Virus record (IMG/VR): IMGVR_UViG_3300031162_001210
Location: 1-35,888 of that record
Origin: a virus
DNA length: 35,888 bases
Reading direction: 5' to 3' (one strand)
The position numbers and the translations under genes are program-made. Below are positions 1 through 35,888 of this stretch, one piece after another; positions within the stretch are counted from its first letter, which is position 1; every line of letters starts with the position of its first letter. The notes beneath the pieces are model-generated. The model was not told where the DNA came from. It did not search any database and saw only the letters and a program-made list of their open reading frames with translations.

Positions 1-4
1 TACC

Positions 5-54
5 TTAAGGGGTAAAGACCATCCCGTTCTTCGGAGGGGGGGTCTCTCCCTTAA
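5..54 (+). terminator. Hairpin at the left edge, possible rightward terminator
   Basis: TTAAGGG (5-11) pairs with CCCTTAA (48-54), and inside this AGACC (16-20) pairs with GGTCT (41-45). A run of five T follows at 57-61 on the plus strand, so the terminator orientation is rightward, facing the end of the small terminase gene. On the minus strand no U-run is visible before the window edge. The role is inferred. Confidence 0.4.
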
Positions 55-77
55 CCTTTTTCCTGTGACACTTCACA

Positions 78-512
78 TTAGCCTAGATCAATGCTGATCT
101 TGACATCATGAGTGTGCTCAACGCGCTCCGGCGCAACAAAGCCACCTCTATCCAACAGGTCACTCGCTGCCTCACGACGAACCCGTTCGCTACGTGCATT
201 GGTTGTCAAATCTACCAACGTATGCAACGCATCAACAGCACTCAATCCTATGGCTTCAGCTACCCGAATAAACACCGCTTGCTGCACGTGCGGGAGGCGT
301 AGCGTCCTACTTACGTTCACCCGACCTGATTCACCTTCGGCGTATCCTGCTATTACTGCTAGTTCCATGTGTGTGAGTTTGCGTCTACGTCCGTTCTCGT
401 CTGTTGCTACATTGGTTACCAATGCTTCGACGAGGGCTTGTTGTTTGTCTGTCAGTTTCTGGACTGGAGCGACGGCGTTTGCGTGTGCAGTCTGTGCTGG
501 GGTCTGTGCCAT
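78..512 (-). CDS. Probable terminase small subunit
   Basis: The 144-aa product has the outline of phage small terminases of the Terminase_2 type. After an Ala/Gln-rich start comes LTDKQQALVEALV at about 20-32, then a helix-turn-helix-like MELAVIAGYAEG segment near 49-60. A stretch that can read as 'rLL..p.Vq.av' follows near 72-82, and a C-terminal part with ASDLLDRGGF at about 116-125. In the family this protein recognises packaging DNA and hands it to the large subunit. It sits on the same strand as TerL (32764-34308) but at the opposite window edge, which makes sense if the genome is circular or permuted. The ATG at 512 lacks a good ribosome-binding site; the nearest purine-rich stretch (GAAAGG) is far upstream. 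The family call rests on pattern only, since small terminases diverge strongly. Confidence 0.6.
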   Translation of the reverse strand: MAQTPAQTAHANAVAPVQKLTDKQQALVEALVTNVATDENGRRRKLTHMELAVIAGYAEGESGRVNVSRTLRLPHVQQAVFIRVAEAIGLSAVDALHTLVDLTTNARSERVRREAASDLLDRGGFVAPERVEHTHDVKISIDLG

Positions 513-619
513 GATATATAAAGGGGCCTTTCTTTAATTTACCGCAATGCACAGCCTTTAAGTGACTGTTTTGAATGCATCTTTGTTGTTTCTACGGGTA
601 AATCGTGTGCAATCTTTTT

Positions 620-631
620 ACAACAGGTTGT
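620..631. promoter_or_regulatory. Operator-like inverted repeat
   Basis: ACAACAGGTTGT is a 5+2+5 palindrome in the AT-rich part of the divergent region. Such a site could bind the HTH regulator encoded at 3565-3876. This is positional inference only, and no second copy was found. Confidence 0.2.
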
Positions 632-680
632 TTGTGTTCAAAGGTTAATTGGTCGTTCACTGCGGTTCAGCCAGTTCGGT

Positions 681-740
681 TGATCACTCCGCTGCGGCGC
701 CGCTCAGCTCGCTTCGCTTGAAGCCTTGCGACTCGTGATC
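681..740 (+). ncRNA. Inverted-repeat element, possible structured leader RNA
   Basis: GATCAC (682-687) pairs with GTGATC (735-740) and encloses two hairpins: GCTGCG/CGC-CAGC starting at 691, and GCTTC-gctt-GAAGC at 711-724. No coding signal is present. The strand is assumed to follow the rightward early genes. Confidence 0.3.
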
Positions 741-912
741 GCCCTCTCGCGGCTTACCCGGTAGTTCACTATTGCCACGCACGCTCGGCGCATACCGCCG
801 ACCATTCGCTTATGCCCCGCGAACTGTTGCGGGTCAACGCTCATTGCTTATCACCGAGACCATGTATTGAGAGAGAGAGGGAATTTCCCGTGGGGAAGCG
901 CCCTTCGGGCTA

Positions 913-987
913 CAGGGCCATGTAAGGAGCCCATCACAGTTCTACGCCTGGCCGATGGAGTTGGGCCTGTTTTTATTCATGGCCCTG
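913..987 (+). ncRNA. Structured RNA candidate closed by a perfect 10-bp stem
   Basis: CAGGGCCATG (913-922) is exactly reverse-complementary to CATGGCCCTG (978-987). Inside, GCCCA (929-933) can pair with TGGGC (962-966), or CCATC (931-935) with GATGG (954-958). Two tight hairpins lie just upstream: TTCCC-gtg-GGGAA and GCCC-ttc-GGGC. The element precedes the next structured element by 22 bases. A T-run (970-974) lies inside the loop, so it is not a simple terminator. The function is unknown; leader RNA or separate ncRNA are both possible. Confidence 0.45.
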
Positions 988-1009
988 ACTCTCGGCGTTA
1001 TTCCTCGGT

Positions 1010-1157
1010 TCAAGGGGTCGGCACTCTTCACGAGAGACAGACCCCCTGACCACTTCGCCATGAACTGCTCCGCAGTGCCCTCCCGAAAGGTCGGTTCATA
1101 ACTCGGGGGGTCTAGATGTCTCTCGCTGCAGAGACCTAAGCGCTGCTTACCCCTTGA
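1010..1157 (+). ncRNA. Large structured RNA candidate upstream of the first early gene
   Basis: TCAAGGGGT (1010-1018) pairs perfectly with ACCCCTTGA (1149-1157). Inside lies a long near-continuous helix: 1031-1038 (CGAGAGAC) pairs with 1118-1125, and 1039-1046 (AGACCCCC) pairs with 1106-1113, interrupted only by the four-base bulge at 1114-1117. It encloses ACTGC-tcc-GCAGT (1064-1076) and ATGAAC/GTTCAT (1060-1065 with 1094-1099). An alternative pairing, GGCACT (1020-1025) with AGTGCC (1074-1079), would form a pseudoknot with the long helix. It ends about 70 bases before the first early gene. No known RNA family was recognised. Confidence 0.55.
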
Positions 1158-1226
1158 GCTTTCGGACGCCTTGAATGAACGATGGAGCCTCGTGAAATTC
1201 CCACTCACTCTCGAAAGGAGTCCACG

Positions 1227-1457
1227 ATGTTCGATGAACACGTGTTGCAATATTACGCCCGTGAGGCTGTCATGAGGACCATCACGATGGCAAACTACGG
1301 ACCAAGGCCGCCCAAGTATCGCAAGACGGAACGAGCTGCGTATGAGGTCGATAATTTTCGAGCCTTTGATGCATTGACGTTACTTCGAGAATTGGCCGGC
1401 GTTCGTCAATACACCTTGTATCAACAAGCCATGCAATGGGAGACTACTGATGCGTAG
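1227..1457 (+). CDS. Early protein of unknown function, 76 aa
   Basis: This is the first gene of the rightward operon. The ATG at 1227 is chosen because AAAGGAG lies just upstream; an in-frame ATG at 1182 has no such site and adds a low-complexity leader. The product is soluble and basic (MFDEHVLQYYAREAVMRTI at the start, then a basic PRPPKYRKTERAAYEV segment). It ends in a helical LRELAGVRQYTLYQQAMQW region. No family was recognised. Its stop codon overlaps the start of the next small gene (ATG at 1450), so the two are probably translated together. Position right after the structured leader suggests a very early protein, perhaps acting on host functions; that is inference. Confidence 0.7.
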   Translation: MFDEHVLQYYAREAVMRTITMANYGPRPPKYRKTERAAYEVDNFRAFDALTLLRELAGVRQYTLYQQAMQWETTDA

Positions 1458-1536
1458 CGACTGGTATCACATTCTCATCCTTTGGATGATCACGTTAGGC
1501 GCCCTGATCATGGGCATCGTCCACATCGCGCTGTAA
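1450..1536 (+). CDS. 28-aa single-span membrane miniprotein
   Basis: An ATG at 1450 lies inside the end of the upstream gene and opens a 28-codon frame ending at TAA 1534-1536. After a short polar start (MRSDWYH), residues 8-28 (ILILWMITLGALIMGIVHIAL) are almost wholly hydrophobic, enough for one membrane helix with the short polar end outside it. The overlap implies coupling to the upstream gene. Its size and composition resemble the small membrane proteins common in phage early regions, but no named family can be assigned. Protein-level existence is unproven; support comes from the overlap and the uninterrupted hydrophobic run. Confidence 0.5.
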   Translation: MRSDWYHILILWMITLGALIMGIVHIAL

Positions 1537-1581
1537 TCACCATCACTTCTCACCCCTACCACTTCCTTCAGGAGACAGATT

Positions 1582-1788
1582 ATGACCAACTTTGTATCAA
1601 ACGACGACTTCGCCAATGTCACTCGCTTGGTCGAGTGCCCCGAATGCGGGCGTCTTGACGAGCCTGAAGCTATGGCGATCGATCTGATGTGCGGCACGTG
1701 CACAGACATGCTTGCCAAGGAGGCTGCGTTTGAACAGCTGCACGAACAGTTTTGGGAGTCCACGAAACATCGCATCGTGCGCTTGTAG
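1582..1788 (+). CDS. Small zinc-ribbon-like protein, 68 aa
   Basis: The ATG at 1582 follows a clear AGGAG. Two CxxC pairs are visible: CPEC at about residues 19-22 and CGTC at about 37-40. This spacing suits a single zinc-binding ribbon. The C-terminal third is helical and charged (AKEAAFEQLHEQFWEST). Such proteins often bind nucleic acid or act as small adaptors, but no family was recognised. It is part of the early operon; an ATGGGA/TCCCAT hairpin (1809-1830) lies just after its end and before the next gene. Confidence 0.65.
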   Translation: MTNFVSNDDFANVTRLVECPECGRLDEPEAMAIDLMCGTCTDMLAKEAAFEQLHEQFWESTKHRIVRL

Positions 1789-1870
1789 GAAGTCCCGAAA
1801 GAAGTCCAATGGGAGTCCGTTGGTTCCCATAACTTGTATTTGAATCTCAACAATCTCAGGAGACACGACA

Positions 1871-2491
1871 ATGGTAGTTCTCAACCCGACGACCAATCAC
1901 AACGCCACCGAACAGCTGGACGCCCAGGACAACGACGAGCAGTTGCGCGTCGCGTTCGTGGCCCGGATCGAGAAGGCGCTGCTCAATCTCGCAGAAATCG
2001 CTGAGATCGATTTGCCCATCGTTTCGGCTGATGGCTCCAGCGAGCACTATGTTGCACGGACAATGTGCCGTGACTGGTGCTGGGGAGCCTCCCGGCAAAT
2101 CTCGTATCTCGATAAGCGCGTCGAGAGCGAGGCCGCCAAGCTGCGTATCGCAATCCGGCGTTCATCCGGCTCAGAAATGGACGATGCCAAGATCGCACGC
2201 AGCACAGCCTTTCTGCAGGGCTTTGTTGAACAGCGCAAATACTGGGTCAGCCATCTGGAGGCGGCGAACTCGGTTCACATGCTTTACTGGGGCGAGGATT
2301 GGGGCGATGCGACCGCACCAGACGTGTCCGGCAAGAATCTGACCGCGGCAGCGGTTGAGGCAGCAGCGTTGATAAATGCCGTTGCACCCGAGACAAAGCC
2401 GTCGCCGGAGGCGGAGGCCAAGTCCGACAACGCGGATCTGGTTGAACAGAACAAGGCGTTACGCGAATATATCAACAATCTTCAGCAGTAG
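1871..2491 (+). CDS. Early protein of unknown function, 206 aa
   Basis: The ATG at 1871 follows CAGGAG. The product is largely helical and acidic. Residues 25-45 form a helix (VAFVARIEKALLNLAEIAEI). A middle part carries MCRDWCWGASRQISYLDKRVESEAAKL. An Ala/Glu-rich stretch at about 160-190 leads to a C-terminal coiled-coil-like end (DLVEQNKALREYINNLQQ). Base composition is clearly GC-richer than that of the neighbouring small genes, which hints at a separate origin. No domain was recognised, and partners are unknown. A strong terminator follows directly at 2504-2552, so this gene closes the first transcription unit. Confidence 0.7.
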   Translation: MVVLNPTTNHNATEQLDAQDNDEQLRVAFVARIEKALLNLAEIAEIDLPIVSADGSSEHYVARTMCRDWCWGASRQISYLDKRVESEAAKLRIAIRRSSGSEMDDAKIARSTAFLQGFVEQRKYWVSHLEAANSVHMLYWGEDWGDATAPDVSGKNLTAAAVEAAALINAVAPETKPSPEAEAKSDNADLVEQNKALREYINNLQQ

Positions 2492-2503
2492 CGGAGAGCA
2501 CTA

Positions 2504-2552
2504 CCCGGGTCGGCCATGTGGAAACACCGCATGTGCCGGGCCGGGATTTTTT
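2504..2552 (+). terminator. Rho-independent terminator ending the first early unit
   Basis: The arms CCCGG, CGGC and CATG (2504-2517) pair with CATG, GCCG and CCGGG (2530-2545) with small internal mismatches. The loop is about 12 bases and six T follow at 2547-2552. It lies 13 bases after the stop of the 206-aa gene. Genes from 2792 on must then have their own promoter or depend on read-through. Confidence 0.65.
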
Positions 2553-2617
2553 GTGTCTTAAGCCCAGCCAGGAACAGCGAGACTGCTGTTCATGCCCTCA
2601 TTGATCTTGTTGCCCTC

Positions 2618-2635
2618 ATGTTTCACGTGAAACAT
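2618..2635. promoter_or_regulatory. parS: parS centromere-like site (exact consensus)
   Basis: ATGTTTCACGTGAAACAT is a perfect 18-bp palindrome. Its central 16 bases, TGTTTCACGTGAAACA (2619-2634), equal the bacterial chromosomal parS consensus (TGTTnCACGTGAAACA), to which ParB CTPase clamps bind and load. For random sequence the expected count in a window this size is about 8 in a million. It lies in the 239-base gap between a terminator and the next gene, not in a coding region. The phage also encodes a ParB-like protein (11970-13697). Identity of the motif is seen directly; binding by host or phage ParB is inferred. Confidence 0.85.
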
Positions 2636-2661
2636 ACTGATCAATTCTGATCGCCCAAGCA

Positions 2662-2675
2662 TTGGTTCGAACCAA
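2662..2675. promoter_or_regulatory. 14-bp perfect palindrome next to parS
   Basis: TTGGTTCGAACCAA is a perfect palindrome lying 26 bases after the parS palindrome. It is immediately followed by AAAGGAG and the short leader frame. It could be an operator for an early repressor; no second copy was found. A direct repeat CTGATC (2637-2642 and 2647-2652) lies between it and parS. Confidence 0.35.
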
Positions 2676-2680
2676 AGGAG

Positions 2681-2731
2681 AAAACCATGCGGTTTTGAAG
2701 GCAAATCCTTCAAGTCTGGTGCTCTGCCAGA
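2681..2731 (+). ncRNA. Leader with successive hairpins and a three-codon minigene
   Basis: Three hairpins follow each other: AAAACC/GGTTTT (2681-2696), TTGAAGG-caaat-CCTTCAA (2695-2713) and TCTGG/CCAGA (2715-2731). The first two share two bases and so compete. AAAGGAG precedes ATG CGG TTT TGA (2687-2698), a start with a good ribosome-binding site but only three codons. A leader whose folding depends on ribosome occupancy is one reading; a decayed gene start is another. The rest up to 2791 shows only a weak CACT/AGTG pairing. Confidence 0.35.
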
Positions 2732-2791
2732 TGTTCCGAGACACTTTCAGAGCATCATTCTTGAGTGATTTCAAAAAAAGGAGAGCCACAT

Positions 2792-2980
2792 ATGACACTG
2801 GATGAAGCCAACAAAATCATTGGCAATCAGCCTGATTGGGTGCTTCCGAATATGATCAAGGCTTTGTCAATACACTCATTGCTGAATACACCGGAGGAAT
2901 CAAAACGACTTGAAGCCGCAAAAGTCGTCATGAAAGCCCGCGCCAAGGAGAAACGCTATGGAACTCAAGGAGGCTCATGA
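2792..2980 (+). CDS. Small early protein, 62 aa, first of a tandem paralogous pair
   Basis: The ATG at 2792 is preceded by AAAAGGAG; an upstream in-frame ATG has no site. The product is helical and unrecognised. It aligns without gaps over most of its length with the next protein: M-x-L-x-EA near the start, I-x-G near residue 9, W-x-L-x-N near 17-21, SLH/SLL-LN-P in the middle and L-x-AA-x-x-V-x-KA near the end. The two genes overlap by 23 bases. Tandem duplication of a small gene is the simplest explanation. The function is unknown. Confidence 0.7.
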   Translation: MTLDEANKIIGNQPDWVLPNMIKALSIHSLLNTPEESKRLEAAKVVMKARAKEKRYGTQGGS

Positions 2981-3155
2981 AATTGCCGGCCATCTTGTTG
3001 CCTGGCAGCTGATTAATTTCATCGACACGCACAGCCTGCATCCAGAGCTGAATAGTCCGGCTCAAGCCCTCATGCTTAAGGCTGCTCGACTGGTAAAAGC
3101 TGATCGGGACATTCCACAACGACAGGAGATACCTCATGGCAAAACTGGTTTTTAA
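2958..3155 (+). CDS. Small early protein, 65 aa, second of a tandem paralogous pair
   Basis: The ATG at 2958 lies inside the upstream gene, after AAGGAG. It shares the pattern of its neighbour (EA-x-x-I/A-x-G, W-x-L-x-N-x-I, SLH, LN-x-P, LMLKAARLVKA) at roughly one third identity by eye. The last residues (RQEIPHGKTGF) run into the start of the following DUF3085-like gene, whose ATG at 3136 lies inside this one. The overlaps on both sides imply coupled translation. No function could be assigned; a heterodimer with its paralogue is possible but unsupported. Confidence 0.7.
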   Translation: MELKEAHEIAGHLVAWQLINFIDTHSLHPELNSPAQALMLKAARLVKADRDIPQRQEIPHGKTGF

Positions 3156-3528
3156 GGGACCGGGCTTGCAGCGGATTGCCGCCTGGAACAAAACCCATGA
3201 CAAGTTTCGCGGCGGATTTCTCAACTCATCAAACGAACCCGGCATTATTCTTGCCAAGGATGAAGGCATTTACATTATGTCCAATGCCGAGACACCTGAC
3301 CTTCTTACCCCCAACGAATCTGCTCGCCACTGCGTTTATGCTGAAGGCTTCAACCCAAACGGAGCCAATCCAGATTGGTATGATAAAGCCCATCGGGCTG
3401 TTGGTGGCGATGACTTTGGTGAAGTAATTGCTCTTGATAAAGAGCAAACAGATTATCTGTCTCGGGAAACTTGTGTCATTACGGTCAAAATGACCAAAAC
3501 AGCAATGACCGTAACTTTCTCAATCTGA
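3136..3528 (+). CDS. DUF3085-like protein
   Basis: The 130-aa product matches the outline of the DUF3085 family of proteobacterial plasmids and phages. A middle segment reads 'LAKDEGIYIMSNA' at about 39-51, followed by 'CVYAEGFNPN...PDWYDKAH' at about 66-86 and 'VGGDDFGE' at about 88-95. The family has no known biochemical role. The ATG at 3136 follows CAGGAG and overlaps the previous gene by 20 bases. The C-terminal end is Thr/Lys-rich and somewhat shorter than typical. The assignment is by motif memory, without a search. Confidence 0.65.
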   Translation: MAKLVFKGPGLQRIAAWNKTHDKFRGGFLNSSNEPGIILAKDEGIYIMSNAETPDLLTPNESARHCVYAEGFNPNGANPDWYDKAHRAVGGDDFGEVIALDKEQTDYLSRETCVITVKMTKTAMTVTFSI

Positions 3529-3564
3529 CCGGTATTGCCAAATTCCGATCGACGTTCTACAGGT

Positions 3565-3876
3565 ATGAACATGGAAGATCGTAAACCAACGAATCAACCA
3601 CCTATCAAAACATCACGTGGGTTTCATCGCAGGACGCCAAAGCCTGTTGAATTCCCACCAACGGCCGATCAAACTCTTCGGCACGTCATCCACGCCCTAC
3701 GTTTACGACGACAACATCTCGGCTTATCACAAGCCGCTGTTAATCATCGTTTGGGCGTTACATCTGATCTTGTTTCCAAATGGGAGAACGGCATACGCAA
3801 CCCTCGTGGCCTTGAACTCCAATCATGGGCTGCGACGTTAGGCTGCAAACTCGTTCTCGAACCGGAGGTTACATGA
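3565..3876 (+). CDS. XRE-family helix-turn-helix regulator
   Basis: The C-terminal two thirds hold a Cro/C1-type DNA-binding domain: LRLRRQHLGLSQAAVNHRLG leads the first helices, followed by VTSDLVSKWENGIRNPRGLE with the typical W-E-x-G turn. The basic N-terminal part is an unrecognised tail. The start is uncertain: ATG 3565, ATG 3571 and TTG 3535 are in frame and none has a strong site; 3565 is chosen because it follows AGGT closely. The gene overlaps the next HTH gene by ATGA at 3873-3876. It could repress or activate the early units or replication genes. Known relatives control phage life cycle, but no second repressor or integrase is seen here. Confidence 0.75.
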   Translation: MNMEDRKPTNQPPIKTSRGFHRRTPKPVEFPPTADQTLRHVIHALRLRRQHLGLSQAAVNHRLGVTSDLVSKWENGIRNPRGLELQSWAATLGCKLVLEPEVT

Positions 3877-4148
3877 AAACCAATGTTAGAAGAACATCAC
3901 TCAATGCATGGAATGAGGAAATGAGAGACAAATTGCCTTCACGGCAATTCGACATTTATTTTATCATCCATCGCTTTGGTCCAATGACAGACGATCAACT
4001 GTCCAAACACTTAAATGTGCCAATCAATGGCATTACCGGATCACGCAATCGACTGGTTGAAGATCAATATCTTTTTGCCGCTGGCACAACCAAAGGCCCA
4101 ACTGGTCGATCACGCACACTCTGGTCGACAATCAAGCAGGCCTCATGA
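3873..4148 (+). CDS. Winged-helix protein, probable transcription regulator
   Basis: The 91-aa product starts at ATG 3873, overlapping the preceding stop and preceded by GGAGG. The segment FDIYFIIHRFGPMTDDQLSK, then HLNVPINGITGSRNRLVEDQ, has the helix-helix-recognition-helix outline of a MarR-like winged helix. A wing-like 'LFAAGTTKGPTGRSRTLW' follows. Similar short proteins occur beside replication genes in proteobacterial phages. Its stop overlaps the RusA start (ATGA at 4145). It may act with the XRE protein on one regulatory region; that is inferred from adjacency. Confidence 0.6.
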   Translation: MKTNVRRTSLNAWNEEMRDKLPSRQFDIYFIIHRFGPMTDDQLSKHLNVPINGITGSRNRLVEDQYLFAAGTTKGPTGRSRTLWSTIKQAS

Positions 4149-4585
4149 CGGGCGAATCAATTACATTCGCAGCACCAGGACCACCTGTTTCGAAAGGTCG
4201 GCCGAAATTTCGAAAAGACGGTCGAACCTATACTCCCAAGAAAACACACGACTATGAAGTGTATCTTGGAGTGCTTGGTTCCGTTGCAATGCGCCGGCGC
4301 CCGCCAATGCTTGGCCCGATTCATCTGACAATGATTGCAGAGATACCAATTCCAAAAAGCTGGTCAAAAACGAAGAAAGACCGCGCAGCGCTGGGCGAGC
4401 TTACGCCTGGCAAACCAGACATCGACAATTACATCAAAATTGTTCTCGATGGACTGAACAAAATTGTTTTTGTGGACGATGCACAGGTGGTCAAGATTTC
4501 CGCAATGAAGCGGTATTCAACCGCCCCATCCATGTTGATAACGGTGCGACCATGCCCCAACGAGTTATCTTTCCGGGCTGGCTGA
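4145..4585 (+). CDS. rusA: RusA-family Holliday junction resolvase
   Basis: RusA cleaves Holliday junctions as a dimer. The 146-aa product carries the family's acidic and basic catalytic set: D92 and D94 in KPDIDNYIKIVLDGLN, K98 four residues on, and the D111-D112 pair in VFVDDAQV. The N-terminal beta segment PGPPVSKGRPKFRKDGRTYTP also matches RusA. Its length is slightly above the E. coli enzyme (120 aa) because of the C-terminal extension. It starts at ATG 4145 in a four-base overlap with the regulator and overlaps the replication initiator by 34 bases. It likely resolves branches made by the RAD52-type annealing system encoded downstream. Confidence 0.9.
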   Translation: MTGESITFAAPGPPVSKGRPKFRKDGRTYTPKKTHDYEVYLGVLGSVAMRRRPPMLGPIHLTMIAEIPIPKSWSKTKKDRAALGELTPGKPDIDNYIKIVLDGLNKIVFVDDAQVVKISAMKRYSTAPSMLITVRPCPNELSFRAG

Positions 4586-5211
4586 CGACACCACCATTCG
4601 AGTCCGACCCCTTTGATCGCCGCTCGGCGTGGCTATGGCTGTTGCAGCTTGCCGATGAAAACACAGGTGAAGTCCAATCATCCTCTCGTCAACTGGCGAT
4701 GATATGGCAATGGAACCATTCGAAAGTTCAGCGCTTTTTGGCTGACTTGATTCGCTCAGACTATATAATTACCGCTTCCGTTCCAGGCGGAACCGTCATA
4801 ACTATCTGTAACTACGATAAATTACTGGCTCACCCTTGGGCCACCGTTCCAGACCTCAAACAGCCAGCCAAGAAACGCAAGAAAAGCCCCACACGAGCAC
4901 ATCAGCTACCTGACGACTGGCTTCCAACCCAAGACTTTGAGATATGGGCGGAGTCTACATTTCCTGAAATTGCTTTCGATGAAACCATCGAGCATTTCAT
5001 CGATTATTACCGTGCCAATGGAAAAGCATTCAAAGACTGGCACGCAGCTTGTCGTAACTGGTTCAGAAACGCGAGGACATTCAATGCCAAGTCATCTGGT
5101 TCTAAACAAGGAGGGTCGGTGGTTGTCGAACACGGACACCCCGATGCAAATGTCAGACGAACTGCAATCAGTATGGCTGTGGCTGACCATGAATCACGAA
5201 AACCCAAGTGA
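4552..5211 (+). CDS. Replication initiator-like protein (wHTH plus DnaT-like domain)
   Basis: The 219-aa product resembles phage O-like and DnaD/DnaT-like replication proteins. Residues about 20-95 form a winged-helix region (RRSAWLWLLQLAD, then SSSRQLAMIWQWNHSKVQRF and LIRSDYII). After a basic linker, residues about 118-175 carry the DnaT-like block 'DFEIWAESTFPEI..IEHFIDYYRANG..KDWHAACRNWFRNA'. In known systems such proteins bind origin DNA and recruit a helicase loader. The neighbour downstream has loader-like features, which supports this. The ATG at 4552 lies inside rusA and has only a weak site, so coupling is likely. An origin inside the gene, as in lambdoid phages, is possible but no iterons were identified. 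Confidence 0.7.
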   Translation: MPQRVIFPGWLTTPPFESDPFDRRSAWLWLLQLADENTGEVQSSSRQLAMIWQWNHSKVQRFLADLIRSDYIITASVPGGTVITICNYDKLLAHPWATVPDLKQPAKKRKKSPTRAHQLPDDWLPTQDFEIWAESTFPEIAFDETIEHFIDYYRANGKAFKDWHAACRNWFRNARTFNAKSSGSKQGGSVVVEHGHPDANVRRTAISMAVADHESRKPK

Positions 5212-5599
5212 CTTTGATGTTGGGCATCTTCGTCCTGAAATTGACCTTCAGAAAATCAGTGCGGAAGTAAACGCGCTTGTCGCGCCGTCCAACAGCCCTC
5301 GTGCCGTCGCCACGATGATCGACAACGTGTTTGATGCCCTACACTACGGAAACATCACAACGGCGCAGGCTGACGCTTATATCGAAGTTTTAAGCGTTCT
5401 GCCAGCTGACCTCATTGAACTCTCACGCTTCCGTATTCTCACAACCCACAAATGGCCCACACCTCCCAAGCCAGCGGATTTCATGGAGGCAGTAAAACCT
5501 GAACTTCTTGACAGGCAATGCGCGGCATTTCGCGCTACCTGGCTTTTGGACCATGCCGTTTATGTTCGGCAATTTGCTCAAAAGGACAGAACAACATGA
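5123..5599 (+). CDS. Candidate helicase loader (TTG start)
   Basis: The frame is open well upstream, but the best start is TTG 5123, eight bases after AAGGAGG; ATG 5144 and ATG 5150 are weaker alternatives. The product is about 158 aa and helical. It ends its core with 'LSRFRILTTHKWPTPPKPADFMEAV', resembling the W/F-P-x-P-A-D motif of phage helicase loaders and P-like proteins. It overlaps the initiator by 89 bases and the clamp-like gene by ATGA at 5596-5599. No Walker A is present, so it would be a non-ATPase loader. The call rests on gene order and one motif. Confidence 0.45.
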   Translation: MSNTDTPMQMSDELQSVWLWLTMNHENPSDFDVGHLRPEIDLQKISAEVNALVAPSNSPRAVATMIDNVFDALHYGNITTAQADAYIEVLSVLPADLIELSRFRILTTHKWPTPPKPADFMEAVKPELLDRQCAAFRATWLLDHAVYVRQFAQKDRTT

Positions 5600-6201
5600 G
5601 AATTTTTGGTAATTGTTCAGCCCGTGGCTTTTTTGCCGTGTCTTGTTTTATGTCAACAAAACCAACTCAGCGTTATTTGAACGGCGTTTTTATCGAGCCC
5701 CCACAAGACAAACCCGGCGTAAACATTGTCGCTACAGACGGCCATACATTGGGCATTTATTATGATGAAAAAGGCCATATTTCCGAGCCAGCAATTTTGC
5801 AGCCAAGCAAAGGCGTTATCAACGCCTGCAAACGAAAAGACCCATCCCGAGCCTTGCGAACACCTGTGGATGACGAGTTACGAGTCATCATTGATGAGGA
5901 CACGATCGAAATCGGAAAACATTTCGAAAAGATTGGCGATGGCCGTGATACGTCATTCATCAATGGCACTTTTCCTGACTGGCGCCGTGTTATCCCAAAA
6001 CGACCGAACAAGCCAACAGAATTTGCTGCTTTTAATGCAGCCCATTTGGGAAAGTTTGCAAAACTTTTCGGCAGAAAACCGCAGGCGATCAGAATCGAAA
6101 CAGGAAGCAAAAACGATCCTGCTTTTGTTGTCCTTGGTGACGAGCCACGATTTACCGGCGTTATCATGCCGTTATTTTGGATTGAACCTACCATCTCGTG
6201 A
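5596..6201 (+). CDS. Short sliding-clamp-like protein (DnaN domains 2-3)
   Basis: The 201-aa product aligns with the later two thirds of bacterial DNA polymerase III beta. RYLNGV is at 26-31, VATDGH at 45-50, a KGVINACKR helix near 72-80, then FINGTFPDWRRVIPK at 121-135 and the terminal GVIMP at 188-192. These match RYYLNGM, VATDGHRLA, DGRFPDYRRVLPK and YVVMP of E. coli DnaN. Domain 1 is missing: the usual length is about 366 aa. Clamps encircle DNA and tether polymerases. Here a two-domain subunit could form a PCNA-like trimer or interfere with the host clamp; both are inference. ATG 5596 overlaps the preceding stop and follows AAAGGA. Confidence 0.7.
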   Translation: MRIFGNCSARGFFAVSCFMSTKPTQRYLNGVFIEPPQDKPGVNIVATDGHTLGIYYDEKGHISEPAILQPSKGVINACKRKDPSRALRTPVDDELRVIIDEDTIEIGKHFEKIGDGRDTSFINGTFPDWRRVIPKRPNKPTEFAAFNAAHLGKFAKLFGRKPQAIRIETGSKNDPAFVVLGDEPRFTGVIMPLFWIEPTIS

Positions 6202-6235
6202 CTTCTTTTTTCCTCATTAAACAAGGCAGTGTTTT

Positions 6236-7165
6236 ATGAAAATTACCAACGAACTCAATCTTCCAGACAGCATTGTTCGCGCTGTTACAGCTGACAGTTA
6301 TGTGCGAGGCGATGCAGACTTTACAGTTACTGAATTGCTCGCCCCAACACAGCAGCTTGCGCTACAGCGCAAACATGCTGATGATCTGGTCGAAGATGCA
6401 AGCGATCGATTGTATTCCTTACTCGGCCAGGCCGTGCATACAATTCTTGAACGCGCCGGCACATCGGGCATTGCAGAAGTTCGATTACAAATGCCAGTCA
6501 CCTTGCCAAATGGTGAAATCAAAACTGTCAGCGGCAAGTTTGATCATTTCACCTTGGAAACCGGAATCCTTACCGATTACAAAATAATGAGCATTTGGGA
6601 GGCGATTTATGGCCTCAAGCCTGAGAAAATCGCCCAGCTCAACCTCTATGAGCGACTGCTGAATTATAACGGCCACGAAGTGAAAGGCCTTCAAATTGCC
6701 GGGCTGTTTCGTGACTGGTCAAAGAGCAAGGCTGGCTATGGTGATGGTCATCCACCGAAACAGGTTCAGTTGATCCCTGTTCCATTATGGGACGCCAACA
6801 AATCAGATGCTTATCTTCAAACAGCTGTTGAAGGCGCTACCGCGGCTATTACCGGCACCAATATCGCACCTTGCACCGGTGATGATCGATGGGAACAGCC
6901 AACCAAATACGCCTTGATGAAAAAGACCAGACAAAAGGCCGTAAAACTGGCTGATTCTCTTGAATTGCTGGAAGTGTATGGACTGAGCAAAAACCTTTGT
7001 GAAGTGCTTGAAATTCCAAATTCAAATGAAGTTTCCGTCATCTGGAAAGAAAACCTGACAGTCGATGTCCGGCCCGGGCGGAACACTCGCTGTGAAGATT
7101 ACTGCAACGTGAATGGCTTCTGTCCACAGTTCGCAGCTATTACCCAGGCGGCAGAACAAACGTAG
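6236..7165 (+). CDS. PD-(D/E)XK nuclease with Cas4/RecB-like iron-sulfur cysteines
   Basis: The 309-aa product has the RecB-type nuclease order: GQAVHTILE (H68), D103 in GKFDHF, D114 and K116 in LTDYK, and Q134-x-x-x-Y in the following helix. Four cysteines, C213 and C286/C290/C296 (RCEDYCNVNGFC), are placed as in Cas4- and AddB-like iron-sulfur nucleases. These enzymes resect DNA ends to give single strands for annealing. With RAD52, SSB and RusA it would complete a phage recombination set. The gene starts at ATG 6236 after a 34-base gap. Its stop codon lies in the TAGGGC-ttcg-GCCCTA hairpin (7163-7178). Confidence 0.8.
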   Translation: MKITNELNLPDSIVRAVTADSYVRGDADFTVTELLAPTQQLALQRKHADDLVEDASDRLYSLLGQAVHTILERAGTSGIAEVRLQMPVTLPNGEIKTVSGKFDHFTLETGILTDYKIMSIWEAIYGLKPEKIAQLNLYERLLNYNGHEVKGLQIAGLFRDWSKSKAGYGDGHPPKQVQLIPVPLWDANKSDAYLQTAVEGATAAITGTNIAPCTGDDRWEQPTKYALMKKTRQKAVKLADSLELLEVYGLSKNLCEVLEIPNSNEVSVIWKENLTVDVRPGRNTRCEDYCNVNGFCPQFAAITQAAEQT

Positions 7166-7178
7166 GGCTTCGGCCCTA
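7163..7178 (+). other. TTCG-capped hairpin at the nuclease stop codon
   Basis: TAGGGC-ttcg-GCCCTA is a perfect six-base-pair stem with a stable TTCG tetraloop; the first three bases are the stop codon. No T-run follows, so it is more likely an mRNA 3' end stabiliser or processing boundary than a terminator. Confidence 0.6.
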
Positions 7179-7181
7179 TCT

Positions 7182-7320
7182 TAGAAAGAGGATTCCGTGA
7201 GCTGGCCCGCTGCGCGCAGCGTGAGTCAGACGTATTGGATGCGGCCTCACGCCGTAGGCGCTCACATCAGAGATGGATCCTGATTCCGCTTTCGCAGGTG
7301 AAAACCCTGCCCTCTTTCTA
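7182..7320 (+). ncRNA. Structured RNA candidate A (tandem pair, first)
   Basis: TAGAAAGAGG (7182-7191) pairs perfectly with CCTCTTTCTA (7311-7320). Inside: GTGAGC (7197-7202) with GCTCAC (7260-7265); CGCTG-cgcg-CAGCG; GTGAG (7221-7225) with CTCAC (7246-7250); ATCAG/CTGAT (about 7267-7285); and GCAGG-tgaaaac-CCTGC ending at 7310, flush against the closing stem. The multi-branch layout with a 5-bp, 7-base-loop arm abutting the closing stem recalls tRNA. However, the loop lacks the TTCRA signature and the element is 139 bases long. There is no protein gene between 7166 and 7496. The function is unknown. Confidence 0.6.
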
Positions 7321-7329
7321 AAATCATTA

Positions 7330-7463
7330 TGAGAGTGGTGGCGTGGAAAGCAGACACGCAAAGTGCTCACAGAACAGTGATCCTTGGGTTGGGAGCGAAT
7401 TGCGGTATTGATCCCGATTAGTAGTAGCCCTTCCTAGCCGGGGTAGCGTCCGGCCCACTCTCA
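7330..7463 (+). ncRNA. Structured RNA candidate B (tandem pair, second)
   Basis: TGAGAGTGG (7330-7338) pairs perfectly with CCACTCTCA (7455-7463). Inside are GCGTG/CACGC (7341-7359), a possible GGGTT/AGCCC pairing (7386-7390 with 7426-7430) and GCCGG-ggtagcgt-CCGGC (7437-7454), again flush against the closing stem. The layout repeats that of element A nine bases upstream although the sequences differ. It ends 33 bases before the DUF932 start and its AGGAG, so it could be a 5' leader element of that gene. Confidence 0.6.
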
Positions 7464-7496
7464 CCCTTTACAGTTCAATAAATAGGAGAAAACACA

Positions 7497-8366
7497 GTGC
7501 AAAACCTCATGGAAGAACATGGATTCATTCCAGCCAATCATGCCGCACCAAACTTTTTTGATGTAGAATTGAAAGCTGTTTACGATTCTCGGAATCAAAA
7601 GATTCCCGGTTATCAGTGCGTCCAGCGCGAAGATACCGGCGACGTGCTTGCGTTGCATTCTGAAAAATACCAATTGATCAGCTACCAAGACTCTTTCTCT
7701 GAATTTGACGCCGCCATCGAACAGGCGCCTGGTATCGATTCGACCGATATGCGAATTGCAACAGACTTGACTAACGACGGCGCCCGCGTGTTCCGTCAGT
7801 ATTTGTTTCCAGCTCATACCAGGACCATTACCGACGGCGACGACATTGCTCTTCGCATCATCATGTTCAACAGCTACGACGGTTCTTATGCCTTTACCGG
7901 TATGGCCGGCTACTATCGATTCGTTTGTGCCAATACATGTGTCAGTGGCGATGATATTATTCGCACTCGCGTTGTCCATCGTGGGCAGAACATGCAGAAT
8001 CGAATTGAAAACACTATCCAGTCCATCGTTGACGCCGCCAACGGCGCAATGGAAAAAACGGCCGATTTTGAGCGTTGGGTATCAACCCCGACATCACTCG
8101 AACAGGCTCGTGAAATTCTTACGGATTTGCCACAGTCAACACCGGCATTGGTCGAACAGCTCACCGGCCGATATGCGATGGAAGCCGAAAAAGACGGGCG
8201 CAATCTTTGGACGTTGTTCAATGTTTGCACCGCCTGGGCGACACATGAACGTGGCAAACGCCCTACAACAGCACAGACAAAAGCCAATCGTGAAAAACGA
8301 GTGTGGGATATGACTCGTGGCCGCACCTTCAAAGAGATTGCACCAGCTCGTCTGGTTGCCGCGTAA
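7497..8366 (+). CDS. DUF932-family phage/plasmid protein
   Basis: The 289-aa product shows the DUF932 outline widespread in phages and plasmids. Features are 'YQCVQREDTGDVLALHSEKYQLISYQDSF' near 40-68, 'IALRIIMFNSYDGSYAFTG' near 121-139, and 'FVCANTCVSGDD' near 145-156. The C-terminal part carries 'NLWTLFNVCTAWATHERG'. No enzymatic role is established for the family; it often travels with recombination and SSB genes, as here. The start is GTG 7497, eight bases after AGGAG; ATG 7509 is an alternative. It is flanked on both sides by structured noncoding elements. Confidence 0.75.
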   Translation: MQNLMEEHGFIPANHAAPNFFDVELKAVYDSRNQKIPGYQCVQREDTGDVLALHSEKYQLISYQDSFSEFDAAIEQAPGIDSTDMRIATDLTNDGARVFRQYLFPAHTRTITDGDDIALRIIMFNSYDGSYAFTGMAGYYRFVCANTCVSGDDIIRTRVVHRGQNMQNRIENTIQSIVDAANGAMEKTADFERWVSTPTSLEQAREILTDLPQSTPALVEQLTGRYAMEAEKDGRNLWTLFNVCTAWATHERGKRPTTAQTKANREKRVWDMTRGRTFKEIAPARLVAA

Positions 8367-8367
8367 C

Positions 8368-8448
8368 AGGAGCGACCTGTCTCCTGCAGGCGCGGCCAAG
8401 CGTCTTAAGCGTTGTTGCCCTAACAGGTTCATGCGGTTCGTCGCTCCT
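8368..8448 (+). ncRNA. Structured RNA candidate C
   Basis: AGGAGCGAC (8368-8376) pairs perfectly with GTCGCTCCT (8440-8448). Inside, CCTGT (8376-8380) can pair with ACAGG (8423-8427), or CCTG with CAGG to form a local hairpin. It begins two bases after the DUF932 stop and has no T-run. A tRNA was considered because of its length and closing stem, but no T-arm or anticodon arm forms. It probably belongs to the same class of early intergenic structures as those at 7182-7463. Confidence 0.5.
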
Positions 8449-8486
8449 TCACTCATAAACAAACCGCTAAACACCGTATCTTGGTC

Positions 8487-8527
8487 CCCCACTCCATCTC
8501 TTTCGACAAGTTCTAGATGGAGTGGGG
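8487..8527 (+). promoter_or_regulatory. 13-bp perfect hairpin before an early gene
   Basis: CCCCACTCCATCT (8487-8499) pairs without mismatch with AGATGGAGTGGGG (8515-8527) around a 15-base loop. The next gene's AGGAG lies 15 bases further on. No U-run follows, so a processing site (RNase III-like), mRNA stabiliser or a binding site for a regulator fits better than a terminator. Confidence 0.65.
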
Positions 8528-8555
8528 ATTTCCCTCATATTTTAGGAGAACGTCA

Positions 8556-8930
8556 ATGAGCGCCATTTGCAAACATCCACTGCTCGTTATCGACGGCGAC
8601 AAGCAGTGGCAGGTTCAATACGACGCTGTGATTTCAACTTGTGTTCAGGCGAAGCGCCAAGAACAGGCCTTCACAAGAATGCATGACGACGAATACACGG
8701 AACAGCGTGAGTTAATCGCTGACGGTGTGCGGGTTTTTATAACCCAAATTGATTTTACAGATGAACAAATTTCTCATCGTATCAAACTGTGTAACCGTAT
8801 CGGTGCGGGACACGATGAACCATTTCGCAAATCTTTCAACGCGACATTTCCAGAGCAACATCTGGACGAAAATTATGTGCTGCGTGACAAAACGGGAAAC
8901 CGCGTCAAATCCAATGATGGAGGTCTGTAG
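8556..8930 (+). CDS. Early protein of unknown function, 124 aa
   Basis: The ATG at 8556 follows TAGGAGAA; an in-frame upstream ATG at 8517 lies in the hairpin and is rejected. The product is mixed and charged (KHPLLVIDGDKQWQVQYDAV near the start; QIDFTDEQISHRIKLCNRI in the middle). No domain was recognised. Its stop TAG shares a base with the GTG start of the RAD52 gene, so both are translated together. The link suggests a role in recombination or annealing, but nothing in the sequence proves it. Confidence 0.7.
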   Translation: MSAICKHPLLVIDGDKQWQVQYDAVISTCVQAKRQEQAFTRMHDDEYTEQRELIADGVRVFITQIDFTDEQISHRIKLCNRIGAGHDEPFRKSFNATFPEQHLDENYVLRDKTGNRVKSNDGGL

Positions 8931-9607
8931 TGCCATTCGTAAGAGATCAAAAAAAACAGCTTCAAGCCAAACTCGACAAAAAGCATGTGAGCACACGCAA
9001 ACAAGCGGGGAGAAGCCTTTCATACATTGAAGGCTGGCACGCCATAGCCGAAGCCAATCGAATATTTGGCTTTGGAAATTGGACCCGAGAAACTCTTCGT
9101 ATGGAATGCGTTTATTCTGATCCTCCCAAATGCACATACCTTGCCATTGTTCAAATCAAGGTTTTCGACCTAAATGGCGAATTCATCGCACTTCGACAAG
9201 GCACTGGCGCCGGGCATGGTCAAATGACAAAAGCCGGCGACAATCATGAGTCAGCCGCCAAGGAAGCAGAGACCGACGCTATGAAACGTGCGCTGATGAC
9301 GTTTGGCAATGTCTTTGGCCTTGCTCTTTATGACAAGACCCAAGCGAACGTCGGCACCCCTCCTGAACCCGAGCCAGAGCCCATGACTCAAGAAGCAATG
9401 GATTGGGCAATGGATGCAATGTCCAAGATCAAATCCACGAAAACAGAGGATGAATTGACGGCTGTTCGTGCTGAACTGCGTGAACAATTCATGGCGTATC
9501 AAAATGATCCACAAAATGCCAAGGCGGCGAATGAAGTCAAGGTCGTGATGCAGGAGCATCTGACCTACCTGACAACCACTGCCCGCTCTCCCGAACCCAC
9601 TGAATAA
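8930..9607 (+). CDS. RAD52-family single-strand annealing protein
   Basis: RAD52-type proteins form rings that anneal complementary single strands. The 225-aa product has the family's marks: SYIEGWHAIAEANRIFGFGNW at about 31-51, a central beta region (CTYLAIVQIKVFDLNGEFIA), the G-x-G turn (RQGTGAGHG) and the signature ESAAKEAETDAMKRALMTFGN, then FGLALYDK. The C-terminal 75 residues are variable, as usual. The start is GTG 8930 with GGAGG five bases before it; it overlaps the preceding stop by one base. SSB follows after 12 bases. Together with the Cas4-like nuclease and RusA it forms a phage recombination module. Confidence 0.9.
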   Translation: MPFVRDQKKQLQAKLDKKHVSTRKQAGRSLSYIEGWHAIAEANRIFGFGNWTRETLRMECVYSDPPKCTYLAIVQIKVFDLNGEFIALRQGTGAGHGQMTKAGDNHESAAKEAETDAMKRALMTFGNVFGLALYDKTQANVGTPPEPEPEPMTQEAMDWAMDAMSKIKSTKTEDELTAVRAELREQFMAYQNDPQNAKAANEVKVVMQEHLTYLTTTARSPEPTE

Positions 9608-9619
9608 GGACCAACGAAC

Positions 9620-10036
9620 ATGCTTAATCGACATTCTATTATCGGACGCCTGGGCCGTGATCCCGAGGTCAAGCAAACACAGAGCGGTGACACAGTTTGC
9701 AACCTGTCCGTCGCAACAACCGAAAGCTGGAAGGACAAGGCTACTGGCGAGAAGAAGGAAAAGACCGAATGGCATCGTGTCGTGGTCTGGCCCCCATCAT
9801 CCGATTATGTCGAGAAGTATGGAGCCAAGGGCCGGCTCGTTTTCGTTGAAGGCCCGGTTCAGACGCGAAGCTGGGAGGATAAGTCTGGCAACAAAAAATA
9901 TTCAACAGAAACTGTTGTCGGTCGATTCGGTTGCAGGGTTTCGTTCCTGGACCAAGGCGACAAACAGCCAGACCAAGACACATCTGATACCAGCACCGAG
10001 GACACTCCTGAACTTGACGACGACATTCCATTCTAA
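9620..10036 (+). CDS. ssb: Single-stranded DNA-binding protein
   Basis: The 138-aa product is a typical bacterial-type SSB. The OB fold starts with LNRHSIIGRLGRDPEVKQT, continues with NLSVATTESWKDKATGEK and WHRVVVW, and ends near residue 110. A short acidic linker then leads to the terminal DDDIPF that binds partner proteins in SSBs. It would cover single strands made by the nuclease and during replication. The ATG at 9620 follows AAGGA. It is somewhat shorter than E. coli SSB (178 aa) because the linker is short. Confidence 0.95.
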   Translation: MLNRHSIIGRLGRDPEVKQTQSGDTVCNLSVATTESWKDKATGEKKEKTEWHRVVVWPPSSDYVEKYGAKGRLVFVEGPVQTRSWEDKSGNKKYSTETVVGRFGCRVSFLDQGDKQPDQDTSDTSTEDTPELDDDIPF

Positions 10037-10051
10037 GGATTCGGCGTTGCT

Positions 10052-10186
10052 ATGCCTGGCTGGATAATTCTTGGCCTCAACAGATGGCTGTTCACCGAAC
10101 ATTTAACTGATTGCCAGCTGCTTTGGTGGCGATTAACAGAACACGGCAATATTATTCTTGAATGTGTGCCGGGAGGTTTTCAATGA
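10052..10186 (+). CDS. Possible 44-aa protein
   Basis: An ATG at 10052 opens 44 codons to TGA 10184-10186, whose ATGA overlaps the next start. The product is Trp-rich (PGWIILGLNRWLFTEH, then LLWWRLTEHG) and unrecognised. The ribosome-binding site (AAGGA) is twelve bases away and weak. The overlap with a well-marked gene and the absence of other content in the gap argue for it. Confidence 0.4.
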   Translation: MPGWIILGLNRWLFTEHLTDCQLLWWRLTEHGNIILECVPGGFQ

Positions 10187-10365
10187 GCATCAGGAAGCGG
10201 ATCAAGGAAACAGACGAGCAGTTTAATCACCGCCTGGCGCAAATCATCAGGGCGTATTGGCGGGCACGGGGCAAGACGGTCACCACGACCATTGTGCGCG
10301 ACATCGAATACGGACGCGAGGAAGCGCTCTGGTGCGTGCGTAGCGATTTGGGGGTGAAGTCGTGA
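10183..10365 (+). CDS. Small basic protein, 60 aa
   Basis: The ATG at 10183 follows GGGAGG. The product is basic and helical (MSIRKRIKETDEQFNHRLAQ then IIRAYWRARGKTVTTTIVRD) and ends near IEYGREEALWCVRSDLGVKS. It may bind nucleic acid, but no family was recognised. It overlaps the next gene by GTGA at 10362-10365, so the run 10052-10652 reads as a coupled string of small genes. Confidence 0.65.
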   Translation: MSIRKRIKETDEQFNHRLAQIIRAYWRARGKTVTTTIVRDIEYGREEALWCVRSDLGVKS

Positions 10366-10652
10366 CTGAGCGCATCCCCCACCGGCAGTTTTGCGGCATC
10401 TGTCGAAATACCTGCACCGTCGATTTTTGGGTGCCTGACAAAATATGGGAGGCAGTGGTCCGGAAAGACGAGGCGCATGACCTTCACTGTCTAAATTGCT
10501 TTACCCGGTTTGCTGATGAAAAAATGATCGACTGGTGCTCTGAGATACGGTTCATGCCAGTCAGCTTGGTTGTTCACCATTCTGGTAAAAAGAATCCGGG
10601 GGTTACGAGTATTCCCCTGCCTCTGGCACTAGACGGGGAGGACAGCCAATGA
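10362..10652 (+). CDS. Zinc-ribbon-like protein, 96 aa
   Basis: The start is GTG 10362 in a four-base overlap with the previous stop. Two cysteine pairs are visible: CGICRNTC near residues 11-18 and CLNC near 43-46, separated by about 25 residues, as in small zinc ribbons. Short proteins of this kind are common in phage accessory regions. The C-terminal half is hydrophobic-to-neutral and unrecognised. Its stop overlaps the start of the HNH relic (ATGA at 10649). Confidence 0.6.
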   Translation: MTERIPHRQFCGICRNTCTVDFWVPDKIWEAVVRKDEAHDLHCLNCFTRFADEKMIDWCSEIRFMPVSLVVHHSGKKNPGVTSIPLPLALDGEDSQ

Positions 10653-10947
10653 GAAGTCTCGAAGAAAGGTTTTGGGAAAAGGTCGAGAAAGGCAGTCCGG
10701 TCGAGTGCTGGGAATGGACCGCCTACGCCAAGACAACTTGGCCGACATGCGTAAGAAAGGACGCGCAAGAGGGGGTCCGGCTCACCCTCGCGAAAAGATT
10801 GGGTGGGCACAGGCGAATGCAATTCGTGAACTGTGGGCTGCGGGCGAGAAACAAAAGAACCTAGCCACCCGTTTTGGTGTCGCGCAACAAACCGTGAGTA
10901 TGATTGTGAACAACAGAAGATGGAAGGAGCCTTTTGATGGTAATTAA
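10649..10947 (+). pseudogene. HNH endonuclease relic with its catalytic core deleted
   Basis: The first 28 codons (RSLEERFWEKVEKGSP then VECWEWTAYAK) match the N-terminus of phage HNH homing-type endonucleases. The part from about 10732 on, in another frame, matches their C-terminus: DNLADMRKKGRARG, then an HTH-like AIRELWAAGEKQKNLATRFG with VAQQTVSMIVNN. The His-Asn-His core that normally lies between is absent; the junction falls at about 10727-10734 and shifts the frame. The remaining first frame runs to 10864 as unrelated sequence. An ATG at 10747 could still give a 66-aa HTH protein, but it has no ribosome-binding site. Confidence 0.7.
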
Positions 10948-11029
10948 AGAGCTTTTAAGTCTCCTAGCCGTATTGGCTCTGTTTTGGATTATTGGTTTGG
11001 CAGTCCAGCGAATTGGACAGGTGCTTTAA
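10937..11029 (+). CDS. 30-aa single-span membrane miniprotein
   Basis: An ATG at 10937, preceded by AAGGAG at about 10924-10929, opens 30 codons to TAA 11027-11029. Residues 6-22 (LLSLLAVLALFWIIGLA) form one hydrophobic segment, followed by a short polar end with VQRIGQVL. The stop overlaps the next start (TAATG). It begins within the end of the HNH relic. Together with the 28-aa protein at 1450-1536 it is one of two such early miniproteins. The function is unknown. Confidence 0.55.
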   Translation: MVIKELLSLLAVLALFWIIGLAVQRIGQVL

Positions 11030-11406
11030 TGGCAGACCTTGTAAAAAGACTATGCGAGGCCGAAAGGCCTGATCGGGTATTGGATGCGGAGATTTGGTGT
11101 TTTGCCGAGGGTTTTCGTTTCGATGCCATGACGCCGGACGGTGGTTTTGTTTTGGCTTCATTTCAGTTGCAGAGTGGCAGATGGCATCAGACGAACTACG
11201 AAATTTCATTTATCCCCGAATACACCGGCTCCCTCGACGCTGCGTTGCCGGGGGAGGAGATTATTATGGTGACTACGGCTCCTGACTACGGGTGGTTGGC
11301 GTTTCACGAGGACGCGGGCGGCGGTAAGTATCAGGCTACCGCCAAAACAGAAGCCCTCGCCCGTCGCGCCGCTGCGCTGAGTGATCCAGCTATAGGAGGT
11401 TGGTGA
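11029..11406 (+). CDS. Phage ABA-sandwich-like protein, 125 aa
   Basis: The ATG at 11029 overlaps the previous stop. The product reads like the small phage proteins with an alpha-beta-alpha sandwich: MADLVKRLCEAERPDRVLDA at the start, a central 'YTGSLDAALPG' and 'YGWLAFHEDAGGGKYQATAK', then ALARRAAALSD at the end. No catalytic role is known for these. It is followed, in a TGATG overlap, by another small gene with its own AGGAGG. Confidence 0.6.
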   Translation: MADLVKRLCEAERPDRVLDAEIWCFAEGFRFDAMTPDGGFVLASFQLQSGRWHQTNYEISFIPEYTGSLDAALPGEEIIMVTTAPDYGWLAFHEDAGGGKYQATAKTEALARRAAALSDPAIGGW

Positions 11407-11681
11407 TGAATCCAAGCCTTCTAGCACTAACAATATCAACGCAACCAAAACTGTATCAAGAAAATCCTCCGCGTGATCAGCTTCAAGTCAGGCGACAGAT
11501 TGCAGAAAGTGATGCGGCGCTTTTAACGAAACGCCTTATGGACCTCGGTTTTATTCTTGTGCCTATCGAACCAACGCCTGCAATGGTTCAGGCTGGAATA
11601 GAAGCCACTAAAGACTTGAACCATAACAATCCTCATGTCGCCTATGCCGTTATGTGCGCTAAGGCTCAAGAACACACCTAA
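11406..11681 (+). CDS. Small early protein, 91 aa
   Basis: The ATG at 11406 is chosen because AGGAGG (11394-11399) is six bases before it; in-frame TTG 11400 and GTG 11403 are too close to that site. A segment PTPAMVQAGIEATKDLN near the C-terminal half resembles a short 'PT..M..AG.eA' motif recurring in phage accessory proteins. The rest is unrecognised. It overlaps the previous gene by one base (TGATG). Confidence 0.6.
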   Translation: MNPSLLALTISTQPKLYQENPPRDQLQVRRQIAESDAALLTKRLMDLGFILVPIEPTPAMVQAGIEATKDLNHNNPHVAYAVMCAKAQEHT

Positions 11682-11704
11682 TCCCAACTTCGGAGGCATC
11701 AACG

Positions 11705-11959
11705 GTGCAATTATTCAAATGCACTACGGTTTCACTTGTCCATGTGACAGAGACACATTGGATAAATGCAGAGCATGTATGCGATGCAGTTGGTGCAATC
11801 GAAAATAGAACGGCCATTAAAGAAAATGAAGTTGGCCGCCGCCTTTCATCTCACGTGCAACCGGCCAGTCCCATTGAAATGAATACCGATGATATAGCGT
11901 ATGAAATTGAGGATTTTGAACAAGCCACAATAGTCATGACACCCTTTAACGATTCTTGA
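11705..11959 (+). CDS. Early protein of unknown function, 84 aa
   Basis: The start is GTG 11705 following CGGAGG. The first half reads as a compact beta-rich fold (FKCTTVSLVHVTETHWINAE), and the C-terminal half is acidic (NTDDIAYEIEDFEQATIVMT). No domain was recognised. It lies ten bases before the ParB-like gene and so shares its transcript. Confidence 0.6.
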   Translation: MQLFKCTTVSLVHVTETHWINAEHVCDAVGAIENRTAIKENEVGRRLSSHVQPASPIEMNTDDIAYEIEDFEQATIVMTPFNDS

Positions 11960-11969
11960 TGGAGACAAA

Positions 11970-13697
11970 ATGACTGAATTACAAATGATTCCAATTTGTC
12001 AGCTGCAAGGAAACAAGGCCAACCCCCGAAAGTTGAAGGCCGAAAAATGGCATGACGAGTCCCTCAAAGCCAGCCTTGCTGCACATGGACTGTTGCAGTC
12101 ACTCCTGGTTCACCCGGATGAAGGCAAGACAGACTCTTTCACTGTCATCGCCGGCAACCGGCGGCTTCGTGCGCTGAAAAGCATGGCCGCACCCGATTAT
12201 CTGGTGCCGTGCATCGTGTCAGAAAAAGCGGCACAGGAAGAAGCGATCGCAGAGAACTTCGTGCGAGCCGACATTCATCTAATGGATCATTACAAATCGA
12301 TGTCCAACTTAATGAAAGAAGGGCTGAACACTCGCGAAATCGCAAAACGATTCGGCGTCGACCCCAAATATGTTGAAAAAGTCGTCGCCCTGGGCCAGCT
12401 CGCACCGCGAGCGCAAAAAGCCGTGAAGAACGATGAAATTAATATGCAGACGGCTCAGATGCTCACTACTCTACCTGTCAACGAGCAAAACAAGCTACTC
12501 GACGCCCATATGTCAAATGACGGAACGTGCAACCTCGAACATTGGGACGTGAAACGTCATCTGAACACTGAGAAAGTCAATGTTGATGTTGCCGAATTTA
12601 AGCTGAAAAAATACGACGGCACGTTTTCAACAGACTTGTTCGGCGGCGAGCAATGGTTCGATGACACGGAACAATTCTGGCGCTTGCAAAACGCTACCAT
12701 CAAGTCACGAGTTGACCAGTGGTCCAAATCCTATGGTCTGGTTGAAGAAACCGACGACCTCCATAAATTCGAGTGGGTGCCAGGCTCAATTACGGACCCA
12801 TCCCGAATTGTGAAACTATGGTGTCTGAATAAGCAGGGGCGCTTTCGGTCAACAGATCGGTATTCATTAAAATATGACCAGAAGAACCCGAAAGACAAGA
12901 ACGCCACCGACACAAACGGTGCCGGCACAGAGGTAATTTCCAACGACACAATGACCAAGGCTGGCCGCGCAATTCTCAACAAGGAGATCATTGGCGCACT
13001 ACAGCTCAAGATGCTGGAACATGAACAACTGGTCTTGAAACTCCTGGCACACTGTATTTTAACCAAGGCCAAAAACAACGGTGACATTCCATTGGGCATT
13101 GATTTTCACGTCAATGAATATGCCCGGCAGCTCGATAACATTTACAATCCAGAAGGTCCGGACGGTCCACAAACTGCCGTCAATTCAGATTGCCGAGAGC
13201 CGTTAGGCCAACGTCCAGCCGGTTGGCGAAGTGCGTCGGATAAAGACGTAATTGATCCTAACGAAGTTTGGTCAATGAGAAATCAAGCTGTATATGAATT
13301 TGTCGTTGAGCAAATTGTTTCAACGATGCATCTAACATCGCCAGACAGCCAATTGGCTGACGACAGCTTGATTCGACAACTCGCAAGCGACGTGAAACTG
13401 GACTTTCGCGCAAGCTGGTCAATCACCAAGCACTTTCTGTCAGGCATCAAGAGCAAGGATCGACTGTTCGAAATCGCTACGGAAATGGGTCTGACCAAAG
13501 ATCATCATATGGGCAGCCACATTATCGTTGAGCCCAACGACAAAAAGGGCGACATGATTATCAAAATCGTGGATGCAGAAGAACAGGCCCATCTGAATCC
13601 CGAGCACGAACATACAAAATGGGCCAAATACATTCGGGCCTATGTGCCCAAGGAAGCCTCTATCGATCCCGTCCCCGTCGTTTCCGCCACCAAATAA
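11970..13697 (+). CDS. ParB-like protein, 575 aa
   Basis: ParB proteins bind CTP and centromere DNA. The N-terminal domain shows the family motifs: IPICQLQGNKANPRK at 7-21, GLLQSLLVHP at 40-49, the GERR-like box AGNRRLRALK at 61-70 and ENFVRADIHLMD at 95-106. An HTH follows (LNTREIAKRFGVDPKYVEKV at about 119-138, then ALGQLAP). The remaining 400 residues are unrecognised. Length and layout fit the large ParB-like proteins of proteobacterial plasmids rather than chromosomal ParB (about 300 aa). No ParA is encoded. The HTH differs from that of chromosomal ParB, so its site may not be the parS at 2619. It is the last rightward gene; ATG 11970 follows TGGAG. Confidence 0.8.
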   Translation: MTELQMIPICQLQGNKANPRKLKAEKWHDESLKASLAAHGLLQSLLVHPDEGKTDSFTVIAGNRRLRALKSMAAPDYLVPCIVSEKAAQEEAIAENFVRADIHLMDHYKSMSNLMKEGLNTREIAKRFGVDPKYVEKVVALGQLAPRAQKAVKNDEINMQTAQMLTTLPVNEQNKLLDAHMSNDGTCNLEHWDVKRHLNTEKVNVDVAEFKLKKYDGTFSTDLFGGEQWFDDTEQFWRLQNATIKSRVDQWSKSYGLVEETDDLHKFEWVPGSITDPSRIVKLWCLNKQGRFRSTDRYSLKYDQKNPKDKNATDTNGAGTEVISNDTMTKAGRAILNKEIIGALQLKMLEHEQLVLKLLAHCILTKAKNNGDIPLGIDFHVNEYARQLDNIYNPEGPDGPQTAVNSDCREPLGQRPAGWRSASDKDVIDPNEVWSMRNQAVYEFVVEQIVSTMHLTSPDSQLADDSLIRQLASDVKLDFRASWSITKHFLSGIKSKDRLFEIATEMGLTKDHHMGSHIIVEPNDKKGDMIIKIVDAEEQAHLNPEHEHTKWAKYIRAYVPKEASIDPVPVVSATK

Positions 13698-13824
13698 CCG
13701 GAATAAGGGCGGCTACAACAGCCGAGAGTGGGCCTAGAACGAGCAACCAGTCAAATGAGGGGGCAGGGGCCAGCAAAATAAGCTGCTGGACGCTCTGGCC
13801 CTCTTTTTCTAGCACGTTAATCAT
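13660..13824 (-). CDS. Small membrane protein at the end of the lysis cassette, 54 aa
   Basis: The ATG at 13824 overlaps the holin stop by eight bases. The product has a polar start (MINVLEKEGQSVQQL), one hydrophobic segment at about 24-45 (WLLVLGPLSAVVAALIPVIWW) and a strongly basic end (RKRRGRDR) that should stay in the cytoplasm. A second spanin or holin modulator is possible, but no motif supports a choice. It overlaps the 3' end of the convergent ParB-like gene by 38 bases and contains the early terminator. The ribosome-binding site is weak, so translation probably depends on coupling. Confidence 0.5.
   Translation of the reverse strand: MINVLEKEGQSVQQLILLAPAPSFDWLLVLGPLSAVVAALIPVIWWRKRRGRDR
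13765..13808 (+). terminator. Terminator at the convergence of early and late arms
   Basis: GGGCCAG (13767-13773) pairs with CTGGCCC (13795-13801), extended by a wobble pair, with an inner CAGC/GCTG option, and TTTTT follows at 13804-13808. It lies about 70 bases after the ParB-like stop and inside the small leftward gene 13660-13824. In the leftward direction no U-run follows. Confidence 0.6.
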
Positions 13825-14227
13825 TTTTTCGGAACAATGCCGGGGCGACAGTTTGTGCGATTTTCTCAGCGCCGCGGCTGACGACGTAACCGCCAAGACC
13901 AATTTTGATGATGTCAAAGAAACTCGCCATCAGTTCGGCGCTACCGCGTTCGGGGGTTAAGCCCCATACCCACGCGACCACGGTGACAACAAATGCGAGC
14001 ATTGTAATAGGTCGCCATGACGATTTTAAGAACCCTGCCCATCCCTTGCCGCTGGCTTCTGCCACGATGATACTGATCTGCCCTTCGAGCGCTTTGCTCT
14101 CTAGGCCGATCAGCTTGTCTTGCACGCCGGCCTTAATTTTGGCCGCTGCGTCCTTATCCTCGACAACTTGATCTATGATTCCGCCGACGGTCTTGATCAG
14201 CAATGGTGCGAGTGCTGCAAGAAACAT
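13817..14227 (-). CDS. Holin of the 3TM (GTA-type) family
   Basis: The 136-aa product has an N-terminal hydrophobic segment (MFLAALAPLLIKTVGGIIDQVV) and a charged helical middle. A second segment follows near 73-90 (ITMLAFVVTVVAWVWGL) after the basic SSWRP. A third weakly hydrophobic region is at about 103-118 (FFDIIKIGLGGYVVSRGAEK). This is the outline of the holin family also used for gene-transfer-agent release. It would open the inner membrane to release the endolysin. The ATG at 14227 follows AAGGAT; the amidase gene ends four bases upstream, so endolysin and holin form one cassette. Confidence 0.8.
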   Translation of the reverse strand: MFLAALAPLLIKTVGGIIDQVVEDKDAAAKIKAGVQDKLIGLESKALEGQISIIVAEASGKGWAGFLKSSWRPITMLAFVVTVVAWVWGLTPERGSAELMASFFDIIKIGLGGYVVSRGAEKIAQTVAPALFRKND

Positions 14228-14231
14228 AATC

Positions 14232-14651
14232 TTATCCTTTGATTGAACTCCACCATGCGGTTACATCGAAACAAGGACATTCCTTGGTAACGCCTGGTAA
14301 GTCGCGATGCCCTATTGGATCGCGGGTGTTGTAAAATTCGACCAAATGTTTCGTCGTCGTTGCCAGCATCTTCCACTGATCGGCTGTGTAATTACAGTCA
14401 GGTGTTCCGTCGTCGCCCATCCCGCCAACCAAACAAATACCAATGCTTGTTTTGTTGTGACCCTTAGCGTGTGCGCCAGCCAATACAATCGGTCGACCAG
14501 ACTCAAGAAAACCATTACGCAAGATGATGAAATGGTATCCAATGTCGCTCCATCCTCGCGAAAGATGCCAATCTCGAATTTGACTCACGCTCACATCCAT
14601 ATCTGCAGGCGTATAGCTGCAATGGATGATGATGGAATCAATAGCCCTCAT
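14232..14651 (-). CDS. Endolysin, N-acetylmuramoyl-L-alanine amidase (T7 lysozyme-like)
   Basis: The 139-aa product closely follows T7 lysozyme (gp3.5). IIIHCSYTP contains the zinc ligand H10, SQIRDWHLSRGWSDIGYHFI holds the catalytic-type Y39, and AGAHAKGHN and SIGICLVGG form the conserved core. GHRDLPGVTKECPCFD carries H115, K123 and the ligand C125. It cuts the amide bond between MurNAc and L-Ala. No signal peptide is present, so it needs the holin. In T7 this protein also inhibits T7 RNA polymerase; no phage polymerase is encoded here, so that role is not expected. ATG 14651 overlaps the preceding stop by four bases. Confidence 0.95.
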   Translation of the reverse strand: MRAIDSIIIHCSYTPADMDVSVSQIRDWHLSRGWSDIGYHFIILRNGFLESGRPIVLAGAHAKGHNKTSIGICLVGGMGDDGTPDCNYTADQWKMLATTTKHLVEFYNTRDPIGHRDLPGVTKECPCFDVTAWWSSIKG

Positions 14652-15040
14652 ATGAATTTCGCCATTACAATTCCAACGATGCCAAACATTCCCGGGATAC
14701 CGGCGAGAAAAATATTTCGATAAATTTTTGACCGACGCTCTTGTTTTTCCTGTATTTCATCTCGGGCTCTTTCGCGCTCTCTACGAATAAGCTCATCATC
14801 ATCTATTTTGCGAGCAATATCTGATACGGCGCTGCTTACTTCTGCAAGAGCTTTTGTGCTTTCTTTAACCGCCCTTTCCTCGTTTTCCGTATGAACCACT
14901 AAATCGCGCTGATTTTGTTTGGTCGCGTCAAAGTGTTCTCGTGTTAAGGCAAGAAGCGATTTATTATCACTTTCAACGACTGATATTCTTTTAACCTGCT
15001 CTTGTGTGATGTCGAACAATTCTTCCACGGACGGGTTCAT
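14648..15040 (-). CDS. Coiled-coil protein with C-terminal membrane helix
   Basis: The 130-aa product starts at ATG 15040, after AGGAAG; a longer in-frame start at 15112 overlaps the upstream fibre gene without a site. Most of the protein is a charged helix (SIVE/EERAVKE/RRERERARDE-type heptads, about 10-108), ending in one membrane segment at about 111-130 (IFLAGIPGMFGIVGIVMAKFI). This C-terminal anchor is opposite to the usual inner-membrane spanin, so spanin function is uncertain. Its stop overlaps the endolysin start, placing it in the lysis cassette. Confidence 0.65.
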   Translation of the reverse strand: MNPSVEELFDITQEQVKRISVVESDNKSLLALTREHFDATKQNQRDLVVHTENEERAVKESTKALAEVSSAVSDIARKIDDDELIRRERERARDEIQEKQERRSKIYRNIFLAGIPGMFGIVGIVMAKFI

Positions 15041-15056
15041 TTTACTCTTCCTGTTT

Positions 15057-15593
15057 TTAATAGACTGCTTTGACGATGTATTTCCAGTTTGCGGCAGTGA
15101 TGGTCGCTGCATTCAATGTTGATTGGTCAATTACTCGCACGCCCAATCCGGTAATGATTTCTACGTTGGTCGTGTCCGCCTGGACTACAAAACCAAAGTC
15201 AGAAGAACCGCCTAGCCCTTCGGCCAGAACCTGATCATCCACTGCCCACCCAAGTTCGGTCGTCTTGCATATCAGCCAGACCTGTATCATATGCGGGCGC
15301 ACCGCCAGCCCGTGGGCCACCTGCAGAACACTGTCAAAGGTGATTGTCTGCTCTGCGCTGGTATAGGTCGATGTGCCGTTCACCCATCCGGGATCTGTCC
15401 CGTCGCTACCCAGGACTTGCCCTGCTGTGCCAATAGCAAGCCGCGACCATAATGTTGCGTCTTTTCTGATGATGTCGCCGCGAGCTTCACTGGTCAGGGC
15501 GATTTTTGCCCCGCTGACAGCGCCAGTTGCAATCTTGACACCAGTAACACTGGCATCCGTCAACATATCAGTGATAACTCGCGTCAACGACAT
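15057..15593 (-). CDS. Tail fibre or tail appendage protein, 178 aa
   Basis: The N-terminal part has the repeat-like 'TDMLTDASVTGVKIATGAVSGAKI' pattern of trimeric fibres. The segment LAIGTAGQVLGSDGTDPGW at about 52-70 is a motif widely found in phage fibre proteins. The C-terminal part is beta-rich without recognisable enzyme motifs. It could be a fibre tip or adaptor and act in host recognition. It lies downstream of the main fibre and accessory genes. ATG 15593 follows the stop of a tiny upstream frame by three bases. Confidence 0.6.
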   Translation of the reverse strand: MSLTRVITDMLTDASVTGVKIATGAVSGAKIALTSEARGDIIRKDATLWSRLAIGTAGQVLGSDGTDPGWVNGTSTYTSAEQTITFDSVLQVAHGLAVRPHMIQVWLICKTTELGWAVDDQVLAEGLGGSSDFGFVVQADTTNVEIITGLGVRVIDQSTLNAATITAANWKYIVKAVY

Positions 15594-15596
15594 GAC

Positions 15597-15677
15597 TTAT
15601 TTTTCCTTCGATTTCAGTTGGCCTTTAAGGGCCACAATTTCCTGTTCCTGCAGCGCGACCAACATCGGGTCAACCAC
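15597..15677 (-). CDS. Tiny coiled-coil frame between fibre genes, 26 aa
   Basis: A frame open from 15694 to TAA 15597-15599 encodes EYEVVDPMLVALQEQE, then IVALKGQLKSKEK. GTG 15677 and ATG 15665 are possible starts; CAGGAG lies 11 bases before the GTG. The heptad-like pattern looks like a short coiled coil. It may be a separate miniprotein or the displaced C-terminus of the 83-aa protein just upstream, since a one-base shift at the latter's TGA would join the two. Confidence 0.35.
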   Translation of the reverse strand: MVDPMLVALQEQEIVALKGQLKSKEK

Positions 15678-15684
15678 TTCATAT

Positions 15685-15936
15685 TCAGCTCCTGACTAGT
15701 GTGTAGCCGTCTTGCCTGGCGCCGGTTATTCGGACCCGGACAAGCGCCCATGTGGAACCGTTCAACTCATACTCTTCGACAACCTCAACAATCTCAGCTT
15801 CCGCCGGCATTTTGGCCGGCACCCAATGACACCCGATGGCTGACAGTTCACTCAGTGAATAATTCCGATGTTGACTTACGATCTCCCTGACCGCGCTGAC
15901 ATCATCGCACCACTGAGTTACGTCCACGTTATCCAA
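15685..15936 (-). CDS. Small protein of the tail fibre region, 83 aa
   Basis: The frame starts at TTG 15936 (or an in-frame GTG nine bases later) and overlaps the upstream gene by eight bases. The product has the N-terminal MDNVDVTQWCDDVSAVREIV, and a C-terminal beta-like region (VVEEYELNGSTWALVRVRIT). No family was recognised. The ribosome-binding site is weak, consistent with coupling to the upstream gene. Its stop TGA is directly followed, in the +1 frame, by the coiled-coil sequence listed above. Confidence 0.5.
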   Translation of the reverse strand: MDNVDVTQWCDDVSAVREIVSQHRNYSLSELSAIGCHWVPAKMPAEAEIVEVVEEYELNGSTWALVRVRITGARQDGYTLVRS

Positions 15937-16273
15937 CCGCCGCAGCTTCCGCAGCCTCGCGTCCCGCGATTTCGTCGGCTATCCTCTGTGCCCGAGATTT
16001 GTAATCTGGTCGCGCTTGGATCAGATCCACGAGCGCCCCCTGATCTGTCGGGACAGTCGTAACCGCCGGGTCAGCGGCAAGGATTGGCGAGTGCTCTTCG
16101 ACAATCGACCGAGCGCAGGTTTTGATCTTGCTTGCCACTGCGAAGGTTGACGCATTGATTAACCAAGCGTCCACGTCTGCCAGCTTATGCTCAAGGCATT
16201 TCACCTGAGCGTCTGATACGTCCGTCGTGCTGATCGGCACACCGTCTTTTGTTACTACAATTTCATAAGCCAT
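15929..16273 (-). CDS. Small protein of the tail fibre region, 114 aa
   Basis: ATG 16273 is chosen because AGGAG precedes it; the frame runs further upstream but within the fibre gene. The product starts MAYEIVVTKDGVPISTTDVS and has a helical middle (LADVDAWLINASTFAVASK). The later part, PTDQGALVDLIQARPDYKSR, resembles 'd..ew......a' proteins that often lie beside phage fibre genes. The function is unknown; a fibre chaperone is one possibility, without direct support. It ends Ala/Glu-rich. Confidence 0.6.
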   Translation of the reverse strand: MAYEIVVTKDGVPISTTDVSDAQVKCLEHKLADVDAWLINASTFAVASKIKTCARSIVEEHSPILAADPAVTTVPTDQGALVDLIQARPDYKSRAQRIADEIAGREAAEAAAVG

Positions 16274-16283
16274 TTTTCTTCTC

Positions 16284-18422
16284 CTAGTGAACCAGTGCGA
16301 CTGACCAGTAGGCCTCGTCAATATCAACAACCTTGGTGCCGCCCGATACCGTAAGGCTGATTGTCGCCGTGTCTGCCGCGTCCATGTCGGCATACATGGT
16401 CCCATTAAATACCATGATCCCGCTTACGGCTATCGCTGATGGATTCAGGCGAGCCATGCCATATGTTCGATTCGACGTTACAATGGCCAGATTTAAGTCG
16501 GTATGTGACCCCGTGAGGCCGCGAGTCTCAATGGTCAGCGTGTGCAAATACTTGCCCGTGACGGGCGCCGTATATGTCGGGCTGGCAAAGTTAGCGCCAA
16601 CGTCGAATCGCTCTGTCGGAAACAGAACCGTGTAGGCCGTGCCGTCACCCGTGACATTAGAGAGAGTGTTCGTGCGGGCCTGGAACGACGGCGTGCCCGG
16701 CATGGTGACTTCTTCATCAGAAGAAATCGTAATCGCATTTGTCGTTGCGTTGTCGTCAATGCCAAGGCTGGTGAAGGCGTTGGTTATCGTCGTTCCGGTG
16801 TTATCGACAACAAAGACTTCACCAGAAGTCCCTTCGCCAACAATAATCTTACCGGATCCGTCGTGTTGGGCGTGAAACGCCGTCCCCGTCGCGCTGGCGT
16901 TGTCCTGTCGAACTCCGAGCAGAGAGCCGTTATACCCCGTGCCGGTGTGGAGGGCGGCGTTGTAGATGGTCACAGAACCGCGAGTAGTCGCGCTGTCCTG
17001 CACCTGAATGAACGGCCCCGGACTACCGATGCCGGTCGCTGCCACGCCATTCCCAAGGAACCGCAAGCGATCCTCTGATGCGTCGGCCCATATGGCTTGT
17101 GGGCTGGTCTGTGTTTCTACGCGGGTGTCGCTGTCGTTACCGCCTTCATTAACGGTCACGCCAGCAGAAGTTACTAGAGTGCCTGCGAAAGTAATGCTCT
17201 TGTCGTTTAGCGCCGTAATAACTGCGGCCGGCGTATTCGAGCCATCAGGCGTCAACATCAAGTCCCATCGACCCGGCGAGCTGGTTGCCGATATAGTCCC
17301 CGTGTCCGCGCTAAACCGGCTAGACCCAAACAAATCGTAATGCGACCCGGTATAACCCGCCGCATAAATTTCGGACATGATTTGTCCGCTCGTTACCGCC
17401 GTGTGGCTGGTCGTGTCATCGTTTGTTCGTGCGAACACTATCAATGGGTGCAGTGTTGTGCTGTGGCGGTGGATAACCATTTCAGCAGGGTTACCGCTAC
17501 CAATGTCATTCACACGGAATGAATTCCCATAGGTCACGCCGTTTATATTGATACCCGAAGTCTCAAGGCCCGGATCGCCTATATCGACGCCGCCCGGAAG
17601 AAATCCCGAGAATGTGGACGCCGAGAAGTCTAGCGTCTGCGCGCCGAGCGTAAACGGGTCCGCAAGCATCGCGGGGGTAATAGCTCCGGCTGCGATGGTT
17701 GGTGTCGCTCCAGATGTCGTTCCGTAGCGAACTTCAATATTTGCAAGATTCGCCGGCGCTTCATCGAATGTGATTGTCAGTCCAGAGCGAGTCCATGAGG
17801 CAGAATGCTGGAATACACCGTCGATCCAAATCCAGACATTCGCACTAACGCCAGGGTCGACAGTCAGAACAATATCAACGTCAGCGCCATCGCCTGTGAA
17901 TGTCTCGACATTCCAGTTTACAAACGACGCGACCGTTGCAAAATTGGCTGTATCGTAGTTGGTCAGACTGGTCGCTGGATTATCCCAACCGATGACTTGA
18001 CTTGCCACAGGTGTTGGCAAGGCCACATCAACGGAATCGGATACTGTTGTCGGTAGAAGGGCAGAGCGAGCGATGTCACGCTCAAGCTGCTGCATCATTT
18101 TGACGTGCTTCGCCATTTCAGTATTGAGCGAGCCAATATTGAATTGGTTTGATTCCGGAAAATTCACGGTTCGAGCAATTGGCATATTGCTTAAAATCGT
18201 GATCGTGTCATCGCTGACAGGTGATACGGTTGTCAGTGTTCCTGCTGCACCGGAACCGCCAACCAGCGTGTAGTCCGTTGTGAGGACAAGCAGGGTCGTT
18301 CCCTGATAGGCAACAATGTCGGAATCATCAAAATATTCAAACGGAATCGCAAATGCCGATTGAGGCGTTCCACCGACTGTGTATTCAACGCGGGGCGTGG
18401 TGTCCGTGATTGTAATTGGCAT
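16284..18422 (-). CDS. Tail fibre with T7 gp17-like N-terminal domain
   Basis: The 712-aa product begins with the T7-type fibre attachment domain. Residues 1-150 include VEYTVGGTPQSAFAIPFEYF, then LTTDYTLVGG, and the coiled NIGSLNTEMAKHVKMMQQLE region. This domain links fibres to the tail tube proteins. The remainder is repetitive and beta-rich (Gly/Thr/Asp-rich), as expected for a trimeric shaft and receptor-binding tip. No enzyme motif or intramolecular chaperone signature was recognised. It directly follows the largest ejection protein (one-base overlap at 18422), in T7-like order. Confidence 0.85.
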   Translation of the reverse strand: MPITITDTTPRVEYTVGGTPQSAFAIPFEYFDDSDIVAYQGTTLLVLTTDYTLVGGSGAAGTLTTVSPVSDDTITILSNMPIARTVNFPESNQFNIGSLNTEMAKHVKMMQQLERDIARSALLPTTVSDSVDVALPTPVASQVIGWDNPATSLTNYDTANFATVASFVNWNVETFTGDGADVDIVLTVDPGVSANVWIWIDGVFQHSASWTRSGLTITFDEAPANLANIEVRYGTTSGATPTIAAGAITPAMLADPFTLGAQTLDFSASTFSGFLPGGVDIGDPGLETSGININGVTYGNSFRVNDIGSGNPAEMVIHRHSTTLHPLIVFARTNDDTTSHTAVTSGQIMSEIYAAGYTGSHYDLFGSSRFSADTGTISATSSPGRWDLMLTPDGSNTPAAVITALNDKSITFAGTLVTSAGVTVNEGGNDSDTRVETQTSPQAIWADASEDRLRFLGNGVAATGIGSPGPFIQVQDSATTRGSVTIYNAALHTGTGYNGSLLGVRQDNASATGTAFHAQHDGSGKIIVGEGTSGEVFVVDNTGTTITNAFTSLGIDDNATTNAITISSDEEVTMPGTPSFQARTNTLSNVTGDGTAYTVLFPTERFDVGANFASPTYTAPVTGKYLHTLTIETRGLTGSHTDLNLAIVTSNRTYGMARLNPSAIAVSGIMVFNGTMYADMDAADTATISLTVSGGTKVVDIDEAYWSVALVH

Positions 18423-21400
18423 TATCGTTTACCTTCCAAAGCGTCAAATATGCCGCTCATATAGAACAGATTTTGACCTATCATAAGGCGTCGAGCCGCC
18501 GACGCACCTCGGTCACTACTTCCATGTCCTGTTACATCACTCAACACCAGATGCATATCTGTCAACTTTGAACCTGTCGGTCCGCCAATCGTAGAGGCAA
18601 TTTGCCGAAGCCCTGGACTGTATGGCTTTCCTGCTCCAACCATTGCTTCAAGGCTCACGTTGTTTCCCGACAATGTTTCAATCGCCCTGTTTGCATCTGT
18701 GAACCATCCCATAACACCCGATCGATCAACGCCAGAAAGGATTTTCGATTGGATGTTTTCATCTTTGTCATCGCCTCGAACAACCTTTTTGATTTCATGA
18801 GCCAGTATGCCCATGCCGATCAATCCTAATGCTCCCATTGCCGTATGGCTTTGCTTCTCCTGAAGCCCTGACATCAAAACGCGATGTGTTGCCGATACGG
18901 CAAACGCCTTAAACTGGCCAACCACACTGCCGAGTTCCGTAGACATCCAAAGAGGCCGATCAGCAGCGCCAGGGGTTACAATGGTCTTGTCAACCTCTTG
19001 AGACAATGCACCACGAAAATGGTTGGTTGCAACGTCGTCTGTCCAGTTCGCGGTGTTGGGCATAAACAACCCACCCTCAATGCGACCCCGTTCCATCATT
19101 TCACGGATCATGCGGGTGTGTTCGGCCTTGGGCTGTGCTTCCAGCAGTTCGCGCATGGTCGTGCCGTCATTGAATATGATGTCACCGTGTTTCTTAAATT
19201 CTGTTGAGAGCCGGATCGCCATTGGCTGATCGATGCCGGTTCTTGCCAGCTTCGCCATATCTTCAGGACTGATTTTTGATACGCCTGTCCATGCCTCGGA
19301 TGTTTCAAGAATACGGCTCGCAACAATCATCCCTGAAAACTGCTTCATAGTCGCATTCCATGGATTCAACAGGTTCATCATGGAAAAGACGGCAGAGGAA
19401 GAATGCAGCACCCGTTCCAGCTTGCTTTGCTGCCCCCATACGTCGGTCAGTTCTGCGAAGGCAAGAGCACGTTGATTGAGGACCATATCAAGCGCGGTTC
19501 CTGCTCTCATAGTCTCGATAGAATGCGCGTCCAGATTCTTTACGCTTTGAAGCAATGGTTTGAGGCCATGCTTCATGGTTCGTGTGAATCCCTCGGTCAT
19601 AATTGGTCGGATGAGATCAGGCAGAGCAGAAATGACGACGCCGCCCAAATAGGTGAGGTAATTCCATTCCTTCATAATCCGATAGAATCGCGACAGTGGC
19701 CGGTATGGATCATTGGGCAAGCCATATGTTCCACGAAGGCGATCACGCAACGCACGGAAGTCGCGAAGGTTCGCATTTTTCTGTTTGATCAAATCAGACC
19801 GAAGATCTGGCGCCGCGTTCTGAATAAGCTCTGCCCAATCATCTTCAATGAGCTGAATTTGTTCGGCCAGATCAACGGAATCAAATCGTTTCGCCAACTC
19901 AAGGTCCGTGCCGAATGTCCGAACGTGATGACGCATGATTGCATCGATGTCGTTTTCGATAAAATCACGAACCAGTTCATCCGGAATTTCCAGCGACCGC
20001 GCTCTTGCAGATCGGGCGATGCCTGTCAGATCACTGTCCAGTGCCGCGAATGGCGTGTCACGCCTGACTCTGGCAAGCATCTGCTCGACTTCTGCAGCAA
20101 GGTGTTCTGGCGCCACGCCCATACGGGTCAAGTGGTCTGACAAAATTTTGCGGAAGCCTTCTGTGTTCGCGTCTATTTTATCGACGCGCCAAATTCTCGG
20201 CACATAGCCGGTGTTCTTTTTCATGGTTGATACTTCATCAACCCGATGTTTCAGCTGAGTTTCGAGAGTAGACGCCCGGCGCTTTGCAGCGACACTCTTT
20301 GCTTTCAATCCTCCGAAAGAGGCTTCGGCCTTGTTCAGTTTTTGCTCAATCGGACCAATGCGGTTTTTTTCGAGAGCCTCGGCAAGGGCTTTATGAGCTG
20401 GACCCATATGCGCTTGTCGATCAGGACCAAGATTGCGGAACTTTTCCGGATCCGCATCAAATTCTTTTTGAGCCGCAGCACGAAGGCGAGCAATCTCTTC
20501 TGTATCCGGCGGCGGCCCGCCTCGTTCGTCGTCAGCGGCCTTTCTGGCCTTGCGTTCCTCTATCGCCTGCCGGCGCAAATCATCGATGTGCGCTTCTTGC
20601 TCAACGATTCGCTGCTCTGCCTGTCGGGCTTCTACATCAGCCTTGCGGCGCTGTTGTCGGAGATCCACTGTGAACAGGTCATTTTCAAGCGCATCATCCC
20701 GCAGCTTGTTTATCAGCTCGCGGGTTTTCTTTGCGGCTTTCTGAACATGCGGATTTTCATGAACATCGCCAGCGCGTAGCGCATCAGTAACTTGTTCACG
20801 AAACTCGACATATCCCATCGGAGTATCTTGAAACGGCACCTCCACTTCACGCGACTGTGATGTGCGCTGATGAGGCAATGAACCGTCGCCTGGCGTTCCT
20901 TTGTTTCGTGTTCCGTTCAAGCGGTCCATTATCGAGATTTTTCCAAGCTCGATCATGTTTCGAGTGCTACCGGCGCCGCCTTTGCCCCTCATTATCAGAT
21001 ACTGGTCGAGCATCGTGTCCAGAACCTCAACCAGCGGATACTGCAAAAGGCGAATGTTCGTTTCGACGGACAGCGGGTTTGCTTCTCCCCGCAAATGCTT
21101 GTTGAGATACAGGCCGGGACTCTCGATGAGGCTAGATGTCATTTGTCGGGCCATCAAAGACGGGCTGACCAGCAGTCGCTTGAATGGACTATCAGGAAGT
21201 TTTTCGAGCCCCAAGGCCGTGACCAGGCTTTCGCCAGTCAATTCTGCGCCCGCGTTCTCAAACGTAACTCCGGGACGGGCAGCAGCACCAGCGGATTCTG
21301 CCTCGCGGCCACCACTGGACGGCGGAGTGCTGTCACCCGTCCCTTCTTTGCCAGCTTTCGCCGGCGCAGACCTGCCAGACGACGCAGCTACCTCTGCGTC

Positions 21401-22441
21401 GTGCAGCTCATTGTCTATTTTATTAAGCCCTGCGTTGACCTCTGCGGCGGTCATTTTTCCACCCCTCAACAGGAAGGGGGCCAAAACCGTTGCGAACGTC
21501 GCAGACAATATGCCCGCTGTGACTATTTGCCCGGTGTCACGGCCAGGTTCATTGAGCTGCAATATGGCTTCAGCGCCCACTGGTGGTGCCGCAACTACAC
21601 CTATGGCCCCGGCTTTCGCCGCCTTGCTGCCCTTTGCAATATTCCTCGCAAGGATTGGCCCTGCACCCACCGCAATCAATGGGTCCAACAGTCCGCCAAT
21701 CATAACCGCGGCCATCCCGTCGACGCCAGCCGCGGCAATAGTGGCGTTGTCTTGCTCAACTCGACCAAGAATGTTCTTGCGATCGCGCAATTCCTGACGG
21801 CTTCTGACGCCCATATAAGATAACGGCTGGTTTTTCCATTCCGGGTATTTCGTCACGTCGAAATTCGGGTCAAAGTGCTCGTCCGGGTCTGTCAGAACCT
21901 CGTTTGTAATCGCGCCAGCAGTCATTTCCGCAATAGCGTGTATCGGGCTTTCCAAACGGAAGCCTGCGCTAAGCGTTTCCATCGTTCCGGGCTGGTCTGG
22001 GTCATAATTGACGAATGTCTCTGTGCGCGGCGCAAAATCCTCCGCATCCGGAAAGAATTGCGGCGCACCTGTAGGCCGGGCCAAGGGCTCCTGCAATGCC
22101 CCGCCTCGCTCGCTTCGAGCGATCGCAAATTCGGTGGCATGTGATTCTGTCCGAAACATCGGGAACTTTTGCCCTGTTGCAGCCTCATATCGCTGTGCTG
22201 CGGACAGAGATTCTTCTGACGTGAGTTCATGTATTCCATCAGGAGTCATCCACATGGACGGTATCAGCATGTATCCATGCGGCGTTTCCACCGTGATCGT
22301 CAATTCAGTTGAATGCGAGCCGTCGCCATTATCTCGCGACTCTCCGTCTTTCAGCGGTCGAGTTGTTGGATCGGGCAATGGGGCGCCATTGCCGAGCTTC
22401 ATCAGCTTTTCGATCTGATCAATGCCGTCGATCTCAATCAT
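18422..22441 (-). CDS. Large internal virion (ejection) protein, 1339 aa
   Basis: Position and size match T7 gp16-type ejection proteins, which form a conduit across the cell envelope. The N-terminal third has a hydrophobic, Gly/Ala-rich region (about 240-320, with MAAVMIGGLLDPLIAVGAGP). A Ser/Pro/Gly linker at about 350-390 follows, then a long charged coiled-coil stretch at about 570-760. Further hydrophobic segments lie near 1240-1260 (AMGALGLIGMGILAHEI). No transglycosylase motif was seen, unlike T7 gp16. ATG 22441 overlaps the previous gene by four bases. No relative could be named from sequence alone. Confidence 0.75.
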   Translation of the reverse strand: MIEIDGIDQIEKLMKLGNGAPLPDPTTRPLKDGESRDNGDGSHSTELTITVETPHGYMLIPSMWMTPDGIHELTSEESLSAAQRYEAATGQKFPMFRTESHATEFAIARSERGGALQEPLARPTGAPQFFPDAEDFAPRTETFVNYDPDQPGTMETLSAGFRLESPIHAIAEMTAGAITNEVLTDPDEHFDPNFDVTKYPEWKNQPLSYMGVRSRQELRDRKNILGRVEQDNATIAAAGVDGMAAVMIGGLLDPLIAVGAGPILARNIAKGSKAAKAGAIGVVAAPPVGAEAILQLNEPGRDTGQIVTAGILSATFATVLAPFLLRGGKMTAAEVNAGLNKIDNELHDAEVAASSGRSAPAKAGKEGTGDSTPPSSGGREAESAGAAARPGVTFENAGAELTGESLVTALGLEKLPDSPFKRLLVSPSLMARQMTSSLIESPGLYLNKHLRGEANPLSVETNIRLLQYPLVEVLDTMLDQYLIMRGKGGAGSTRNMIELGKISIMDRLNGTRNKGTPGDGSLPHQRTSQSREVEVPFQDTPMGYVEFREQVTDALRAGDVHENPHVQKAAKKTRELINKLRDDALENDLFTVDLRQQRRKADVEARQAEQRIVEQEAHIDDLRRQAIEERKARKAADDERGGPPPDTEEIARLRAAAQKEFDADPEKFRNLGPDRQAHMGPAHKALAEALEKNRIGPIEQKLNKAEASFGGLKAKSVAAKRRASTLETQLKHRVDEVSTMKKNTGYVPRIWRVDKIDANTEGFRKILSDHLTRMGVAPEHLAAEVEQMLARVRRDTPFAALDSDLTGIARSARARSLEIPDELVRDFIENDIDAIMRHHVRTFGTDLELAKRFDSVDLAEQIQLIEDDWAELIQNAAPDLRSDLIKQKNANLRDFRALRDRLRGTYGLPNDPYRPLSRFYRIMKEWNYLTYLGGVVISALPDLIRPIMTEGFTRTMKHGLKPLLQSVKNLDAHSIETMRAGTALDMVLNQRALAFAELTDVWGQQSKLERVLHSSSAVFSMMNLLNPWNATMKQFSGMIVASRILETSEAWTGVSKISPEDMAKLARTGIDQPMAIRLSTEFKKHGDIIFNDGTTMRELLEAQPKAEHTRMIREMMERGRIEGGLFMPNTANWTDDVATNHFRGALSQEVDKTIVTPGAADRPLWMSTELGSVVGQFKAFAVSATHRVLMSGLQEKQSHTAMGALGLIGMGILAHEIKKVVRGDDKDENIQSKILSGVDRSGVMGWFTDANRAIETLSGNNVSLEAMVGAGKPYSPGLRQIASTIGGPTGSKLTDMHLVLSDVTGHGSSDRGASAARRLMIGQNLFYMSGIFDALEGKR

Positions 22442-25080
22442 CGCGATATAATCCCCGAGAATTTCAGGACTTCGCCCATAATTTGACCCGCCGCATTGCC
22501 TTGCATCAACGCTTGCTCGACGGCCTGGCTTGGCGCAGAGCGAAGAACATATTCACCCCAAGATTCATCGATCTGTTTACCTAAAGCCCATTCTTCAACC
22601 TCATCGCCCCAACGCTCGAAGTATCCCTTGTTAATGACTTCGTTTTCTTGCTGAACATTTCGGGCAGCGTGGTAGATGTCCATATGGGTTGCAAACTTGC
22701 GAAACACGAGACTTCCTATGCCTTGATTTATTTCCGCAATGTCGCGAATTTCCTGAACAAAGGAAGATTCGTTTTCGTCAAACACAATATCGATGCCAAC
22801 GTCATACATCGGACCGTCGCCGGCTGCGCTCCAATACCGATAAACATGGCGTCCGGTTTCCGGGTCAATTCGGTCAAATCGCAACAGGCGGTTTTTTGTC
22901 CTAGAGCTGGCGAAGGCAAACTCTTTCTTGAAGTCGCGCCAGACAAGATTTGTTGCGCCCTGTTCTGCAAGCTGATCGTAAAGCGCCCGGGTCTGCCAAA
23001 GGTCTTGCGGCACATGAGCATCGTTCATCACAGATGATGGCGACGTGATCTCCGGCGCGTGCTTCATCACACGAACGGCCCCACCAAGATTTGTTATGCC
23101 CCATTCGCCCGCTTGCAGGGCTGATTGAACGGCATAATCCAGTGCTTGGAGCTGGCTATCCTTGTTTGGCGCATAAGCGCCAGCGCGATACAGATAATTA
23201 GCTTTGATCTGATCTTCGAGTTCAACAGGAATTTGCTGGCCGCCGCGCCATGCGGCACCCCACATTGCGGCAATGCCTGAGAATGTGTTGCTCGCATTCG
23301 CAAACGCCTGTCCGATGGACTCAAGGTATCCATTACCGGGAATCTGGCTGGCAACGTCGCCTATGTTCCCGACAGCCTCCCAAAGAGCGTTCTCATCCTC
23401 AACGGCAAAGGCCTGAAACAACTGATCCCGGTTTGGCGGTTTCTGGTCCAGCGTAAGCGCAGCAAGGTCTTGTCGGTTGACTTCCAACACACTTGGATCG
23501 CGGCCAGCACCATTTTTATAGGCATCTGCCTGACGGTCCCAAAACTGCTCCATTTCCGGGCTGACGTTCGGCAGAAAGGCATTGCCGGAATCGCCGCGTT
23601 TCAAATGGTCCCACAGGCGACCAAGGGCGATTGTCTCGTTGTCAGTCAATGTCTGTGCGTTGGCGAACATAAATTCGACCTGGGGCGGCACGTCGGCAAA
23701 TGTAGAGGCAGCGCGGCTCAGGGTCGCAATAGCCGCATCAACGACTTCTGGCTGATCGCTGTTCAATGCTTTTGTGCCACCAACAACCCTTGCGAAAAAC
23801 GCGGTGTAATTTTCTGCCGTTGGAGCAGGCGCCCATGCCCTGTTGTTCATCTGCAGTATGATTTTATCCAGCGCCTCTGTTTCATCGTTCGTCGCGGTAA
23901 TAATCTGATCGAGCTTTTTATTCAGCTTTTCTCGCTGGGCGAAAAACTGCTTGTTCCCAATTTCACCAGCGGCGTATGCGGCTTGAATAACATTGAGCTG
24001 ATCGGTGAGAGACTTATACGCAATGTTCTGATTGCCTTGCTCAATAGAGACTTCTATCCCTTCGAGCACTATCGTTGTCTTATCATTAAGCACACGGCCA
24101 TTCTCTTCGTGTAATTTCTCCAGTGCTGTTGTCTCGGCTTGTTCAGCGGCCCGTATTTGACGCTGATCGGCGCGGTTTAAGGCTTCTTCTGCCCTGTCCC
24201 GACCAACTTTTTGATCCACTGTTTGGGCAATAACCTCGCGCTCATCAAATGTCAGATCACTGACATCGAGATTGTCAAAGGCCGAGGTATCCCCGCCACT
24301 GCGAATTGCGTCCGTCAGTGCCTTGACGGTCGTGTGGTCATAGATACCGGCCTTGGCGCCCGGTTCCTGCGTGAGCAGCAGCGCATTTAGCGCCTTTTGT
24401 TCGGTTGTTGACACCAAAGCGGCGCGTAAAAAGGTATTCCGCTCATCATCGGTCATGGCGGCGCCGGTTCCGTCAAGAAAGCGACGAAATGACGACATCA
24501 TCAAATCGGTTGGCGAACTATATTTGCTGATTGACTCAGCCATCATGCTGATCCGTCGTGCCGCTTCGATCTTGGCAGTATCCTTGGCGTTGTTCAGGGC
24601 GCGTTGAGCGGCACCGTCAGCCAAGGAATTATAGTTGTTTCCGAAGTCCTGTTCGAAATTCACCATAAAGTCCGCGCGTAACCGCTCAGGAACCTTGGTG
24701 GCCTGCTGTTTGCCATAGATCGATACGGCATTTTGAAAGCCGTCCGGATCCTCAGCAAACTCGCGTCTTTTCTCTGCGATGAACATCGAGGAGTCCTGCA
24801 GAAGGCTGGACAGATAGGTGCTGGCAACGCCATCATCATAGGACTTGGAAAGGGTATCGCTGTCTCCCGTGAAGGCCGCAGTCAAATTGCCGGATTCATC
24901 CCGCGCCACGCCTGCTCTTGCGCCCTCATCAAAAGATGATATGGATTCCTGTTCGAGCTGTTTATTGAACTGATCCTGCGCCACGCGCCCAAGCTCCTCA
25001 AATCCTGCGGCGTTTGCTCCGCTGGCCCTGACGACACCGGGGATTGCAATCCGTGCGCTGCTGATGAATCGTTCTGCCAT
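22438..25080 (-). CDS. Internal virion (ejection) protein, 880 aa
   Basis: The product is acidic and mostly helical, rich in Gln and Glu, with coiled-coil-like stretches (about 270-400). It lies between a 146-aa protein and the 1339-aa protein, so it takes the place of T7 gp15. The N-terminus (MAERFISSARIAIPGVVRAS) and an early KQLEQESISSFDEGAR-like segment occur in similar phage proteins. No catalytic motif was recognised. It would be ejected into the host with the DNA. ATG 25080 lies five bases after the stop of the small protein upstream. Confidence 0.7.
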   Translation of the reverse strand: MAERFISSARIAIPGVVRASGANAAGFEELGRVAQDQFNKQLEQESISSFDEGARAGVARDESGNLTAAFTGDSDTLSKSYDDGVASTYLSSLLQDSSMFIAEKRREFAEDPDGFQNAVSIYGKQQATKVPERLRADFMVNFEQDFGNNYNSLADGAAQRALNNAKDTAKIEAARRISMMAESISKYSSPTDLMMSSFRRFLDGTGAAMTDDERNTFLRAALVSTTEQKALNALLLTQEPGAKAGIYDHTTVKALTDAIRSGGDTSAFDNLDVSDLTFDEREVIAQTVDQKVGRDRAEEALNRADQRQIRAAEQAETTALEKLHEENGRVLNDKTTIVLEGIEVSIEQGNQNIAYKSLTDQLNVIQAAYAAGEIGNKQFFAQREKLNKKLDQIITATNDETEALDKIILQMNNRAWAPAPTAENYTAFFARVVGGTKALNSDQPEVVDAAIATLSRAASTFADVPPQVEFMFANAQTLTDNETIALGRLWDHLKRGDSGNAFLPNVSPEMEQFWDRQADAYKNGAGRDPSVLEVNRQDLAALTLDQKPPNRDQLFQAFAVEDENALWEAVGNIGDVASQIPGNGYLESIGQAFANASNTFSGIAAMWGAAWRGGQQIPVELEDQIKANYLYRAGAYAPNKDSQLQALDYAVQSALQAGEWGITNLGGAVRVMKHAPEITSPSSVMNDAHVPQDLWQTRALYDQLAEQGATNLVWRDFKKEFAFASSRTKNRLLRFDRIDPETGRHVYRYWSAAGDGPMYDVGIDIVFDENESSFVQEIRDIAEINQGIGSLVFRKFATHMDIYHAARNVQQENEVINKGYFERWGDEVEEWALGKQIDESWGEYVLRSAPSQAVEQALMQGNAAGQIMGEVLKFSGIISR

Positions 25081-25085
25081 CTCTA

Positions 25086-25526
25086 TTAGCTTCCTTTGAA
25101 TGCGCCGGAGTCCACACCTTGTGCGATAGAAGAACCTGCGCCCAAGACGCCCTGAATCATTGCCCCTTTCCCGCGTGCGCTGGCTTGCTCCGCTCCAAGA
25201 CGAGCCTTGCGAACACCTGTGTCTGTATTGACCTTGATCGTCAGCGCCTCACGCTCCAGCTCTTCCATATCGGCTCGCTCTGCCGCCAGGCGACCGTCCC
25301 CAAAGATACCGATATGGCGGCTGGCCGCAGAGGCACGGGCCGTCGCCATAAGCCGCCGCGCATTTTCTCTTGCCCGGTTTTCATCTTGAACTCCCTGCAG
25401 GGCGATAGCCTGGCCCTGTTCCTCGAACTGCTTTTTTTCAAATTCCGCGTCCTGCTTTTCGGCCATGCCTTTTGCAATGGACGCAGCGGCCATGAAAGCG
25501 ACGGCAACAATCATTGATGCTGGCAT
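25086..25526 (-). CDS. Small internal virion protein, T7 gp14-like position
   Basis: The 146-aa product has an N-terminal hydrophobic helix (MIVAVAFMAAASIAKGM), then a charged, Gln/Ala-rich helical body with repeats of 'A..ASA' and 'AERADMEELEREA'. It ends in the Gly/Ala/Ser-rich GVLGAGSSIAQGVDSGAF. In T7-like phages the corresponding small core protein inserts into the outer membrane during ejection. The ATG at 25526 overlaps the tail tube gene stop by one base. Confidence 0.7.
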   Translation of the reverse strand: MPASMIVAVAFMAAASIAKGMAEKQDAEFEKKQFEEQGQAIALQGVQDENRARENARRLMATARASAASRHIGIFGDGRLAAERADMEELEREALTIKVNTDTGVRKARLGAEQASARGKGAMIQGVLGAGSSIAQGVDSGAFKGS

Positions 25527-27433
25527 CAGATGCGAACCTCTTTTTCAATACCAAGCAACGTGAATGGCAGTGGCGCTGTTTGGGTAATGGTGACTTGCGC
25601 CAATAAATCATACCCCAGGCCGGCATATTCAAACAGGCCCGACCGTTGAGCGGGTGGTGCACTCAGATCGTCGGTCACATCATAAACAGGCTGCGTTTCA
25701 TCCATGACAGTCCACGTGTGGCTTTCCAAAACGTGCAGCGTAACTTGTGTAATGCGCTTCAGTTTTTTGGTCACAGACCCGTTTGTGAAATTCGCAACGA
25801 AAGGCATGTCTTTCAGGACAGGCGTATAATTCAGCCCCACGATGATGTCCGTCTGCTCAGTATCCGTCGTGATCGCCCCACTGGCGACCGTGTAAGTCCC
25901 TTCATGGAATGTGCTTGAGACAACCTCGGCAGATTTTGCTTCCAGATGTGACAGGCCAGACCATGACGTTGTTGCAGCGGAAGTCAGATTTATGGCGCAA
26001 TCAAGCGTCCAGCCGAACTTCAGCATTTCGATATAATAAACGGTTGCCCCGTTGATGGTCCGCTCAACCAAGAAAAAGATTTCATCCTCGATGGAGGTAA
26101 CGGATTTCACCAGCCCGTCTGTTGTCCATAAGGCCCAGGCAGTGACTTCTTCCTCCCTCAACGAATGAAGCAGTGCTACGGTGCCATCGCTGTTGACGAC
26201 ATAAGCATATTGCTCTTCGTGGTTTGGCGAATTGGCGATTGCCACAACGGAAACAGGCGTCACCAGAATACTCGGGGATAATTTTGTCAGCGAATTGGAA
26301 TTGAAATGCTGCTCAATGTCGCTGAAAGCAAACTCCCGAAGATGTTTTCCGGATTTGTCGAAATACATTGTCTCGCCTTCAAGTGTGACAGGCGGAATAT
26401 TATTCGACCCGAATCGGCGCTGACGCTTGAACGACATATTGTCCGGCACGAAGGGCTTCGTATCGCTGGTTGGGACAAAGAACTCAGTCGTGTCGGTGAA
26501 CACCTGAAGATTGTCGGATGAAACGAGATGATTAATTTTTGCTACAGAATCCACGCCGATTGTCGCTTGGATGGCATCGTCATCCAGCTGATCGCCAAGA
26601 TCAAACTTGAAGAAGGCTGCAATGTTTGAGGCAAACAGGGTGTCTGGCAAATCGCGCGAGCCACCAAGGCACAAGCGGTCATCGTGAAATACGACCGATC
26701 GCGGATACCCGCGCATCGATGAAAACGCGGGCTCATCCCATTCAGCCGTTGCACCATTAGATGCGAGTGTTTCTCTGACCGTCCCAACCAGAATAGTGGT
26801 TGAGGTATAGCCGGTGATCTCGATTTCCTTCTGACCAATTCGAATAATAAGGCCGACATAGGCCGCTTCGAATATGGGAGCACTGGCCGTGATAGTGATA
26901 CCAACGCCTGTAGTCGCACTCGGTTGAACCGTTGTGCCGTCCGGACTGAAGTTGTGATACGGCTGATACATCGGAAAGCCTGCCGTGTTTTCCTCAAATG
27001 TCATGGGGCCGATTGTAAACGTGGTGGCGCCCGTTCTGATGATCTTCTGCTGTTCAAAATCCTCCTGAACAACAATCATCGTGTCGCCCGATTGCGAATA
27101 GCGTATTTCCGGAATTACCGCCGTCGTCCAGGGGGATACAAGCGTCTGAATCAACGTCCCGTCGGACGTGTAAATTTCCACAACGAGATTGCGAAACAGA
27201 AAGATATATTGCTGGTCGTCATTAAAGACGAACCGGGCAAAGCGCCCGTCGCCGTTTGCTGTGGCTTTATATTCCGTGCCTGGTCTGCGGGTTATGCCGC
27301 CCAGCAGCAGCGGGCGGAAATTTGTCAGGGTTTCGCAGCCATGCTCATAGGCGCCCATATCGCTACGGGCGGCCATTGTTTTGTCCAGCTTGCCAGCGAC
27401 AAAGCTGTTTTGAGAGCGACGGATGAGAGCCAT
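25526..27433 (-). CDS. Tail tubular protein B (nozzle), T7 gp12-like
   Basis: The 635-aa product has the typical start of this family: IRRSQNSFVAGKLDKTMAAR at 4-23, DMGAYEHGCETLTNFRPLL at about 25-43 and a GGITRRPGTEY turn. The beta-rich RFVFNDDQQYIFLFRNLVVE follows. The family forms the lower tail tube to which fibres attach. The length is somewhat below that of T7 gp12 (794 aa). ATG 27433 overlaps the upstream stop (TAATG), and gene order (A, B, ejection proteins) matches T7-like phages. Confidence 0.85.
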   Translation of the reverse strand: MALIRRSQNSFVAGKLDKTMAARSDMGAYEHGCETLTNFRPLLLGGITRRPGTEYKATANGDGRFARFVFNDDQQYIFLFRNLVVEIYTSDGTLIQTLVSPWTTAVIPEIRYSQSGDTMIVVQEDFEQQKIIRTGATTFTIGPMTFEENTAGFPMYQPYHNFSPDGTTVQPSATTGVGITITASAPIFEAAYVGLIIRIGQKEIEITGYTSTTILVGTVRETLASNGATAEWDEPAFSSMRGYPRSVVFHDDRLCLGGSRDLPDTLFASNIAAFFKFDLGDQLDDDAIQATIGVDSVAKINHLVSSDNLQVFTDTTEFFVPTSDTKPFVPDNMSFKRQRRFGSNNIPPVTLEGETMYFDKSGKHLREFAFSDIEQHFNSNSLTKLSPSILVTPVSVVAIANSPNHEEQYAYVVNSDGTVALLHSLREEEVTAWALWTTDGLVKSVTSIEDEIFFLVERTINGATVYYIEMLKFGWTLDCAINLTSAATTSWSGLSHLEAKSAEVVSSTFHEGTYTVASGAITTDTEQTDIIVGLNYTPVLKDMPFVANFTNGSVTKKLKRITQVTLHVLESHTWTVMDETQPVYDVTDDLSAPPAQRSGLFEYAGLGYDLLAQVTITQTAPLPFTLLGIEKEVRI

Positions 27434-28011
27434 TAGTGCCGCCGACCCGTGAGGCGCCCCGGCCTCATGCGCTGTGCTGTCTGGCCCTGAGAATCCTCCC
27501 GGCGAGTATCCCGCTTCTTGGTATCCGCGCCCACGGCAAGACTGTCAACAATCCATTTTTCAAGGCCGAGCGCGACTGCGAATTTATGAGAAAGGCCATC
27601 AACAATGAATTGTTCAAAATGCGGCGGCCAATCGATTTCCGCGCGGCGCCATGTGTAGGTGGCGACAACATCATCATTGCTGTTGTTCTGATTTGTATAA
27701 ATCAGATTACCGATACGCTCGAATTTAATCGGCTGGTCGCTGAAGGTCACTGACGTCAGCGTGAGAAGGTCCGTCGGCAACTGGTAAGCATAATCATACC
27801 CCTCCGTTGGCGCCGCAACCAGCTTGTTCAGGGCCGCTTGATTTTTCGCAAAGTTCCATCGTCCGGAAGCAAGTTCCGACTGGACGTATAGCTCATACAA
27901 GGTGGAAGCGACGTTACTTTCCGTAGTTCCCACATCAAACGATGCGAAAGGCTTTCCGCCTATCGACACCATTGCGATATTGGCTACTTCCACATTTGTT
28001 GCTGATGTCAT
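27433..28011 (-). CDS. Tail tubular protein A (adaptor), T7 gp11-like
   Basis: The 192-aa product has the gp11-type layout: IAMVSIGGKPFASFDVGTTE near 12-31, VASTLYELYVQSELASGRWN near 34-53 and FAKNQAAL following. The YQLPTDLLTLTSV segment is near 76-88. The family forms the ring between portal and nozzle. ATG 28011 is preferred over ATG 28026 because GAAGGA lies seven bases before it. The upstream gap holds a strong terminator, so expression may depend on read-through or a separate promoter. Confidence 0.85.
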   Translation of the reverse strand: MTSATNVEVANIAMVSIGGKPFASFDVGTTESNVASTLYELYVQSELASGRWNFAKNQAALNKLVAAPTEGYDYAYQLPTDLLTLTSVTFSDQPIKFERIGNLIYTNQNNSNDDVVATYTWRRAEIDWPPHFEQFIVDGLSHKFAVALGLEKWIVDSLAVGADTKKRDTRREDSQGQTAQRMRPGRLTGRRH

Positions 28012-28024
28012 TTTGGATTCCTTC

Positions 28025-28058
28025 AAAAAAGGGGAAGGACGTTGAGCCCCTCCCCTTT
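28025..28058 (-). terminator. Terminator between head and tail genes
   Basis: Read leftward, AAAGGGGA-GG pairs with CC-T-TCCCCTTT around a ten-base loop and is followed by a run of U (28030 down to 28025). It lies about 25 bases after the stop of the 87-aa gene. Such a site would lower tail gene expression relative to the capsid. Confidence 0.75.
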
Positions 28059-28082
28059 CTCGTCAATCGATCCGGCTCAGTA

Positions 28083-28346
28083 TCAGTCCGAGTCAGTTTC
28101 GGTAATGGCCAGGCCATCCGAAACGTCCACCACGCCCGCTGCATTGCTCAAAACAGAAACAAGGCTGGTTGTCGGTGTGGCACTGTCAACAACGATAATC
28201 ACGTCACGAACATTCAGCATGTCCGACGCATCGTTGAAATAAGCCGCGGTGTTTACCGTGGCAATCGCGTCCGCTGATGTGTAATGCCAAAGGGTGAACC
28301 CGTTGCCATAGCACATGGACGTAAGGTTGGCCGAATTATAAGCCAT
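28083..28346 (-). CDS. Small protein beside the capsid gene, possible decoration protein
   Basis: The 87-aa product (MAYNSANLTSMCYGNGFTLW at the start, then HYTSADAIATVNTAAYFNDA and SDMLNVRDVIIVVDS) belongs to a type of small beta-rich protein often encoded next to podovirus capsid genes. Relatives have been proposed as head fibre or cementing proteins; I cannot confirm a role here. The ATG at 28346 follows AAGGAG. The terminator right after it makes it the last gene of a highly expressed head unit. Confidence 0.6.
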   Translation of the reverse strand: MAYNSANLTSMCYGNGFTLWHYTSADAIATVNTAAYFNDASDMLNVRDVIIVVDSATPTTSLVSVLSNAAGVVDVSDGLAITETDSD

Positions 28347-28390
28347 AGTGATTTACTCCTTCTCAGAGTTTCAGGGAGTTCCAGTCAGGA

Positions 28391-29209
28391 TCAGGTTTCG
28401 ACGCAGAGAATTTCTTCGACGCCATCCTGATCAATCAGGAGCCCATTGCCCTGCATTTTCGGAACGAACAGCCAGGCCTGCTTCATGCCCTGCCAACTGA
28501 TGTCCACCTTGATGTCCGTGCCAGAGGCGTAGCCCATAGCGGAACGATGGTAGACGTAGCACTCACGGTTTGACCCGGTGAGAGTCAAGCCCGAATGAGC
28601 GAACCACATGAACGAGAGCCACTGCTTCGCAGTCATCCCGGCGGTATATGGCAGCATGTTTGCCGGCACATAGTCGAGGGATGAAAACTCCGCGAGGCCC
28701 AACAGGTTCACCCACTGCTGATACCCAACGACGCCGAATCGATCTTCATCTTCGGGAACGTCCCGATTGCCGAAGTTCTCAAAGGCTTTGGTCGCCTTTG
28801 CCAACGTCATCGCGGCAGACCCATCCAACTGAATGTTGGTCGCGGTCGCAAGCTGCGTGACGATTTGCGAGTCGGTTTTCCGGCCGAGCGCATAAACGCC
28901 CGACTTGACTACCGCATCACGTTCGTCATGGAAAATGCGAAGTTCGTCCAGGTCGTCAACGTAATCCGGCGCATACCAATCCTCGGTCGTGACATCCACG
29001 ACTGAGTGAGTGAGATCCATCGGAACAACGTCACCGTGACGAGCCTTAGTCGTCGCGGCACCCTTGCCGATCTTCTGGAAGGTGGTTTTGTTAGCAACAT
29101 TCGACTTGTATCGAACCGTGCTGCGAAGTTTGGAGCCTGTGCGCTGATATGCAAGATGCACGTCAGCCTCAAATTCCTCAACAAAAGCTGTGTCAATGTC
29201 CTGGGCCAT
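28391..29209 (-). CDS. Major capsid protein
   Basis: The 272-aa product resembles capsid proteins of short-tailed phages related to BPP-1 and its kin. It has no leader; after 'FVEEFEADVHLAYQRTGSKL' comes KTTFQKIGKGAATTKARHGD at about 41-60. Then there is a DWYAPDYVDDLDE region at about 78-90, and the C-terminal 'WQGMKQAWLFVPKMQGNGLL' with VEEILCVET. The assignment rests on these patterns and on the position right after a scaffold-like gene. AGGAGG precedes ATG 29209, one of the best ribosome-binding sites in the late arm. Length fits an HK97-type fold without a delta domain. Confidence 0.85.
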   Translation of the reverse strand: MAQDIDTAFVEEFEADVHLAYQRTGSKLRSTVRYKSNVANKTTFQKIGKGAATTKARHGDVVPMDLTHSVVDVTTEDWYAPDYVDDLDELRIFHDERDAVVKSGVYALGRKTDSQIVTQLATATNIQLDGSAAMTLAKATKAFENFGNRDVPEDEDRFGVVGYQQWVNLLGLAEFSSLDYVPANMLPYTAGMTAKQWLSFMWFAHSGLTLTGSNRECYVYHRSAMGYASGTDIKVDISWQGMKQAWLFVPKMQGNGLLIDQDGVEEILCVET

Positions 29210-29369
29210 GATGACCTCCTTGCTGTTTGTTTACAACAAAGCCGTAAGCCATCGGTTTGCCCGCTCATTGCGTCTGTCCGGTTTACCTTTTAAGGGCCGG
29301 ACCAGCTGAAATCAGGGCCGTTGCTGTTTGGCTACACCGACCCTCCACATGGAAGGCCGGCTTACTTAC
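29210..29369 (-). other. 160-base gap between scaffold and capsid
   Basis: It holds no gene. Near the capsid start is TTGTT-tac-AACAA, a small inverted repeat, and CCGG/CCGG-type pairings occur further upstream, but no U-run. A promoter giving extra capsid transcript would suit the place; I could not identify -35/-10 boxes. Confidence 0.4.
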
Positions 29370-30152
29370 TTACCCAGCAGCATTCTGTCTGCCAGGGAAT
29401 GTCTTGGCGTATTCCGCCCGAACCTGCTTGATGTATTCAAGGTCACGCTGTTTCGGATCCCAGTATTTGGGATCGTTTTGCATTGTGCGAAGTTCCTCGC
29501 GCGTCTTGACGCCGCCATTGCCGTTGCCGCCGTTGGCACCGTCATCAATCTTGCCGCCCTTGTTTTGCAGTTCTTCCAGCACTTCGATTCCTCCGGGTGA
29601 TGCGATCAGCCGTGTCGCGTGTTCATAAGACTCTGGCGAAAGTGTTGCCTGCAGCCAGTCCTGTGTTGACTGAATACGCGCCTCACCATTTTCGCCAAGG
29701 GCTTCAGCAATTGCCTCACGGTTAGGAAGATTTCCCATCTGATCGAGAGCATATGCCTTGATGCCCTCCATGAATCCTTCTTGCCCCAACCCTGCCTTGT
29801 GCGCCTGATCTTTCCACCACTTGAACATCGGGTTTTCAGGATCAGGCGTGAATGAAACATTTTCAGGGAGGAAGTCATTTTCAAAGGCGACCTCATACCC
29901 CTCTGGTGTCTCTGGCCGATCTGCCGAAACATTTTCCGACTGGAACCGCTCAATAGCTGCGGTTTCCACTTCAGTCTTAAACTCATCGATGGGCTTTCCA
30001 CCAAAGAGCTTGCTGGTTTCGCTTTGAAGCGACGTATAAGCGCCGAGAACATCATCGGTGTTCACGGTCCCGGTTTCGGCGTTCCAGAATTTTTCTGGCA
30101 CGTTTTCCGGGCGTGTCGGGACTTCAGTTACTGATTCGTTTTCATCTGCCAT
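29370..30152 (-). CDS. Scaffolding (head assembly) protein
   Basis: The 260-aa product is strongly acidic and mostly helical with no transmembrane segment. It opens with ENESVTEVPTRPENVPEKFW, carries a middle 'MFKWWKDQAHKAGLGQEGF', and a C-terminal 'LIASPGGIEVLEELQNKGGK'. A Gly/Asn-rich linker follows, then a basic end (QRDLEYIKQVRAEYAKTF). This acidic body plus basic C-terminus is the common layout of scaffolds, the basic end binding the capsid. It lies between the Bbp19-like gene and the capsid gene, as expected. Confidence 0.75.
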   Translation of the reverse strand: MADENESVTEVPTRPENVPEKFWNAETGTVNTDDVLGAYTSLQSETSKLFGGKPIDEFKTEVETAAIERFQSENVSADRPETPEGYEVAFENDFLPENVSFTPDPENPMFKWWKDQAHKAGLGQEGFMEGIKAYALDQMGNLPNREAIAEALGENGEARIQSTQDWLQATLSPESYEHATRLIASPGGIEVLEELQNKGGKIDDGANGGNGNGGVKTREELRTMQNDPKYWDPKQRDLEYIKQVRAEYAKTFPGRQNAAG

Positions 30153-30154
30153 AT

Positions 30155-30457
30155 TTATTCGCCTTGCCGTCCAAGGTTAATCCGCTGTTCAATTAGCCCT
30201 ACCAAGTAACGCTGTCCTTCAAGATGGCGCAATGCACAATCATCGATAGCCGGCCCACAAACGCGCTCGATGGTGATCGATCGAAGATAATCAATAACCG
30301 CCGCACCGTCCGGTCCCGAAAACAACCCTGCAATCAGGCCGTTGATTTCTTGTTCTTCTTTTTGCGTTCGTGATAGGCCGTCGAGCCCATACTTTCGGTC
30401 GGGTTGCTCTTTCAGTTTGGAAATTCTATCCCATCCCGCCTCATGTTTTTTGATCAT
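30155..30457 (-). CDS. Bbp19-like small head protein
   Basis: The 100-aa product contains 'GLFSGPDGAAVIDYLRSITI' and 'CALRHLEGQRYLVGLIEQRI' in its C-terminal two thirds, the pattern of the Bbp19 family first seen in phage BPP-1. The family lies between portal and scaffold genes; no activity is known. ATG 30457 overlaps the portal stop by four bases. The N-terminal 40 residues are basic and unrecognised. Confidence 0.65.
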   Translation of the reverse strand: MIKKHEAGWDRISKLKEQPDRKYGLDGLSRTQKEEQEINGLIAGLFSGPDGAAVIDYLRSITIERVCGPAIDDCALRHLEGQRYLVGLIEQRINLGRQGE

Positions 30458-32064
30458 ACCTGTGGCGCTCCAGGTCCGCCCTGAGCCATGGCATCAGCTA
30501 TTTGATCCGGCGGAATGCCTTGTTCTGCCGCATCTTTGGCGCCTTGGGCCATTGTTTCAATCAATTCGCGGCGATCCGCTGCGGGCCGCAGGAGGCGGTT
30601 ATCAACGCCCCACTTATCCGCCAGCATTTCGCCGGCCTTTTCCTCGTCGACCATGACTCGTGTTGTCTGAGGCCCAAATCTGGCAAGCATCTGTTCCATG
30701 TATCTGTCCAGATTAAGGATGTCCTGTTGATCCTGAGCCCTGCCAAGCGGCGACACTGGATGCAGTCGAATTTGCTTCCCGTCCATCCGAAGCGTCTTGA
30801 TTTTACCGCGCTTCTTCAGGACATAGTTGGTCCGGCGCAAGCTGGCCTGCGCCAGTTCCTTCTGCAGGCGAGCAAATGGGGCGCCGGTTTCACGACTGAA
30901 CTCGGCCATACGCTCGCTGACTTCTGTTGCCGACCGAACAGGCTGATTCAGACCGCCTAGCGGCTTGTCGAACAGCGCCTCACGAATCTTGTTCTGGAGA
31001 TCCTCAAGAATAAGCTGACTGACATCGAAATTGCCGGGCGAGTTGAGAGGCTCAATGCCGCGGCTGTTCTCGGAAACCGGAATCAATGTGCCGGAGACAA
31101 ACTGAATTGTGTGCGGATTCAGCACCGTGTCGTCACCGTATTGCCACATTCCGGTAATAGCCATTTCGCCATTCTCAAGAATCAGCTCGACAACGAGGTT
31201 CGCAACGCGAATGTCGGGCAGCGCCTGAAGCAGGGGACCACGGCCATACAGATTGTCCGGGGACCAGCGGAAAATCACCCAAGGGTTTGAGCCCTCGCCT
31301 GAAAACCGGTGTTTCTCTACGATCTCTTTGTGCTCAAGTGAAATGATGTAGTGATCATATGACTCGGTTCCCCGGTCTTTCCGATCACGTATCGTCACGT
31401 TGATAAAGTGCATCTCCTTTTCGGGATTGTCCTGAATGTCCTTACTCAACGCCAAAGAATACCGGCCATCCGGATACACGCTTTTGACTTCGCCGGCCTT
31501 CATATTGCGAGGCCAAAACACCCCATCAATCGCGCCGAATGGCCCACCCATCAGGACAATCTCTGTCAACGGCACATGCCGCCACTTGATCGGCTCGTTG
31601 TGATCGCCTTCCTCACCAATCATGGCGCCCATGCCGATCGCACAGTCCTGCAGCGCGATAGCGGATTCCTGATCAAAGTTGGAATTATGCTGAAGCGTAT
31701 CGAAGATATAATCCTCGATGTCAGCCAAGCCTGTGGCGACTTCGGCGCGATCTGCTGCCTCAATCTCCGGTCCCGGCTGAAAATTGGACCATCGCGCATG
31801 ATCGGGAATGACAAAACTTTTCACGCGGCTGGCAAAATGCTGCGTTGAAATCACGGCAGTCGAATCAAAAATCCTGTCGGTGCGTGCCTGGCCGGGGTGC
31901 TCTTCAAAGAATCCCGGTCGATTCGGCATCGCCAGTTCGTAGCAATCCTGCCAGATCGGAACCCACTGCTGACGGTATCCATGCCATTTCTTGTATTGCT
32001 GGATGATAGTGGAAACCGTATCGGAACCAGTGATTTTGGTATCATCGAGGCCCGGTATGTTCAT
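30454..32064 (-). CDS. Portal (head-to-tail connector) protein
   Basis: The 536-aa product matches podovirus connectors: 'WVPIWQDCYELAMPNR' near 36-51, 'RIFDSTAVISTQHFASRVKS' near 64-83, and the long helix-rich end with RRTNYVLKKRGKIKT and 'DVSQLILEDLQNKIREALF'. Portals form the twelve-subunit ring through which DNA is pumped. The C-terminal tail is Gln/Ala/Gly-rich (PPDQIADAMAQGGPGAPQV). ATG 32064 overlaps the preceding stop by one base. Confidence 0.9.
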   Translation of the reverse strand: MNIPGLDDTKITGSDTVSTIIQQYKKWHGYRQQWVPIWQDCYELAMPNRPGFFEEHPGQARTDRIFDSTAVISTQHFASRVKSFVIPDHARWSNFQPGPEIEAADRAEVATGLADIEDYIFDTLQHNSNFDQESAIALQDCAIGMGAMIGEEGDHNEPIKWRHVPLTEIVLMGGPFGAIDGVFWPRNMKAGEVKSVYPDGRYSLALSKDIQDNPEKEMHFINVTIRDRKDRGTESYDHYIISLEHKEIVEKHRFSGEGSNPWVIFRWSPDNLYGRGPLLQALPDIRVANLVVELILENGEMAITGMWQYGDDTVLNPHTIQFVSGTLIPVSENSRGIEPLNSPGNFDVSQLILEDLQNKIREALFDKPLGGLNQPVRSATEVSERMAEFSRETGAPFARLQKELAQASLRRTNYVLKKRGKIKTLRMDGKQIRLHPVSPLGRAQDQQDILNLDRYMEQMLARFGPQTTRVMVDEEKAGEMLADKWGVDNRLLRPAADRRELIETMAQGAKDAAEQGIPPDQIADAMAQGGPGAPQV

Positions 32065-32372
32065 CAGCCTGCTCCTGCGCCCGAGGGACCGGCTGGGCCA
32101 CTTGGCCCGACACCATTACTGCCCGGACCCGTTGCTGACCCTGCGCCGGCGCCACCCGGACCGCCGCCACCGAATCCAATATTGAATCCGCCCGGGCCGC
32201 CGGAGAATAGCGCCTTGCGGCCACGTTCACCGCGAATGCGCCGGAGTTTTTCTTCCGCTGTTTCCTCTTCCAGCTCGCGAGCCCGACTCTCTTCTTTTTC
32301 ACGAAGAGCGGATTGCCGAGCCTGTTCGGCTGCGCTTGGCCCTGTGTTCTTTGGCCCTCTAAAGAAGCTCAT
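32064..32372 (-). CDS. Small Gly-rich protein upstream of the portal, 102 aa
   Basis: The N-terminal half is a charged helix (SALREKEESRARELEEETAE, then RRIRGERGRKALF), and the C-terminal half is an almost pure Gly/Pro/Ala/Ser tail (GGFNIGFGGGGPGGAGAG and further). Proteins with the 'RGRKALFSGG' turn occur upstream of portal genes in related phages. The function is unknown. The overlaps on both sides imply coupling. The flexible tail suggests a virion-associated or assembly factor, but this is inference. Confidence 0.6.
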   Translation of the reverse strand: MSFFRGPKNTGPSAAEQARQSALREKEESRARELEEETAEEKLRRIRGERGRKALFSGGPGGFNIGFGGGGPGGAGAGSATGPGSNGVGPSGPAGPSGAGAG

Positions 32373-32662
32373 GCAGGTGGTTTCCTTTCAGTCGCGCCCG
32401 CTTTTTTCAGCTTGCGATAAAGTTGATATGGCGTCCACGCCCACCCTGGAAAGCCAATAATCGTTCTAACCATTGACACACAAGTATGCGGTTCGAAATG
32501 CACAGGCAAGGATTCTCGCTCTGTCCATGACAGGATTGTGCCTGTCTGACGCGCCAGAGCAATGTAATTCACCGCCTCTTCATCAGTGAGTATTCGCAGC
32601 ATTGTCGAGCCCGGTCCGGTGTCTGCGATCATCCATTTCCGATGGTATTCATCGAAGTGCAT
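32369..32662 (-). CDS. Conserved-type phage protein, 97 aa or longer
   Basis: From ATG 32662 the product reads MHFDEYHRKWMIADTGPGST, then an EEAVNYIALARQTG helix and a C-terminal GWAWTPYQLYRKLKK. The same frame stays open 43 codons further upstream to 32791 and reads like real protein (IWQVCFIDPPGVEQ, then GWPHKWFTRPRFRHVYA), yet has no ATG, GTG or TTG. Start at a rare codon, a shift from the terminase frame, or a sequence error could explain it. No function was recognised. It lies between TerL and the portal-associated gene. Confidence 0.6.
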   Translation of the reverse strand: MHFDEYHRKWMIADTGPGSTMLRILTDEEAVNYIALARQTGTILSWTERESLPVHFEPHTCVSMVRTIIGFPGWAWTPYQLYRKLKKAGATERKPPA

Positions 32663-32763
32663 GGCATAGACGTGCCGAAACCGTGGCCTTGTGAACCACT
32701 TATGAGGCCAGCCCTGCTCAACGCCCGGCGGGTCAATGAAGCAGACCTGCCATATATGGGGCT

Positions 32764-34308
32764 CTAGAATCTGCGAGATAGTGCTGATCCTCTATCGTTG
32801 TCGCGGGGGCGCCGAAGTCCACGCCGCCCGAATATGCCCGACTGGCGCTTGATGACCTGTGCCTCCGTCGGCTGCGCGGTCTTATGCATCAGAACCTTGC
32901 CTTCACCAGCCCCCATCAGCAGGTATTGGAGTGCATCCTGAACATGGCTCCACCGGTTTTTGTCCGGCTTATCCTCATACTCATCGATGGTGTTGGGCCG
33001 TTTCTTATACTGGTATTCCCCCTCAAGACCAGCGATCAGAATCTTGCATTTTGGCGAAATCACAATAACAGGCCCGCCTTCATGCAGCGTATCAAACATA
33101 TTCGCTACAGTGCCAACCCGGAGTTCAATATCGTTTGTCGGCGCTGGCCGGGCAATCACACCGCCGGCACGAAGCATCTTGAACGGCGTTGACTTGTCAC
33201 TCTCTGCCTGATGCGTTCCCGCCGGATCGCCGTAAATTTCCGTTGTCCGGCATTCCTTGAACTCCAGAAGCCGAGACTTCAGCGGAACCGCAAACTGCTT
33301 GGCGCCCATGTTGTTGCCGACCAGCTCATCAAGAATATACCAGATGCCATTCATATGTTGCGCGAACACCGCTGCAGGCGTCAGACCAAAATCAATGCCC
33401 GTATAGACAATCTCATCCTTTTTGTAGGGGATCGGCTCGCTTGCAACATGCATCAACTTGTTGAAGTGCGGATAAACCGGCCGTCCATCAGCCGCTGTCC
33501 CTAGCTTGTTCAATACGTAGACATCGATCCATGCCTTCGTCTTGCCGGAAATCAGGGTCGGATAATAATCCTCATGCAGATTGTTGATGTTCTCGGCGCT
33601 TTCGCTGATCTTATACCCACAGATATTTCCGCTGCTGTCGAACTGCTCAAGCATCGCGCCTGGCTGAATGAAAAACTCCCAATTCTCCGGCGTAACGAGC
33701 GTCAGCTTGTCCTCTTTGCTCATCCAGTCCGGCGGATCAACCTCGCCGCCCATGATCGGCCACCAATGAAACTCGCTCGGCGCGTTGGTGTCCATAATCA
33801 GCCCCGACCACGTAGGGCCACCGTTCATCATCGCCGGATACCGGCGCAACCGGCCTGTCAGCGCATCCACAATCGACTTCGGAATCTGCCGACCTTCGTT
33901 AATCCATGCCGTCGTCAGCTCAAGACTCAGCAGCTTGTCCACATGATCATCACTGTCCATCGCGAGGAAAAACACTTCCCACTCAACGTCATTGACCTTG
34001 ATCATGTGACGGAACGGCGGCGACCAGTTGAACGTCCCGAAATCACCCTCGGGCAACCATTCGAGCCACGTCTTTGCAGTGGTTGTCTTGAGCTGTGGAA
34101 ACGAGCCGCGAATCACGGCACTGCGGCTGCGACGGATACCATCTGGTCCCGGCTTTTGCTGGCAAGCCCGGCGGAACAGTTCAACCACGCAGGCACTCGA
34201 TGTGCCGGATCCGATCGGACCGCGAACCAGGCGGACAAACGCATCACTCCGCATGAAGTCCCGGAGAACCTCGCCGTCCGGCTTATAGGGTATCCGGGCA
34301 AGACTCAC
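32764..34308 (-). CDS. terL: Terminase large subunit
   Basis: The 514-aa product is the packaging motor. The ATPase P-loop is RGPIGSGTSSAC at 29-40, with T36 where the invariant Lys of G-x-G-K-S/T should be. A Walker B-like strand ends in LTTAWINE (E138). The RNase H-like nuclease follows with D306 in YTGIDFGL, D361 in IYGDPAG and D458 in HVQDALQYLL. Length and order fit T7/BPP-1-like terminases. It starts at ATG 34308, overlapping the preceding stop by four bases. The unusual P-loop may mean the lysine is supplied elsewhere or a variant family. Confidence 0.9.
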   Translation of the reverse strand: MSLARIPYKPDGEVLRDFMRSDAFVRLVRGPIGSGTSSACVVELFRRACQQKPGPDGIRRSRSAVIRGSFPQLKTTTAKTWLEWLPEGDFGTFNWSPPFRHMIKVNDVEWEVFFLAMDSDDHVDKLLSLELTTAWINEGRQIPKSIVDALTGRLRRYPAMMNGGPTWSGLIMDTNAPSEFHWWPIMGGEVDPPDWMSKEDKLTLVTPENWEFFIQPGAMLEQFDSSGNICGYKISESAENINNLHEDYYPTLISGKTKAWIDVYVLNKLGTAADGRPVYPHFNKLMHVASEPIPYKKDEIVYTGIDFGLTPAAVFAQHMNGIWYILDELVGNNMGAKQFAVPLKSRLLEFKECRTTEIYGDPAGTHQAESDKSTPFKMLRAGGVIARPAPTNDIELRVGTVANMFDTLHEGGPVIVISPKCKILIAGLEGEYQYKKRPNTIDEYEDKPDKNRWSHVQDALQYLLMGAGEGKVLMHKTAQPTEAQVIKRQSGIFGRRGLRRPRDNDRGSALSRRF

Positions 34309-34577
34309 CCTGACATCCCAGCTTCTTCAGCACACAGATGAAGCCCGTCATGTGACAACATCGCTCCCATGACGATAAGATCGTGAAACTTGGCGCGATG
34401 GCTGCCGTAGTGAACCTCATCAGCCCCGTCATCGCAGACCGTGGTCAAGCCAATGATCACTGACCGAATGTCCAGCTTATCCGTTTCAATATCATCTGCG
34501 AGCTTTCGCAGCCACTCAGATGGCGTGAGCAAATCATCACGGCCTGTTTCCTTGCCAAGAGAAACGATTTTGCTCAC
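34305..34577 (-). CDS. Unknown protein upstream of TerL, 90 aa
   Basis: A mixed alpha/beta product without membrane segment: KIVSLGKETGRDDLLTPSEW, then LRKLADDIETDKLDIRSVII, and a C-terminal HDGLHLCAEEAGMSG. The LRKLADDIE helix and the following strand occur in small phage proteins of unknown role. It overlaps TerL and the upstream gene by four bases each, so it is part of the packaging transcript. Confidence 0.6.
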   Translation of the reverse strand: MSKIVSLGKETGRDDLLTPSEWLRKLADDIETDKLDIRSVIIGLTTVCDDGADEVHYGSHRAKFHDLIVMGAMLSHDGLHLCAEEAGMSG

Positions 34578-34873
34578 ATCTTCACCGGGAACGAAAATGT
34601 TTTCGCCTTGGCATGGCCGCCGTCGACCGCAGACTTGATCAATTTCTCGGCAACCGCGGGTCCAAGGCTCGCAATGATTTTGTCAGCCTCATGGTCCGAC
34701 ACCATTTCAACCGGATAGTGCTTCATATGCACGCGGCGCACCGACGCCCTCAAGCGTTGAAGCTCGTCAAACGACAACTCACGAAACCATGAGTATTCCC
34801 AAACGCCTCCAGTCAGGGCTGAACCGTGGTCAATGATGCGCCCCTCATCATCAAACTCCGGCGCCGCACTCAT
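34574..34873 (-). CDS. Unknown protein upstream of TerL, 99 aa
   Basis: The product has an acidic start (SAAPEFDDEGRIIDHG), a LSFDELQRLRASVRRVHMKH helix and the later helix 'DHEADKIIASLGPAVAEKLI'. No domain was recognised. Four-base overlaps on both sides show it belongs to the same coupled gene string. A packaging-accessory role is possible from position only. Confidence 0.6.
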   Translation of the reverse strand: MSAAPEFDDEGRIIDHGSALTGGVWEYSWFRELSFDELQRLRASVRRVHMKHYPVEMVSDHEADKIIASLGPAVAEKLIKSAVDGGHAKAKTFSFPVKM

Positions 34874-35148
34874 TGAGAAAGCCGGTAGGTCACAGTCCCC
34901 GAGGTATAGGCCGAACAGCTCAGGCGATACAAAACACCTGACTCAGGCTCGACCTTGGCACCCAGCTCTTCGGCATTCGCCGTGTAGCTGGCGACATCGA
35001 GAAACGTCACGCCATCATCAAATGACCGCTGCAACTTGACCGTCGCAACCCAGGTCCCCGTCAGGGACAAATTAATCGGGCCGACAAGCTCAACCTCAGC
35101 CGAATCACCCGTTGCGGCAAACGTGCCGGTTACTGAACCTACTGTCAT
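34870..35148 (-). CDS. Small beta-rich protein, possible virion component, 92 aa
   Basis: The sequence alternates hydrophobic and polar residues throughout (VELVGPINLSLTGTWVATVK, then LQRSFDDGVTFLDVASYTAN) and ends YTSGTVTYRLSQ, the pattern of a small Ig-like or jelly-roll domain. Similar proteins with 'GTW..TV.LQRSFD.G..' occur near packaging or fibre genes in many phages. A decoration or adaptor role is inferred. ATG 35148 starts 33 bases after the preceding gene. Confidence 0.6.
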   Translation of the reverse strand: MTVGSVTGTFAATGDSAEVELVGPINLSLTGTWVATVKLQRSFDDGVTFLDVASYTANAEELGAKVEPESGVLYRLSCSAYTSGTVTYRLSQ

Positions 35149-35180
35149 GGGACAAACCCTTTGAAATGGTTTTCAGGAAT

Positions 35181-35462
35181 TCACTTCTTGGCCGGCTTCT
35201 TCGTGCGCTGAAAAGCTTTCCGCATCTCTGATGGCGATACCGAACCACCTGAATCGGCTGTGGGCGGCTCACGACGCGACTTCTCGGCCCGCGCACCGGG
35301 CTTTTTGGAAGAAAATTCACCGCACCAGTCGGAAACAGTCGTATTGGGAAAAGCAAAATCCTCACCACTCGGCCTCCGAAACAATACAGGAGGAAAACGA
35401 CGGCACTCATCAATCTCTCCAGGACCGTCATAAAAATACTTGCAAGCAGAACACCCGTTCAT
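35181..35462 (-). CDS. Small cysteine-rich protein, 93 aa
   Basis: ATG 35462 is chosen: it overlaps the preceding stop by ATGA and follows AAAGG. The frame stays open to 35612 but in competition with the membrane protein gene. The product opens with GCSACKYFYDGPGEIDECRR, continues with FPP and ends its core with SDWCGEF, giving a C-x2-C ... C ... C set that should bind a metal. The remaining 40 residues are basic and Pro/Ser-rich. Such 'C..C.yf....C.r.PP' proteins recur in phages, with unknown role. Confidence 0.65.
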   Translation of the reverse strand: MNGCSACKYFYDGPGEIDECRRFPPVLFRRPSGEDFAFPNTTVSDWCGEFSSKKPGARAEKSRREPPTADSGGSVSPSEMRKAFQRTKKPAKK

Positions 35463-35608
35463 GGAAAAAACCTTTTCACCAATGTCAAAACACGCCGACA
35501 CAGTAGGACCATGCCAGACCACAATAACAATGCACAGGCGCAAATCGTATAAACCGTCATACGAAAACCAACACGAAACGACCTCAGCCTGCTCCGGCGA
35601 TAGCGCAT
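35459..35608 (-). CDS. Small membrane protein, 49 aa, first gene of the late arm
   Basis: ATG 35608 lies four bases after GGAGG. The product has a very basic start (RYRRSRLRSFRVGFR) and one membrane segment at about 18-36 (TVYTICACALLLWSGMVLL), then a basic C-terminal part (CRRVLTLVKRFFP). Its TGA overlaps the next ATG (ATGA at 35459-35462). Basic residues on both sides leave topology open. The function is unknown; the clear ribosome-binding site and overlap support it as real. Confidence 0.6.
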   Translation of the reverse strand: MRYRRSRLRSFRVGFRMTVYTICACALLLWSGMVLLCRRVLTLVKRFFP

Positions 35609-35636
35609 ACAACCTCCATCAAACTGTCTCGGCAAT

Positions 35637-35654
35637 GGAACCGAGGAGGGTTCC
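35637..35654 (-). other. Hairpin in the late leader
   Basis: GGAACC (35637-35642) pairs with GGTTCC (35649-35654) around six bases; a competing GGTTC/GAACC pairing uses its right arm (35649-35673 region). It lies about 30 bases before the first late gene in the leftward direction, so it would sit in the 5' untranslated RNA. Confidence 0.4.
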
Positions 35655-35686
35655 CGGAAGAGAACCATATATTCAGGAACATGAGA

Positions 35687-35724
35687 ATAAATCCGTCTGA
35701 TTAAGATAAATCCGTCTGATCAAG
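35687..35724. repeat. 19-bp tandem duplication
   Basis: ATAAATCCGTCTGATTAAG (35687-35705) is followed at once by the same 19 bases with one change, T to C at the 16th position (35706-35724). It lies upstream of the late genes. It could be a protein-binding site of the packaging or late control region. Confidence 0.8.
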
Positions 35725-35800
35725 ACTGCCCTCAGCATGGAGCCAAACTCTCAACAAAAGCCAGAAAAATATGAGAGAAACAACTTCAAGCAGTTCACCG

Positions 35801-35888
35801 CGTTAGCTCAGAACAAGTTGTGTGTGGAATACAAACAACAACGACGTTAGCTCAAACTTGCGTTAGCTGAAACAAAGTTGTGTGTGGA
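35801..35888. repeat. Iteron-like repeats at the right edge
   Basis: CGTTAGCT occurs three times in the same direction: 35801-35808, 35845-35852 and 35861-35868. The first and third copies are each followed by a longer shared unit ending in AAGTTGTGTGTGGA (35815-35828 and 35875-35888), so the array stops exactly at the window end. The stretch 35725-35800 holds nothing recognised. Candidates are a packaging site, a replication origin or part of a terminal repeat. Confidence 0.7.

Follow-up and report, generated by a model that had tools for sequence, protein, structure and literature searches.

The parS site of the chromosomal ParB-parS system, in which ParABS is combined with the loading of SMC, has a consensus that has been given as TGTTNCACGTGAAACA (PMC7022226) and as the 16-bp palindrome TGTTTCACGTGAAACA (PMC7383237), and the core of the 20-bp duplex in the crystal of Caulobacter ParB is the same 18-mer as that described below. 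The use of host ParB by a phage has a precedent in phi29, for which Spo0J-dependent entrapment in the spore has been reported in Bacillus, with the host ParB (Spo0J) acting on phage DNA (Meijer et al. 2005, as described in PMC9437464). A different arrangement is found in phages that partition as plasmids, such as P1, N15, the extrachromosomal mycobacterial prophages and cyanophage Mic1, all of which use a ParA and ParB of their own together with a site of their own, AAATCACCTAAGTTAGGTGATTT in the case of Mic1. Finally, alphaproteobacterial phages contain binding sites for CtrA, and these have been proposed to allow the deferment of lysis (PMC9437464).

A 35,888-base virus record from IMG/VR, referred to here in its entirety as the window, contains an 18-bp perfect palindrome, ATGTTTCACGTGAAACAT, at positions 2618 to 2635, assigned to neither strand, with the exact 16-bp parS consensus inside it (2619-2634). 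Judging from sequence comparisons this is very probably a cis-acting parS site that loads the chromosomal ParB of the host, a "borrowed centromere seed". The 16-bp consensus is identical to that of the chromosomal systems, however the site differs from them in that it lies on a phage genome, is single, has no parAB adjacent to it and is away from a chromosomal origin. It resembles phi29 in the use of host ParB on phage DNA that is proposed here, and the phi29-like phage B103 itself has parS; as in phi29-type entrapment, the parS is found on a phage without its own ParABS, there being no ParA and only a ParB-like protein that is ill-fitting as a reader. In contrast to phi29, the terminase relatives of the window phage are mostly found in Alphaproteobacteria, which form no spores, and a Spo0A-like layer is not known for it. 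By analogy, the window phage may work in a way like phi29, which is a statement of likeness and not of identity.

The likeness to the phage-plasmids consists of a centromere-like palindrome and a ParB-like protein, yet the site in the window is of the host type, a search of its proteins gave no ParA, and the residues that read parS are missing from the ParB-like protein. Because ParA was not found among the proteins scanned and the ParB-like protein fits poorly as a reader, the window, as judged from its gene content, is not a P1-type partition system. With the CtrA sites the common feature is that unrelated phages have convergently captured the site of a host DNA-binding protein of the cell cycle; the difference is that CtrA regulates nearby genes, whereas ParB is a segregation clamp and parS moves freely over genomes.

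The palindrome and its setting

The palindrome is the longest perfect one in the window, the runners-up being 14 bp, and its central 16 bp match the chromosomal-type consensus TGTTNCACGTGNAACA exactly. The original prediction had reported a perfect 18-bp palindrome with the parS consensus at this position, and both its coordinates and its sequence are exact. It had further described the site as unique, which is the case, as the 16-mer is present in a single copy with no further site in the window even at up to three mismatches, and its figure of about 8e-6 sites expected by chance is close to the 7.0e-6 exact copies that we obtain from the base composition of the window.

The site lies in the gap between two plus-strand ORFs, that at 1871-2491, which encodes a coiled-coil-like protein of 206 aa with a match to Pfam E2R135, and a small ORF of 71 aa at 2765-2980; the sole ORF that overlaps it is a mechanical 60-aa ORF on the minus strand, in keeping with the noncoding position that had been claimed. 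The predicted setting among a terminator and a hairpin is also borne out: just upstream, on the plus strand at 2504-2552, there is a strong hairpin with a tail of six T's that resembles an intrinsic terminator (fold z -4.2 over 2492-2764), and a second plus-strand hairpin, GAACAGCGAGACTGCTGTTC, is found at 2572-2591 in the same gap. The hairpin at 2504 is not listed by a simple terminator scan of the window, probably as a result of its bulged stem. That the palindrome is itself a terminator or RNA element was ruled out, as it lacks a T tract and a search of the window against Rfam had no match.

The minus strand of the window carries the genes of a podovirus, with portal, capsid, tail proteins, internal virion protein and large terminase, and the plus-strand block encodes an HTH protein, RusA, a replication-initiation-like protein, an exonuclease, a Rad52-type annealing protein, SSB and the ParB-like protein. 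A megablast search of the first 25 kb of the window against phages gave no match.

The site in related podoviruses

A set of 144 distinct related podovirus contigs (1.40 Mb) was gathered by alignments of terminase and portal. Exact parS is present in four of these 144, compared with an average of 0.0025 for 400 palindromes with scrambled half-sites. When mismatches are allowed the excess is sharp at zero and one and falls to background beyond, with parS at 0, 1, 2 and 3 mismatches found 4, 15, 1 and 7 times and the scrambled palindromes 0, 0.013, 0.5 and 6.7 times; the enrichment across the family is more than a thousandfold over control palindromes. The mismatches of the near sites are confined to half-site positions 1, 3, 5 and 8. 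Position 2, the guanine beside the outermost base, is unchanged in all of them and is the base that is touched by ParB Arg173, as the numbering in PMC7383237 is read. In a search of whole records a site within one mismatch was found in 17 of 50 relatives (11 of 44 as the unbiased rate, six of the 50 having been known carriers beforehand) and the reversed palindrome in none of the 50.

The absence of the palindrome from syntenic relatives had been named as a possible refutation of the original prediction, and here the evidence points both ways, as in the two nearest relatives (~56% in terminase and portal) no site comes within one mismatch, whilst about one in three of the wider set carries one, mostly elsewhere in the genome. 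In the relatives it is found in the opening codons of the scaffold gene or in the last fifth of that gene, in an ORF that precedes capsid, between portal and the gene after it, close to the terminase and within the internal virion protein gene. The window is unlike these relatives with sites in structural genes in that its own site is in the early leader, and its scaffold or capsid assembly gene (29370-30152, minus strand), which is the home of parS in many relatives, has no parS. On the portal tree at least eight changes of parS state are required, the tree being a quick build of 101 rows in which some long branches are unsure.

The peptides VSRET, VPRET and VSHET occur in open frames of the relatives, and for V(S/P)(R/H)ET frames the underlying DNA differs from parS by one mismatch at most in 27 of 27 frame readings, other codon choices never being used, although shared ancestry within each cluster explains part of this likeness. 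A conserved VSRET protein motif as the cause of the match in the DNA was ruled out, as the codons are always parS-like, the position in the protein varies and there are intergenic copies, the 16-mer being outside genes both in the window and in contig L041. As sites differ in their position within proteins and intergenic cases exist, it is the DNA and not the peptide that is kept. From the comparison with these relatives and with the unrelated phages described below, the parS sequence is held by selection and not by chance, the window itself contributing a single site.

Phage and host candidates for the reader

The original prediction overlooked a ParB-like protein that is encoded by the phage itself. 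This protein of 575 aa (11970-13697, plus strand) was identified by a domain search and consists of ParB_N (residues 3-96), HTH_ParB (101-183) and a long C-terminal extension of ~390 residues. It keeps the motifs GNRRLRA and ENFVRAD, which resemble the CTP pocket. The residues of ParB that contact parS are Q162, G170, K171, S172, R173, N178, G201 and R204 (PMC7383237); in the alignment with Caulobacter ParB (6t1f) these become R, G, V, D, P, K, Q and Q respectively, therefore just one of the eight, G170, is kept, and three further solved ParB proteins give a like alignment. A phage ParB able to read the site, as would be expected in a P1-type ParABS system, is thus not what these residues indicate, and the protein is an unlikely reader of the site at 2618. 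With seven of the eight parS-reading residues missing from it, the likely reader is therefore the host ParB. No close kin of the protein was found in the viral contigs scanned, and in named phages the likeness is ~25-35% identity over the N-terminal part only. The second component of P1-type partition, a ParA ATPase, had no match in Pfam or PHROGs among the ~37 window proteins scanned, which come from the larger genes of both strands.

The carriers of the site are in general without a ParB gene: ParB_N is absent from 50 of 50 relatives, from 16 of 16 named parS-bearing phages and from 47 of 50 parS-bearing viral contigs, some of which are fragments. As ParB_N is found in only three of those 50 contigs they are not parAB loci, and contamination with host chromosome was ruled out as the source of the viral-contig matches. 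Terminases related to that of the window are mostly in alphaproteobacterial genomes and MAGs, and all nine alphaproteobacterial genomes with such a terminase contain the exact 16-mer, in one to three copies that are clustered where there are several, with none of the control. The view that this is a parS of the chromosomal type, directed at host ParB, is, at the level of sequence, well supported by the recurrence of the site in phages both related and unrelated, almost none of which has a ParB gene, and by its presence in all nine genomes. The accompanying proposal of silencing or timing of early genes fares less well, as the site moves in the relatives.

Distribution in phages, plasmids and bacteria

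The exact 16-mer is found in at least 120 viral contigs, compared with one for the reversed palindrome. Of 50,697 phage records at least 286 contain it, compared with zero and zero for two control palindromes, and the 18-mer query gives 315; all of these short-query BLAST counts are lower bounds on the records that match, and related records inflate the phage counts, so that record numbers overstate independent events. Among the viral-contig matches listed, 103 of 120 stretches have a single site and 68 of 146 sites are outside ORFs of at least 80 aa, compared with 63 of 480 random positions. Plasmids rarely carry the 18-mer, with only 18 of 72,556 records, some of them chromosome-sized, and it is in none of 5,426 E. 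coli genomes (28 Gb). E. coli and the Enterobacteriaceae are without chromosomal par genes (PMC7022226).

The carriers span the Caudoviricetes, the Microviridae (gokushoviruses) and an inovirus, and those examined include members of the Herelleviridae, Spiroplasma phage 4 with an exact site, phage B103 with one exact site and one with a single mismatch, and Roseobacter phage DSS3P8 with three exact sites. Multiple sites are also seen in the inovirus bajarodino virus 69 (PQ006099.1), with five exact copies over its 5.8-kb filamentous genome, and in Bacillus phage vB_BcoS-136 (MH884508.1), where four within ~1 kb (29256-30261) form a centromere-like cluster. In the T5-like Vibrio phage phi 3 (KP280063.1) the left terminal repeat holds two copies, a near-parS at 821-836 and an exact one at 2934-2949, the latter between A1 and A2. 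This stretch presumably corresponds to the first-step-transfer DNA of T5, and if ParB binds there it would occupy the part of the genome that is first to enter.

The variant TGTTCCACGTGGAACA of Pseudomonas, identical to parS2/parS3 of PAO1 (PMC4368675), is present in 58 phage records, the largest group of which is the 17 Pseudomonas phages. Ten Klebsiella records also carry this 16-mer, amongst them the jumbo phages RaK2 and K64-1. Unannotated records of Listeria phage LM 4-11-1/4-14-1 (OR846xxx/OR848xxx) contain parS together with a Noc-binding site, and some of the OR84-series Listeria records would seem to be fragments of host chromosome. The Noc-type NBS palindrome was rejected, as no records had it other than 11 unannotated ones from Listeria, which resemble host fragments.

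Possible functions of the site

If the palindrome is a loading site for host ParB, then the host protein would bind it through the CTP cycle that is established for ParB, close into CTP clamps that slide along the phage DNA, and so give a coated molecule that looks like an origin region to ParA and SMC. The sequence comparisons demonstrate an identical site, selection at the level of the DNA and, in most carriers, no suitable phage-encoded reader, whilst binding and spreading on phage DNA would follow from the established mechanism of ParB. The benefit to the phage could be genome-level, in the positioning, retention or segregation of infecting DNA in cells that are growing slowly or are not yet productive; this we put forward tentatively, the phage DNA being placed and kept alongside the origin region of the host in the way that has been described for Spo0J and phi29 in sporulating Bacillus. 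A genome-level effect is favoured by the free movement of the site and by its mostly single occurrence. Observations that go against a host-ParB site are its absence from the two nearest relatives, the presence of the Pseudomonas-type 16-mer in Klebsiella jumbo phages despite hosts that have no ParB and, potentially, the exact site in Spiroplasma phage 4.

A different use of the same binding would be titration or diversion, in which many phage copies of parS draw ParB away from the host origin, and with it SMC or partners in the cell cycle, so that chromosome segregation and division in the host are disturbed to the benefit of the phage; we think both this mechanism and this consequence rather unlikely. 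Many of the named carriers are nonetheless in groups that we take to be virulent (the phi29-like, Herelleviridae and T5-like phages), and diversion is a serious rival because the site is rare in plasmids, which would benefit from segregation and depend on a healthy host, and yet is present in such virulent phages. Titration would be expected to produce arrays, however 103 of the 120 stretches listed have a single site, and the independence of position fits diversion and retention equally. Local gene control, in which ParB nucleates at 2618 and spreads over the early operon to delay or silence early genes, is in our opinion improbable. The site of the window does lie in the leader gap of the plus-strand (early) block, and the preference for positions outside ORFs described above is in the same direction, yet a preference for gaps is expected of any site that spares coding sequence. 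ParB is described as repressing promoters beside parS3 and parS4 in P. aeruginosa (PMC5521831). The sites of the relatives are in structural genes and elsewhere, so that no single promoter is served, and this shifting of position argues against silencing or timing of early genes and for a genome-level role.

It is a good deal less probable that the ParB-like protein of the phage (11970-13697) recognises the site as part of a phage partition or regulatory system. The window has both site and protein where its two nearest relatives have neither, and the protein has the ParB_N and HTH_ParB domains and the CTP-pocket-like motifs; against this stand the retention of G170 alone among the contact residues, the carriers without ParB_N and the lack of a ParA among the larger genes scanned on the plus and minus strands. 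That the palindrome arose by chance, or is host DNA in a chimeric contig, has almost nothing to recommend it. This is one site on one metagenomic contig whose nearest relatives are without it, but with 7e-6 copies expected and the family-wide enrichment chance is a poor explanation, and the site is flanked by genes common to the nearest relatives, with the small terminase to one side of it and RusA and the HTH gene to the other. Loading of host ParB is therefore the reading that we prefer.

Possible capture of host centromeres by phages

The repeated gain of parS by unrelated phages suggests, from the sequences, that many phages borrow the chromosome-sorting protein of their host. Whether this capture is a general and repeatedly evolved strategy, shared by tailed phages, Microviridae and Inoviridae, with a parS variant that is matched to the host and mostly not for plasmid-like inheritance, we regard as evenly balanced; a use other than plasmid-like inheritance is indicated because plasmids hardly carry the site. 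No paper on host-type parS across phage genomes was found in a literature search that excluded preprints and most subscription papers, and the breadth of its occurrence in phages is provisionally new, with phi29 and Spo0J as the precedent. The use of host ParB has so far been known mainly from phi29 in sporulating Bacillus, and if host ParB does load at these sites then the ParB, ParA and SMC machine would be a common meeting point for phages of different realms. It would also offer a testable entry to how the DNA of virulent phages is placed, kept or protected before, or instead of, lysis, and the host-matched type of parS would be a simple sequence tag that may aid the assignment of hosts to metagenomic phages.

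Other repeats in the window

Several other repeated sequences are present in the window. A further perfect palindrome of 14 bp, TTGGTTCGAACCAA, is found at 2662-2675, 27 bases past the parS site, and a 25-nt inverted repeat (869-893 and 1188-1212) surrounds ~300 nt of the gap that separates the small terminase gene from the plus-strand block. The right end of the window has short direct repeats, with a 19-nt tandem pair at 35687-35724 and a 29-nt pair, 60 apart, at 35800-35888.
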